Source: Marvania coccoides (taxonomy: Eukaryota; Chlorophyta; Trebouxiophyceae; Chlorellales; Chlorellaceae). Taken from it: 64,000 bases of DNA. The translations under genes were made by a program, and so were the position numbers. Within the stretch, counting starts at the first letter, position 1. Each line of letters begins with the position of its first letter. Location: positions 868,001-932,000 of the forward strand of contig OY978100.1 in the NCBI GenBank assembly GCA_963854735.1, read 5' to 3'. A model generated the notes under the pieces. That model was not told the DNA's origin, did not search any database, and was given only the letters and a program-made list of their open reading frames with translations. Positions 1 through 64,000 of the stretch are shown here, one piece after another.

Positions 1-3000
1 CGTCCACGTTCTCGTTCCGCTGCTCGCTTCCCACCACGGCGGCGTGCGCCGGGCTGCCACGCTGGCCTTGAACAACGTAGTGGCCGCGGCCGTGTCGGAG
101 CCTGACATAATCGCAGCTGTGGAGAGCGTTCGGGGGCAGAGCAGGCAAAAATTGCCGGCCGTACAGCGCGTTGTCGTGGCTGTTGAGTCTGCCCTGGGCC
201 CGCAGTACAGGGACGCATGGGAGGGGAGCCTCAGTGTGGCTGGGGGGCTGATGGAGCGGCTGGGACGGCGGGGAGGGCCGTTGGCGGAGGGTTTGGTGCG
301 GCGAATCGGGCAGCTGTGTGCTGGCGCCGACGACCTTGCTGCAGAGGACGAGGAGGCCGCGGAGGAGGAAGCGGCGCTGGCGGTGGCCGCGCAGGCCGCA
401 CTGGGCGTCGCGCTGCGCACGCTGGGCCCAGAAATCGTGCTGAGCGTGCTGCCATTGAATTTGGAAGAGGGGTTGGCTGGCACGGCAGAAGCGAGGACCT
501 GGCTGCTGCCCCTGCTGCGCACTCACGTGAGGGAAGCTAGGATGGGGTACTGGCTGCACTCCCTGCTGCCGCTGGCCCGCGTCATGGGTTCCAGGGCCGC
601 AGCAGCGGGGCGGGGTGGGCCTGCCAGGGAGAGAGAGGCGCAGGTTTGCGGCACCCTGGAGGCGCAGATCTGGGCCACGCTGCCGTCGTTCTGCTCTTGG
701 GCTGAAGACGCCGGAGACATGCTTCCGTGAGTTGAATAGTATTTAGGGATTGTTGTTTTTATTCTTTTGCCGAGGAAGAACCTAATATTTTCGTTATTCA
801 GAACCGAATCTCTGCGTTCATGCGTGGAAGTTGTGCGGATGCTTAATATTGTCACTACCACTGAGGCATCATTTTTTTTTTTTTTTATGTTTGAGAAAGT
901 TCCTGTCTTCTTTATAACCCCGCTCACCACTAATGGCTGTTCGCCACCCTCGTGCAGGTCTTTGCTCACGGCGCTGGCCCCTGCCTTTGGGAAGCGCGCC
1001 GACCTGCGCACGCCCATGTGCAACGCGGTGCGCCGCATTGCAGCGCAAACCAGAGCGGTGTTGCAAGCCGACGGTACTGCAGTAGGACACCAAGACCCCA
1101 CCCTCACTTTCTTGAACGAAGACGAACCGGGGTCAAACGCCCACCCCGACGACGCAGAGCACTATGAAATTCCGGCAGACTTTCCTCCTGAGACGTCCAA
1201 AGCTGCGCTGGGCGCGCTGCGCGAAAACGCGCGCTCCTGGCTGCCCCAGCTCCTCAACGCCTTTGTCGCCGCTGTTCCCAACCAGCGCTCTCACTTTGCT
1301 GGCGCTGTGGCGGCGTACGCGTGCGTGTGCGACGCTGCCACCGTCTCCACAATGTTCCGAGCAGCTGTCACGAAACTGATGAAGGCTACGGAGCAGGCGC
1401 GCACGGGAGAGCTCGGGGTAGGCGCTGTCCTCGAGGGCGGCAACTCCGACTCGGAGCGGCGGTGCACTTTCTTAGAGGCAGCGCTGCTTTTGGCAGGGGG
1501 TCTCGACGTGAACGGATCGCAGGTGCTGTGGAAGGCTGCGGTGCCTGGGACCACCGAAAAGGACCCCGCGGTGCAGAAGAAGTCGTACAAGGTGCTGGCT
1601 TACCTCTGCGAGTGCCGGCCCGACCTGATGGGCCCGCGATTTGAAGACGCGCTGTGCGTGCTGCTCGAGGGCGCCGCAACATCGCTGTCCGCCGCCAAAC
1701 GGTACCGCCTGAGGTGCCTGAAGGCCGTGATTCTCGAACTGATCAGCCCTGACGGCCCCGACGTGGACCTGGACGCCTTGCCTGGCATTGTTGCGAGCAG
1801 CGGTTACTCCGCCACGCGCGCGGCTCGGGCGCGCCAGGTGCTCACCCCGCTGATCGCAGAAATCATCCTCTGCGTAAAGGAAGCCAATAAACGCACCAGA
1901 GCGGCAGCGTACGACCTGTTGGTTGACGTCGCTCGTGCTTTGCACGAGTCGGAGCCGCCCACCATCGACGAAGAGGGCGAGGGAGAGATCGGAGGGCTGC
2001 GGATGCTGGTAAACCTGGTGCTGGGCGGCCTGGTGGGGTCCACCCCTCACATGATCTCAGCCAGCGTGATGGCGTTGGCACGACTGCTCTTCGAGTTTGC
2101 GCCGGTGCTGTCCGGTCTGGTGCCGCAGCTGCTGCCCTCCGTGCTGATGCTGCTGCGGTCAAAGGCCAGGGAGGTCATCAAAGCCGTCCTGGGATTCGTC
2201 AAGGTGAGAGCAAAATTTAAATGATAATTTTGAGGGAAAGAAGGGGTGGAGTGTTTTTTATTACACTTCGTTTTGTTATTTTTTTAGAATTGTTTTCCCT
2301 TCCATCGCTCTGCCAGCGTGCACTTTTTGTGTCACGCTTAATGCCACGGTGGCTAGTTTTCACTTTCTTTTTTGCTGTGGCTGGCAGTGGCGGTGGCACA
2401 CAAATTGCATGCCTTGCAATCCCCCCTTTATATTTTGTTGAAGGGGGATCTATCGGCATGCTACATTTCTTTTTTGTCCATGCCTTTTCTCCTTCCCTTT
2501 GAAAGCAATTTATCAACATTTTACGCTTACACATTTCCTCTCTTCAATGTGTCAAAGGTGGTGGTCATGCGCATGCCAGCGGATGAGCTCTTGACTTTCC
2601 TGCCGGCCATCTGCGAGGGTATTCTGCTGTGGGCCGAGGACTCGAAGAACAAGTTCAGGCTGAAGGTGCGCGTCATTTTGGAGCGCACAGCGCGGCGCTG
2701 CGGATTCGAAGCGCTGGAAGCTGCCGTGCCAGAGTCGCACCGCGCACTGCTGACGCACATCCGCAAGCAGAACAACCGCAAAGAGCGGAAGCGCTCCGAG
2801 GGCGCGACTGAGATGGACTGGGACGAGGCAGCAGTGGACGACGATGAAGTCGACGCTCGCAGCCAAAAATCCAAAGCCAAAACGGGACGCACCGCGGCCC
2901 GCAGCGCGTGGAACAGCGAGGTTTTCTCGGAAGATGGGGGCGAGGAGGAGGGCGGCGCGGGGACAGCCAAGCGAAGAGCAGAGAGCGAGGCGGCAGCAAA

Positions 3001-3724
3001 GTTGGAACGGAGGGGCCTGGGCGGTCGCAGCGCCCGCAGCGTGCGCAGCGTGCCTGGAAAAGGCGATGGGCGACGGCTGCCAGCTTCTGCTGACCCCCTG
3101 GACCTGCTAGACGCTGGCACCACCAGAAAAATGGTGCGGGGCGGCGGTGGCGGCGGTGGGCGCAGAAAGCGAGGCGGAGAGGGCGAGGGAGACGAAGAAG
3201 GGTTTGCGCACGGGAAAGACGGGCGCATGGTCATTCGGGAGGAGGTGGTGCGCGGTGGAAAGCGCAAGCGAGGGGACGCTGAAGAGGCAGGCTTTGATTC
3301 CGGCGATTCCGACTTTGAGGACCTCAAAGGCATCACGGGACTGTCGCTGGCACTGCGGGGGGCCAAGTCCGTGGCCCAAGCACCCACCATCGCGGCTTCT
3401 TTGGGCGGCAAGAGCCTGGCTGGGCGGTCGCAGGGTGGCAGAACTGAAGGTGGGCGATCCCGCGGTGAGGGCAAGGGGCAGCCCAGGGGACGCGGCGGGC
3501 AGCATACCGGGGACAGGTTTAAGGCGAGCAAGAAGAGCGGTGCAGGGGGAGATGTGAAGGGCACGTCAAAGGTGGAGCCGTATGCCTATTGGCCGCTGGA
3601 TCGCAAGCTGCTGAACCGACGGGTGCAGAAGACCAGGGAGGCAAAGGGCGGGCTGGACCGCGTGGTCAGCGCGGCCAAGGCCGGGGCTGCGAAGGGCATG
3701 AAGGCCAAGCGGGCTAGGCGGTGA
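1..3724 (+). CDS. RRP12: RRP12-like ribosome biogenesis protein (5' end outside window)
   Basis: Three exons are visible: about 2-726, 958-2203 and 2558-3724, joined in phase across GT-AG introns (GTGAGT and GTGAGA donors). The first exon is open to the left edge, so the N-terminus is missing. The protein is built of HEAT-like helices, and its middle holds a NUC173-type segment (around AVQKKSYKVLAYLCE, from about position 1570) typical of RRP12, a nucleolar/nuclear export factor for pre-40S and pre-60S particles. The segment across the last junction (GFVKVVVMRMPADEL) also fits the family. The C-terminal 300 residues are low-complexity and rich in Gly, Arg, Lys and acidic residues, ending in a basic patch, as expected for a nucleolar protein. 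A TGTAA motif at about 3780 could be the polyadenylation signal. The family call rests on remembered motifs. Confidence 0.85.
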
Positions 3725-3880
3725 ACAACAACAACAACCCAAATGCACAGCCTTGGAAAAAGAATGAACGAGCAGTATATGTAATGATTGATGCTGATTT
3801 GTAGCTGTCTCTCACAGTGGAGCGCATGCAGCACTAGTTATGCACCTATGCTTCTCGGAGAAACTCGTACATAAAGCGTC

Positions 3881-3966
3881 CCCCCCCTGGGGTCTCTTTA
3901 AATCTTATTTCTGTTGAGAAATAAGACTGAGCTTAATCACCCTCGGTGCTTATTGGGCATATGAAA
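3881..3966 (+). repeat. Dispersed repeat family A, copy 1
   Basis: This copy runs from a C-run plus CTGGGGTCTCTTT to a tail CTTATTGGGCATATGAAAA. It matches the 3' part of the copies at 47302-47370 and 52402-52492. A diverged GCACCTATGCT at 3842 may be its 5' start. It sits in the 3' flank of the RRP12-like gene, just outside the putative transposon. Confidence 0.6.
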
Positions 3967-3990
3967 AATTAAAGAATGGGAGTTGCTGAA

Positions 3991-4200
3991 GGACATCTGG
4001 GTTTTGGAAAACTGCGTTCCAGCTGTTGCCAACACTGACGCTGAATACGAGCTTTTTTCGCATATGCAATCCAACACAAGTGTTATCCCCAGCGATTGCC
4101 AACGCCAGTGTTGAATGTCGTTGGAAATAATTCCAAGTGTTGGAGTGTGAAGATCAACACTTGTGTTTTTCAGCATCTCTAGTTTTCAGCGTAAATCTGC
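3991..4200. repeat. Left inverted/subterminal repeat region of the putative transposon
   Basis: This region contains the left 13-bp inverted match (3994-4006) and several related short motifs in both orientations, including CAACACTGACGCTGAAT (about 4030) and CAACGCCAGTGTTGAAT (about 4100). AACACAAGTGTT near 4075 is answered by its exact complement AACACTTGTGTT near 4156. Such subterminal motif arrays are typical of CACTA-like elements, where a second element protein binds them. Confidence 0.5.
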
Positions 4201-4444
4201 GCTTCCACGTAGCACATGTTTTTCAACGGTGCCGCATTTTGGTAGAAGTGAAGGATTCTGAACATATTTTTTGGCCACCTGCATTTGCCGCCGCTAGCTT
4301 CTTCCCCATTCGCTACGATTCTTTTATTACACATATTTCAATCGGCATATTATCAAAGACACGAGCAGGCACGCACTAGGTGTGGGCCCCCTGGACCCAC
4401 CTCATGGAGCGGCAACGTTCATAATAAAAATAAAAAAGGGCTAA

Positions 4445-4840
4445 AAGCAAGAACATCATCCAATCAAACATATTCGCATCATCAAAAGGTGCCAACAAAG
4501 GACGCAAAATATACAGATTTGGGAGAGCATGCAGAACGCTATGTTGATTGAGAATACGAAAAAAAGTAATGCTAGAAAAAAAGCTATATGAAAAATGGTG
4601 AAAAGAGGAAAAGTTAAACAGATGACAATGTTGCAAGGGATCAAGTTGAGAAGAAAAAAAAGAAAAACATTGAATCGAAGAAGGACAAGAAAGCAACGCT
4701 GAAGGTCAGAAAACAAATGTTTCACAAATTTCTTTAAAGGCTTGTGCTGAAAAGCAAGAATCATCATCCACTCAGTCAGGCTATCATCACCATAAAAACA
4801 AATATGCTATCATCAAATCATCATCAAAAGATGAACAAAG
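4445..4840. repeat. Imperfect direct duplication in AT-rich spacer
   Basis: A stretch starting AAGCAAGAACATCATCCA at about 4447 recurs as AAGCAAGAATCATCATCCA at about 4752. Each is followed by CATCATCAAAAG, then AACAAAGGAC (about 4480-4505 and 4822-4845). The copies are diverged and about 300 bp apart. No coding potential was seen here; it lies between the left transposon end and the first gene. Confidence 0.45.
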
Positions 4841-4972
4841 GACAAACGTTTTACAAATAGCTTAAAGTTCACTAAGGATAAATCCTTAGTTTGACATGCT
4901 AGTATTGAGTAATGAGTTCGATGGTAATAAGAAAATGTGTGTGTGTGTTTTTTTTCTATGCCCCAATAACCT

Positions 4973-7075
4973 TCATGCTTCCGCCTGAGCATCGAGCCCG
5001 GACACCAGTGGGAACACGTAGGCGCTGCGGCGCTGCAGCACCTCCGCCACCCGGGCATGGTAGTCCTCAGGGTGTATGTCAGACCGGATGCCGGAGGTGT
5101 CGCGCGCCTCCATCTGGCGCTCGAGCTGCACGTTGCCAATACAAAACAGTTTTTGAAAAAGATTATAGAAAGAAATCTGAAAAAGTATGGCTGCATAAGC
5201 GCCAGCAAGAAGATTTCGACATGTTTGAAAGAGCACAGCACGTTACCATACCACGAGCTCGATGTATGCGATGACGGTGGCGGGAAGGAAGTCGATCTGT
5301 GCGATCAGCGCCTGAGTGGAGGTGCCGGCGGGGCGGAAAATACCGGAGCACAGCACCAGCAGCTCCCGGTACCGCTGGTCGGCGTAGGGCTCGTTGCCCA
5401 GCGCGCTATAGGCGCGCCCCTCCAGAACCATGCGCGATACCGTGGCGTCGATGTTGCCGTTGGGGTGGATCAGCAGCCGGCCAGCAATGGCGAAGCCTGA
5501 GAACAGCCGCACCCAGTTCTGCTTCACCTCGCGGGCGACCTCACCGCGGATGTTGACGCGGAAGATCAACCCCACCTACATAATAATCAAGGGGAAAGGG
5601 CTTGGTTAATGGCGCGCTGATTTCAGATTTGATGGCAAAATGGCAAATTAATTTTTTATCACACCCGTTTAACGAGGCCACTGATCTGGTCACGCGCGTG
5701 GATGCGCGCGCTGTTGATGTCGGTATAGCCCAGGTAGAGGGCCACCACCAGCTGCACAAACGGGGCAGAGGGGAAGAAGCCCCCCAGGTTGGGGTCGGCG
5801 ATGAGCTCGAGCGCCATGATGTGCGCCTTCACCTCCTTGGTCTGCAAAATAACATTGGCATGGGGATATTAAAATTAAAACCGAGTTTAATTAAATTGTA
5901 ATAAACCGCATTAAAGGGGGAGAAAGACAATTTTAACACCGATAACCAATAAAATACTGAAGGAAAAAAGATCTACCATCTCCCTGTCGCGGCTGTTGGG
6001 GGCGCTGCCGTTCTCAGGGCTGCGCTTTTTTATCTCCTCCAACACATCGTCGAACCGGTCAAGGACCAGGCGCAGCAAGCCTGCGAGGGAAATATATATA
6101 AAAAATCGGCACCGACGGTGACATATTCTCAACAAGAGAAAGAACCATGAATTTATTCTAACAACGTCAACTTACGTGGAAGAGCCCCGACCTCGGTGCT
6201 TTGCCGCTCCAAGAGGTGAAGGACCCGCTCCATCATGGAAGAGAAAACCGCCTCGACCTCGGTGTGCTCTTGCGCAGCAGCACGAGGGCTGCGGGAGGAG
6301 GGCTGGCTGGCGCGTAGCAGCTCGGGGTGGTGGGGAGAGCCTGCCGGATCGTCGGAAAAGCGGACAAGGCGGGGTGACAAGGCAGAGAGGGGCGCCTGGG
6401 GGCCACGCCCGGCTGGGCTGCGGCGGCCCTGAGCGGCAGCGGGAGGGCTGCCCTCCGTTGCCTGGAACCTTAGGTATCTGGCAGCCATGGGGGCGTCGGG
6501 TGCCCGCTGCTCGTGCTGGGGACGAGCAAGGCGCTCGGCGTCGATGAGCTGATTCTCCTCGGGGGTGAAGTTAGCAGGGTGTAACTCGGGCACGCGGTCG
6601 TTGTCGTCCTCCTCGAACTCGTCAGACTCGTAGGGGAGGGGCACCTCCTCGCTGGAGTAGTAATCAAACTTGGGATCCTCAACAAGGGTGGGCGGACCGC
6701 CACGGCGGGGCGCCTTGAGTGTGGCAGCATCAGGCGAGTGAGGAATGACACGCTTGGTGGTAGCCTTGAGCGATCCGGGCCCGGGGGCGGAAGTAGGGAA
6801 GGAGAGGAAAGATCACCGTTTAAATTTTTGCTTAATTAAGAAAAACAGCCAGCCCGACAATATATTTGGGATTGCTGGTCCCCGGGGAGGTTGAAATTTG
6901 GATGTACAAATTTCAATCAAGCGGTGGGAGGTTCAGCAAATGCATACAAACTATAAAGCTCGCATACCTGGCCATCTCCGTTGGCAGAACGCTGGTTGGA
7001 GGGACGGGCGGACGGGGGGCTGGTGTCCATCGCATTGGCAAGAGACGGCTTGCCCCGGGGTTTCCTAGGAGGCAT
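4973..7075 (-). CDS. Unrecognised 484-aa protein, probable second gene of the transposon
   Basis: Six exons in transcript order: 7075-6968, 6764-6176, 6080-5977, 5841-5665, 5575-5252, 5125-4973, all GT-AG and in phase (1455 nt). The start ATG at 7075 opens a basic, proline-rich N-terminus. Residues 37-200 are low-complexity with an acidic block (ESDEFEEDDNDR). The C-terminal half (from about residue 230) is ordered, mixed helix/strand, with a notable segment NWVRLFSGFAIAGRLLIHPN. I do not recognise the family. It is divergent from the transposase, 342 bp apart, and both lie inside the inverted ends. By analogy with TnpA of En/Spm it could bind element ends, but no DNA-binding motif is visible. 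The alternative is an unrelated host gene next to a solo transposase. Confidence 0.6.
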
Positions 7076-7417
7076 TGTGGGCGGGGTGGCGTGTGGACGC
7101 CGACAACTACTGTTTGAAAAACAAATTATTTCTGAACAGAACGCGGCGTTGCTCGGTTGTAAACTTGCATGAATAGAAAGATTAAGTACAACGCCCAAGA
7201 GGACCATCTGCAGGACATGGTACCGGCAAGGGCAACCGTCGGACGGTTGTTAATTTTCAAAATTATTTTGGCCAACCCACGAAAAACTATTGGTTTCCTT
7301 TAAAATGCATGAAAATATATAAAATAGTCATTCTAAATTCTATTGAATACATACGGCGCCTCTCCGAAACGATACCCACAAAATCGTGTGTTCCACATCT
7401 GTGAAAATCAAATCAAA
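7076..7417. promoter_or_regulatory. Intergenic spacer between divergent transposon genes
   Basis: This 342-bp AT-rich stretch between two divergent start codons probably carries promoters for both. No clear TATA box or operator could be assigned; ATATATAAAA occurs at about 7314 on the transposase side. Confidence 0.35.
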
Positions 7418-10400
7418 ATGTTCAGGGCGCCCAAGCGGCGCAAACAGGAGTGTCCAGCATGTGGGCGTAGTTTTCAACACCTCCACGTGCATTTGGGGAT
7501 GCGAGGAGAGTGCTGGAATCGCTTGATTTCGTCGGTGGCGAGCGTCGGCGCCGGGGCTACACCTGCAGAATGGAGCAGCGACGGCGTTCCGGCGGGAGCT
7601 GCAGACGATGGAGATGGTGGATTAGAGCCTGCGGAGGTGTTCCATCTGGGCGATTGTGGTCCGCCGTCTTGCGAGGGCTTGCCGCCCCGCTCGGAGTCGG
7701 CGAGCTTTTCAAACCACGGTGGCATTGAAGCGGCCGACCTAGATCGCTGCATCAACCCGCAATGGGCTCTTGGTGGTGATGACGACGACGATGACGAGGA
7801 GGCCCATTCACATGAGCGACTCTTGGGCCGCCTCGGCCCAAACCTCACCGCCGAAGAGCGAGTGGCGCTTTCTTGCATTCCCTACCTCCCTAGGACTCAT
7901 GCGGACGACTTGCTTGATGTTTTCTTCTCGCGCAACCTAGCCCGCTGGCGAAACGTTCCCGCATTTGACGAGTGGCGTGCGAGCGTAGAAGCGGCGGTGT
8001 GGGGGCAGCCGTGGAAAGAGGTGGTCCTCATCGAGGTCAACGGGAAGGTAATCACTTGCCGCGTGGTGAAGCACATTAAAAACGTGCTGCAAGAACATGC
8101 CTTCAAGGGGGGTGTAGTTGCAGCGGCAGACCTTGGCGCAATCAACAACAAGGGAGAGGAGCTCTTTGGGCGGCCCCAGCTTGGCGAGCATTTGAGGGTC
8201 CTCATTGTAAGTTTTTCTTAACGTTGCGATGGCTACTGTTAATAATTTTCCCTGCTTTCCTAATTTTTTGAAATGCAGGCCATTCATAGCCAAAGAAACT
8301 TAGGCGAGGAAGTGCTGGTGGAGCCCTTTGGACTTTACTTCGACGAGACAAAGATGAATCATGCAGCGCTGCGGGTGAAGCCCGTGAACTTCATCGCATT
8401 GGGGCTGGACCGCTCTTCAGTTTTTAAGCGGCGAGGCACCACCAGAATTGCAGACATCCCGGTCCTCGACCACACATCTCTCGGCATTTCTGCAAGCTTT
8501 TGTGCGACCTTGCAGCATTGGGTCACCCAAAAGACGCTGGAGCTCGCCCTTGAAGAGCTGAAGTCGTACACTTTGACGTAAGCGCCATTTGTTTCCTTCT
8601 CACAGCTTGAAAAAATAGCCATTCACCTTCCACCGCCTGCTTTTCAGGGGTTTGTCGCTGAAAGACCAGTGGGAGTGTGATGCCTGGGTATACCCCGGTT
8701 GTTGCGCCATTTTGGGAGACATTCCTGCGCTTGGCGGTGGACTCCTCGTTGGCACGGGGACAAAGTGCGCCATGCCCGACGTGACATACTTGGTGCCACA
8801 ACACAGGCTGGACGACGCCTTGGGAGAGTACCCGCGCCGCACAGAGGAGGACATGCTGCGCGTTTTCGACGTGGCGGCGGCGGCTGCCGACATGCGGGCG
8901 GCGGGCACGATGGGCAGCAATGCCGCGGTGACAGCGGCAAGAAAAGAAATGAGCAAATATTCGCTGTTGCATGACGTGGTTTTTTTCGACCCAGCCCGCC
9001 GTGGTGGCGTGACGTGTTCGTTACCGGTGGAAAAGGCCCGGGTGCGGCGCCCAGCACTAGCAGGCTTTTTTGCCGCCGACTGCTATCAGCTTGCGATGGC
9101 TGATCGCCTGCACACCGTTTATAAAGGAGTGGAGCTGTACTTGGTGGCCAACGTTCCTGAGCACCAAACGAAAAAGGGCAAGACTGTGGCTGCGAGTGTT
9201 CTCAACTCGTTGGTCAGCGGAGACGAGAACATTCTGACGAGGGTAAGTAACACACTTTATATTTTGCCTTCTACAAAAATAGAAAATATTTGCAACTCAA
9301 CAAATATATATATAATTGGAAATTTACTTGTTTATTCTTCAAAGCGCAGGTCAACCAATACTTGGCCAAGTGCCCTAAGCACCCCAATCTGCCCATTCCC
9401 ACCACGGGGATGGAGCAAGCGTCCATAACCGCCGATGAGCAGCACGCCATCACGCTGATTATCGGCCCAGCGCTGCTCATGGACGAGCGCTTTGAACCGC
9501 TCATCCGCTGCCTTGCCGGTGCGTCGGTTTCTAAACTAAAACCCTGGAAATCGAACCTTTCATTATAACAAAAAAATGCGCCGTCTTTGTCCTCCACGCT
9601 GCTTGTTAACCATTGCTAAAAATCGATTCCCCTCATTTTCCCCACCGCAGCGCTGCTAAAATGGGATGCCGTCCTTGAGCGTGAGATCCACACCAAGGCC
9701 ACCATTGACCAGCTGCGCACTCTCCGCATCGACCTGCAATCCGCCGTGCTTGAGCACCTCCACCGCGGCGGGGCTGGCTGGAAGTTGCTCAAATTTTTTG
9801 CTCTGCGGAAATTTGAGGAGGTCATCGAAACGGTAGCCTCCTCCGCCTACACCGACACCGGCTTCCAGGAGCGCTCCCACAAAGACCTGAAGCGCTCGGG
9901 CAACTTCACGAATAATCGACCGGAGATGATGGCGTCGCAGGTTTCTAGCCACGCTGCGCGTTCTGCGTCCATCTACCGCCTTCTAGACGCCAGCGCGGAG
10001 GAAAAGGCTGGGAGGAGCAGCTTGCAGAAGCGCGCTCTGCAGTACCGAAGGGTGGAGTTCCCCAAGCGGTCGGTGAAGGTGTCGATGGAAGAATTGGCGC
10101 TGGGGGAGCGCACCACCAACGACACGGCGGCAACCCTCCTGAAGGCAGCTCCCGAGCTGCAGCAGCTGACATACGACGCCGCGCAACTGGCAAGAGACAA
10201 CGGGCTCGGCGCGCCCAGGCCCTCCGTCCTCGTGTACGGCACTGCAGGCTGCCCGTACTACCGCCGCATCGGCGCCCCGCCAGAGGCCGTCAAGCTCGTC
10301 AGCAAGGTCTTCGACAGCCGTATGTGCAGCTCCATTGCCGTGCGGGCGGCAGGATTTTCGCAAGAAGACCCCGTCGAATGGTACGCTGACGTGATTGCCT

Positions 10401-10666
10401 TTGTGGAGGTGCAATTCGGCCGGGCACCCAAGCGCCTCGTCTTCGTTCGGTGGTACGCCGAAGATGCCGACGCTGACTGGAGGCTGAAGCTGCTGGGGAT
10501 GCCGCAGCTGAAGGTGGAGCGGCAGAGTCGCACCGTACGCGGCGCCGGCAATCACACCGTGGATTTTACGCAGCTAGTGGACGTGGCCGAGGTTTTGCGG
10601 CCCGTGTACATCCAGCCGCATCCTTCAAAGGAGAATGTCTCCATTCTGAACCCCTACGTTGCTTAA
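7418..10666 (+). CDS. Plavaka-type DDE transposase
   Basis: Five exons (7418-8206, 8279-8577, 8648-9242, 9350-9518, 9651-10666), GT-AG and in phase, give 955 aa without any internal stop. An N-terminal zinc-finger-like motif (C12, C15, H25, C32) matches the finger found at the start of Plavaka transposases. Family-like core blocks follow in order: YFDETKMN (D285), LGDIPALGG (D387), ADRLHTVYKGVELYL (about residue 515), then FQERSHKDLKRSGNFTNN (E691). A C-terminal region ends ILNPYVA, similar to the usual family tail. D285, D387 and E691 are my candidates for the catalytic triad, by comparison with remembered family blocks. The gene lies inside a segment with inverted ends. The uninterrupted frame suggests recent activity or domestication. 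TTG at 7343 is in frame upstream, but the first ATG is at 7418. Confidence 0.75.
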
Positions 10667-11079
10667 AGAGGGGGGTTCAGCATTGGGATAGATGTAATGT
10701 AGTCAATGTGCACCTCAAGGGAGCCAGTCAGAACACATATTGATGAAATACAGGAAATATGAATTTTTTATACTTAAATGACTGGAGGGAGAAGTGAAGC
10801 AGTCGAAACAACCCCATTTTTATTTAATTGAAAATCGCGGAGGCCGCTCCCTGAGTAGTCCGCTGCCACTTCGACGTGCTAATTCAATGCTAATTATGAT
10901 ATATTTGAATTTGAAAGCTGGTTCAATGCGCAAGCATTCTGGTTTAAGAGATTAGGTAGGTTTTCGTGCAAATTGTCATCTTGCAAATAATTTCTGAAGA
11001 TGAGGGCCCGTAGAGATTAGCACAGCGTGTGCCTTCCATTTTAAAGTCATTGACATCGCTTGGAGTGGCTGTGGTGCAC

Positions 11080-11420
11080 AGAGAGGAAGCGGGAAATGTG
11101 ATGAGCGGTCTTGGCGTTGAAAACTGTAGAAACACAGGCTGAAATTGAGTGAAATGCAACGCCACTGTGTAATCATAGCCATTGACGCTGTGCTGGCCAG
11201 CATCATTCAACGCCACTGTTGGGAGACGTCGGGAAAATATTTGACATGTTGGGTTGCGTTGTCCAACGCGACTCAGCCCAACGTCGGGCAACACCCACAC
11301 GAAAAAACGTTGAATACACACATGCTTTCCGACTGTTGCCAGCTTTTACGCTGGAGTGTACCCCGCGCAAAACCCAGATGGGACAGAGAAGGTACTTTCG
11401 TCAAATTTCGAGGGGCCGCG
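11080..11420. repeat. Right inverted/subterminal repeat region of the putative transposon
   Basis: This region carries CAACGCCACTGT twice (about 11158 and 11208), CCATTGACGCTG, CAACGCGACTCAG and GTTGGGCTGAG-like complements, then the right 13-bp inverted match at 11368-11380. Motif type and order mirror the left end. The remainder of the 10667-11555 gap shows no gene. Confidence 0.5.
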
Positions 11421-11555
11421 TGTGAATTTCTCGCCGATTTTCAGTATAGCTAATACCTACCTAGAAAATAAAGATTCGGTCGTTTCGACGGCTATGATCA
11501 TGTTCGACACCGCGTAAAATTAATTTAAAGAACGAAGATCAGAAAGAGGATTCAA

Positions 11556-14500
11556 ATGCACGCGCTGGCGTGGTGGCCGCTTTTGCTACTGGTTTTCTGC
11601 TCGCTGCCAGCAGAGGGTTATGTCTACAACACGTCGTCGCCGAGCTGCAGCATCGCCTCAATTCCTCCGGGCCCGCTGCTGCCTTCGACTTGCTCTCCCA
11701 ACGCCTCTGCCACAATTGAAGAGGCCGTCGCGCGAGCGTGGGAGTTTGCCCCCATCGTGCACTGGCACCCTTTAGAACCATATCTCCTTCAGGCAAGCTG
11801 TCTTGGATGCTATTAAGGCTACTTTTTTTCTCAAGTGTCGGGCGTTATTTTTCCCTTCCTCTACAGACTCACAATGCTTGCAGATACACCATTATATATA
11901 TCGCACCAATATTCATACTTTTTAATTTCATTTTCCAGAGCCCGGACTTCTGGTTCGAAAAAGCGCAGCTCTACTTGAGCGACGGCAAGCCCCAAGGCAG
12001 CAGTGCCTACGATTTTATCCTTTCCAACGTCCAGGACTTCATCATGATGAGCCCCAAGACGTACATCACCGTCATAAATAGCAGTGTGCTCTCTCAAGAG
12101 GAGAAAAACTCGATTTTAGGCGGCGCTTCTTTTGATGCCAACAATCACTCGACTGCCAGGGTGGCCTTCACTGTGAATGAATACATGGAAAACTACTTTG
12201 TGTACAACTTCAACACGTTTTATTCGTGGAACGGTGAGAAAACAGCACTTTGCGTCTCTCATTTCCGTGCTTGAAATTATGTTGTTTGTGTTGCCCCCTT
12301 TTTTAACTTTTCCTTCTGCGAGCAGGGTGCTCGAACCAAGCCATTTCCTTGAATTTTGAGGGCGTTCGCAACATCACTAACTACCTAATGTGCCCCACGG
12401 GCGTGCATGAGGGTGACTGGGAGCGTGTGAGCGTGATGGTGTGTAAATCAGACTGGAAAATCAAGCGCCTGGCGTACTCGCAGCACTACTGGACTGAGAC
12501 TCGAGACTGCACCCAAGAAGGGCAGTGCCCGTTCTCAGACACCGGGCACCCTATGGCCTACGCTGGGCTGGACGGCCACGGCAACTACTACACCCCCTCT
12601 CCGCTGTATGTCTACGAGTACGTTGCTAGCAATATCACAAAGTCGGTCACCATAGAGAACCTAGGTGAGCCAAAAGTACCAAATAATTACGTGGTAGCGC
12701 TTGGGTTTGCGTAAGGGTATTGTATCAACAGGAAAACAAAATAAAACTAAGTTTGTTAAGTTGTGTTTTGTGTGCAGGTGGGCTGTACATCGGTGACCGT
12801 ACGATCGTCAATCCCGACAAAAGCTGGGTACCCCGCCCCGACCTGCTGCTCTACGTGCCCACCATGCAAAATTCAAGTAGCAACGCCACTGACATTGAGT
12901 GGAGTGATTACGCCGGCAACTGGGGAACCCCGCTCAAGTTGCCGGCGGTGACGCTCGAGTGCTTGAACGGCGAGCAGACGGAGAGGTACCCATGCCCCAA
13001 GGACGACAAGTCCGTCGAGTAAGTGAAAATAAATGTTGCGAGGGAAAATAATATGAACGTGTATGGTTTATTCCTCCAGGCAGGATTGTCTCTGACGAGG
13101 GTCGCCATGCTCTTGCAGGCTTATCTACCAGATGCTTAAGCTTGTGCAAGGTCTGCCGGTAAGTTGAAAGCAGTAGAATGAGGAGTGGCAGAGGCCCCTC
13201 CAGAAACGAGAAATGAAGGGGAAAACGTCTCTCAATCGTTCTTCTTGTTTACTCTCTCCATTTTCAGATTCCTGTGGAACTGGGGGGAACAGGAGACTCT
13301 GGGTACACCGGAGCTGACGTTACCAACCAAACAGAGGTAGACCTTCTTTTGTTTTCTCTTCATTTCCCTTCTTTTCCTCCTCGTCTTTCTTATTTTCCCC
13401 TTTCCTCGATATAGATCGGCTATGGCGGCATCTCTGGGCCCCGCACGCGCACCTACAGCTACACCTGGTCCACAAAGGACCCCCTCATTCAAACGAAATT
13501 CAATTTCACCACCCTGACGTGTCCCGAACAGACGGTCATCGGCAAATCATACCCCAGGCAAGCAAAGCCCCCTTCATAGTATTCGTATTGAGTTAGAAAG
13601 GCATTTTTATGCCGTGCATATTATATTCTCCCTCTATTTCCTGACAGTTGGACGCTCTCGTGTTTGCAGCCTTGACCCTGCGGTATTCGACGTCAGCGTG
13701 GACACCATAGTGAACTATCTCATCTGGGTGGCTGTGGGCGACGTGCTCTTCACTTTCGTGCTCATTCTTGTCATATCACTGCCGATGGTGCTGGACAAGT
13801 CGGCCAAGGTACAGCATTTTGTGGTCAACAAGGTAAGAAAATAAATAAATAGTTCAAAAAAAAAGTAAAACAGTTCAACGACGAAGATGCTTCAAATTTT
13901 ACACAATCAAAGCTAAATTAAAAGGATTAAAATCCGAAGAAACTGTGTTTGTTTATTGGCTGCTTGCCTCTCTGCTGTGTGGCCTTTGTTGCCGTCTCTG
14001 TGCGGAGTCTAAACTCTCAAATTTGTAATTGTATTTCTTATGCAGGCGCAATTCATGGCGGGAAAAGCTCACAGAGCGGTGGGGAGGACCGCTTCTATGG
14101 CTCAAAACGCAATGATGAAGTTCAGAAGGTCCTCGAAAGATATTAAGGGCCTCTCAGCGAAGCAAATCAAAGATTTGGAGGCAGGAGGAGACGGGGCACG
14201 GCCGCCAGTGGAGGTTGTCAAGCTCCCTGCAGCTGCTCCCGAAGGAGATATCACCCCCACTGCTGCTTCTGTAGTGAGCGTAGAGGATGCTACCGACGCG
14301 GCTGCTGCTCCAGGCTCTGGCCTTTCGATGCTGCCTTCTGCCGCTACTGACGACGACGTTTTTGACTTCGACCTGGTTCTGACGAAAGAGAGCGAAAGCA
14401 CCCGCTCCGTAGTGTGGCTTGTTCTTGGCGTCGTGCTGCTCATTGCTGGCAGTGTTTTGTCCATCTATGGAGTAGTCGAGGTGGTTGACGACTCGGTGAT

Positions 14501-15585
14501 AGCCGCAGCGCTTGTAAAGCTGAATGCAGGCTCGGTTGGCACAACGCTGAAGTGGCTGTTCATCATATCACTGGCCCTGATTGCGTTCTTTGACATCCTG
14601 GTGGTAAGCCAAGCCTCTCCACTATGATGGAGACAGGAATGACTCTTTGTCTTGTATTTGGCAGTATTAGTGGTTTTGACAAACTTTCACGCCTGCAGGC
14701 CTATGTTCTATTCTTCATGAGACCTTCGCACTTTAAGTTTGGCAAATGGACCGTTCGCAACTACCTGGGTGGCTACGATTGGGTTTTATCACATACGTTT
14801 GAGCTCTACGTTGCTTCCTTGGGGCAAATCACTATGAGCTTGTGCATTTCCGTGCTGTTTTTCGCTCTGGGGCTATTGACCACCATCGTCCAGGTATGCT
14901 ATTTGTTTATTTATTTTGAATAGGATGGAAAATACTTTCTACGAGCTATTAATACACCCGACCGACCCCCCCAAAAAATCTTCATTCTGTCCAGGTGGCC
15001 ACGCGCATTCTGTGCAAGAACTTGATGTCCGTCTCCGTCTTTGGGCAGTCTCCGCTCGATGTCTGTATTCAGGTGCCATACATTGGTGACGGCAATGAAA
15101 TCTGGTGAGATAATATCAGAACTCAGACTATTTTGTTCTGCACTGATGTATTAGCTCTGACTGATTGATGTCTTATCACTGTAACGCGCAGTGGGTGGGA
15201 GGCCATGGAGCTGTGTGCAAACGTGACGACTATGCAGGTGAGTAGACAATGCCAAGTTCTCAAAGTTTTTTTTTTTTTTAAGGGGGCAGACGAACAAATC
15301 AGCGAGTAGTGACCAGGCACCTACTGCTGGCGTCCTCCCCCTGGGGACTCTTCGGACTTTATTGAGCTAATTAATCATCGCGGTATACTGTGCGTGTGAT
15401 TGCAGGTGAAATTTGTCATGTTTGGTGCAATGTCTTTAATTTGGGGACATCTCGTGTGGCTAATTGTCTTGGCAACAAATTTAGAAAGGCACCGGCAACG
15501 CCGCATTGTGCTGAGAAACTCAGAAAGCATGGAGGAGTTGATGGAGGAAAAAGCGGCCAAAGGACAGGCCCTGGCAAGGAACTAG
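11556..15585 (+). CDS. Vps62/DUF946-domain ectoprotein fused to a polytopic membrane region
   Basis: Thirteen exons: 11556-11792, 11939-12233, 12326-12664, 12778-13018, 13119-13158, 13268-13336, 13415-13557, 13670-13832, 14046-14603, 14699-14893, 14995-15104, 15192-15237, 15406-15585. Introns 1 (11793-11938) and 7 (13558-13669) use GC donors (GCAAGC). The N-terminus is a signal peptide (WWPLLLLVFCSLPAEG). A lumenal domain with WHPLEPYLLQ, GVHEGDWERVSV and YAGLDGHGNYY resembles Vps62 (DUF946), a family of unclear biochemical role. It is followed by at least four to six membrane segments (for example LIWVAVGDVLFTFVLILVIS, VVWLVLGVVLLIAGSVLSIY) with a basic, Ala/Ser-rich loop. Many N-glycosylation sequons occur in the first half. 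I do not know this domain pairing from characterised proteins; the function is unknown. Confidence 0.75.
13964..14045 (+). repeat. Intronic repeat family B, copy 1
   Basis: This copy lies in intron 8 of the Vps62-like gene and ends exactly at the 3' splice site (TTATGCAG). Its first 63 bases match 59/63 with 47801-47863, a copy in an intron of the kleisin gene. Confidence 0.75.
15316..15390 (+). repeat. Dispersed repeat family A, copy 2 (intronic)
   Basis: This copy lies in the last intron (15238-15405) of the Vps62-like gene, 15 bp before the acceptor. Its first 28 bases, starting GGCACCTACTGCTGGCGTCC, are identical to 52402-52429. The downstream part is more diverged (GAGCTAATTAATCATCG). 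Confidence 0.7.
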
Positions 15586-15935
15586 GGATGTACTTTGCGC
15601 GCTGTACACAAATGTGCGTACATACATATATTACAGAGTTTTTCCGAAACAAGTAATTTGATGATGTTTGATAAACACTTACTTATCCATGAAGTATGCA
15701 TGGGAATTTATCAGAAAAGCAAAAGCATAAAAGAATTCAAGCACAAGCCCCCAACCAACCGCTACCGACTCCCAAATCTGTGGGCTGATGTTGCTAAACA
15801 CCAGACTGGGGACGCCTGTCTATTTCATTTCTCTTCTAAAGTTCACAATAAAAACCAAATCTCTGTTCCACTAAATCACAAATGCCGATCTTCTTCTAAC
15901 ACAATAAATATATAACAAAAATAGCTTTATAAAAT
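15586..15935. other. Convergent spacer, no gene seen
   Basis: This 350-bp AT-rich stretch separates two convergent stop codons. AATAAA-like motifs occur on the plus strand (about 15848, 15903). Nothing else was found. Confidence 0.5.
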
Positions 15936-17627
15936 TCAACGCGACCGGCGCCATGCCGCGTTGCGGTACACAAGCCTTCGATGCGAAATCCACAGCGCCC
16001 ACAGCACAAAGACCCCGGTCGATAGCAGCACAATGTTGTGGCGCCGCTGCTCCGCTGGGGTGAGAGTCGCCCCACTGCCTGCTGCCGCTTTGCTGCCTCG
16101 CTTCAACCGCAGTACAAAATCGCGTTCCACTCCATTACCATCCTCTGGCACGGTCACGTTGGCCCTCGCGGTGGGGAACCCCTCCCGGCGCACCACCACA
16201 GTGTACTTTCCAGGCGCCAAGGGACGGTAATAATCCCCAAAAGCCTTTGAAGATTTTACCACAAAATTGCTGCCCTCAATGGTAATGTTTGCCTCCACTG
16301 GCTGCATCTCCTTGCCCTTATCTTGCCGCAGATTGCTCTCCACCATGATCTTGCCCCTCACTCTGCAAAGAGTACAAAAGCTCTTAGTATTGCTGTCTAA
16401 TTAACTCGATGCATTTCTGCCAAAATATCAACGTCAAACAAAGATCAATGCATAAGACGCGCGTTCGTAAAATTTGTACTTTCTACTCACCCGCTGAATG
16501 CCACCTTTTGGATGTACAGCAGCATGGGCTTCAAGTGCTCCTTAAACAGCTGCGGCAGCTGGTCCTCAGGCGGCCACTTTGACTTGTTGGCCTCCACAGT
16601 CAGCTCCATGCACCCCGCCCTTACGTAGTTCCAGTCCTGCATGCTGCCGTAGATCGGGTACCACGCCGCCCCATTCGTAACGCCCGTACCGGGAAACTCT
16701 GAATTGGAGGGCAGCGCCATCGAGGGGTGCGCCTTGGCGTAGGTCTTTGCCAAAAAGCGGAAAGTGGCGTCATCGGGACATAGTTCTTCCCTGGTAGACT
16801 TATCGGGGGTGCCGTCCCACGGAAAATTTGCCACCAGAGCGCCTTCGTGCAGCCCAATGCTCGCCACAAAGTGGGTAGCCAGCGACCACTTCATCATCGC
16901 AGCCGTCTCAGGCTCTTCGCCGCCGGTGGGGTTGCAGGCGGGGTCCTTGAATCTGTCTGGATAGTTGCGATTCAGGTCCTTGCCGCCAGCATTCTCTCTA
17001 GTCTTGGCCGTGAAACCATCTGGTAGTCACAAACAAAGAAGAGTTTGAGAGAAATGGATCAAGGTTTGGCAGACGGCGTGCCGTACAGCTTACGCATTGA
17101 CCTACTGTAAAAACAATCAAAAGTGGCGGCAAATTTTCCTCACCTGGATTCATAGTAGGCACCAGCCAGAGGTGTGCGTCGTCGACGATGCGCGTGGCAA
17201 CATCATCATTGCCGTAGTTCTTGCACAGCCACTCCGCCAGGCCCAGGGTCAGCGCGCGGCCTGAGGGTTCGTCGCCGTGGAGATTGCCGACGATCTTGAC
17301 ATTGGGCTCAGCCTCTGCACGCCCCGCCTTGTTTGACATTTCCAACACCCACAGGTTGAATCCCTTTTTGCTCTTGCCGATGCTCTTCAGCTTGGCGACG
17401 TGGCTGCAGCGGCTGGCAAAGCTCTTGAGATGAACTTGAAGTTCCACATTTGAAAAGTAGCGTTTCAATGCCGCCTGCACTGGATCAGTGCTTTGCAACA
17501 GCGATTTTCCAGAAAAGGATTGAAAGTTCCCTGTAGACCACGCGTCTGTAGCGGCAACATTTAATATGGGAAATAAAATAGCAACTAGTGTCGCCACAAG
17601 GGCGTGCTTTCTGCGCGTTGATCTCAT
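15936..17627 (-). CDS. M14 zinc carboxypeptidase, membrane-anchored (CPD/CPE-like)
   Basis: Three exons: 17627-17144, 17019-16491, 16362-15936 (479 aa), GT-AG. After a signal peptide, the catalytic domain has the family's zinc ligands and active-site blocks: LHGDEPSGR, LNRNYPDRF, GLHEGALVANFPWDG, YGSMQDWNYV and the catalytic Glu in CMELTVEAN. This is the regulatory (N/E, M14B) subfamily pattern. A transthyretin-like domain follows (about residues 345-435), then a C-terminal membrane helix (NIVLLSTGVFVLWALWI) and an arginine-rich tail. Such enzymes trim C-terminal Lys/Arg from secreted peptides. The frame is open upstream to 17873, but the ATG at 17627 aligns with the start of the tandem paralog. 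It is the downstream member of a same-strand pair. Confidence 0.88.
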
Positions 17628-17972
17628 TACTTTTTTAACAAGTAAACATTGCAAAATGATGTTAATAAGATGAAATTTCAAATTTTCGATGCTGCACCCA
17701 TCAGACCCCAACAGCTGAGAGGAAAGTCTGTCGGCTGCAAGCTTTGCACGGGGTATACAATTGCATATGGCTGAAAGAATTACATGGATGTGAGCAATTA
17801 ACAAAAAGAGCACAGAAAGGGAAAACTTAGGGATGAAAAAAAAAATCGCCGCCGCTACGAGCAAAGTGCGCAAGTTATGCAGTAAATGTTGTAAGATTGA
17901 GATAATTAAACATTGTTGTATGCGTGTAGATGAAATTGCAGATCAGGTTGAGTTCGTTCTTTCAGTATTTCA
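17628..17972. other. Spacer between tandem carboxypeptidase genes
   Basis: This 345-bp AT-rich stretch must hold the terminator of the upstream paralog and the promoter of the downstream one. No specific motif could be assigned. Confidence 0.4.
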
Positions 17973-19511
17973 TCATCGTCTTTTCATAACGATATTTCGC
18001 ACAATGCCGCTGCCGTCTTCTGGGACCGTCACGTTATAGAGGCGGATAGTGCGGTATCCCGCCTTTCGGTAAGTGACGGTGTAATTTCCTGGTACAAGTG
18101 GTCGGCTATAAGCTCCCGTCAGCGAGCTGCTTTTTGTCACATAACCAATCCCCCTCACGCTGATGGTGGCAGCTGCAGGCTTGAATGTCGTAGAATTGGC
18201 GCTGTCAGGCACCACAATGCGCCCTCTCACCCTGCATTGTAGTTATTTCAGAAATAGGTTGTTGAGCTGATTTGTGAAGTGAAATAAAATTGGAATTGGA
18301 ATAAAATAAAATTTTGTGGAGGGCCGAGGAAAAAGCCAAAATTTTATGAATAAAAAATGCGCCAAAACGTACCCTCCCAGCCCAGCTTTGGTGATGAACG
18401 CCAGCATTGGAGCCAGATTGTCTTTAAAGAGCTGCGGCAGTTTTTCCTCTGCCGGCCACTTTTCGACGCTCGCCTCTATCGTGAGCTCCATGCACCCCGC
18501 CCTCACGTAGTTCCAGTCCTGCATGCTGCCATAAATGGGGTACCAGTCGGCCCCGTTGGTGATGCCAGACTCAAACTCAGAGCTTGCATGCGACGCCATG
18601 CTGGGGTGCGTCTCTGCGTAAGTCTTGGCGAGGTAACGGAAGGTGGCATCGTCGGGAGAGGCAGTGTAATCGTGGGTTTCGTCCTGATTGCCATCCCATG
18701 GGTAGTTGGCCACAAGGGCACCTGGGTGGGGTGAGGGGGGCAGCGGAAATGTTAATTGCCAAAAATGAGCTCCTCCATTTCTTCCTCGGATTCTACCGAA
18801 GCCAGGCCTTGCCCTGCAGCGCTTACCAAAAAACCAAAATATGTGAATTCAACCGCACAAACAAAGCTCACCTGTATGGAACCCAATGCTGGCTACAAAT
18901 GGCGTCGTCAACGAGAAGTTCATCATCACTTTCGTTTCTGGCTGCTCGGTGCCCGTGGGATTGCACGTGGGGTCGGTGAATCTGTCGGGAAAATTTCGAT
19001 TGAGATCCACACCATTAAAGTTTGTCCGAATCTTCAGGGGAAACCCATCAGGGTTCAGAGTGGGCACCAGCCACAGGTGGACGTCATTCAAAATTCTTTT
19101 CGCGGTGTCGTCGATTTTGTAATTTTTGCACAGCCACTCCGCGAGGCCGAGCGTTAGCACCCGTCCCAACGGCTCGTCGCCATGAACTGTGCCGACTAGC
19201 TTGACGTTGGGCTCAGCCTGCAGGCGTCCAGGCTTGTCGGAAATTTCCAACGCCCAGATGGGCCTCCCCCTCACACTCCTCCCGATGCGCTTTAGTCGAG
19301 AAATAGCGCTGCACCGGGATGTGAAGTTTTTCATGTGCGCCTCCAGCTCCGCGTTGTCCAGGTATCGCTGCACCGCTGCCTGCACACCCACAGGGTCATC
19401 GGCCGAGAGTAGCAACTTGCGGCGTGCTTCGGCGGTGTTGATGCACACCAATGCAATAAAGACAATCGCGGCAGGCCCAAGCTGCAGCGAATCCTGCCGA
19501 CGTGTGCGCAT
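17973..19511 (-). CDS. M14 zinc carboxypeptidase, secreted paralog
   Basis: Three exons: 19511-18872, 18721-18373, 18231-17973 (415 aa), GT-AG (GTGAGC and GTACGT donors). A signal peptide (AAIVFIALVCINTAEA) is followed by the same catalytic blocks as the neighbour: VHGDEPLGR, LNRNFPDRF, HTGALVANYPWDG, YGSMQDWNYV, CMELTIEA. A transthyretin-like domain ends the protein at MKRR with no membrane anchor, so this copy is probably soluble or secreted. ATG 19550 is in frame 13 codons upstream, but 19511 gives a better signal peptide. It arose by tandem duplication with 15936-17627. The first intron of each gene sits at a different site, while the second is shared. Confidence 0.87.
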
Positions 19512-19753
19512 CTCAGTTTGAGATTTAGTTTTGAGGCGAAGCGCGGCCAAGAGGTGAACAAGCCGCCTCCATGATCTGTGATAACTGAAATAATTATTTT
19601 TATTGAAAATTTATGTTCTGATTGCTCAACCAAGTTGGTTTTCGTGAGCACAAATTTTAAATCTCCTGAAATTTCGTCCAAAGCGCTGTTTTTATTAAGA
19701 TGTTAAATATACACGACAATAATACACGCGCGCATGAGCTAATAAACACATAA

Positions 19754-20857
19754 ATGGGTCCCCTAGGGCCTGCGGCAGGGCCTGGAATTCAAGCGCCACT
19801 CGAACATCTGCCCAAAAAGGAGGCTGCGGAGCTGCGCGGGCACGAGGGTCCAGTGTTGGCAGTCCGCTTCAATGGCCCGGGCACCTACTGCCTGTCCTGC
19901 GGCAAGGTAAGAACTACACACACATATATAAATCACCGCCGCCAATTTTTCTCTCACTCTTGCGCACACCTTGCAGGACCGCACTATTCAATTGTGGAAC
20001 CCCCACCGTGGCGTCCGAATAAAAACCTATGCTGGCCATGGCTACGAAGTGCGAGATGTGGCGGTCTCAGACGACAACAGCAAGTGAGTTTTTTCTTTTT
20101 TTCTTGCTACTGCGTGTCTCTTCCTACCTTTTTCAATAAACAATAAACTCAATTGATTGTTTCAAATTTTAACAACAGGTTCGCCTCGTGTGGTGGCGAC
20201 CGGCAAGTGTTTTTGTGGGATGTTTCCACCGGCCACGTCATTCGCAAATTTCGGGGCCATGATGGCGCCGTCAACGCCGTAAAATACTCCCCCAACTACG
20301 ATGTGCTCGTCTCCGGGGGGTACGACCAGGCGGTCAAGGTGTGGGACTGCCGCTCTCGCTCTGTCGACCCCATTCAGGCAATGAAGCCGTTTTGTGACAG
20401 CGTGACCTCTGTCGTGGTGACCCCCAGGTCAGACATCCTGGCGGGCAGCGTGGACGGCACAGTGCGCCGTTTCGACGTGCGCATGGGCCGCGTGGTCACA
20501 GATTTAGTGCACCACCCCGTGACTAGCATTGCAACCACCAAAGACGGCAACTGCATGCTGGCGGCGTGCACCGACTCGTGCGTGCGGCTGCTGGACAGAG
20601 CGGACGGCGACCTGCTGGCAGAGTACAAGGGGCACGTGCACGCCAGCACCAAGCTGGATGCGGCCTTCACGCCCAGCGATGGCTACGTGGTGGCTTGCTC
20701 TGAGGACGGCAGGGTGGTGTACTGGGAAGTGGTGGATGGCACAGTGGTGGAGGAGTTCAAGGCGCACGCTGACGTGGTGTGCTCCTTGGCTGTGCATCCT
20801 GAAGGGACGTGCCTGCTGACGTCTTCTGTGGACGGCACTGTGAAAGTTTGGGTGTGA
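19754..20857 (+). CDS. WDR83: WD40 protein, WDR83/MORG1-like
   Basis: Exons 19754-19906, 19977-20083 and 20179-20857 (GT-AG, in phase) give 312 aa, close to the usual size of WDR83. The repeats are regular seven-blade WD40 units: RGHEGPVLAV, YAGHGYEVRDVAV, FRGHDGAVNAVKYS, then a fourth unit without GH, YKGHVHASTKLDAAF, FKAHADVVCSLAVH and a final VDGTVKVWV. The KGH-xx-xxxKLD block after blade five is typical of MORG1. In other eukaryotes this protein is a scaffold in MAPK and hypoxia signalling and is found in spliceosomes. The start is 242 bp from the divergent carboxypeptidase start, suggesting a shared promoter region. Confidence 0.8.
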
Positions 20858-21342
20858 ATGCAGAGAAAAGCCATCTGGAAACTTACTCCCCTCTTTTTTT
20901 CTTGCATTTCATTGTGACGTTTGACGTGATACTGTACTTTTTTTTTATGTGTCAAAATGGCCATGGAGCTGAGTCAATGGGTGCTAGAGGCTACGCAACA
21001 CAGTGGTGCTGGCATGCAATAAAATTATTCTAAACAGGAGTGGGTTAGATTTTGAAATTGAGGGCCGAATCATAGCTGTCAATGCCAATTAGAGTCGGAC
21101 ACCGGAGGGGTTTTCTTTCAATGACAGCCTGTCATTGAACATGGTCTGTACCCAAAAAATGGCGGGCAACATTTTTCGAAGAGAGGGGTATGAAAAGCCG
21201 CATCGCAGCAGCGCAAATAAAGGGGCTTACTAGTTGTAGTTTAAACTAGCTAGCCCGCTTGCAATTTGTAAAAAAGAGAGATCCCACCTTGAAGAGCTTG
21301 TGTGACTCCCAAATAACTAAGATAAAAAAACGTAAAAACTCT
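20858..21342. other. Spacer with a small perfect palindrome
   Basis: No gene was seen. AATAAA at about 21018 may end the WD40 transcript. CAATGACA GCC TGTCATTG at 21119-21137 is an 8-bp perfect stem; its meaning is unknown. Confidence 0.4.
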
Positions 21343-22929
21343 ATGCCTGGGAGTGTTCGCTCCAGGAGCCTAGGCAGTGACTCGGGGTTGAGCCTAGTAG
21401 ACACCTCTGGCGACGACGTTTCTCCTGTCCGTGGAGACTCCAGCAAGCAGCAACCCCTACTGATGTCACGAATGTACAGGGAGTCAAGAATGGATACGCT
21501 CAACAGGTGAGAGAGAGAGAGAGCCTGAATTTTTCTTCTTTGTGGCACCAAGACCCACCACTCCCCTTTTAGCATGTTTCGCAGACACCGAGGGTCGCTC
21601 ACCGTGCTGGTCTTCCCCGTCCTCCTCTTTGTCCTCATCCTCTTCTTCTCCCCGCGCAAGTCGGAGCTACCAGAGGGCTTCAGCAGGTCGCAGCCCTTTG
21701 CCAAAGGCGAGTACGAGCGCAAGCAGCCCGAGCGCTGGGCTGTGGTCATCGACGCTGGCAGCACTGGCAGCCGCGTCCACATCTTCCGCTTCACGGTCAA
21801 CGCCAAGGGTAACCTGGAGCTGCAGTTTGACAAGTTTGACCAGCTCAAGCCCGGGCTGAGCTCCTACGCCGACAACCCCCCTGCCGCCGCCAAATCTATG
21901 GAAAAACTCCTCGAGCTGGCGATCAAAACCGTGCCCCGCGAGGCCCAGGCCTCCACCCCCATCATGGTGGGCGCCACCGCCGGGCTGCGGCTGCTGCCCG
22001 ATGGCAAGGCCGACGTCATTCTGGGCGAGGTGCGCAAGTGGCTGCGAAACTACCCATTCAAGTTTCAGGACGATGATGTGAAGATCCTGAGCGGCGTGGA
22101 CGAAGGCGCCTTCGCCTGGCTGACGCTCAACTACCTGTTGGGACACCTGGGCAAGCCCCACAGCGAGACCGTGGCCGCCATCGACCTGGGAGGCGGCAGC
22201 GTGCAAGAAGCGTTTGCCATGAGCACAGAGGAGGCGAAAACCGCGCCCAAGGCGGACTATGTGACCCACCTGCGTGGTGCGGGGCAGGAGTACGCTGTCT
22301 ACGTGTACTCTTACCTGGGGTACGGCCTGATGGCTGGCCGAGCGGCGGTGCTGACGGAGGACCCCAACGGGCCTGAAGACAAGACCCACCCCTGTATTCA
22401 CACGGGGCACGAGGGCGAGTACGAGTACGGCGGCAAGAAGTTCGCGGCGGTGGGGCACCAGAGCGGCGCCAAGCACGGCGAGTGCGCGGCCACGGTGCGC
22501 AGCGCAATGAAGCAGGGCGAAAAATGCGGTGCGCCGCAGCAGCAGTGCTCCTTCAGCGGCGCCTGGGCGGGCCCCCGCGTGCCCAGTGTGTTTTACGTGT
22601 CTTCCTACTTCTGGGACCGCGCTGCGGACTATGGCATGGTGAACGATGACAAGCACTACGAGGCCAAGGTGGCGCCAGGCCACTTTGAGAAGGCGGCGGA
22701 GCAGGCGTGCCCGCTGGACGTGGGATCCATCGGCAAGAAGTACCCCCGCATCCAGGAGGGCCACCGGCCCTTTTTCTGCCTGGACCTGTCGTACGCCTTC
22801 ACGCTGCTGACCCACGGGTTCAAGATCCCCAAGGACAAGGAGATCACGCTGGTGAAGAAGGTCAAGTACAAGGGCGACACCGTGGAGGCGGCGTGGCCGC
22901 TGGGCGCTGCCATTAACATGCTGGGGTAG
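21343..22929 (+). CDS. Apyrase / nucleoside triphosphate diphosphohydrolase (GDA1/CD39)
   Basis: Two exons, 21343-21506 and 21573-22929, give 506 aa. An N-terminal membrane anchor (LTVLVFPVLLFVLILFF) follows a serine-rich cytoplasmic tail, the type II topology of Golgi and plant apyrases. Apyrase conserved regions are visible: ACR1 VIDAGSTGSRVHIFRF, ACR2 KPGLSSYADNP, ACR3 GATAGLRLLP, and ACR4 AIDLGGGSVQEAF. The C-terminal block AAWPLGAAINML also fits. The enzyme hydrolyses NTPs/NDPs in the Golgi lumen or outside the cell. The start ATG 21343 is chosen because the frame upstream (to 21259) opens only with TTG. A 382-aa reading frame on the other strand (22815-21667) is a GC-rich shadow. Confidence 0.92.
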
Positions 22930-23496
22930 AGGGTTATCTTCTTCTTCTTCAGAAAAAATGACGTTCAGCCGAAGCTGTTTTAATGGTGTTTTCCAAAGAG
23001 AAAAAAACTTAAAGGTTTCAAGGTTTCAAAGCACCTAGCCGAATGTTTCGAGTTATTGGTGGATATAGCATAGCTTACCATTTATTTCCTTATTGGCCTT
23101 CTGCTACATTTTCTTCTTCGTTTTTTACTTTCCATTGGATACGATTTTTTTCTTCCTTCGCTGCTGAAATAGAACATGGTATTGCATATTACTGTATTCT
23201 CTTTTCCAACAAGTAATTTTTAAACTCTTAAAAATATAATGAACTGTGCGCCGACAACAGGACAAAAGGTAAAAGTAGTTAGCAAGATAAATGAAGGAAT
23301 TATGCCCTAAATCCGAAACAAAAAAGAAATCAGGGGAGGAGAAGGGGTGTACTATTCTACTTGAATAGATTACTGCACAGGTGCTTGCCATCACCAGCTG
23401 TCTTGCAACAGCTCACCACTTGCTTGGCATAAAAAGAAAACCAAAAAGAAGAAAATAAAATAAAATTTAAAAGCATTGCCGTCACATAGGTATCAT
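22930..23496. other. Convergent spacer, no gene seen
   Basis: This is 567 bp of AT-rich DNA between convergent genes with TTC-rich and A-rich runs. No tRNA, repeat or plausible coding exon was found. Confidence 0.5.
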
Positions 23497-24757
23497 CTAG
23501 TTTTGCGAGCTTCGGGGCGGCGGTGACGTCAGTTCCTTGACCAGCAGCGTCCCCTCCTCACTGGACGGCGTCGACGTTTTGGGCAGGCTGGACATGGACG
23601 AGCTGGCCCTCAGCTTGGCCAGCTTCACGTGAGAATACATCATGAAGCCTCCCATCGCCAAGCAGCAACCCAACAGCATCTTGGGCGTGAAGTCCTTGCC
23701 CTCGCCCAGCAAGAACGCCGACAGCAGCAGCAGCGCCACGATCTTGACCTCGCCGATCACGGTGGTGGTCACCGCCGATGTTCGCTTGATGACTAGCGCG
23801 TGCACGGCGTTGTAGGTTACCGCGTTGAGCGAAGACACAAACATGATGGCCATGACGTTGGAATAGTTGATGGAAAAGTAGGTAAGGAAGCCCTCCAGCT
23901 CGCGATACAGCATGAACGGCGTGAGCGCCACCAGCGAGACAGGCGCCGTGTAGAACGTCAGCCGCACCACGTCGAGCTTCTCGGACAAGAGCTTGCCGCT
24001 GAAGGTCATCATCGCGCCATTGCAGACGGTGCCGGCAATGCACAGCATGATGGAATGGGGCTTGCCGGAAATGGTGCCCTGCCACACGGCGATCATGACG
24101 CCACTGGTGAGGACGATCAGAGACGTCAGCTCCTGCTTGGACGGAATTTTCCGCTCAACGACGACCGCCAGAATGCAGGTAACCACCGGGATGGCCGAGC
24201 GAATGACCTGGTTGAGGGACAGGCTGATCTCCAGAAGGGAGATGTTGTTGAGCGCGATGTTGAGCGCCATGAAGGAGCCGATGTAGACGATGCCGCGCCA
24301 CTGCTTCTGCAACGTCCGCTGGTGCGACTCCCAGGAGGTCCGCATCGCCAGCGGTGCCAGTACGACGAACGAGAACAGCATGTGGGTGCATGTAAGCACC
24401 AAAGGGTAGGCCAAGCCATAGTGTCCGAGCGCCCACTGCACACAGAAAAACAAAAGCAAGATGAGAATGAAAAATGCAAGGCGACGCGATGGGCACGCCG
24501 CGCTGGGAATTAGTAGCTGATCGCTCAAGATAGAGAATTGGCGCAGGGGCAATCACAATGGGCCAACCCCCGCGCCCAAGTCGTCAAGATCAACTCGATT
24601 CGGTTGTGCGGCGCAACAAACGCAGTGCAGCGTTCTCCGACGGCCCTACCTTATTCAACAAATTCAGACTTGTGTTCAGTGTGAGATAGGCCGCGATGAG
24701 GAGCCCAAGATTTGCAGACTCTCCTTCAATCGTCGTTGTGTCCATTGAATTTTTCAT
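23497..24757 (-). CDS. Nucleotide-sugar/triose-phosphate-type transporter (TPT family)
   Basis: Two exons, 24757-24650 and 24435-23497 (348 aa), are joined in phase 0 at NLLNK|WALGHYG, a junction that recreates the family's conserved NK-W motif after helix 1. About ten hydrophobic helices follow, with family-typical segments: HMLFSFVVLAPLAM, ALNNISLLEISLSLNQVIRS and VTYNAVHALVIKRTSAVTTTVIGEVKI. These resemble the TPT/NST (DMT superfamily, KD/KT-type) transporters of Golgi and plastid envelopes. There is no obvious transit peptide, so an endomembrane location is more likely. Substrate cannot be told from sequence. The serine-rich C-tail is cytosolic-like. ATG 24757 is chosen; 24778 is GTG. Confidence 0.85.
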
Positions 24758-25177
24758 ATTGGCGCAAGTAACTGGCACCAGTCACGCTGTTTTATCAATA
24801 TACAACTCGCCCAAGCTCCACACACTCAACAATTAGTCTATGTGGCGGTCTCAAACAATATTGAACAAACAACGAACTTCGCCAGCGACCTCTTCCAAAC
24901 AGGGCGATCGTACGCCGAGCCACACAAAAATGGAAATGTAAAATGTATTCGTATGTCAGCAAAAGCGAGCAGCCAAAGGCGCCTGTTTGGGAGCTCCCCT
25001 TCAAGAGCTATTAGAAAGACATTTTTTCTCTAAAAACTTGATGGGTGACGAAAGGGGCTGCCCATGTAAATTGCTATTGTTTGGAATGCGACAATACTAG
25101 TTGAAACAGCCGGGAAAATGCAGCATCAGCGGCCACCAAGCTAATTTTTTTGGTTAAATCATTCTGGGGGGTCTGCA
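24758..25177. promoter_or_regulatory. Divergent intergenic region
   Basis: These 420 bp lie between divergent start codons and presumably contain both promoters. No assignable motif or repeat was found. Confidence 0.35.
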
Positions 25178-28100
25178 ATGCCCAATAAAGGGAATGGATG
25201 GGAGGACGTGCAGGCCACATTGGGCCCTCTCAGAGTGCGCGCTCAGCAGCTCCAGACCCAGGCGGTGCGTGAGCGCGACGCAGCTCAGCAGCGGTGGTCC
25301 CAGTCTGAAAAGCCGGTGCTCAAGGAACATGCAGGTATGGCTCGATTGATCTGCAATTTTGCAGCGCAGCCCTCGCCCTGCACTCCATCAATCCATCCCG
25401 ACGCACTGCCCGTGTGGCAGCCCCCCCTCAAAACCACACACACACACACTCACTCATAAAAAACCATCGCAGGGGGGATGAAAGAAACGATGCAGCTGCT
25501 GGCCAAGGAGGAGGCTGCGCTGCAGCAGCGGGTCGCCAGCCTCTCCGCCTCCACGGTGAAGAATAACCCCGGCACCAGCACCGGATTCAACGTCATCAGG
25601 GCTCGGGTTGATGCTTACGGGCGGCCGCTGACCACCGACGCCCTAAAGGCGGAGAAGGAGAGGCTGACGAGGACGCTGCACACCATGGAGGTGGAAATAG
25701 CGGGCGCAAAGGCGGAAATCACGCGGCACCGCCGCTCCGAGGAGAACGAAATCTGGGAAACCAAGCTGGTGGCGCTGCAGGCAAGTGAATATTGTTTTCA
25801 CTTTTAAAAATACTCAATTTGATGATAATTCTACAACTCTATCTGCACAGGACACCAAGCGGGTGTACCGTGACGAGATCAATTTGATCGAGGTGGAGCT
25901 GTTGGGGCGGGAGCACTACGAGCGCATGCAGCGAGACAGACAGATCGCGGAGGAGACGGGGGCGGCGCAGCTGCAGCGGCTGCAGGAGCACATGCTACAG
26001 ACGAAGATCAAAATGAACCGCGCCAAGCACCAGTACTACTTTCCCTCGGTCAAAGGATTCAAGTGAGCAATACACGGTGCACTCTTACAATACTTTATTA
26101 ATTGGAAAACAAATAGCCCAGAGCCCTTGCTGTAAATTATTACCACCATGCGTGTCTCAAAATCTATACAACCATTCCATGTTGTTGATATTCTTGGCTT
26201 TCCCCTTCCAAATTGAACGCAGCATTCACTTTGGCGGGGCTGGCATCTACGGCGCCTGCAAGGACATCTGCATCTCGGAAATCAACGGCGCGGCCAAGGT
26301 AACCATGGAGCCCGGTGGACTGGGGGAGGATGGCATGTACCACAGCGCTCGTGTGATCGTGCAAGTTGAGTCTCCAGTGGGTTCCTCCGCCTCGGCAGCC
26401 TCCAAAGCAGCAGCAACAGCGGCGAACGGCAACAGCACCCCGCTGCGCTCCCTCAGCAGACGAGCTAGCTTCCAGCGCCCCGATGGGGCTCCGGGATCCA
26501 CGGTAGGGAGTGAGCGAAACGGCAGCGTGAGCGGCCGGCCGGCGAGTGCCCCCGCTCCCTCCCCGAGAGCCCAACAGTCGCCCCTCCCCACCTCCTCGCC
26601 GCTGCCGCCTTCCAGTCCACAACACCGGCGCCCCAACAGCGGACTGGACACGGCGCAGAGCGAGCGGCGGATGCGGCCGTCGGCTGAGGACGGAGAGGCG
26701 GGACTGCCCAACCTTTCTCGACGCTCCGCCTCGTTCCCTTCCTCTCCCTCCAAGATGGGCGCAGTTCCTCGAAACACTGGCAGTGGCGCTGTCACCCCGC
26801 AGGCGCTCTCTGGGGCTGGGACTCCGCGGGCGACGGCTGGAGCAGAGGCCCAGCCACAGCAGCAGGAGCCTGGAGGCCCCGCAGCAGCTGCAATACCCCC
26901 AGCAGCAGCAGCAGCAGAGGCGGTGCCATACCCACCAGGTCACCCCCTGGGCAAGCCCCCTAAGGGCAAGGGCTTTGCCACTCGGTTTTTGAATCGGCTG
27001 AGCTCGAAAAAGGACCGATTTCAGGGCAAGGAGCAGCCCCACCTGCAGCCGGCGCGCGATGAGGATGATATGATGGGCACTGTGAATCAGAAGCGCTCCC
27101 TCGCCTCCAAGCTGCTGTCTCGAAAGGCCAGCAAGCGTGGCGGCTCCACTGGGGGCGGCGGCGGCAGCGATGCTAGCTTGGACCGGCTGACATTTGGAGG
27201 GCAGGGGTTGACGGACATCGCTCGCCGCAGCTCCATCATGAGCGTTTCAGCCGACGAAGACCTGTCAGCCAGGCGCTCAAACAGCGTCGCGGAGGGCTCG
27301 GAAAATTCTGAAGACTACGCGGGGCTGGCGGCGGTGCAGGAGGACGAAGGGGGCAAGGAGGGCACCCCCCACGACGTGGAGCAGCATGACGAGGGAGACG
27401 GCTCGCTGGCCAGCGACTCTAACGATGGCTCGGTGAGCGCAATGAGCGATGACGACGAAGAAAGTGAACGCGGAAGGGGGGCTGGTGCAAATGAGGCCGC
27501 GGCTGGCGGCGCGCGGGGCACCTCCCCGCTGACCAAAGATGCGCTGCTGCGGGAGGCATCGCGCGAGCACAGCTGGAACGGCGGCCTTGGCAGCGCGCGC
27601 AGCAGTTGGCTACGGGGTGGCGAGAGCGGCGATGTGATGAGCGTGATGGACGACGAGACGTCCAGCGTGGCGGATTTTGCCGAGGAAGACGCCGCGGAGG
27701 CAGCAGCAGCGGGGCTCGGCACCAAAATTCCGAGGGGCGTTTATGCCATGGGCAGGCTGTCTGGCTTCGAGCTGATCGGCGAGCGTGGCACCAAGGTGCC
27801 CAACTTGACGATTGGAAAGGCAGATGTGCGCGCCACGGTGTTTGCTCGCTTCGTGTTTGAGTACTCGAAGCAGCACGGCTGGCGGCCTGGCACCCGCCCA
27901 GGGGACCGCCCCATGTTCCACGTGGACAAGCTCAAGTACGCCATCACCGGCAACAACGTGCCCATGCCACAGACCCTCATCAAGCACATTTTGCGGATTG
28001 CCATCCCTGGCCTAATTCAGCGCCGGCTCATGGGCCTGCTCCCAAAAGAATTTGGGAGCTACCTGCTGGCCGCGAAGAAGGGGCTGGAGGTGGTGGCTGA

Positions 28101-30180
28101 TGTGGCGGTTGTGGGCCCTGCGCTGGCGGTGTTGGACGCAGATTTGGGCTTTGAGGTTCGGGGCCCCGCCAAGTCGGCAAAAGAAGCTCGCAAGCAACAG
28201 GCGGTGTACGCGGCAGCCAAAGAGGCGCGCGGACTGCTGGGGCTGAGCCTCCCGCAGGCGCAGGTCCTGGCGGAGCTGTTTAACGGCAACGCAGCGTTGC
28301 TTTTGCCGAAACGCGCGGTCTCGGTCACCGAGCTCATTGCTTTCCAGGCCACCTACGAGCGCTTCCCCAAGGTTTACACGCAGCTGCTGGCGGTGTTGGA
28401 CACCGCCTACCACGTTCTGGCCCAGGGCATGGGCCTTCTCGACGCTTCTGATTTTTCTTTCTCAGAGTTCATGGCCACCAGCGTGACGCGTATGCGGTTG
28501 AAGCCCGCGCGCACCCGTGTGGTGGTGCGCAACATGGATGTGGGCATCAACGCCGACGCGGTGGTGACATCCATCCACGATTTCATTCAGCGCTCGATCG
28601 AGGAGCTCATCGTCAAGGGGCCGCTGACTGACCCCTCGGCCACGCTGCAGACCATGAAGGAGACGGTGGCGGAAGAAATGGAGGTGCTTCACGCCTGGCA
28701 CGCGTTCGTGCTGCGCGAGCTGCAGCACTTCAAGAGCAAGTTCCGGGGGGCAGCAGGGACGGTGCTGGCGGCGGCAGACCACAGGGGGTTCTCCGGCGGC
28801 ATCGAAAACTGCTACTACGAGGGGCCCCTGAGGCTGCGGCTGCCGCTCAACATCCAGCTGGACCAGGACGGCGCCTTCTCTTTTGAGCTGCCGCTGCCGT
28901 CGCCTGCGGGCAAGCTGGGCGTGGTAAGTAATTAATCTATTTAAATTTTGTTGGCTTCGATCTCTCCCTGCGGCGTCTTTCCGAAAAAAAAACCAGCAAA
29001 TTAATGCTGACAATTTCTATTGTAATTTTGTGCATGTGCAGTTTATGGACAATTTCAAGGGGCTGACGGTGCCGTCCCACCTGCGGCCTCCTGCCGCTGC
29101 CGTCAACTGGGTGGAGCTGACGGGCGACTCAGAGGTGGACGCACGCATGACAGAGCAGATGACCACCGCACTGGGGCTCATCCAGGGCGTCATCGACGAG
29201 CTCAACACCAAAATCGAGCAAAACGGCTTGGAGAAGGATGTAAGTATTCAATCCTTTTTCGCTCTCTTTTATTTCATCCTAATGGCGCAATTTTTCTTCT
29301 GCCGTACTGCTTTTCTTTGAGTCAATGAACATTATTCATGAACGCTCTTTTCGCTTTTCGTTTCCTTCAGGACGAGGACCCTGCCAAGGCGCTGAGCCAG
29401 CCCCGCACGACAGTGGGAGACCGCCTTGGCCGTCTCTTTGTCAACCGGCTCAAAGTGCGGGTGCGACTGGATGAGCGCCGCATCGGAGAGATCCTAACGG
29501 GCCTCGACGGAGCTTCGATGGGCGGCAACGACGCCTTCATGGCCACCGCGGGGCGCATCATCGGGCACCTGGGCGATGTTATGACCCTGGGTTTCACCCC
29601 TGCCGCTGCTGACACCGGCGTGCCGAGTACTGCTGCTGGTCCTCCCCCCGCCCCCGACCGATACCTCTTCCATTTCGAGTCTTCAGACATCTCCAGGCTG
29701 CGGGCGGACGTCCAGAGCTTGGGTTTTCAGAGCTCCATTACCCCTGGAGGCCTGGTGCGCCTGGTGCACGCGATTTTGCGGGCGGCGCAGCTGGCGTTCA
29801 AGGAGAGGGCGCCCGAGGAGCTGGAAGGCTTCAGAGACCAAATGGCGGGCTGGCGAGTCTTTTTTATGTTTACCATATGCATTTCCTTTCCCATGCTTAT
29901 TTTAGGTAGAGTTCATGATGTTTTTCCCCTTGAATGTTTGTATTGCAGGTATACGCTATTGACGAGGGAGCAGTTGAACGCGTCTGTGTGCGTGGACACC
30001 GCAGGAGAGGTTGCGGAGGGCGGCTCGTTCATTGTGAGATTCAGCGGGCGGGCAGACGATGATGCGCTGCGGGCCACCAGTCCGTTGGTGCTGACCAACG
30101 AAATCAACCTGGTGTCGCTGGGGATGGCGATGAGGGGAGACACGGACAAGACCTTCCCCAAGTTGTTCAAAGACCCTTGA
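25178..30180 (+). CDS. Very large unrecognised protein (1429 aa)
   Basis: Seven exons: 25178-25334, 25473-25780, 25851-26062, 26223-28923, 29042-29239, 29371-29852, 29949-30180 (4290 nt, all in phase). Introns 2 (25781-25850, GCAAGT) and 6 (29853-29948, GCGAGT) are GC-AG; the second restores the frame precisely at a Trp codon. Residues 1-225 are charged, predicted coiled coil. About residues 280-740 are low-complexity (Ser/Pro, acidic) and probably disordered. From about residue 740 an ordered, helix-rich conserved-looking region runs to the end, with segments such as LIKHILRIAIPGLIQRR and RVVVRNMDVGINADAVV. I do not recognise the family. A lipid-transfer or scaffold protein would fit the layout, but that is a guess. 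The frame at 29853-29948 is open without splicing, giving an alternative, less likely model. Confidence 0.7.
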
Positions 30181-30442
30181 TGAACCTCACTTTCGGGGGC
30201 TCAGGCTTTTTGGATTTCTTTCCTTGGGCGCTGGCGGTGTCCTGTTGCTTTCTTGGGCACAGGCAGGATTTCTTCTCCCCTTCGCGATCCTTGCTCATTT
30301 GCTGATGTTATTGAAGTTTGGACTCAGTATATACATGATCTCTTGCCCGCATTTTACCTACAATTTTGACAAACGCTTTATCTTATCATCTTGTTTCTCT
30401 TATTTCTTAGTTCAAAATTGGTGCGTCGTATAATATTTGTAA

Positions 30443-31541
30443 ATGTTTTCATCCACGCGCATCATGGCTGCTCCGGCAGTGCTTAAGCAGCTCTCAATTT
30501 CTCCCACATCATGCCGCCTTGTGATCCCCACGGCGAGCTTGAGGCAGCGCATCGCACACCGCATGTCACAAAAGGAAATGAGGTGCGTTAAAGTCTGCAG
30601 CCATCGCTCGAGAAAAACCTCAGCCGATCGAAAATATTAATCCTTTTCAAACCCATTTTTTTCTCCAGGCTCTCTGCGGCTTTCAACGACCTGGGGGAGG
30701 AGGATCTTGAGGCACAGCTGGAGGCGTTCATGCAGCGGCAGGCGGAGATCGAGAGCGGCGCCCTGAAGCGCAAGGCAGAGCCTGGAAAGGTGCTGGGTGC
30801 CGATGAAGTGACCGAGGACGAGGCCAAGGCGCTTTGCAGGGAGATCGTGAACGTGCTCAAGGCGCTGAAGAACAAGCGTGACATGTCTGTGAATGAAATC
30901 AAGCTGACCATCGCCATTGAGGACCCCCGAGCCAGGGAGCGGCGGCTGATGGGCATGGAGGACAGCAGCGGAGTGAGCAGGGACGAGATGGCGGAGGCGC
31001 TGTCAGAGGTGGCAGAAGGAAGCGTGCCCACTGACAGGATTGCGCTGCGCGAACTGCACAAAGAGATGATCAACTGGCCGTTTGTGGACCTTGAGGACGC
31101 CCGCCCCACTGGTGAGAAACAGCTAGCTAGTTAGCCATAAAGAGAGAGAGAAAACAATCCGATAGAGAGAGAATCGAATCAAAATAAGCAGCTGAATGGG
31201 ATGAATTATCAGGAACTTTTTGAATGCTATGGGGGGCCCTGACTTTTGGCCGATTTGTTTTTTTTCTTCTTTTCTGAATGAAGGTCGTTGATCTGGTGGC
31301 TGCAGGCGTTGCTGCCCTGTCTCCCCCCACTACCCCCGCTGCCGACGAAGCCGCCAAGCCGTGGCGCCAACTGGGCGAGATCCGCCCGCCCATCGGCAGA
31401 GATCCCAATGACAAACCTCAAGGAATTGCTGACCTCCTGCCAGACTGGGTGGGGTACGGGGCGCTTTACTTGGTTTCGGTGGCCCCCGCGCTCATAGCGC
31501 TCACCATGGTGGGCATTCTCTTTGCCAACTCGCTGCGGTAG
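30443..31541 (+). CDS. Probable plastid membrane protein, single C-terminal helix
   Basis: Exons 30443-30582, 30669-31111 and 31306-31541 (272 aa), GT-AG. The acceptor at 31305 is chosen over an upstream AG because only it keeps phase. The first 45 residues are Ser/Arg/Ala-rich without acidic residues, like a plastid transit peptide. A helical charged domain follows, then a conserved-looking C-terminus: PWRQLGEIRPPIGRDPND, ADLLPDWVGYGALYL and a membrane helix (YLVSVAPALIALTMVGILF) close to the end. I recall similar tails in plastid-targeted proteins of unknown function in plants, but cannot name one. AATAAA at 31555 may be its polyadenylation signal. Confidence 0.7.
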
Positions 31542-31737
31542 GGGTGCATCGGGAAGAATAAATTTTGGAAAGTAAAAACAAATCTAATCGGTTTTGAGTC
31601 GTGTAAAGAACAAATGTTACAGTTTCCGCAAACAGTAATCGAGAGTGGAAATTACAGGGGAAAAAACTATAAATCTATGAATAAAAGGCAAATAAAATTG
31701 ATACGGTAGCTCCCTCAGATAAAAGTTTTCTACTGGT

Positions 31738-33679
31738 TTAAGCGGCAGCGGCGCCCATGGCAGGGCCAGAAGACTGCTGACCGCTGCTCTCGCTCTCGTC
31801 TCCCTCCGAAATGCGGCACTCCAGAGATGACTGGTCCATCCTGCCCCTGTCGGTCTCAAGGTCAACGTATTGCAGCCCAGGGCACAGCGCCCGCAGCTCC
31901 ACCTCCAAGCGATCGATCTCACCTCCCACAGTGTGGATGACCCCTCTGCCAAACTCCATCATGGACAGGTCAATCGCGCATCGAAGGGTTTCCTCCGTCA
32001 CGCCAGGCGCACTGCACGCAGCGTCCCGGATCTGCTTGTACAGCGACTCCCGCCCCAATTTGCTGAGATATTTGTTCACTATTCTGTCGCCAGACCACTC
32101 TGCGCGCGAATCAAGGAGAAGGGATGAATTGAATGAGAGACGGGTTTATTTTTTTATTTTTTTTAAGTTACTTTGGCTTTTTCAAACAAGCGACTCACGA
32201 ATTTCGGCCTTGAACCGGTAGACTCCGTCTCCCACCTGCTCCGACTTGGGGTCCACCACCGCCAGAATCATAGGATCCGCCCTCAGGTGCGCCAAAATGG
32301 CAGCGTGCTTGTCCGGCTGCATAGCTTGCCCGATCAAAAACCGCTTGTTGTTGCGGATCAGCATCACAGCCACGCCGCCCATCAGCACACCCACGCAAAT
32401 GGACCCCACAGCATCGTAGACTGGGTTGCCGGTGGTCCAGGTCAGGTAAGAAGCAACGCCGGCAATGCCCAGGCCGGCAACCGCCCCTGCGTCCTCCGCC
32501 AGCACCGCTGCGGTGGTGGGGTCGCGAGAGGACATGAGATAGCGCATCAAGGGCTGATCCTGCTCCTCTGCGCCGATGCGGAGGGCACCAAGGGCAACGT
32601 TGAGCGAATACAGCTCTGCCACCTACAACAATTGATTCGGAGTACAAAAGGGGGGAAATTGCCAAATATATATTTTCTATGATTCGTAATAAAAAAGAAT
32701 TAAATCAAATTCAAAAAGATAAAAACAAAAGCATATTAAATACCCATTCAAAGCTTACCGACGAGATGCCCAGCACTGCCAAGCTGTAGCCCATATGTTC
32801 CAGCGCCGGGGGATCCATCAGCGCCTGGATGCCGTGCACAACTGAGGCTCCGGCGCCCACACAAAATACCCCCACCGCCGACATCAGCGCGTAGATGTAC
32901 TTCTCACGGTGGAAACCGTAGGGGTGCTGCCGCGTGGGCGCGCGCCGCGACTGGTTCACCCCCGCCCGCAGCAGCAGCTGGTTGACAATGTCTGCGAGGG
33001 AATGAAGCGCTTCTGCCAGCAGCGCCCCACTCCTGGTCATCCACCACGTGCCCACCTTGGCGACGAAAATTGCTAGGTTGACTGCTACGGCAGTGTCCAC
33101 TGCGTGTAGCTCTCGTGCCTGCTTGGCAGCAGCAGAGTACCGCGGCTTCTGCGAGCCATAATCTTCTTCCACGGGGGGTGGCTCTAGCAGCTCCTCGAAA
33201 CTGTCACTCAATGCACCCCTGAAGAAACAAATACATACACAAAGCATTAGCCATTTAAGTGTGAGAAATGATGCTATGTGGGATTAAAAAAAAGGGTCGT
33301 CATACTTTTGCGTGTGGTGAACTTTCTGTCGCCAGGGAGGGGTGGAGGAGAAGCTACGGGGCTGCCACCCAGGGTAAGGGGACATGGAGGCCAGTCCTGG
33401 CTGCTGGAATCCATTGGGAGAGGCGTGGCGAAGGGCAAGCTCGCGGAGAGACGTGAGCGGTGCTGCTGCTGTGAACATGTTTCGAGGGCTGTGGGCTGCG
33501 AAGGGCACCCGGGCGGTTGATGTTGAAAAGGCTGATCGACCAAGCATTGCACTGGGCATGAGATCGGTGAAGAGCTGCTGGACGTTTCGTTCTAATCCTG
33601 GGAAGGTATTTAAGGGCGAACAGGCAGAAAACTGCTTTGCTAGAGAAAGCACGCGCTGGTTGAGTTTTTTCCCAACCAT
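31738..33679 (-). CDS. Cation diffusion facilitator (SLC30A9 / MTPC4-like)
   Basis: Four exons: 33679-33306, 33218-32759, 32622-32199, 32099-31738 (539 aa), GT-AG, in phase. The N-terminus is long, basic and Ser/Thr/Ala-rich with a mitochondrial or plastid presequence look (ending QPRSFSSTPPWRQK). The CDF core is clear: AVNLAIFVAKVGTWWMTRSG, LAEALHSLADIVNQLLL, then RRAPTRQHPYGFHREKYIYA, which carries the HPYG block found in the SLC30A9/ZnT9 branch. Helices 4-6 include DPTTAAVLAEDAGAVAGLGI. The C-terminal cytoplasmic domain follows. Members move Zn2+ or Mn2+ by proton antiport; ZnT9 acts in mitochondria. The start is 240 bp from the divergent FtsJ gene start. Confidence 0.87.
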
Positions 33680-33913
33680 GAAAGTCCAGAAAAATGTTTG
33701 AAGTGAACACCAACGCGTGGAAGACGTGCGATCCTTTAACAACAAAATGATGTAACAACCGAACAACAGCAAGCTGCTATGAGAGCCATCGACAGTGTTT
33801 GATTAAAAAACAATGTATAGAATTAAAAACTATTCTGGAAGAGATGGGAGGGACTCCGGGAATCAAAAATCGGTCAAAAACAAGCCTTGAAGGTTTACAT
33901 TGATATTAATTAA

Positions 33914-34905
<992 letters not shown>

Positions 34906-35398
34906 AAAGAAATCGCTACTTCACTTCAAGTTGGGGGGGGGGTTGCCAGAGAAAACAATTTTAAAATTACGTTATCACGCTAAAAACTGAAACAAGGGTG
35001 AGAAGGGGGACACATTACCGAAGACGAGGGTGAGAAGGGGGGCACAATACTCAGCTACACTCAGGAAGACAGATAATAAACTTTATCTGGCAAACGTAAA
35101 AAGTAAGTTTTGAAAGTAGACATCAACGATCAGCACCAAAAACCAGTATAGGAGCGGCGCATGCAAAAACAAGAAGGCAGATTATATAGGAGAAAGAAAA
35201 TAGAGAAAGAGTAAAGTATATAGTGTGAAATATTATGAATAGCAAAGTCAATGAGGGGGAAATGCCGTTTTGGAAAAATCCCTTGCACCTTTTATGGCGT
35301 GGTACAAAAAAGAGAAAGAGAATAAGAGAAAATCAGACAGTAATTCAAACAAGTGAAAGATATAGATTAAGGGGAAAAGGGGGGGGGGGGGTGCGTCA
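34906..35398. other. Convergent spacer with a short tandem duplication
   Basis: No gene was seen. A unit AGGGTGAGAAGGGGG with CAC after it occurs at about 34995 and again at about 35029, separated by ACATTACCGAAGACG. G-runs also flank both genes (34935 and 35383). Confidence 0.4.
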
Positions 35399-38300
35399 TT
35401 ATGGCGTTGCAGCTTCCACTGGCATCTCGCCGTGCTGCACAGATGCGCCTTGCTGCAGCGCCAGTCTCTGCAACTCGGCCCGCCGCAGCTCACATGCCTT
35501 CTTCCATTGCGGGTTTAAGCACGCCTTGCATGCCCCGCACCGTTGGTCGGCTGTGATCCTGGGGCCTAAGAACCTACGGCGCTGCTGCCCCCGTCCACTC
35601 TTCGCATCAGCAGCTTCCTGCGATTTGGGCTTCCCGTACCCCCCCAAAGGTACCAGTCCCTCAGCCACAACTCCCGCTCTTGCTTTCTTAATATTCTTCT
35701 TAGCAGGGCCTCGTTGTGGGGTCATCGGCTGCGCTGCTAAGAGCTGCGCTCGCTGGCCTATGAACTGAGGCAACTGTGACAGATGTGGCCAGGCGGCAAT
35801 GCTGTTGGGCACCTGCGGGGTCGTCTGCTGAGTCCAGGGAGCAGCAGCTGCAATGCCACCAGGCCCTTGCGGCATTTGAGGCCAAGAAAGGGGTGCAGCA
35901 ATGCCACCAGGCCCGATCATGGACATTCCTTGCAGAGCAGCAACCCCAGGCCAAGCTGCAGCCAGTGATAGCCCAAACACGCTTTGAATGCTGCTGCTGG
36001 TCTCCAGCGACAGTCCTCCTATCGGGAACCCCTCAACACAGACAGTGGGAGGGGTAAAAATCCGCTCTGAAGCCAGAGGAACCCGCACCATGCGCAGCCT
36101 TGCGGCAGAAGGCAGGGCGGCGGTGGCAGCAGCGGGAGTGTTGTTGGCCAAAACCGGAGCCGCCAAAGAAGCGCCTGCCCATTCAAACATCTGCGTCCCG
36201 AATTTCAACGCCTGTGTCGCTGCTTTGGCCACCTTTTTGGCCTTCCGCTCTGCTGCATTTTTCCATGTGGATTTGGTGGCGGTGGGAATCGAAGGCATAA
36301 GGAAGTGAGGGAGCATCACCGGGGCGCGAGAGACGGGGTCAAAGGCGCGGAAGCACACTCGGCCATCGGTGAACATTAAGGCTACGTCCTCCTGGTTCAT
36401 GCCCTTGGAGCTGCATCCGGGAATCAAAAAAATATATAGTTATATTACAGAACTCAAGAAAACAAAGGAATTTTTGACAGAAAGCGAAGAACATCCTGAT
36501 TTTTTTGTATGTTCATTAAACTCACAGATAATGGATTGCGAGGCCAAAGTAGATCGCGCAGGTCTTGCAGCCATCGACCGCCACGCGTGACAGCTGCAAG
36601 GACAAAATTTAGCACATTCAGCTGAGATAAAAGAGTGAAAAAACTAAAAATATATTAATCTAATAAATAACTCGCCTTAACAGGGCAGGTGATGCTGGCC
36701 TGGTCCGCAAACACCTCGTTGATTTGAAAGTAGGTGCCGTTGAGAGGGAAACGGCCGCGCAGTGCAGCGCGAGTGCTAACCAGCAGAATTCCCTCCAATC
36801 TATCGTCAGCTAGACTAATACCTGCTGAAATGGCAGTTTCACCATCAGAGGCGCTGCCGCCAACTCCCGTGGCGACTCCAAAATCAATTACAGCACTGCC
36901 ACCGCCGACGGCAGCTGGAGCCTGACCCAAAGCCGCTGCCTTAACGGTTTCAACCGTGGCCCCCGGCATGTCCCTGCCCGCAACGTACTCCCGTTGGAAA
37001 GTCGGAATGTTGGCCAGCGGGAGGAACATCAGGTGGTCTTCCTCTTCAGGGCCCTCTCCAGAGACAGCAGGCGGGCACAAGTAAGGATACTTGCGGCGCA
37101 AGTGGGCTGGCAGGATGTGGGCAGCTACCACCAGGCGATTGGGATTCCACCCCACACGCTCCTCGGCAGGCTTCACATTTTCCGGAGCAATAAAATTCGC
37201 AGCGAAACCGGCAGCGCCGCCTTCCGCGTCATTTCCTCCTCCTGCAGGCCCTCCTCCATACTCAACCAGCGTTGCCATCGCCAGGCTCAGCGCGGCAAAT
37301 GCATCTGCGGCGCCATCATGCTTGCACTTATCGGGGTGCAGCATGCGAGCCATAAGGCGGTAGTTGCTGCGCGCGGTGGCCATGACACTGGCTGTGGACT
37401 GCACCTCGAGGGTGGTATCGACGTGGAGGGCCTGCAGGCTGAGCTCCAGCAACCTGAATCGCGGAGAAGAAAACATTAAATTAAATAATCCGATATTTTA
37501 TTTTGAATAGTTTAATAAAAAGCCAGAATGAATTGTTATATCTATTATATTGATGGGATGTTCTTATCTTACCTGGTCTGCAACGACACATCCTCGCTAT
37601 CGGCAGGGAGCTTGGCCATCGCTTCGCTCACCCCCGCCATCTCAACTCCCAAAGCGTGGAGAAGGACACATTCTTTCAGACTGTCACCGATGGAAATTAC
37701 GGTGGTCAACGCGTCCTTGGAAGGCGCCAAGCTCCCCAGCAGCGGCAGCTCTAGAGACTTGGCTAAGAACGCTGCTGCAATGCTGGGGTCGACAGCAAGC
37801 GCAGGGACGAAGGCTTCCGGCGCAAAACATATTGAAGCGGCGAGAGGAGTCTCTTCCTGCGCGGGTGAAGCCGTCTCAGGGCTGCTGAGGGTGAGAGTGG
37901 CAGCAGCGGTGGGAGGGGTGAAAACTTCTTTAGGGCTGCTAGGGGCAGCAGCCGACAGGAAAGAAGTCGGGCCAGGGGTCATAGGGTATCCAGAAGCAGC
38001 AGTTACGGCAGGGGAAATAGGGACCTCGAAGGGCGAAACAGCCAACGGTGGCGCAGCGGTGGGCTCTGCTGCTGGTTTGGAGACCAAAACCACCGGGACA
38101 ACATAAGGGGGCGCGGGGTAAAACCCAGCAAATGCAGACTGCTGCGACGCCCAGTCTTCGATGTCCCAAACCGACTCGGAAGCTGCGGGGCCAAGGTCGG
38201 CAGCCTGCATCAATGGCTGTGAAATAGAAGGTGGGGGCACCTCCGAGCCTGCATCTGCTCTGCTTGTTGCATCTGTCCTGCTGGCCAGCTGCCCAAGAAC

Positions 38301-40773
38301 TCCTGCCGCCTCCTCTGCCAGCGAGCTCATCCACGCTGCTCCTGTTTCCTCTACCACGGGAGGGCTGGCCTCCATAGGCACCGAATGCTCGCTAGTAGGG
38401 TCCCACACAGAAGAAGGCGGGTTCAGCTCCAAATGCAGGCGGTCAATCGGCAGCCATCTGACCTGGGGCGCAGGCCGCAATTGAGCAGCCGCCGCCTGGG
38501 CTCGCAGCTCTGCATGCACGCGCTGCAGGGGGGTGGCAGCGGCAATGGGAGATTCAGCGGGCGGATGACGAAGGCCCTTGGTCCTGGGGCGCGTGGAACG
38601 TGCCGCTATGAGCTCGTCGAGCGTCAGCGATGAAAACCGCCGCTCCCGCTCCTCCTGCTCTCTTGCCATCTTTTCTATCTTCGCTTGGGTCTTCCAGTGA
38701 ACGCGCTTGTCTCTGGGGACATCGCCAGGATTGCCTTGGTAGGCTGGCGGCGCTGTCCACATCTCCTCAGGGGCGATGGTCTCCTTGTGCGCGACCTTGA
38801 CGCGCTTGCGTCCATGTAGAGAGGGGCCATCATGCAGAGCGTACTCGCAGGTGGATCTCATAGGGCAGGCTGTGCAGTTGGGGTTGGCTTTGGAGCAAAA
38901 GATCTTGCCCAGTGTGATCATCTGTAAAAAAAGAGGTATGCTAACGGCTAACGTAAACAATTGTTCTATAATAAATTAATAGGCTACTAAATAAAAGAGA
39001 GTGAAAGTGCACAAAAGGCTCTCTTGAATGGAATTTATTATACAAATTAGAAAGAATAAAGCAAAATTAGAGCATTACAAAAGAAAAAAATCATTTCGAC
39101 TTGCCTGGTAGTGCAGCTCGTAAAGCGTCTCGATGTCAAAGCCCAGCAGCCGGGAGCGCAGGTACGCGTGCACCTCTGGCTCAGGGGCGTAGCCGTCTAG
39201 GTCCTCAATGGCCTCGGCGGCGTCCAGCGGGATCCACCCCAGCCTGGAGCAGATGCGCCCCACGTTTGTATCCACCGGAAATTCTTTCTTTGCCAGGGTC
39301 AACAGCATAATGCAAGCACTACTCTTCCTTCCCAGCCCATTGATTCCCATCAGAAAGTCCCTGGCCTCCTCATCCGGCACCCTCCGCAGCCACTCCAAAG
39401 AAAGAAGCTCCGACGCGGCAGAGGCGGCCAGCTGCGATCGCAAACTCTCCAAATCTTTAGCTGCGGCAGCGCTGACAGCCTCTCTGCTGGTGTTTTCGCC
39501 TTCGTACTCCAGTTCTATGGGCCGGCGGGGCTGCGGGAGGGCAGCAGCTGCTGCAGAGACCCTCGGCACCGGCTCACAAATCTCCACAATTTCCATCTCA
39601 TCGTCCACCAAAGATTCTCTAATGGGCGTCAGACTAGATGGAAGAGGTAGGCAAACTTCTGCCTGCTCCACAGTGGTCAGCATGCAGTCCATCAGGGCCA
39701 TGACGTCATCGGTGACTCCGCCCCCCAGGTGAGCCCAGCTCGGCGAAGCACGCTGCATGTTCACCTGCCTCACCCTGTTCAAACAAGCCTGAATGTTGGA
39801 CGCTAGAACAGTCTGCATGCCTCGGCATTTGATGGTGTCTGACAGCTGCAATAATTTATATAAAGGGAGGGGGTGGGGATGGAGAAATAAAAACATTCCA
39901 ATTTTATGTCATTCGGGATGGGTGTCTTTGATTTTTTATAAAAAAACAAGTCAAAGAAAAGTATGCCGTTCGCTTGCCTCCTCTTGGGGTGCAGTGCGTA
40001 CTGCTTCCCAGTCCACAGTGTCCGTAGATTGGTGCTGCTGTGTGCCACAAGTGCTGCCGTGCGCTGGCCAGCGGCTGGCCACCTCCATGTAGGCCCTGCT
40101 GGACAGCATGTCCGACACGTTTTGCGTGAGAAAAGCGCCCACCACGCTGTCCACGACGCTGCCCGACCACATGAACTTCCGCCTGCGATCGCCCAGCACG
40201 TTTCTGCATGCAAACAGGCAGAGATTGATCAATAAAAAAACTATCAATGATTATAAACTTTCAAAAAATTAACAGAAAGAAATCTACAGTATTAACTTGC
40301 CTCATCGCGTGCTGAAACTGGGCGATGCGACGGGCCCAGGTGAGCGCCTCGTTGGCGCCATAAATGATCATCGTCAGCTGTCCTTCGCGCAGAATACGAG
40401 CGCGCTTTTCTGCGAAACAGGAATAATTGAGTTCTTATTGTGAGCTGAACATAAGATGGGGAAAAACTTCCAACTCACTGCGGGGGGTGCGCTTGGGCGT
40501 TTCAGAGAAGGGAAGATTGCCTCCCACAGGAAATGGAAATGCGTTAGATTGAGTGAGGAAGGGAGTCGGCTGCTCGAGAGGCACCGCAGGCGCATCCAGA
40601 GCGGGCAGCGGTAGCAGCGGCCGCCCTACTGAATCGAAGAGAGCCGCTGCAAGGGCTATCTGGGGTGGTGGCTGGTAAGGGTTCGTCTCTGTGGGGATGA
40701 CAGGGGTGTCAAACAGCACCGTTTGCCCCCGCAAAGGGACTGCCATCGACCCAATACCTGAGTTCTCGCCCAT
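35399..40773 (-). CDS. DEMETER/ROS1-type 5-methylcytosine DNA glycosylase
   Basis: Eight exons: 40773-40479, 40409-40301, 40203-39978, 39845-39105, 38921-37573, 37453-36676, 36593-36526, 36410-35399 (1525 aa). Introns 2, 3, 4 and 6 have GC donors (GCAAGT, GCAAGC, GCAAGT, GCGAGT). The HhH-GPD domain has the catalytic Lys in GINGLGRKSS (about K384) and Asp in FPVDTNVGRI (about D402). It is followed by YELHYQ|MITLGKIFC and a 4Fe-4S ligand set C466-x6-C-x2-C-x5-C. A J-domain-like segment with HPD (946-948) lies next. Then come the family's RRM-like region (NGTYFQINEVFADQAS ... VCFRAFDP) and a permuted CXXC unit (CGACKACLNPQWKKAC) near the C-terminus. The enzyme excises 5mC to start base-excision demethylation. 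Long Pro/Ala/Ser-rich linkers separate the domains. Confidence 0.9.
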
Positions 40774-41530
40774 TTGAAAATTATCAGTGCGAGTGGTAAA
40801 TTGAGCGCTATAGAATAGAAATTCAATATGCGATTTCAATTATATAGCCCCGCATTCCAGCAACGACAGCAAAAATACAATGCCCGAGAGATTTATATTT
40901 GATCTTGAAGTGTGTGTTTTTAATGCAAATTCGTCGTGCACGCGCAAACCCAGTATTCTTTGTTCAAAACTTAAAACTTTATAGCCAAGCGCCGGTTCGG
41001 TGATTCTCAATTTTGCGTGTTTTCAGTTTCGCAGCTACGAAAGAGCGCGCCAGAGCTTTAGGTACTTGAACTACCCTGGGTAGTACCCATCATTTCTCCT
41101 CCCTCTCCAAGGCATGGGCGCAAGTCAATGCTTGGAGTGTTCCGTGGGAGTCTTATCGGAGTGTTGCTTAGGGAGGTGTGCTGGGGCACTTCTTCTGTGG
41201 GAGTTGTGAGCTCCCCTCCTTGCTCCGCACTCCTTTCATTACCCTCAGTATGAAGTCCCCAAGCACCAAGCACGATCCTACCTACTGATAATAGCAGAGT
41301 TCATCAGCAGAGTTCATCAGGGCATAACGGGTAACAGGCTGTTAAGCAGCATTTTGAAAAGAGCGAGTTTTATATTATTTTGTCTTGCTAGAGAATTTAT
41401 TTATAATTGCATTTTTATCTTATTGATTTATTCTATTTGTATTTGTATCGCGAAAATGGAGAAAATTAATTCCATTAATTTAACGGAAAACATCTTTCAA
41501 CGGTCGCTGAAAACTTAAAGCCAGCCTGAA
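40774..41530. other. Divergent intergenic region with palindrome-rich block
   Basis: No gene was seen. The block about 41050-41330 is GC-richer than its flanks and full of small inverted motifs: CTACCCTGGGTAG, GCTTGGAGTG against CCCAAGCACCAAGC, and GGGAG...CTCCC. A direct repeat AGCAGAGTTCATC occurs twice at about 41296-41321. This resembles a decayed non-autonomous element (MITE-like), but no clean termini were found. Confidence 0.35.
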
Positions 41531-43031
41531 ATGACCGCCTCAGCACAATCTTTGCAAATTACTCTCTTAGCACTGGCGCATTCAGCGCATGGAAGCAAGG
41601 AAAACTCAGAAACTGCTATTTCCTCGGTGGCCCTTCGCTTCTCTGAAGCCTTCTGCGGCCCTCGCACTCTCTCATCAAGCCAGACCAGCGGCTCCACCGA
41701 AGAGAAGAAGAGGGCGATGGCGGTTGTGCAGCCCCTGCTGGATTCGTGTCTACGCAGTCACCCTCACCTTGCAGCTGGCTCCCTTTCCGTGCTGAAAGAA
41801 TTCCTATCGAAGCTGGCAGAAGAAAAAGAAAAGGACGATAATTGGGCAATTGACTATTTGGCTGCTGAAGTACTTCAGCAGCTGCTCATGACTCTCAACG
41901 ACCGCGGAGTCGGTAAGTTGTTCTGTTTTGTACTAGCAAGCCGTGGGGAACTACTTGCTGAACTCTTCTCCAATGATGTACGCAGAAAATAGGCAACCAG
42001 GCTCTGAAGAGGCGTTCAAAGCGGTGAAGGAATGCGTCAGAGTTTTGGGATCCAAGCTGCAAGTCCAATCGGTGGACTCGATCATCTACATCAGTCGCAG
42101 AACACTGTCTACAGCCAGTTGCACCGCTCGGAAGTGTGCACTAGACACCCTCGCAGTGCTGTTCGCCTCCGCCCACCCATCGTTGCTAGATTTGGTGGAC
42201 ATGATTAGCGCAGCTGCCCGCCGCCTTGCGCGCTTTGATCCATCCCCCAACGTACAAGCGTCCGCTGCAAATCTCAGCCTGGAGATTGAACATGGGCTGA
42301 GTGCAATGGTTTCATCTTCTTTAGAGCATGATTCTCATCGCGGCCCTCCCCCCAAGGCGGAGCCCGAAGCCCTAGCTGCGAAGTCGACATCATCGCCCCT
42401 GTTTGCCTTCGCCCAAGCGCCGCTTCTTAAATTCAGCAGCAGTCAAATGGCAGCTTCTAGAGACAACTTGGTGCAGGGCATACTGCCTCCACATGAAATC
42501 CCGAGGTCCCTTTCGAGTCACGGCATGGGGAGCGGCATCGGAGACAATGTGGACTTGCTGGCAGACGTGAAGGAGGTCGGGGACTTTTTGCGTGGGAGCA
42601 TCGCAAGCCTCAGTGGCATGGCATCGCCAATCGCGAGCTTTGACGACGTTCCACCAGCTGCACTGGCGATTTTGCGTAAAGTTTTGGAAGAGCGCTGTGG
42701 GACGACTATGCTGCAAGGGGGAGAGAGAAAATTGGATGGTCTTGGAGGAGATGACATTGAGTCCTTGCTTCAGCGCTGCCTGGATCGTCACAGCGAAGAG
42801 GCGTACGAGCGGCACCTTGACGAAGCAGAAATGGCGCTGGAATTGTGCGATGCTGCTGGAGAGGCCGAGATCCAGCAAAGAGTCGAGGAGCTAGAGAACG
42901 TTGTGCATGGCGCTGTGGCCCGTGAGCATGCTGAGTTTTTGGAGACCATGCTTCCAAAACTGGTGTTGATTGTATCCAGCCCAACAATGCTGAACAAATT
43001 CTGGGAATTGCATAAGCCAATTGCAAGCTAA
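41531..43031 (+). CDS. Unrecognised helical-repeat protein (475 aa)
   Basis: Two exons, 41531-41912 and 41986-43031, join in phase (GTAAGT donor, CGCAG acceptor). The protein is almost wholly helical by composition, with Leu/Ala-rich amphipathic stretches (RLARFDPSPNVQASAANLSL), suggestive of ARM/HEAT-type repeats. A Ser/Pro-rich linker lies around residue 240, followed by a second charged helical region. The C-terminus (EHAEFLETMLPKLVLIVSS) is hydrophobic-amphipathic. I do not recognise a family and no catalytic motif is visible. The start is 757 bp from the divergent glycosylase start. Confidence 0.65.
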
Positions 43032-43332
43032 AATTGAAATGTTTAAGATTATCAGACACTAATTTCAATCTATAAGCTGAGCATACAGCCACGAGCCCAA
43101 AATTGCTTTGAGATTTTTCTCTGCAGCGGCGCCCTAGGGAAAGATAGTTAGCTCAGTAGCTAATAGGCACGCCAAGGAGGAAGGGATATGTAAGACCTCT
43201 CGTCAGCTGAGCTGACAGCCGATGATTTGGGTGCTGCTTCCCCTGCTGTTCTTTTTTTTAGAAAAACGTTACGTATAAAATAAACTAAAATACAATTCAC
43301 CATTATTTCAAGAACATTTCAATCCACCAGTA
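43032..43332. other. Spacer between co-oriented genes
   Basis: About 300 bp, AT-rich at the 3' side, includes a T-run at 43250. It presumably holds the terminator of the helical protein gene and the promoter of the dehydrogenase. No motif was assigned. Confidence 0.35.
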
Positions 43333-44799
<1,467 letters not shown>

Positions 44800-45063
44800 A
44801 TTTTGGGGAAAGATCGGGGAGGCTGTGCATACGTTTATTTTTTTTATTTTTAGTGGATTGATATTTGATGTTCCTTCAGTAGTTTCATTCTACCGTACTG
44901 CGCGAAAAACGCATTTTTACACCTAATTTTGTTTCAGGGGTTTAGTTAGCAAAGTATTTGTAACGAAAAAGTTGATGATAAGGGACCCGCGCTGGAGCGG
45001 AAAACCTTCTGGAATGCAGATTTCTTGTCAAAGTACTTATGCACATCGAAGCGTAGTTGGCTG

Positions 45064-48000
45064 TTAGTTGTGGAACTGGATAGTGATGTCACCGTAGGGC
45101 TCGGCCTGGTGGGAGCTGACGAAGCCCCTGGAGCTGCCGACTGCAGAAAGAAAGAAAGGGGTTAATTTCACGTGGTAAACTTGGGGTTGATATAGATGAA
45201 GCTGCAAAACAAAATAAAAATATTTCTATATTTTAAATTCTTACCCAGAATGTGAGAGAAGACCTGCGCTGCCTCCCTGCGTCTCAGGCCACCGGTGGCG
45301 CGAAAGAGCAACAGCTCATTGGTCTTGGTCAGCAGCCGCATGCTCCTACAAATAGAAGTAACGAGAAATAAACAAATTGTAAGGCTTCTTTTCATTTGAA
45401 AGAGCTTCCCTTATTCATGCATTTTTGTTTCATCATGGCCACTTACGCCAGGACCTCGAGGGTGTGCATGTGCTCCTTGGCAGGAGAAAATTGCGACAGG
45501 GAAGGGATGGAAGGTCCCGAATCTTCTACCAGCGAGAACTGGGAGACGCCGCCTTCAAGGAGGTGCCCATCTTCCTCGCCTACCGCCGGCAGAGCAGCAC
45601 CGAGGTCCTCGGTGCCCTGCAGCTCCTCCAACAGGTCCGCCAGCTGGGTGGAGTTGCGGACACGGTCGGAAGACCTGCAATAATTGCGTGCTGAGGTTGT
45701 AACAAGCGACTCTGGCTTAAAGGAAGTTTAATAAAAAAAAATATAAATGTGAAATTTGTTTAAGTTTACTTTTCGGACAGCCTGCCGCCACGAGAGTCGC
45801 GGCGCGATGCCCCGGAGAGCCTTTGGCGTGCTCCAGAGGCGGTTTCGTCAGAGGCGGGGGTCAGTCCAAGCTGAAACATCACGCCCTTGTAGTCCGCGCC
45901 AGGCGTGGCGTGCAGCGCAGCACGCAGCCTGCAAACAGAATGGAAACGAGAAATTTCGCGGGTTAATTCATTTCATTGCAGAACTTGAAGATAACAATGC
46001 CTGGAATTCTTGCTGATGAAGAAAGCAAGCCTTCTTTCTTGCCTCTCAGCCTCCTCGCCACCTGGGCTGCCTTCAGCGCGGGGAGAGATGTACTGGGCCA
46101 TGAAGTCCTCGCCTTGAGGATAACCCTCATCTGTGGTATTTGAGAAAGAATTTTATTCACTATCATTTACCGCTCAGCCTTATCATGAGAAAATAGCAGC
46201 AACGCTGTGGCCAAGTAATGCGGCAGCGGGACGCATCTGGGGATTTTCAAGCAATGCGACAATAAAATTACCCATCGGATACTCGGTCGGGGGGATGAAA
46301 TAGTCATCGACCGGGGGGTGGTCCATGGCAAAGGGCTGCTCCTCTTCCAGGGCGAGGCGAGCTGCGTTGGGAATGAGGAAGTCGGGAAATTGGATTTTTT
46401 TAATTTAATTATTAGTATTTATTGAAAAAGCTAAAATGTGAGTTACCACGCTTGCTGCCCTTCTTTCCCTCTCCCGCAGCAGGGGTGGCCACTCCGCGGG
46501 GCTTCTTGGACGCCAGTCCATCGTCGCAGGCCTTCCAGATGTCGGCCAGCTCTTCAGGCCTGCATTTAGAAGAATATAATTTATAAGAGAGATTAAAAAC
46601 ATGCAATCTAATAGGGTGAAAAGTACTACAGAATGATGTGGAAATAGAAGAACAAATTCCTTTGTATATTAGTAATTACCACGGCCCAGTGGCCGGAGAG
46701 GCTCCAGCGAGGCTGAGGCCGCCTTCGCGCGGCGGTACGACCCTGGGGCGGGGGACCAGCAGCTCGATGTACCCTGCAGTGGTGATGCTCCTCTCGAACT
46801 CCTGCAATTGAGGGGGAAAAGTAAGAAGTGCGTCAGGAGGGTGCGACAAGACCAGTCCTGGCACAATGGGAGGGCATACGCAATGGCGAAAAATATCAGA
46901 ATACCTTTCTGTCGATGTAAATTTCATCGTCCTCGTCCACTTTGGCCTTCTTGTTGCGTGTCTTGGAGCGCCTCGCGCGTTTAATTGTCTGGGCGCCCTC
47001 CTGCAACAAAACAGCCAACAACATTAACAACATTAGAAGCTATAAATATTGTACAACTACCATGAACTCAAGAGGCCCACCTCCTCGATGTGGGCCTGCT
47101 GCTGCTCCTCCTCGGGCGGCGGCATTGGCATTTCGTTATCTTGCATCATGAACATGTCCATGCCAGCCATATCCTCAGGCCCAGGCTCTGGAAAGTTGAA
47201 GATGCCGTCGGGGAGATCTGGCACGTCCATGGTGTCCATGTTCCTGCATTTGAGAGGGAAAGAAGGGACAGTTTTGCGAATTAAAAAAAAATACAGTTCG
47301 ACTGGGGACTCTTCGTTTTTTTTAAACAAGACGAGCTTAATTGTCCTCGGAGCATATTGGGCATATGAAAATAAGTTCGACATGGCTGGGGAAAAGATAT
47401 TTTTGGCAGAAAAGCGATTATAAAACACTGCATAGCTTTCGCTCTGCACCAAAATCCACCGCCTCTTACATGAGAAAATACTCTTCCACTTCGGGCGGGG
47501 GTGCCTCGGGGCTGCGCTGGCCCCTCGCGAAATGGTTTTGCGCAGACTCGGGGATGGAAGGCATCAAAATGACCTCATCGTTGTCCTCGACCAGCCTGAG
47601 GGGGGTTGGGACGGTGGTGAAATCCGGGAAGAGCTCGTTTGGATCCATCGCCACGTCACCCCGCAAGTCGATGTCCTCGGGCCTGCAGAAAGAAACAAGA
47701 AACAAGTTTTTGTAATATTTGGAAAGCAAGTTATTATTCAAGAATTCTCTAGCAGAAGCTGTACGGCGGCAAGCCCCGGACTTAATTGTTAGGACTAAGC
47801 TTGCCCCTCTGCTGTGTGGCCTTTGTCGCCGTCTCTGTGCGGAGTATAAACCCTCAAATTTGTTGTATTTGTATTTGTGCTAACCTTGCTTCCAGGAGGC
47901 CGCCGTTCGCGATTTCCTCTCCCACCACGGTCGCAGCAGTGTTCACGTGTTTCTGCAGCAGAAATAATTCCATTGATTTCAAGCAATCAAATTTCAGATT

Positions 48001-48377
48001 TCTTTAGTCTTTAATGGAGCTCACTAGCGCGTCGTAGCAGTCGTCAAGAAGGAATGTTGACTGCCGCTGAAAGACAATGCACACGCCCGACGTCAGGATG
48101 GCCTGCAGCCGGAGCGCGTGTGGCACTTCAGGGTCCATAATTTGTTTGCTGCGTGTGAGGGCGTAAGGGAAAGAGTTTACTTAAGGACAGGTCATGTGAA
48201 GAGGTAGGTAATAAAAAATGTTAAAAAATAATAATGAAAGCCTCTTGCCCGCGCTCACCAGGTTTTGCCGATGTCAATCTGCATGATGCGACCTCGGTTA
48301 AGTTTTTTGCCATGCGCAGCGACCCAAATAGCCCCCAACGGGGTTTTTTGGCGGAGCAAGTCTGTCGAATAAAACAT
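45064..48377 (-). CDS. Kleisin subunit of cohesin (RAD21/REC8 family)
   Basis: Fourteen exons: 48377-48259, 48148-48025, 47952-47885, 47682-47470, 47243-47081, 47000-46905, 46801-46680, 46559-46447, 46361-46272, 46130-46043, 45928-45770, 45674-45447, 45345-45245, 45140-45064 (1761 nt, 586 aa, all in phase). The N-terminus is diagnostic: MFYSTDLLRQKTPLGAIWVA, then DPEVPHALRLQAIL and FLLDDCYDAL, the SMC3-binding helical region. The acidic, serine-rich middle carries RPEDIDLRGD. The C-terminus folds as the SMC1-binding winged helix (SMRLLTKTNELLLFRATGG ... EPYGDITIQFHN). The protein closes the cohesin ring. I cannot separate mitotic RAD21 from meiotic REC8 by eye. The intron after 46043 has a GC donor (GCAAGA). 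Most exons are too short to appear as open frames. Confidence 0.88.
47302..47370 (+). repeat. Dispersed repeat family A, copy 3 (intronic, antisense to host gene)
   Basis: This copy lies in the kleisin intron 47244-47469. Its last 48 bases, beginning AAACAAGACGAGCTTAATTG, match 43/48 with the copy ending at 52492. Confidence 0.75.
47801..47884 (+). repeat. Intronic repeat family B, copy 2
   Basis: This copy lies in the kleisin intron 47683-47884 in antisense orientation to the gene. Its plus-strand 3' end coincides with the intron's donor (GTTAGC read on the minus strand). It matches 59/63 with 13964-14026. Confidence 0.75.
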
Positions 48378-48744
48378 GGTGAATGGACGTCCGAGATTGC
48401 CGTTCAAGCCTTCGTCGCCTCCTTACTGTGTCAAAATAATTAATTAATTGATATTAAAGTATTGGAGCGACGAAAAGAGGCAAAACGATTTTTTCAGGCG
48501 AAGACCTTTCCTTCATTAATCTTTTGCCCAGTTAAAACAATTAATTTCTCTATTATGGAAACAGGCAACATTATTCTAACACTAGAGCGGCACGAGCGCG
48601 CCCCAAGATTCACGCAAATCCCTCTTCAACTTTTTCCAGCACCGCCTCCACGTCCTGGCTCATAGCAGCGCGCATGTTGTGCTTCTCCACCAGCTCTACG
48701 GTGCACCTGCGCGCCACAGCCTTCTCAATCACAATCACCTTGTT

Positions 48745-50799
48745 TCACGCCTCCATGTCAAAGCGCAGGTACGATATCGATGACTCGTGCTCAGACACCA
48801 GGCGCGCCAGCTGAGCCAGGCTCGCGATCTTCTCGCCGTTGAACGCGACCACCGCAGAATCACGCAGACCCGAGGTCGAGTCGTAGCCGGCTGTAGCATC
48901 GCAGGCAAGCACGTTGCTGAGCACCACGACCTCTTCGTCTTGGCTGCGCTTCGTGCCGTAGAAAGTTTTCGCCATCAGGCGGACAGGGGAGCTGCTCAGG
49001 GCCCCGTAGCGCTACAGGGAACATATATTTTCGTTTGATAAATTGATTGAACGAAGGGATTGTGTTTAAATAAGGAGACGCGAAAGTCGGCGGTGCTTGG
49101 AAAATTTAAAATGTAGTCTCCTACCTGCTGCAAGTAAGGGTCACTCAGCGCAGTAAAAACGAGGCCACCCACCATGTAGTAGGACGCCCTATAGAACGGA
49201 ACAATGGTTGAAACTAGTCATAAACAGAGAGACTCCTGCGCTGGAACTTGATAATTCCCAGAGCCGACCTGCAGCCGCTCGATCTCCCAGGGGCAATCCC
49301 CTTGAGGGCAGAACTAGAACTTGCGCTCACCTGCGCTCCCTGTTGTGGGGAGGGACCAGGTGCTGATAGGGCTGCAGGGCGACCTTCACCGTGTGGCGCT
49401 CTCCTTTGCGCAGAACATCCAACGAAACGTCGTCGCCCACAAAGTGATTGGTGATGAGATAGCGGAAATCGACGCGCTCACCGTGGCGGAAGGGGATGGT
49501 GCCGTCTAACCCGACCTCCTTGCCGTCGATACGCAGCAGCACGTCGTCCACCTGCAGGCACTGCGATTCGTGCGCCGCCTCCTCTACAGAACGAATTAAA
49601 ATGCCTTTCTCGTGCGGTCCGAGGCCGTAGGCACTCTTCAGAGCCTGTCGCGCATGGAAATACACAATAATCTTCACAGGGAAAACAAAAATTGCAACTT
49701 AAAAAGAATATAGAGAACTTCAGCCTTGCCTTGCTCTCCAGCTCCTGCCAGCCAATGTTGAGTGAAGGAAATCCCTTGTAGATTCCGTTGTTGAGCTTTA
49801 CGTCAGCAAGAAAGTGGCGCACAACGCTCGTCGGTATGACATAACCGACACCTTGAACGTCTCCGGTGAGACTTTGGAAAGCTATGCCCACGCAGCGGCC
49901 CTCAAAGCTGAGGCACGGGCCGCCTGAATTCCCAGCGTTTATGGCAGCGTCAGTTTGGAGCTGCAGGCATTCAGGCAGGCAAAATAAATTACTCTTGAGT
50001 GCTACTAATGAAAAATAAACAACTTGAATTGGTGCAGAAAACTTACAGCCAAAAGGTTCATGGAGCCGAAAGAAAAGTAAGTCATTTGCACGCGACTGAC
50101 GACGCCTGCAGAGATTGCCAGGCTGTCGCCGCCGATGGGATAGCCCAGTACGCAGAGGCCCTCCTGCAAATTTGCGCAGCATTAAAAAAAACTGGTTTTG
50201 ATATTCTGCATGCTATTTCTTGTTTATTTTCAAATACCTGCAGCTCAGGAAGGTTGCTGGAAAGCTCGAGAGGAGTGACGTCGCGCCAGAATTCCTCATC
50301 CTGCACGTCCAGAAGTGCGACATCACACTCCGTGCCGACAGCTACGACTTTTGCAGGGAAGCGCTCATCGTCTCCTCGGCGCTGCATCATTTTAAAAGGA
50401 ATGCTGATTTCCGTCGCACTTGTTGACAGCATGCAAAAAGTGTATTTTGAAAGAGATCGGCATTTTGAAAATGTAAATAATGCAATGCCAAAATACCTTT
50501 AGCGTCACATGGGTCGCGTAGGTTACAGAATGTGCATTGGTGAGGATGTGGCGCTCCCCATCCACCAGAACCGCAAACCCGGTGCTTTTTGACTGCGTTT
50601 GCTGGCGAGTTTGCCAGGGCAATTCAAAAGAGGGCTTGCTGTGAGTTGCATTCACCTTGAACACGCCATCCATGTGGCGCTTCAGGACCTGCGCTGCGGG
50701 GCCGCGGAGCAGGGCAGCCTCAGCCAGCTGGTGCTTTGGAGTTTGGGGGGTCGCGGGTCGAGAATGACTGCAGCAATTAATTATTTTGTATTTTTTCAT
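48745..50799 (-). CDS. Deg9-like serine protease with in-frame TGA near the 3' end
   Basis: Seven exons: 50799-50497, 50381-50238, 50163-50047, 49960-49730, 49644-49331, 49188-49125, 49011-48745 (479 aa to the TGA). The trypsin triad is visible: His in ILTNAHSVTY, Asp in TECDVALLDV, Ser in NAGNSGGP. PDZ regions follow, with the Deg9-typical block DGTIPFRHGERVDFRYLI and SYYMVGGLVFTALS. Intron 4 (49729-49645) is GC-AG (GCAAGG). The frame stops at TGA 48747-48745, yet stays open to TGA 48612-48610. The extra 44 codons resemble the usual Deg9 C-terminus (VIVIEKA ... AAMSQD). The start is uncertain: ATGs at 50835 and 50799 are in frame; an acidic ORF from 50959 could not be joined in phase. Deg9 proteins are nuclear/nucleolar. 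Confidence 0.85.
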
Positions 50800-51390
50800 G
50801 CTGACGAAAAAAAGCAAAAATGCAGCATCAGATATCATCACCGTCGTCAGCAGGGCGCTCAATCACCAAGTCCGTGAGCGAGCCAAACACGGAGGTTTCA
50901 TCACCGCCCGTCAAAGGCCGCCGCGCAGAGACCTTGGGGGAGTCGTCAGGGGAGGTCATCTTTCTACAAAACAACGGCCTACTTTTGCACACACGCAAAA
51001 GTGTTGGCATATGAAAAAAAGTGTTCAAGGTCCTTCATTATAAAGAATTGTGAAGCAAGCAGACTGCGCCACTGCAGGCTGCTTTATGCACGAAAATATC
51101 TCGATACATTATTAATAATTCAGAGTATCTATGAAATTCTATGGAACTACAAGCTCGGGCATATGAAAATACCTCGAGTTCTTTTATTTCTGCTCTCACC
51201 ACACAGTCCTTGTTCTTCAAACGGTAGCAAGGGAGGACACGCGATGGACCCCTTCCAACGTTCAAAAAAATATATAATGAATGAAGGAGAGGTTGAAATG
51301 AAGAAATCTCGCCAGCAGCTTCACCCCAGGTTCCTCGGAGACAAGAAGCGATTTTGAAGCGGCTCGCTTTGTTTGTTTAAATTATTGAAA
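50800..51390. promoter_or_regulatory. Divergent intergenic region
   Basis: About 590 bp lie between the protease start and the VMA22-like start. An acidic 40-codon frame (50959-50840, minus) is possible upstream leader or exon of the protease. GGCATATGAAAA-like fragments at 51006 and 51162 resemble the tail of repeat family A. No other gene was seen. Confidence 0.35.
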
Positions 51391-52252
51391 ATGGGCTCGA
51401 AAGAGGAAGCGTTTTGCTTCGCGTTGGATGGGGTTCAGGTACAATGCGTTTTTTCATTCAATTTTTGTTTTTGCTTGATCGCTAAAAAAAAATCCGAGCA
51501 AATCCGCAGGAATACCTGTCTATGCAAGAAGATCTTGGAAAGTTACTAAGGATTGGGTTCATGAACATTTCAACAGCCCGCTACTCGATGGGAGTAGAGC
51601 GTGTCTCCCTCCTCCAGGTCCCGGTGGCACTGGCGGCAAACACCCACATAGTGCAAGGTAAGAAGAGGATGGCTTGCCCCCTTTGTCCTTTTAAATATAC
51701 ACCTTTTCAATTTCTCTCCGCATTTCTCCCTTAAGACGATCGAGATTTGCGGGTTGTGAAGCAGCAAGGCAAGGCGGAGTCGTCAATTTCTCCCACTGGG
51801 GAAGAGGCTGAGACTGCCAGGGTTTCTCAAGATCCCGCTGCTGTGACTGCAACTTCCGATGTTATGGCTGAGCTAGGGTCAAAGTATGGCTGCGATTTCC
51901 AGCGGGATTCAGTTGAAGGGTGAGTATTTAGTGGAGGCTACGAATCGCAAATCTCCCCATGACTGGGTTTGAATAAGGATTTCGCTTTTTCTGCAGAGAT
52001 GTGGAACACCACCATGCAGCTGCTGTTGACCCTCTTGAGTGGTACGGTGGGCTGGTGGCGCCCTCCCTTCGAGACGCCCAGCAAGATTTCACAAAAGGTG
52101 AGCAGCTTTCATGCTCAGGTCGACTTTTTTTTCTAATTTGTTATAGCTGACTTTTTCCATCTTCCATCATTGCGCTGTTTACAGCTTTAGAGTTGATGAT
52201 TAAGTTGGCGAACAAGCGACGAAGAATTTTGCAAGAGATCGAGGAATTCTAG
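51391..52252 (+). CDS. V-ATPase assembly factor, CCDC115/VMA22-like
   Basis: Five short exons: 51391-51438, 51510-51657, 51736-51919, 51997-52097, 52185-52252 (549 nt, 182 aa), GT-AG and in phase. Family hallmarks: an N-terminal helix ending in ISTARYSMG followed by VERVSLLQ, and the C-terminal block DPLEWYGGLVAPSLRDAQQD and LANKRRRILQEIEEF. The size matches CCDC115/Vma22. In yeast and humans the protein is an ER-associated chaperone needed to assemble the Vo sector of the vacuolar proton pump. Because every exon is short, no single open frame reveals the gene. Confidence 0.88.
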
Positions 52253-52401
52253 AAAAAACAGAATCAAAGGATGAATCTATTGGAGAATGACGATTCATGA
52301 TAAATGCATGTAAAATATGTAATATTCATATCATGAGGATTGATAAGAACTAAAGAAATACATAAACATGAAATGTTTTTATATAGTACAAATGAAATGA
52401 C

Positions 52402-52492
52402 GGCACCTACTGCTGGCGTCCTCCCCCTGTGGGTCTCTTTGTTTCCTAAAACAAGACGAGCTTAATTATCCTCGGGGTATACTGGGCATATA
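52402..52492 (+). repeat. Dispersed repeat family A, copy 4 (most complete)
   Basis: This 91-bp copy lies between two convergent genes and runs from GGCACCTACTGCTGGCGTCC to ACTGGGCATATAAAAA. It shares its 5' 28 bases exactly with 15316-15343 and its 3' half with 47302-47370 and 3881-3966. Confidence 0.75.
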
Positions 52493-52528
52493 AAAAAATG
52501 GAAGAATTAGTATTGGCAAACCCGAGCC

Positions 52529-53311
52529 TCAGTATTGGCCGCTGCGAAACAGGCTCTGCAGCACGCGCTCTGCCTCCTTGCACCCGAATCTTGCCGATAT
52601 TTTGAACCATTTAATTGCAATCCGCAAATCTAGGGAAACGCCTACATCGCCATCTTGGTGCAGGATGCCAAGAATATGGGTGCACTCCTTTAGGGCTAAG
52701 CGACGCAGGGTGGGGGAAATCTTGATGGGCGCGTCGGGGGCCATCAGCGTGCGCGCCGCGCGCGACAACCAAAGTAAGGCTTCCTCGGCGTCTTGCCCGA
52801 GGCCCCACCTACCGTGGTAAAAGGCCAGACCAATGCGCCACTGCGCTTCGGTTTGTCCCATCCTCGCAGCCCGCATGTAGTTTCGTTGCGCCTCCTCGCA
52901 GCGGCCGACCGACTGGAGCCAACGAGCTCCCACCATGCAGGCTTCGACGTTTCCAGCCGTTGCTGCATGCTTCACGATGCAAGGGAGACTACTGGCACTT
53001 CGGGGGCTGCCTTTCACAATTGACAGGGCTTCAAAACGTAGAGAGCGTAGCATGCAGGCGTCTTCGCTGAGCGAGTGCCGCCACGAGCCACAAATTTGGG
53101 CCAACGTGAGAGCCAGGGCGGGTTGATGGCCCGCCAGCCGAACCATATTGGCCAGCAGATCGCCAGGGAGGTCAGCCCATGGGGGGGGGTCGCAATCTTC
53201 TGACAGTCTAGAGGGAGAGGGCAGGTTGTCTGTCGAATGGCGGCGGAGGCGGTCAACTATGGGCAAATGCCCAGAATGACTGGCTCCGCGTGGGGCTGAG
53301 TCGCAGGCCAT
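52529..53311 (-). CDS. F-box protein with Sel1-like repeats
   Basis: A single exon of 260 aa. An F-box-like segment lies at about residues 45-90 (WADLPGDLLANMVRLAG ... GSWRHSLSED). It is followed by helical pairs of the Sel1/TPR type: AATAGNVEACMVGARWLQSV, NYMRAARMGQTEAQWRIG, AFYHGRWGLGQDAEEALLWL and AIKWFKISARFGCKEAERVL. Plants have F-box proteins with such C-terminal Sel1 repeats. The likely role is substrate recruitment to an SCF ubiquitin ligase, with the repeats as the binding face; the substrate is unknown. It is one of few intronless genes here. Confidence 0.82.
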   Translation of the reverse strand: MACDSAPRGASHSGHLPIVDRLRRHSTDNLPSPSRLSEDCDPPPWADLPGDLLANMVRLAGHQPALALTLAQICGSWRHSLSEDACMLRSLRFEALSIVKGSPRSASSLPCIVKHAATAGNVEACMVGARWLQSVGRCEEAQRNYMRAARMGQTEAQWRIGLAFYHGRWGLGQDAEEALLWLSRAARTLMAPDAPIKISPTLRRLALKECTHILGILHQDGDVGVSLDLRIAIKWFKISARFGCKEAERVLQSLFRSGQY

Positions 53312-53654
53312 ACCTTTCTGTAGATTCAGGCAGTTTTAGTCATTCATTTTGCAGCGGCGTAAATGTGTGGGTGGGGTGGGAGGGATTATAAATTTCAATT
53401 ATTAGCGTATGCAAAAATCCCTCCCAATCGCCGCCACCCCATGAATGAAATAAATACAACAAATGCCTCTGCTGGGGTGTTCAGCTCTCTCTACAAGCCA
53501 AAAATGCAAAAATGTGTGTGAAGAAAACTTGAAAAAAACTGCTCTTCCCTCAAAAATGGTTATATAAAATCACTTTAAAAATATTTGAAAAAGTGTCGAT
53601 ATTTGTCAAGCGCGGCTGGCAGGGCCGACACTGGCTAGAATCGGACTGGCAAAC
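53312..53654. promoter_or_regulatory. Divergent intergenic region
   Basis: These 343 bp lie between the F-box and PRC-barrel start codons. The stretch contains ATATAAAATC at about 53560 on the PRC-barrel side. Otherwise nothing assignable was found. Confidence 0.35.
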
Positions 53655-55172
53655 ATGCAGACATCCGGCGCACTTCAGTGCTCTTTTCCCGCAATGTTCG
53701 CACATCCACGGGCGTATCAAACACTGCAACGCAAGCTAGCAGCGCCGCGCCTCCTCCAAGGATCGGCTTTCGGTGTGACATGCAGTACCGAGCAACGTCG
53801 GCCGCCACAGCCTCGCCGCCGGCCCCCACCAGCTGCAGGCTACGGTCCTGGCCCCTCTCCCCCGACGCCACAGCGTGCTCCGCCCTCGATGCCTCCCTCT
53901 GACGAGGTTTACCTCCCCCGCTCGTTGATTATGGACAAGGAGGTCATCACACGCACATCTGGCAAGCGACTGGGCTACATCAACCAGCTCTTCGTCGACC
54001 CTGCCAGGCTGGAGGTGGTCTCTGTCTATCTGCGCCAGGGAATGACCTCGTTGGGGGCCTCCAACGCCGACCACGTGATGGTTTCCAGCCTGCGACAAAT
54101 CGGCGATGTTGTTCTGGTGCACGACGAGAGCGCGCTGCTGGACCCCCCTGCAGATGAGACGTACGGCTACGTGAGGCTGGTGGGGAGCGAAGTGCAGACG
54201 GAGGACGGCACCTCTTTGGGCAAGGTGCGGGACTTTGTGTTCAATCCCGACAATGGGCTGCTGGTGAGCATTCGCTACGATGCCCTGGGGCTGCCCTCCA
54301 TCCCCCAATCGCTGCTCAGCTGCTGGACGCTGGGGTGGCAGGACATCGTGGCTGTGGGTCCTACGAAGACGATCGTGCGGCGTGGAGCAGAGATGCGGGC
54401 AGTGAAGGAAAATGATGGCTGGATTTCAGAGTACGTGACTGCGCTGGTGAATGCAGTGGCTGGTGAAGAGGAGGAGGGTGCAGCTTTGGGGGCGTCAGAA
54501 GCGTATCGCAGCGACCCTGCATATGCTGCATGGTACGGGCTTCATGCGGCGGAGTACGAGCAGTACTACGGGCAAAGGCTGCCCAAACCTGTGATGTCTG
54601 CTGGTGGGCCACCACCCACCCAGCGCCCGCGGCAGCAGGAGCAGCAGCAAGTGAGGAGGAGGAGAGATGCGCCGTCGCCACGCCAGCAGCAGCAACCAAT
54701 GGCACTGCCGCCACCGCAGTCGAATTCCTACAAGCAGGCGCTGCAAATGGAGGATCAGCAGCAGCGACAGCGGCAGTATGCAGGAAGTGGCATGCCGGAG
54801 AGCGCGCGCCGCATCAGTCCTGTTTCTATGCCCAGGCAAGAAGAAGGCTACCCTCCACAGCGGCCTCAACAGCAACAACGTGCGAGCCCTCCGCCACCTT
54901 CAACTCGGGTTGATGCTGCGAGCAGGCCCGGCGCGCAGCCTGCCCGGCTTCCCACTGATAGGAGAACAGAGCAGGGGCCAAGGACTGCCCAAAGCTCATC
55001 CAGTGGTGCGGCAGCAGTGGAGCCTGACGCAGTGATTGCTGGAGGGTACCCAAGGCCAGCTGGAGCGGCACCGAGGTATCGGCAATCGGCAGAATACAAC
55101 AATACGCCGACCTCTCCTCCTCGCCAGGAGAATTCCTCCAGCATTCCGCCACCTACAAGCGGCGGTTTTTGA
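53655..55172 (+). CDS. Plastid-type PRC-barrel protein with glutamine-rich tail
   Basis: A single exon, 505 aa. The first 60 residues lack acidic residues and look like a transit peptide. Two PRC-barrel units follow at about residues 90-250: LIMDKEVITRTSGKRLGYIN with VVSVYLRQGM, then SEVQTEDGTSLGKVRDFVF with LVSIRYDALGL and SCWTLGWQDIVAV. Tandem PRC-barrels of this kind occur in cyanobacteria and plastids of plants and algae, where their role is poorly known (possibly photosynthetic complex assembly). The C-terminal half from about residue 300 is Pro/Gln-rich low complexity with QQQ and PPP runs, which is unusual for the family. The start ATG 53655 is the first in frame. Confidence 0.85.
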   Translation: MQTSGALQCSFPAMFAHPRAYQTLQRKLAAPRLLQGSAFGVTCSTEQRRPPQPRRRPPPAAGYGPGPSPPTPQRAPPSMPPSDEVYLPRSLIMDKEVITRTSGKRLGYINQLFVDPARLEVVSVYLRQGMTSLGASNADHVMVSSLRQIGDVVLVHDESALLDPPADETYGYVRLVGSEVQTEDGTSLGKVRDFVFNPDNGLLVSIRYDALGLPSIPQSLLSCWTLGWQDIVAVGPTKTIVRRGAEMRAVKENDGWISEYVTALVNAVAGEEEEGAALGASEAYRSDPAYAAWYGLHAAEYEQYYGQRLPKPVMSAGGPPPTQRPRQQEQQQVRRRRDAPSPRQQQQPMALPPPQSNSYKQALQMEDQQQRQRQYAGSGMPESARRISPVSMPRQEEGYPPQRPQQQQRASPPPPSTRVDAASRPGAQPARLPTDRRTEQGPRTAQSSSSGAAAVEPDAVIAGGYPRPAGAAPRYRQSAEYNNTPTSPPRQENSSSIPPPTSGGF

Positions 55173-55314
55173 TATGAAGCACTCTGTCTCTTTGGTTTAT
55201 TGCTGCTTTGAGATTGGACGTTTTTATTATAAAGAAATGCAATTCAATTTGAAAGAATAATATATATACAATCACGTATATATGTCAAAATCATACATAT
55301 GAAAAATACTTAAA

Positions 55315-55835
55315 TCATTTGTTCTTCTTGGGTTGAGCTTTAAAATCAGTTTCTCTGCCGTCTGGTGACAAAGCCTTGCCTTTGGTGTTGGCTGCTAAAC
55401 TGAGCTCAGTATCGACCGTATTTGTGGGATTGGCAGCTGTAGGAGACGTCGGAACCCTCTTCCTGCAGCAATTCCAAGATTAATGAGAGTCAGCTGAATG
55501 CTTTAAAAAGTGCACCATTCAAAAACCTCACTCTGCAATCCTTTCCCTCCAATACCGCAACGTCAGCCACTCTCGTTTGATGAACAGCAAATATCCACGC
55601 TGGTGAGCCAGAGCCAGCAGGAACGGCAGCAATAAGTGAAGGGGCACGCAGACAGGACCGAGGCATAACTGCAGACATCCAGCAGTCAGGACTTTGGTGA
55701 GTAACGATGGGTGAGTGGCTGTCCCCAAAGGAGAGAGAATGGGAATGCCGTGGGTTCATCTCTCCAGAATGGCTGCGCGCCTTGATAAACAAAAAATCAC
55801 ACGCGCATATTGCAAAAGCAACTCACCACAACCAT
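55315..55835 (-). CDS. Small single-pass membrane protein (97 aa), UPF0729-like layout
   Basis: Three exons: 55835-55827 (nine bases, Met-Val-Val), 55668-55532, 55462-55315 (294 nt, in phase). The protein begins MVV, followed by a hydrophobic segment with cysteines (LCLGPVCVPLHLLLPFLLAL), an aromatic/basic stretch (FIKREWLTLRYWRERI) and a polar tail ending in KKNK. This order (MV, Cys-rich helix, basic turn, Lys-rich C-terminus) recalls the UPF0729/C18orf32 family of small ER or lipid-droplet proteins. The resemblance is in layout, not in long identities. The nine-base first exon is inferred only from phase and splice sites, so the N-terminus is tentative. Confidence 0.5.
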
Positions 55836-56290
55836 TTTTTTGAATGGGAAAATTGATGAAAATATAAAATAGCTATTTATTTATATAAAATAGCTTGGGG
55901 CGAAGGAAAACGCTGAGCTGTATGACCAACGACTTGATTATTCCCCAACAAATAGAATTTAATTTACATGTCTCCAGTTAAGAGCACCAACAAAAAAAAT
56001 TATATATATTCGCTGCGCTGCACCACTGCAGCACTCAAGTAAGATCTTATGATTCAATTTTTATCTTTGCTTCACCTTTTTCTTTGCTTTTTTGTTCTTT
56101 AACAAATTTGTATCACATATATATTTTTATATTAAAAAAAAAATAAAAAAAATCAAGCGCCGCGCCATTCCATCTCACCGCCATTTCAAAACCATTATTG
56201 AAAATATCGACACTTAATAACTTGCTTAACGAACGCTGCGAAGAGGTTGCGGCGGTACACAAGGAAAAAAATTATATATGAATTGATTTA
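55836..56290. promoter_or_regulatory. AT-rich divergent intergenic region
   Basis: These 455 bp are very AT-rich, with TATATATATT runs at about 56000 and 56120 and A-runs at 56130-56150. The stretch probably holds promoters for both flanking genes. No repeat family member was found. Confidence 0.35.
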
Positions 56291-58291
56291 ATGCCTCAGC
56301 AAAATTACCACAGAGGAAATGCAATAGGCAGCTTTGTCGTGAGGAAAAAAATCGGCGAGGGCCAGTTTTCTGAAGTGTACGAAGTGGAGCAAAAGGCGGA
56401 TGGGAAAGTGGTGAGTGCAAATCTAAAGTTCCCCCCCCCCCCTCTGGCCCCTGTTGCCTTAAGCCACTCTTACATGGTAAAAATATTTTGCAGTACGCCT
56501 TGAAAATCGAAAAGAGCCGCGATGTGCGCACGGTGAAGCAGGAGTTCAAGGTGCTGACCAGCCTGCAGAGAGTTCGCCAGGTGTGCAAGCTGTACGGCAA
56601 CGGCACTGAACAGGGCCGATCTTTCTTCGTCATGGAGCTTCTGGGGTCTAATCTGTCAGAAAAGATGCGACGAGACTTTGGCAGCGGCCCTCGCCTGGAA
56701 ACGGCAAAGGCTATTGCCTTGGAGTTGCTGAATGCTCTGGAGAGCGTGCATGGTGAGGGCTTTATTCACAGGGATGTGAAACCAGCCAATTTTGCGGTGC
56801 GCGTTGACGACAATGAGGGCGCGTGGGTGCTGATAGATTTCGGCCTGGCACGGCGCTATAAAGATGACAGCGGGAGCGTCTTGGCAGAGCGCACTGACGC
56901 CAGCTTCAGGGGGAGCACTATGTATGCATCCATCAATGCCCACCAGAGCAAGGATCTGGGGCGAAGAGACGACCTGTGGAGCTGGTTTTACCTGTTGGTG
57001 GAGCTCATCGAGGGTGAGTTGGCGCTGAATTGTTTTCGATCGAATGAAAAGCTAATTTAAATCTCCTCAACTTTTCAGGAAGCTTACCTTGGCGGGCGGA
57101 GAGGGACGCGGACCACACTGCGGCCTCTGGCGGAAAGCTGTCTGTGGAGGAGCGAAAACGGGAGTGCATGACACACCCAGAGCAGCTGGTGACGTCCATT
57201 GCCTGCCCTCCAGAGCTGCTTGAGATCAACATGCATCTCTCCAGCCTGCAGTTTGGGGACTCTCCCGATTACGGACGGCTTCGATACTTGGTGTCGAATC
57301 TAGAGGGCAAGGTGCCTGTGCTGGAGCCTGCCTTGCTGCCCAACGACCGGGTTGAGGGGCCAGTGGAGACGGAAAAAAATGCGGAGGCTGTGCCGAAGCC
57401 TGTGGAGAATGGGAGGAGCGCCGAGGCCTCGCCCAAAGCAGCAGGACGAGCGCCGTTGTTGATGGGGGGTGACACTACTCTGTCGCCGCATGGCCGAGCC
57501 AGCGGGGAAAAGCAGCGGGAAAGGAAGCGCAGCAGATCGCCGGCTCCCCGTGCGCTCAGCCGTGACTTGAGACAGAGGGGAAGGGACACATCGCGGAGTC
57601 GCAGCCCCAGGAGACGGTCACGATCAAGCAGCCCCAGCCGGTACCGTAGGGATGAGAGGAGAAGGCGAGGGGGCTCGCGCAGCCGCAGCCGCACTCCCGG
57701 TCGCCGGCGCGAGAGGGAGAGTTTGCGCAGGGAAAGCTCTCGCAGCCGAAGCCCTGCCCGCAGAAAAGACCGGGAGGCGCCACGCAGCAGGAGCCCTGCC
57801 CGCCGTAAGGATGCCGCGCGCAGCAGGAGTCCTATCCGCCGGAAAGAGGCGGCGCGCAGCAGGAGCAGGAGCGCTGCCCGCCGGAAAGAGGCGTCCCGCA
57901 GTTGGAGCCCTGCCCACCGCGGTGAACCCCAGAAGGCTGTGCTTGCTGATGTCCAGGAGAAGTATGAAAGAACATCGACATATCTGGCCATGTTGCGCAT
58001 GGTGAGAAATGGTGTTTTTGAAACATTTGCATTCCATTCCGTGAATAACATGCCGACTTATTATTATTATTACCTTGTGTGCAGGGGGGCATCTCCAAAG
58101 AAGGCGCGGTAGCACTGCAGCACCTGCGCAATGTGCAGCCGTTGGAAGCTGTGGGCGTTGCCTGCTTGCTGATTGACGAGCTGGCTACAGGGACGCAGGG
58201 AAAAGAGGCATCAGCCACCCTCGCGCCGCTGCTCGAAGAGATTGCCGGGTACGCCCACGTGATGGCTGCTCGCTCCAGCAAAAGCTCTTGA
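56291..58291 (+). CDS. CK1/TTBK-type protein kinase with an RS-rich domain
   Basis: Exons 56291-56410, 56494-57013, 57079-58001, 58085-58291 (589 aa), GT-AG. Kinase motifs: IGEGQFSEVYEV (P-loop), YALKIEK (Lys), the HRDVKPANFAV catalytic loop, LIDFGLARRY, then FRGSTMYASINAH and RRDDLWSWFYLLVEL in place of the usual APE, which marks the casein kinase 1 superfamily. After the kinase (about residue 310) comes a long Arg/Ser domain with repeated RSRSP-type units (roughly 57520-57910). A helical C-terminal domain follows (GGISKEGAVALQHLRNVQPL). RS domains mediate contacts with splicing factors, so a role in phosphorylating the splicing machinery is a reasonable inference. Confidence 0.85.
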
Positions 58292-58452
58292 AGTTTCCCT
58301 TTTGCTGTTTTCACTGCTCTTTTTCTTTGCGAACTTCCAACTTTTTCATGTATATATTATATTATATTTTATATTAGTCCACAAAATAAAGAAAGAAAAA
58401 CTTAACACAGTAATATCACCATCATCTATTCAACATAACCACGCTTTATAAG

Positions 58453-58848
58453 TTAGCTCCTTTGAAATGGGCAATTTGGCCGCTGACATGTGGCGGGGGT
58501 ATTCAAGCCGCCGCATGCTTCGCACAACCCCAGTTCTCGCCGCTGTGACCGCGCCACCGCCTCATCAATAATTTTTGATGAAAAGTAGAATGCCAACAGA
58601 AGTCCGCCAAACACCAGGCCCGCAATCTGATCCAGCGTCCACGGAGGGGCCTCGTCAACGGCAGAAGCCAGGTCTGCCAGGGGTTGAAGTCCGCCTCCCG
58701 CGCTCACGCTTCGATTATGTTGCTGCTTCAATCCAGAGTTGAAAGTGCGGGGTTGCGTCAGCTTGGTAGCGCCGTGTTGGCGAGCATCAAATGTGTGGCA
58801 TATCGAAGGGCCACACCTGCACGCCGGTTTGGCGATGGCAGTCAGCAT
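58453..58848 (-). CDS. Small plastid-type membrane protein with Cys-rich C-terminus
   Basis: A single exon of 131 aa from ATG 58848; an in-frame ATG at 58875 is an alternative. The first 50 residues are basic and Ser/Thr-rich like a transit peptide. A membrane helix (IAGLVFGGLLLAFYFSSKII) follows. The C-terminus has a cysteine pattern, CEACGGLNTPATCQRPNC, that could bind metal or form disulfides. I cannot name the family. The gene is convergent with the CK1-type kinase gene (161 bp apart) and divergent from the cis-prenyltransferase. Confidence 0.65.
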   Translation of the reverse strand: MLTAIAKPACRCGPSICHTFDARQHGATKLTQPRTFNSGLKQQHNRSVSAGGGLQPLADLASAVDEAPPWTLDQIAGLVFGGLLLAFYFSSKIIDEAVARSQRRELGLCEACGGLNTPATCQRPNCPFQRS

Positions 58849-59145
58849 AAATGGGTTTTCTACAAAAAGATGCAAACTAGCGATTAGTTTTTATTATTCG
58901 CGGGACGAAAACTTTCGAAAGACATTTTTGGGGGTATTACTTATGTGCATAACAAATCCATAAGCCATTCAAATTATTTATATCTTTATCACTCTTCTAT
59001 GCTGAAAGGCTCCGGCCGAGCATGTGTCGCCCTTTCTTGTGTAAAAAATAAATAATCATCGAATCGAATGAATAAATTTTCATTATAGTCTATTCTACTA
59101 CTAGCACTATTCATTATATTCTATTACAATACAAAAATAAATAAG

Positions 59146-60131
59146 ATGATGTTTACGTTAAGCGCCGTCGCCCGTCCTTCACTCACCTTTCCCCGAGACC
59201 ACGACGCCACACTTCTCCCACGGCAATTAACGACCCCCACAGCTCATAGAGACTTGGCGAGGGTGCATATCGAGCCCACGCCAGCTCCTCGAGAGGGCAC
59301 ACCAGCGTCTGCACCTCAATTCGGCCGGGCCGCTTCCATGCCGCAGCACGTTGCCCTCATCATGGACGGGAACTCACGTTGGGCACGGCAACGCAATCTT
59401 CCTGCCTTCAGCGGCCACCAGCGTGGAGTGGATGCACTGCGCAGCACGGTGCAGGCCTGCCGCAGGTTTGGGATCCCCTGTTTGACCGTCTTCGCGCTTT
59501 CTACAGAAAATTGGAATCGTGACAGCGGCGAGGTGGCGCTCCTTCTACGGCTGATAGAGCAAGTGTTGGAGCAGGAGCTGGAAGAGTTGGATGCTGGAGG
59601 AGTGAGGATGAAATTCATAGGCGCACGCGATTTGCTGCCAAAATCTCTCATACACTGTCTGGAAAAGTGAGTCATCTAATTGATAAGCTCGCGCTGGTTA
59701 TAAATTATTCAATTCCTAAGTTAACTATTGCATCGCTCTTTGAATGATGGTGCAGAGTGGAGGCAGCTACGGCTGACAATGTAGACCTCGTCCTCACTGT
59801 TGCCTTGAGCTATTCGGGGCGGCAAGACATCACGCGGGCGGTGCAAGAGCTTTGTGGACGAGTCGCTGCAGGGGAGCTGATGCCTGAAGAAATAACCAGC
59901 GAGCTTGTGGCTTCCAGCCTCTCTTTGAGCTATTTACCTCTAGAATTCCAGCAGCCAGACTTCATAATTCGCACAAGCGGAGAGAAGCGGTTATCTAACT
60001 TTCTCCTATGGGAATCGGCCTACAGCGAGCTCTATTTTAGTGACGTCTTTTGGCCGGACTTTGGCGAGGAGGCATTCACCGCCGCTCTCAAAGAGTATTC
60101 TCTCCGTAGAAGGCGTTTCGGGCGCCGATGA
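59146..60131 (+). CDS. cis-Prenyltransferase (undecaprenyl/dehydrodolichyl diphosphate synthase family)
   Basis: Two exons, 59146-59666 and 59756-60131 (298 aa). About 60 residues of transit-like sequence precede the catalytic domain. Conserved regions are complete: HVALIMDGNSRWA (pyrophosphate-binding Asp), GHQRGVDALR, TVFALSTENWNR and the C-terminal RTSGEKRLSNFLLWESAYSE with SDVFWPDF. The enzyme condenses isopentenyl diphosphate onto an allylic primer in cis, making polyprenols; with a transit peptide it is probably plastidial. It appears to be a complete homodimer-type enzyme, because the C-terminal RxG-type motif is present (as SGEKRLSNF). Confidence 0.9.
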
Positions 60132-60449
60132 TTCTAAATATTGATCGCTCCTCTGTTCCAAAATGAACCCGTAAAGAATTTGGTAGCTCTTGCCGAGCGC
60201 TACTATAAATCGAACTATAGAAGAAGAAAAAGGCATCTGTTTTTTTTTTAATTCCCCTCGTTCAGGAAGGTCAGATAGAGCTCAAATCAAAGTATACAAA
60301 TACATCCCTATAAATTTTCACACATTCTTAGTGTAATCATTGCGCCGCTTTAAGAGAGATAACAGTTGTTTGTTTATAATTGATAATTATTAAAAGTTTA
60401 AATCGCTTTTTTTCAGCGAGCTGAGCTCTCCAAAGTTTTGCAAAAACAC
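60132..60449. other. Spacer between co-oriented genes
   Basis: These 318 AT-rich bases contain T- and A-runs at about 60240 and 60410. The stretch should hold one terminator and one promoter. No gene or repeat was found. Confidence 0.4.
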
Positions 60450-61521
60450 ATGCCAAGAAGTGAAAAAAGCGAATCAGAAGCTGAAACGGAGGACGAGCTG
60501 ATGGACACAGAGGCAGGGCAGCACCGCTGGGCCGGCGGCGTCCGTCGGCAAAACACCCCGCAGCAGGCCGCAGCATCCTTTTTCTCTAGCTATATCTCCA
60601 GGCGGTTCATGAGCGGATGGTATGCGAGCAGAAAAAATCCTCGAAAGCTCTTGTATCAACTTTTGCAATGTACCGACCCTTCACCACCGTTCCTCATTTT
60701 TCTTCTCCATGCAGCGCCATGCTGTTTCCCGTCGTCGTCACAGTCTACGTGACGTGGTGGTTTTTGGAATTTTTTGACAACTTCTTTAGCCCGCTCTATG
60801 CCTACCTTTTCGGATTCCACGTTTTTGGCCTCGGTGAGTTCCTGGCATTATTTTGTGACAATAACCAACTATGGCGGCATTATATTAATTCTTGTTTAAA
60901 ACTTTGCAAATGCGCAGGTTTTGTTACTTCCATGGCATTTATTTTTGCCACTGGAGTGTTCACCTCTTCATGGATTGGCGGCGCTTTCCTGGGGATTGGA
61001 GAGTACATCATTCGAAAGGTACCGCTGGTGAAGCACATTTACTCAGCGGCGAAACAAATGAGCGCAGCGGTCTCTCCGGGGGGGGAGGCCACCAACTCTT
61101 TCAGGTAAGCACCCTTTTCCCCCCACATTTCGCTGCCATTTTTTGGAGGTGCTTCTCACGCTGCTTCTCATTATTCCTTTCGCAGGGAGTGCGTCCTCAT
61201 TCGTCACCCCCGCAATGGAGAGTACGCTTTCGGGTTCATCACTGGCCAGACAACGCTGGTGACGGCGGATGGAGACACCGAGCTGTTTGCTGTTTACGTG
61301 CCCACAAATCACGGTAAGGACTTGGATTCTTTTGGAAACAATGGAAAACAATGCAGCTGGTTTAATTCCTCCCTTTTGTTTGTTCTGCAGTGTATGTTGG
61401 CGATATCTTTTTGCTGGGGTCCAAAGACATCATTCGCAACAACCTGTCGGTCAGAGAGGGCATTGAGATTGTTGTGTCAGTGGGCATGGCGGTGCCGCCC
61501 AGGCTTGTAGCACAGGAATAA
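60450..61521 (+). CDS. LIKE-COV / DUF502 membrane protein
   Basis: Five exons: 60450-60619, 60715-60833, 60918-61104, 61186-61313, 61391-61521 (244 aa), GT-AG, in phase. Two membrane segments are seen (LFPVVVTVYVTWWFLEFFDN and the GFVTSMAFIFATGVFTSSWI region). The family blocks PLVKHIYSAAKQMSAAVSP, HPRNGEYAFGFITG and GDIFLLGSKDIIRNNLSVRE follow. DUF502 proteins occur in plants (COV1 and LCV, needed for Golgi shape and vascular patterning) and in bacteria. ATG 60450 is preferred; an in-frame TTG lies at 60438. AATAAA-type motifs directly follow the stop (61516 and 61534). Confidence 0.88.
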
Positions 61522-62234
61522 ACAATTTAGCACAGGAATAAATAATGAGACAGTTAGTCAGATTGTGTGTTTTCAAAGAAGGCGGCGAAAAGCAGGAGTG
61601 AAAAAAAGGGGGGGGGTTATATAGGATTCATCAAGATTACGCATATTTAAATCAGTTCACGCGCTTGGCGTTCGTGTGCGCGCACAGAGCCACCAGTTTC
61701 ACGTGAAGTATCCAGGTACTGACTGACTGCATGGTGACGTCGGGAGTCTTCTGCAGTGCTTTCGCTTCCACGCGAGTCAGGCTGGAACCGTTGTTGTAGG
61801 GAACTGCATGCCTCCGCGGCGGATGCCGGGAAGTGTTTCTCCTTCGTCGAGGCCTCATTTCTAAACAGTTTTCCAAAGCGTTTGTCGATCTCGCTGCTAG
61901 ACATGGAAGAGTATTTTAGACCAGCGTGGTGTACACGTAGAAGGGCTGCCAGCTTCATTCAGGTTTCATACACTATCGCCCGAATCGGCCCGAAATAGAG
62001 GCAAGGAAAATTGGAGTGGCTTCCAAAAAGCCAGCGCACAAGCGATTGTGACTCACCCGTCTCAACAAGGGCTCCCACAAGGGCCGACCAGCCCTTGCGG
62101 TTTCACAAGGTCTGACAAGGCCTTTCTTCGTTGCCATAGTGAGCTGCTTTCCACCAGAACCTTTTTTAAGACCGAAAATTGCTATTTCTCATGTAATTTG
62201 CCAATTAATTTTTAATATTATATTATTTAACAAA
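61522..62234. other. Spacer with doubtful minus-strand ORF and CAAGG hairpins
   Basis: A 103-codon minus-strand frame (61958-61647), with the best internal start at 61904, has alga-like codon use but no recognisable motif. A second frame overlaps it (61876-61652), so neither is trusted. At about 62063-62125, ACAAGG recurs four times, and CAAGGGCT pairs with AGCCCTTG across a short loop, like a small hairpin element. The promoter of the downstream PDX1 gene should lie near the right end. Confidence 0.3.
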
Positions 62235-63398
62235 ATGGCTGACTCTCAGGGCGCGCAAAAAGGCACATTCGCCGTCAAGGTGAGGGCGGCGAGACGTATA
62301 ATTTGCCACATGTTTGTGCCGCATTCTGCGCTTTTTGCCCAGCAGATTTTCCCATTATGTCAACAATTGATAAATCCAGTGGAGAACACCGCTTTTTACT
62401 TTTTAGATGCACACTGTTGTAAATCCACCAACAAATTTGTGGTGCATGTGTGTTGTAGGTTGGACTCGCCCAGATGCTCAAGGGCGGCGTCATCATGGAC
62501 GTGGTGACCTCCGAGGAGGCGCGCATCGCAGAGGAGGCCGGCGCCTGCGCCGTGATGGCCCTTGAGCGCGTCCCCGCCGACATCCGCAAGCAGGGTGGCG
62601 TGGCCAGGATGAGCGACCCCCAAGTACGTTTTGCTACGCGGATTGCATGGACATGGCAATGTTATATTCACACTCTCAATTCATCCCTCCCCAATCGCTC
62701 GTAACCCACAGATGATCAAGAGCATCAAGGCGGCGGTGACCATCCCGGTGATGGCCAAGGCCCGCATCGGCCACTTTGTGGAGGCGCAGATCCTGGAGGC
62801 GCTGGGCATCGACTACATTGATGAGTCTGAGGTGCTCACCCCCGCCGACGACATCCATCACATCAACAAGCACAATTTCAAGGTGCCCTTTGTCTGCGGC
62901 TGCCGCGACCTTGGGGAGGCCCTGCGCCGCATCGCCGAGGGCGCTGCCATGATCCGCACCAAGGGCGAGGCCGGCACCGGCAACGTCGTAGAGGCTGTGC
63001 GCCACGCCCGCGCCGTGCAGGGCGCCATCCGCCAGCTGCAGACCATGGACGACGACGAGCTGTACGTCTACGCCAAGGAGATCCGCGCACCCGTGGAGCT
63101 GGTGCGCCAGACTAAGGCCCTGGGCCGCCTCCCCGTTGTCAACTTTGCTGCTGGCGGCGTCGCCACCCCCGCCGACGCCGCGCTGATGATGCAGCTCGGC
63201 ATGGACGGCGTGTTTGTGGGCTCCGGCATCTTCAAGTCGGGCGACCCCGCCAAACGCGCCCGCGCCATTGTGCAGGCTGTGACTCACTACAACGATCCCG
63301 CTGTCTTGGCAGAGGTGTCTGGCGACCTGGGAGAGGCCATGGTGGGCATTGATGTGCGGGAGAAGGGCTTCATCTCTTACGCACACCGCTCGGAATAA
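62235..63398 (+). CDS. PDX1: Pyridoxal 5'-phosphate synthase, PDX1 subunit
   Basis: Three exons: 62235-62279, 62459-62623, 62712-63398 (298 aa), GT-AG. The sequence is a near-canonical PdxS/PDX1 TIM barrel: [28 protein letters not shown] with the first active-site region, [47 protein letters not shown] (second lysine region) and [19 protein letters not shown]1 makes vitamin B6 (PLP) from ribose 5-phosphate, glyceraldehyde 3-phosphate and ammonia supplied by the PDX2 glutaminase. The PDX2 gene is not in this window. The length is about that of plant and bacterial proteins. There is no targeting sequence, so it is cytosolic. Confidence 0.96.
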
Positions 63399-63619
63399 GC
63401 GCTGAGCCCAAAACCAACCATGATTTTTTTTTTACATCTACACCGCTCAATTCATTTATAACAAAATATTATTAGTAGACGCACATTGTTTCGAAATTAC
63501 CACTGTAAACTAGTTTCAGAAAACACATAAGACACAAGAAACAAAATTGCGAGTAGGTCGCATCAGGAAATTATTTTGTGGGTATTTTTTTAATCCTGCA
63601 CAGGCAGATAGCGGGAACT

Positions 63620-64000
63620 TCACCAAACGCCGGCCAATACGCGCATCACATCCGTCAGCGTCAGCACCGCCTCCACCCGCAGCGGAGAATCGCCCTGGAC
63701 CACGTAGACACGGTGAATGTGAGCGTCCACAAATGAGTGCAGCACCTCCAGCAGCGTGGCTGTGCGTCGTACTGTGTAGAGATTGATGTCTAAGAAAAAG
63801 GAGGAGGAGAGAAAAACAATGAGCAATGAACGTATTTACAAGAAATTCCGACTTAATCAAGCACACCTTCTTTGCGTGGGCCGCCTGGCTTGCTCGAGCT
63901 GGCGAAGAAGGGGTGCTTGGAATGGTCGCTGCTCTTCACCGAGTAGCCAATGTAGGCAGTGTGGTGCTCCAAAGCCAAAAATTCCGCGACCGGGAGTGCC
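63620..64000 (-). CDS. CBS-domain protein (N-terminal part outside window)
   Basis: Two exons are visible: one from the right edge to 63867 and 63789-63620, joined in phase by a GT-AG intron. The last exon holds a CBS-type unit: INLYTVRRTATLLEVLHSFV, AHIHRVYVVQGDSPLRVEAV and LTLTDVMRVLAGVW at the C-terminus. The upstream exon encodes VAEFLALEHHTAYIGYSV and a Ser/Pro-rich loop. Paired CBS units bind adenosine nucleotides, and this layout recalls SNF4/AMPK-gamma-like or plant CBSX-type proteins. More upstream sequence is needed to tell which. Only the C-terminal part is present here. Confidence 0.72.

Follow-up and report, generated by a model that had tools for sequence, protein, structure and literature searches.

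The window, the whole stretch of 64,000 nucleotides of Marvania coccoides DNA that was analyzed, contains a complete DNA transposon of 7387 bp at positions 3994-11380, assigned here to family A. A sequence-only reading of the window had proposed a transposon that has inverted ends and carries two divergent genes, and this proved right with exact coordinates, the element being flanked by GGA on either side. The features of the locus are as follows.

3991-3993, no strand: left target site duplication, GGA, read from the flanking letters.
3994-4006, forward strand: left terminal inverted repeat, CATCTGGGTTTTG; every exact genome-wide match found sits at a copy end.
3994-4193, no strand: left subterminal region, where CAACAC/CAACGC repeats run in both orientations (shuffle test, suggestive only).
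4973-7075, reverse strand: gene 2, 484 aa, predicted splice model of six exons (7075-6968, 6764-6176, 6080-5977, 5841-5665, 5575-5252, 5125-4973), the end at 4973 being derived by arithmetic.
7076-7417, no strand: 342-bp gap separating the start codons of the two divergent genes (length by arithmetic; 353 bp in family B).
7418-10666, forward strand: transposase gene, 955 aa, splice model of five exons (7418-8206, 8279-8577, 8648-9242, 9350-9518, 9651-10666).
11181-11380, no strand: right subterminal region, the same CAACGC/CAACAC repeats on either strand (shuffle test, suggestive).
11368-11380, reverse strand: right terminal inverted repeat, CAAAACCCAGATG as the forward strand reads, the inverse of CATCTGGGTTTTG.
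11381-11383, no strand: right target site duplication, GGA, read from the flanking letters.

The gene models were built from splice signals and from a comparison of family A with a second family, designated B. The transposase was confirmed as intact, splicing to 955 aa from its five exons with GT..AG introns, and exon 4 of gene 2 ends at a GT donor at 5665. The N-terminus of the transposase contains a C12-C15-H25-C32 arrangement, and D285, D387, and E691 are proposed as its catalytic residues. Single-sequence AlphaFold2 predictions for one exon of each protein were too poor to show a fold, with a mean pLDDT of 38.1 for transposase exon 5 and 41.6 for gene 2 exon 5. The 342-bp gap between the two genes is presumed to be a promoter region shared by both. 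Rfam and tRNA scans of the 64-kb window found nothing, and five tandem-repeat rows in the window all lie outside the element. The alga-like character ascribed to the genome was corroborated by 21 chlorophyll a/b-binding matches, one of them LHCII-like.

A scan of the genome (22.46 Mb, 15 contigs) yielded three further full-length copies of family A, for a total of four, which differ pairwise by 1-7 substitutions. The three share the border bases of the window copy, with the exception of L007, which is without the first C. The earlier reading had named further copies whose borders do not coincide as grounds for rejection, a check that the element passed. In the four copies the transposase is 955, 955, 955, and 954 aa and gene 2 is 484, 484, 484, and 479 aa, with no frame interrupted before its final stop. 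The tips read CATCT..AGATG, and each of the 11 exact genome-wide matches found for the 13-bp family A tip was at a copy end, 9 at five two-ended copies and 2 at one-ended fragments. From length alone approximately 0.7 occurrences would be expected by arithmetic, and the 13-bp inverted match is therefore not due to chance, in agreement with the original claim. Target duplications, which were also to be sought among the copies, were 3 bp long in 6 of the 8 copies with both ends read across the two families: GGA, AAC, TTT, and GTC in four of five for family A, and ATT and GTA in two of three for family B. The duplication was missing in L007 (family A) and the C2 copy (family B). Furthermore, each family includes an internal-deletion derivative with a target duplication, L014 (family A, 416 bp, both ends kept) and the C11 copy (family B, 1699 bp), which is what a system working on the element's ends would be expected to leave.

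Inside the tips, the count of the commonest 6-mer was matched in 0.3% of 300 shuffles for 200-bp ends and 5% for 300-bp ends. The shuffle test was run in 12 settings that varied the element, the end length, and the word length, and the share of shuffles that reached the observed top count lay between 0 and 0.36; given this range, the modest enrichment of subterminal repeats above shuffles is suggestive only.

Family B is 6249 bp in length and is represented by two full-length copies. Its transposase is 41% identical to that of family A; the model was picked by testing which junction offsets gave an open frame, and two of its introns start with GC rather than GT. A divergent homologue of gene 2 is present in the same place and orientation as in family A (blastp 7e-19, 24% identity across residues 178-466). 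It scores 75.1 bits, whereas the highest score among 200 shuffles was 23.1, and the N-terminal half of the protein is poorly conserved between the families. Intron phases are the same in both families, 0,1,0,0,0 for gene 2 and 0,2,0,1 for the transposase. Taken together, the 41% transposase identity, the gene 2 homologue, and the equal intron phases indicate that the gene pair is inherited as a unit. The family B tip, CATCTCAGTTTTGTG (15 bp), is less clean than that of family A, six of its eight exact occurrences being assigned, four to the termini of the full-length copies and two to remnants.

PF18759 (Plavaka) was the best Pfam family for both transposases, with whole-protein scores of 17.2 (A) and 18.2 (B) bits and core scores of 21.6 bits (A, E 1.5e-4) and 23.2 bits (B, E 4.8e-5) against a curated cut-off of 26.3 bits. 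Neither family was among the places listed by a six-frame genome-wide search with PF18759, a search that also gave sub-cut-off signal in a Thermotoga control. The one sub-threshold place that it listed, at C1:2574632 (15.8 bits, E 0.06), is a 71-codon frame beside a ribosomal protein S4-like frame and was taken as chance. According to the available excerpts of PMC12730594, C(2)C and H(3-4)H motifs between the second D and the last E are common to all related lineages of the CACTA-Mirage-Chapaev-Transib-Plavaka (CMCT) assemblage. Neither motif was found between the assigned catalytic residues D387-E691 (A) or D400-E709 (B); the only CxxC in either transposase is the N-terminal one, and Hx3-4H occurs nowhere after the second D.

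The same excerpts describe CMCT elements as having mostly 5'-CA..TG-3' termini and duplications of 2 to 5 bp, and the CATCT..AGATG tips and 3-bp duplications observed here agree with both. Fungal PlavakaB, with CATCA..TGATG termini and duplications of 2 or 3 bp in that account (PMC12730594), is similar in its terminal CATC..GATG, in its duplication length, and in a transposase detectably similar to PF18759. It differs in the last base of the tip (CATCT here versus CATCA, four of five bases agreeing), in the sub-threshold profile score found here, and in the C(2)C and H(3-4)H motifs that families A and B are without. PlavakaB elements with TET carry a TET/JBP dioxygenase, as described there, while families A and B carry the conserved divergent gene 2 instead. 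Assignment to the KDZ elements (Kyakuja, Dileera, Zisupton) is not supported, the 8-bp target duplications given for Zisupton in the excerpts (PMC12730594) contrasting with 3 bp here. With Pfam scores below the cut-off, PlavakaB-like ends, and absent C(2)C/H(3-4)H motifs, the element is best described as Plavaka-like, with membership in Plavaka not proven. The earlier assignment as Plavaka-type thus stands as a relationship, with PF18759 the best family, and not as a classification, given scores of 17.2 and 21.6 against 26.3, a six-frame search that listed neither family, and missing motifs.

Close to an even chance is given to the two families forming a distinct sister lineage of the CACTA/Plavaka/Transib assemblage that has a companion gene of its own. 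Consistent with this, the motifs are missing in two families just 41% identical, gene 2 is conserved yet has no credible Pfam match, and relatives were found in none of the collections searched. In a 5.8-billion protein set, no relatives were recovered by a single-sequence query (7987 candidates scored, threshold 0.001), a second single-sequence query (7992 candidates, threshold 1), or an A/B alignment query (7987 candidates, threshold 0.01). Likewise, a PDB profile search yielded none up to E 10, and 0 of 100 pattern matches in genome_contigs and 0 of 26 in viral_contigs were confirmed as relatives. The tips and duplication length, however, are still PlavakaB-like, and these resemblances (PMC12730594, available excerpts), along with PF18759 as the top family for both transposases, would also fit a canonical PlavakaB member whose Pfam score is low only because the profile lacks green-algal members. 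Against this reading, which is rated at somewhat below even likelihood, every score falls under the cut-off and the two motifs described in those excerpts occur nowhere after the proposed second D of either transposase.

It is improbable that gene 2 was captured from the host and plays no part in transposition. The absence of a known domain, the divergent arrangement with the transposase, and the poorly conserved N-terminal half are compatible with capture, but a homologue of the same place, orientation, and intron phases lies beside the 41%-identical transposase of family B. Moreover, all 28 gene 2 matches listed coincide with copies or remnants of family A or B; gene 2 in the two full-length family B copies, outside those 28, was detected by local tblastn (1.6e-11). 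It is highly improbable that the locus is no transposon but a host segment that was duplicated, or repeats that pair by chance. The number of full-length copies, only four, might speak for this, but it is already contradicted by abrupt identical borders in four different flanks, three of the four with 3-bp duplications.

En/Spm, a CACTA element of plants, has a two-protein plan (TnpA and TnpD, products of one transcript), 3-bp duplications, and subterminal repeats, and in maize TnpA binds these repeats and helps pair the ends. The present element is similar in its two-protein plan, 3-bp duplications, and subterminal repeats, but has other tips and divergent genes in place of a single transcript; furthermore, no Pfam match to a CACTA family was obtained for the family A or B element.

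The element is very likely an autonomous cut-and-paste DNA transposon that is young and probably still mobile, with a putative D-D-E transposase and a putative end-binding companion. The 955-aa protein would be an RNase-H-fold D-D-E transposase on the Plavaka/CACTA side, cutting at CATCT..AGATG and leaving a 3-bp stagger on insertion. The gene 2 product is putatively an accessory protein binding the element ends; by analogy with TnpA of maize En/Spm, transposition may require it to bind family-specific repeats inside the tips and to assist in pairing the ends. A bolder and rather unlikely proposal places families A and B in an undescribed lineage, either at the root of Plavaka or next to it, in which the transposase lost the C(2)C/H(3-4)H module common to CACTA, Transib, and RAG1, and synapsis of the ends depends on the co-evolved divergent companion.

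'Potentially active' EnSpm-Plavaka families have already been reported from the green alga Auxenochlorella (PMC12633428, available excerpts), likened here by description alone as green-algal, potentially active cut-and-paste elements. The surprise expressed in the sequence-only reading at Plavaka in an alga is therefore weaker than claimed, and what is new here is the conserved gene pair and the missing motifs. With its near-identical, intact two-gene copies and internally deleted derivatives, this transposon of a compact algal genome is a candidate active two-component system and a candidate gene-tagging tool. If the absence of the motifs holds, these families would raise the questions of how a RAG1/CACTA-type transposase works without the module and what its companion does.

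The sequence-only reading had placed a transposon with two divergent genes and inverted ends at 3994-11380 of the window, and this placement proved exact. Splicing of the window sequence likewise bore out both predicted genes, a 955-aa transposase encoded by five exons with GT..AG introns and a divergent second gene (gene 2) whose six exons yield 484 aa. A whole-element search of the genome (22.46 Mb, 15 contigs) yielded 27 matches, comprising four full-length copies and shorter or diverged pieces (family A). A second, related family was termed family B.

Features of the two families (C1, C2 etc. are contigs of the genome)
Window 3994-11380: full-length family A copy; tip CATCTGGGTTTTG starts at 3994 and its inverse copy ends at 11380, GGA at each flank
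C13:48276-55665: full-length family A copy, whole-element search
C4:1068853-1076242: full-length family A copy (L007), whole-element search
C2:791603-798971: full-length family A copy, whole-element search
C11:47932-49630: internally deleted family B relative (L062), 1699 bp; GTA/GTA, mutated tips
C1:1870373-1870938: family B remnant (L061); 3' transposase piece and right tip

The four full-length family A copies differ pairwise by 1-7 substitutions and a few short indels, although three of those in one copy (L008) adjoin an indel and could stem from the alignment. All four keep both genes open up to the final stop, with transposase lengths of 955, 955, 955, and 954 aa; for gene 2 the lengths are 484, 484, 484, and 479 aa. 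Target duplications of 3 bp (GGA, AAC, TTT) flank three of these copies, and GTC flanks a 416-bp internal-deletion copy retaining 187 bp on the left and 86 bp on the right. The fourth, L007, has no duplication at its flanks and lacks its first base, the tip at C4:1076231-1076243 of the genome (G000) being without its first C; this may reflect either imprecise insertion or later loss.

A protein search of the genome recovered a related transposase, of 982 aa and 41% identity to that of family A, at C2:1272077-1275017 and C4:1620581-1623521. These two family B copies are 99.98% identical across 6249 bp, diverge abruptly beyond, and carry CATCTCAGTTTTGTG at both ends. The C4 copy is flanked by ATT/ATT, and no target duplication was found at the flanks of the C2 copy. 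Matching flank triplets were thus present in five of seven copies (family A and the two full-length family B copies), a number reached in 27 of 100,000 trials when left and right triplets of the same seven were randomly re-paired; with the C11 family B copy, which lies outside this randomisation, duplications occur in six of eight. Further left-end pieces of family B lie at C11:309466, C11:779946, and C1:263334. A stretch beside the C2 copy of family B (L045, ~C2:1275880-1276080) resembles by eye a U2 spliceosomal RNA gene.

The 13-mer family A tip occurs exactly 11 times in the genome, and all 11 are ends of copies found by the whole-element search, nine at five two-ended copies and one each at fragments C3:928568 and C13:830341. 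Allowing one mismatch gave 45 matches vs 11 for the reversed control pattern. The family B tip has eight exact occurrences (four at the two full-length copies, two at remnants, two left unassigned) and 53 with one mismatch vs 11 for its reversed control. One variant, CATCTGGGTCTTG, which differs from the family A tip by a single base, accounts for 10 of the 45 one-mismatch places; eight lie away from family A element matches, while C1:3132132 and C13:832595 are within ~3 kb of one. Its recurrence is possibly that of a coding motif.

Also in the window, frames at 35399-40250 (minus strand) resemble a DEMETER/ROS1-type 5-methylcytosine DNA glycosylase. Within 37569-38975, an iron-sulphur-like segment matched ROS1 in the PDB (E 1.4e-6), and MutY more weakly (0.006); 39075-39908 holds what is presumably a helix-hairpin-helix-like stretch and 35399-36439 one we take to be CXXC-like. 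Two of these frames put to Pfam gave no match. The chlorophyll a/b-binding family has 21 matches in the genome; one frame was matched in the PDB by chains bearing the names of chlorophyll a-b binding and LHCII proteins, with long chains named LHCI (entry 9vfj) as the top rows, and is taken as a putative green-type antenna.

The label 'Plavaka-type' held in part. Plavaka (PF18759) is the top Pfam family for both transposases, but whole proteins scored 17.2 (A) and 18.2 (B) bits and cut-out cores, a step decided after the whole-protein result, 21.6 and 23.2 bits, all under the curated cut-off of 26.3; a six-frame genome search with the profile returned neither family. The ends and duplication length are close to those of PlavakaB, for which passages of PMC12730594 give CATCA..TGATG and 2 or 3 bp. 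With catalytic residues as we assigned them (D285, D387, E691 in A; D400, E709 in B), neither the C(2)C nor the H(3-4)H motif, given there for all related lineages, was found between the second D and the last E in either transposase. Both proteins have CxxC only at the N-terminus and Hx3-4H nowhere after the second D, so this absence is independent of the choice of E. The elements are therefore called Plavaka-like and not filed as Plavaka. The conserved N-terminal CxxC-H-C cluster (C12, C15, H25, C32) is perhaps a zinc finger.

Family B carries a gene 2 homologue at the corresponding divergent location (blastp E 7e-19, 75.1 bits), 24% identical across family A residues 178-466; the highest score among 200 shuffled sequences was 23.1 bits. 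Intron phases are equal in the two families (gene 2: 0,1,0,0,0; transposase: 0,2,0,1), an agreement partly guided since the family B models were drawn with the family A models in view. All junctions used are GT..AG except for two family B transposase introns starting with GC (GCAAGT context). Given the homology, shared position and agreeing phases, both genes most likely descend as a pair from a shared ancestor, and it is improbable that gene 2 is a passenger. Pfam gave nothing for gene 2 of family A up to E 10, and for that of family B nothing below E 0.11; we infer an accessory role, in which its product would bind the ends. Within 200-300 bp of the ends lie repeats of CAACAC/CAACGC in family A and CAGCGC in family B; among 300 dinucleotide shuffles, 0 to 5% equalled or exceeded the count of the commonest 6-mer, and longer words were weaker. 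Repeats particular to each family would be in keeping with a companion protein of matching specificity, if only suggestively. No conserved divergent second gene is mentioned in passages of PMC12730594, PMC12633428 and PMC11244446.

Plavaka outside fungi is not new, since passages of published work describe 'potentially active' EnSpm-Plavaka families in the green alga Auxenochlorella (PMC12633428) and a Plavaka transposase in Amoebidium, a relative of animals (PMC11244446). We hold our explanation of the family A element as a whole with high confidence, lowered very slightly because the genome-wide Plavaka search picked up neither family and two family B introns have GC donors. The element is a real, young transposon and probably still mobile.
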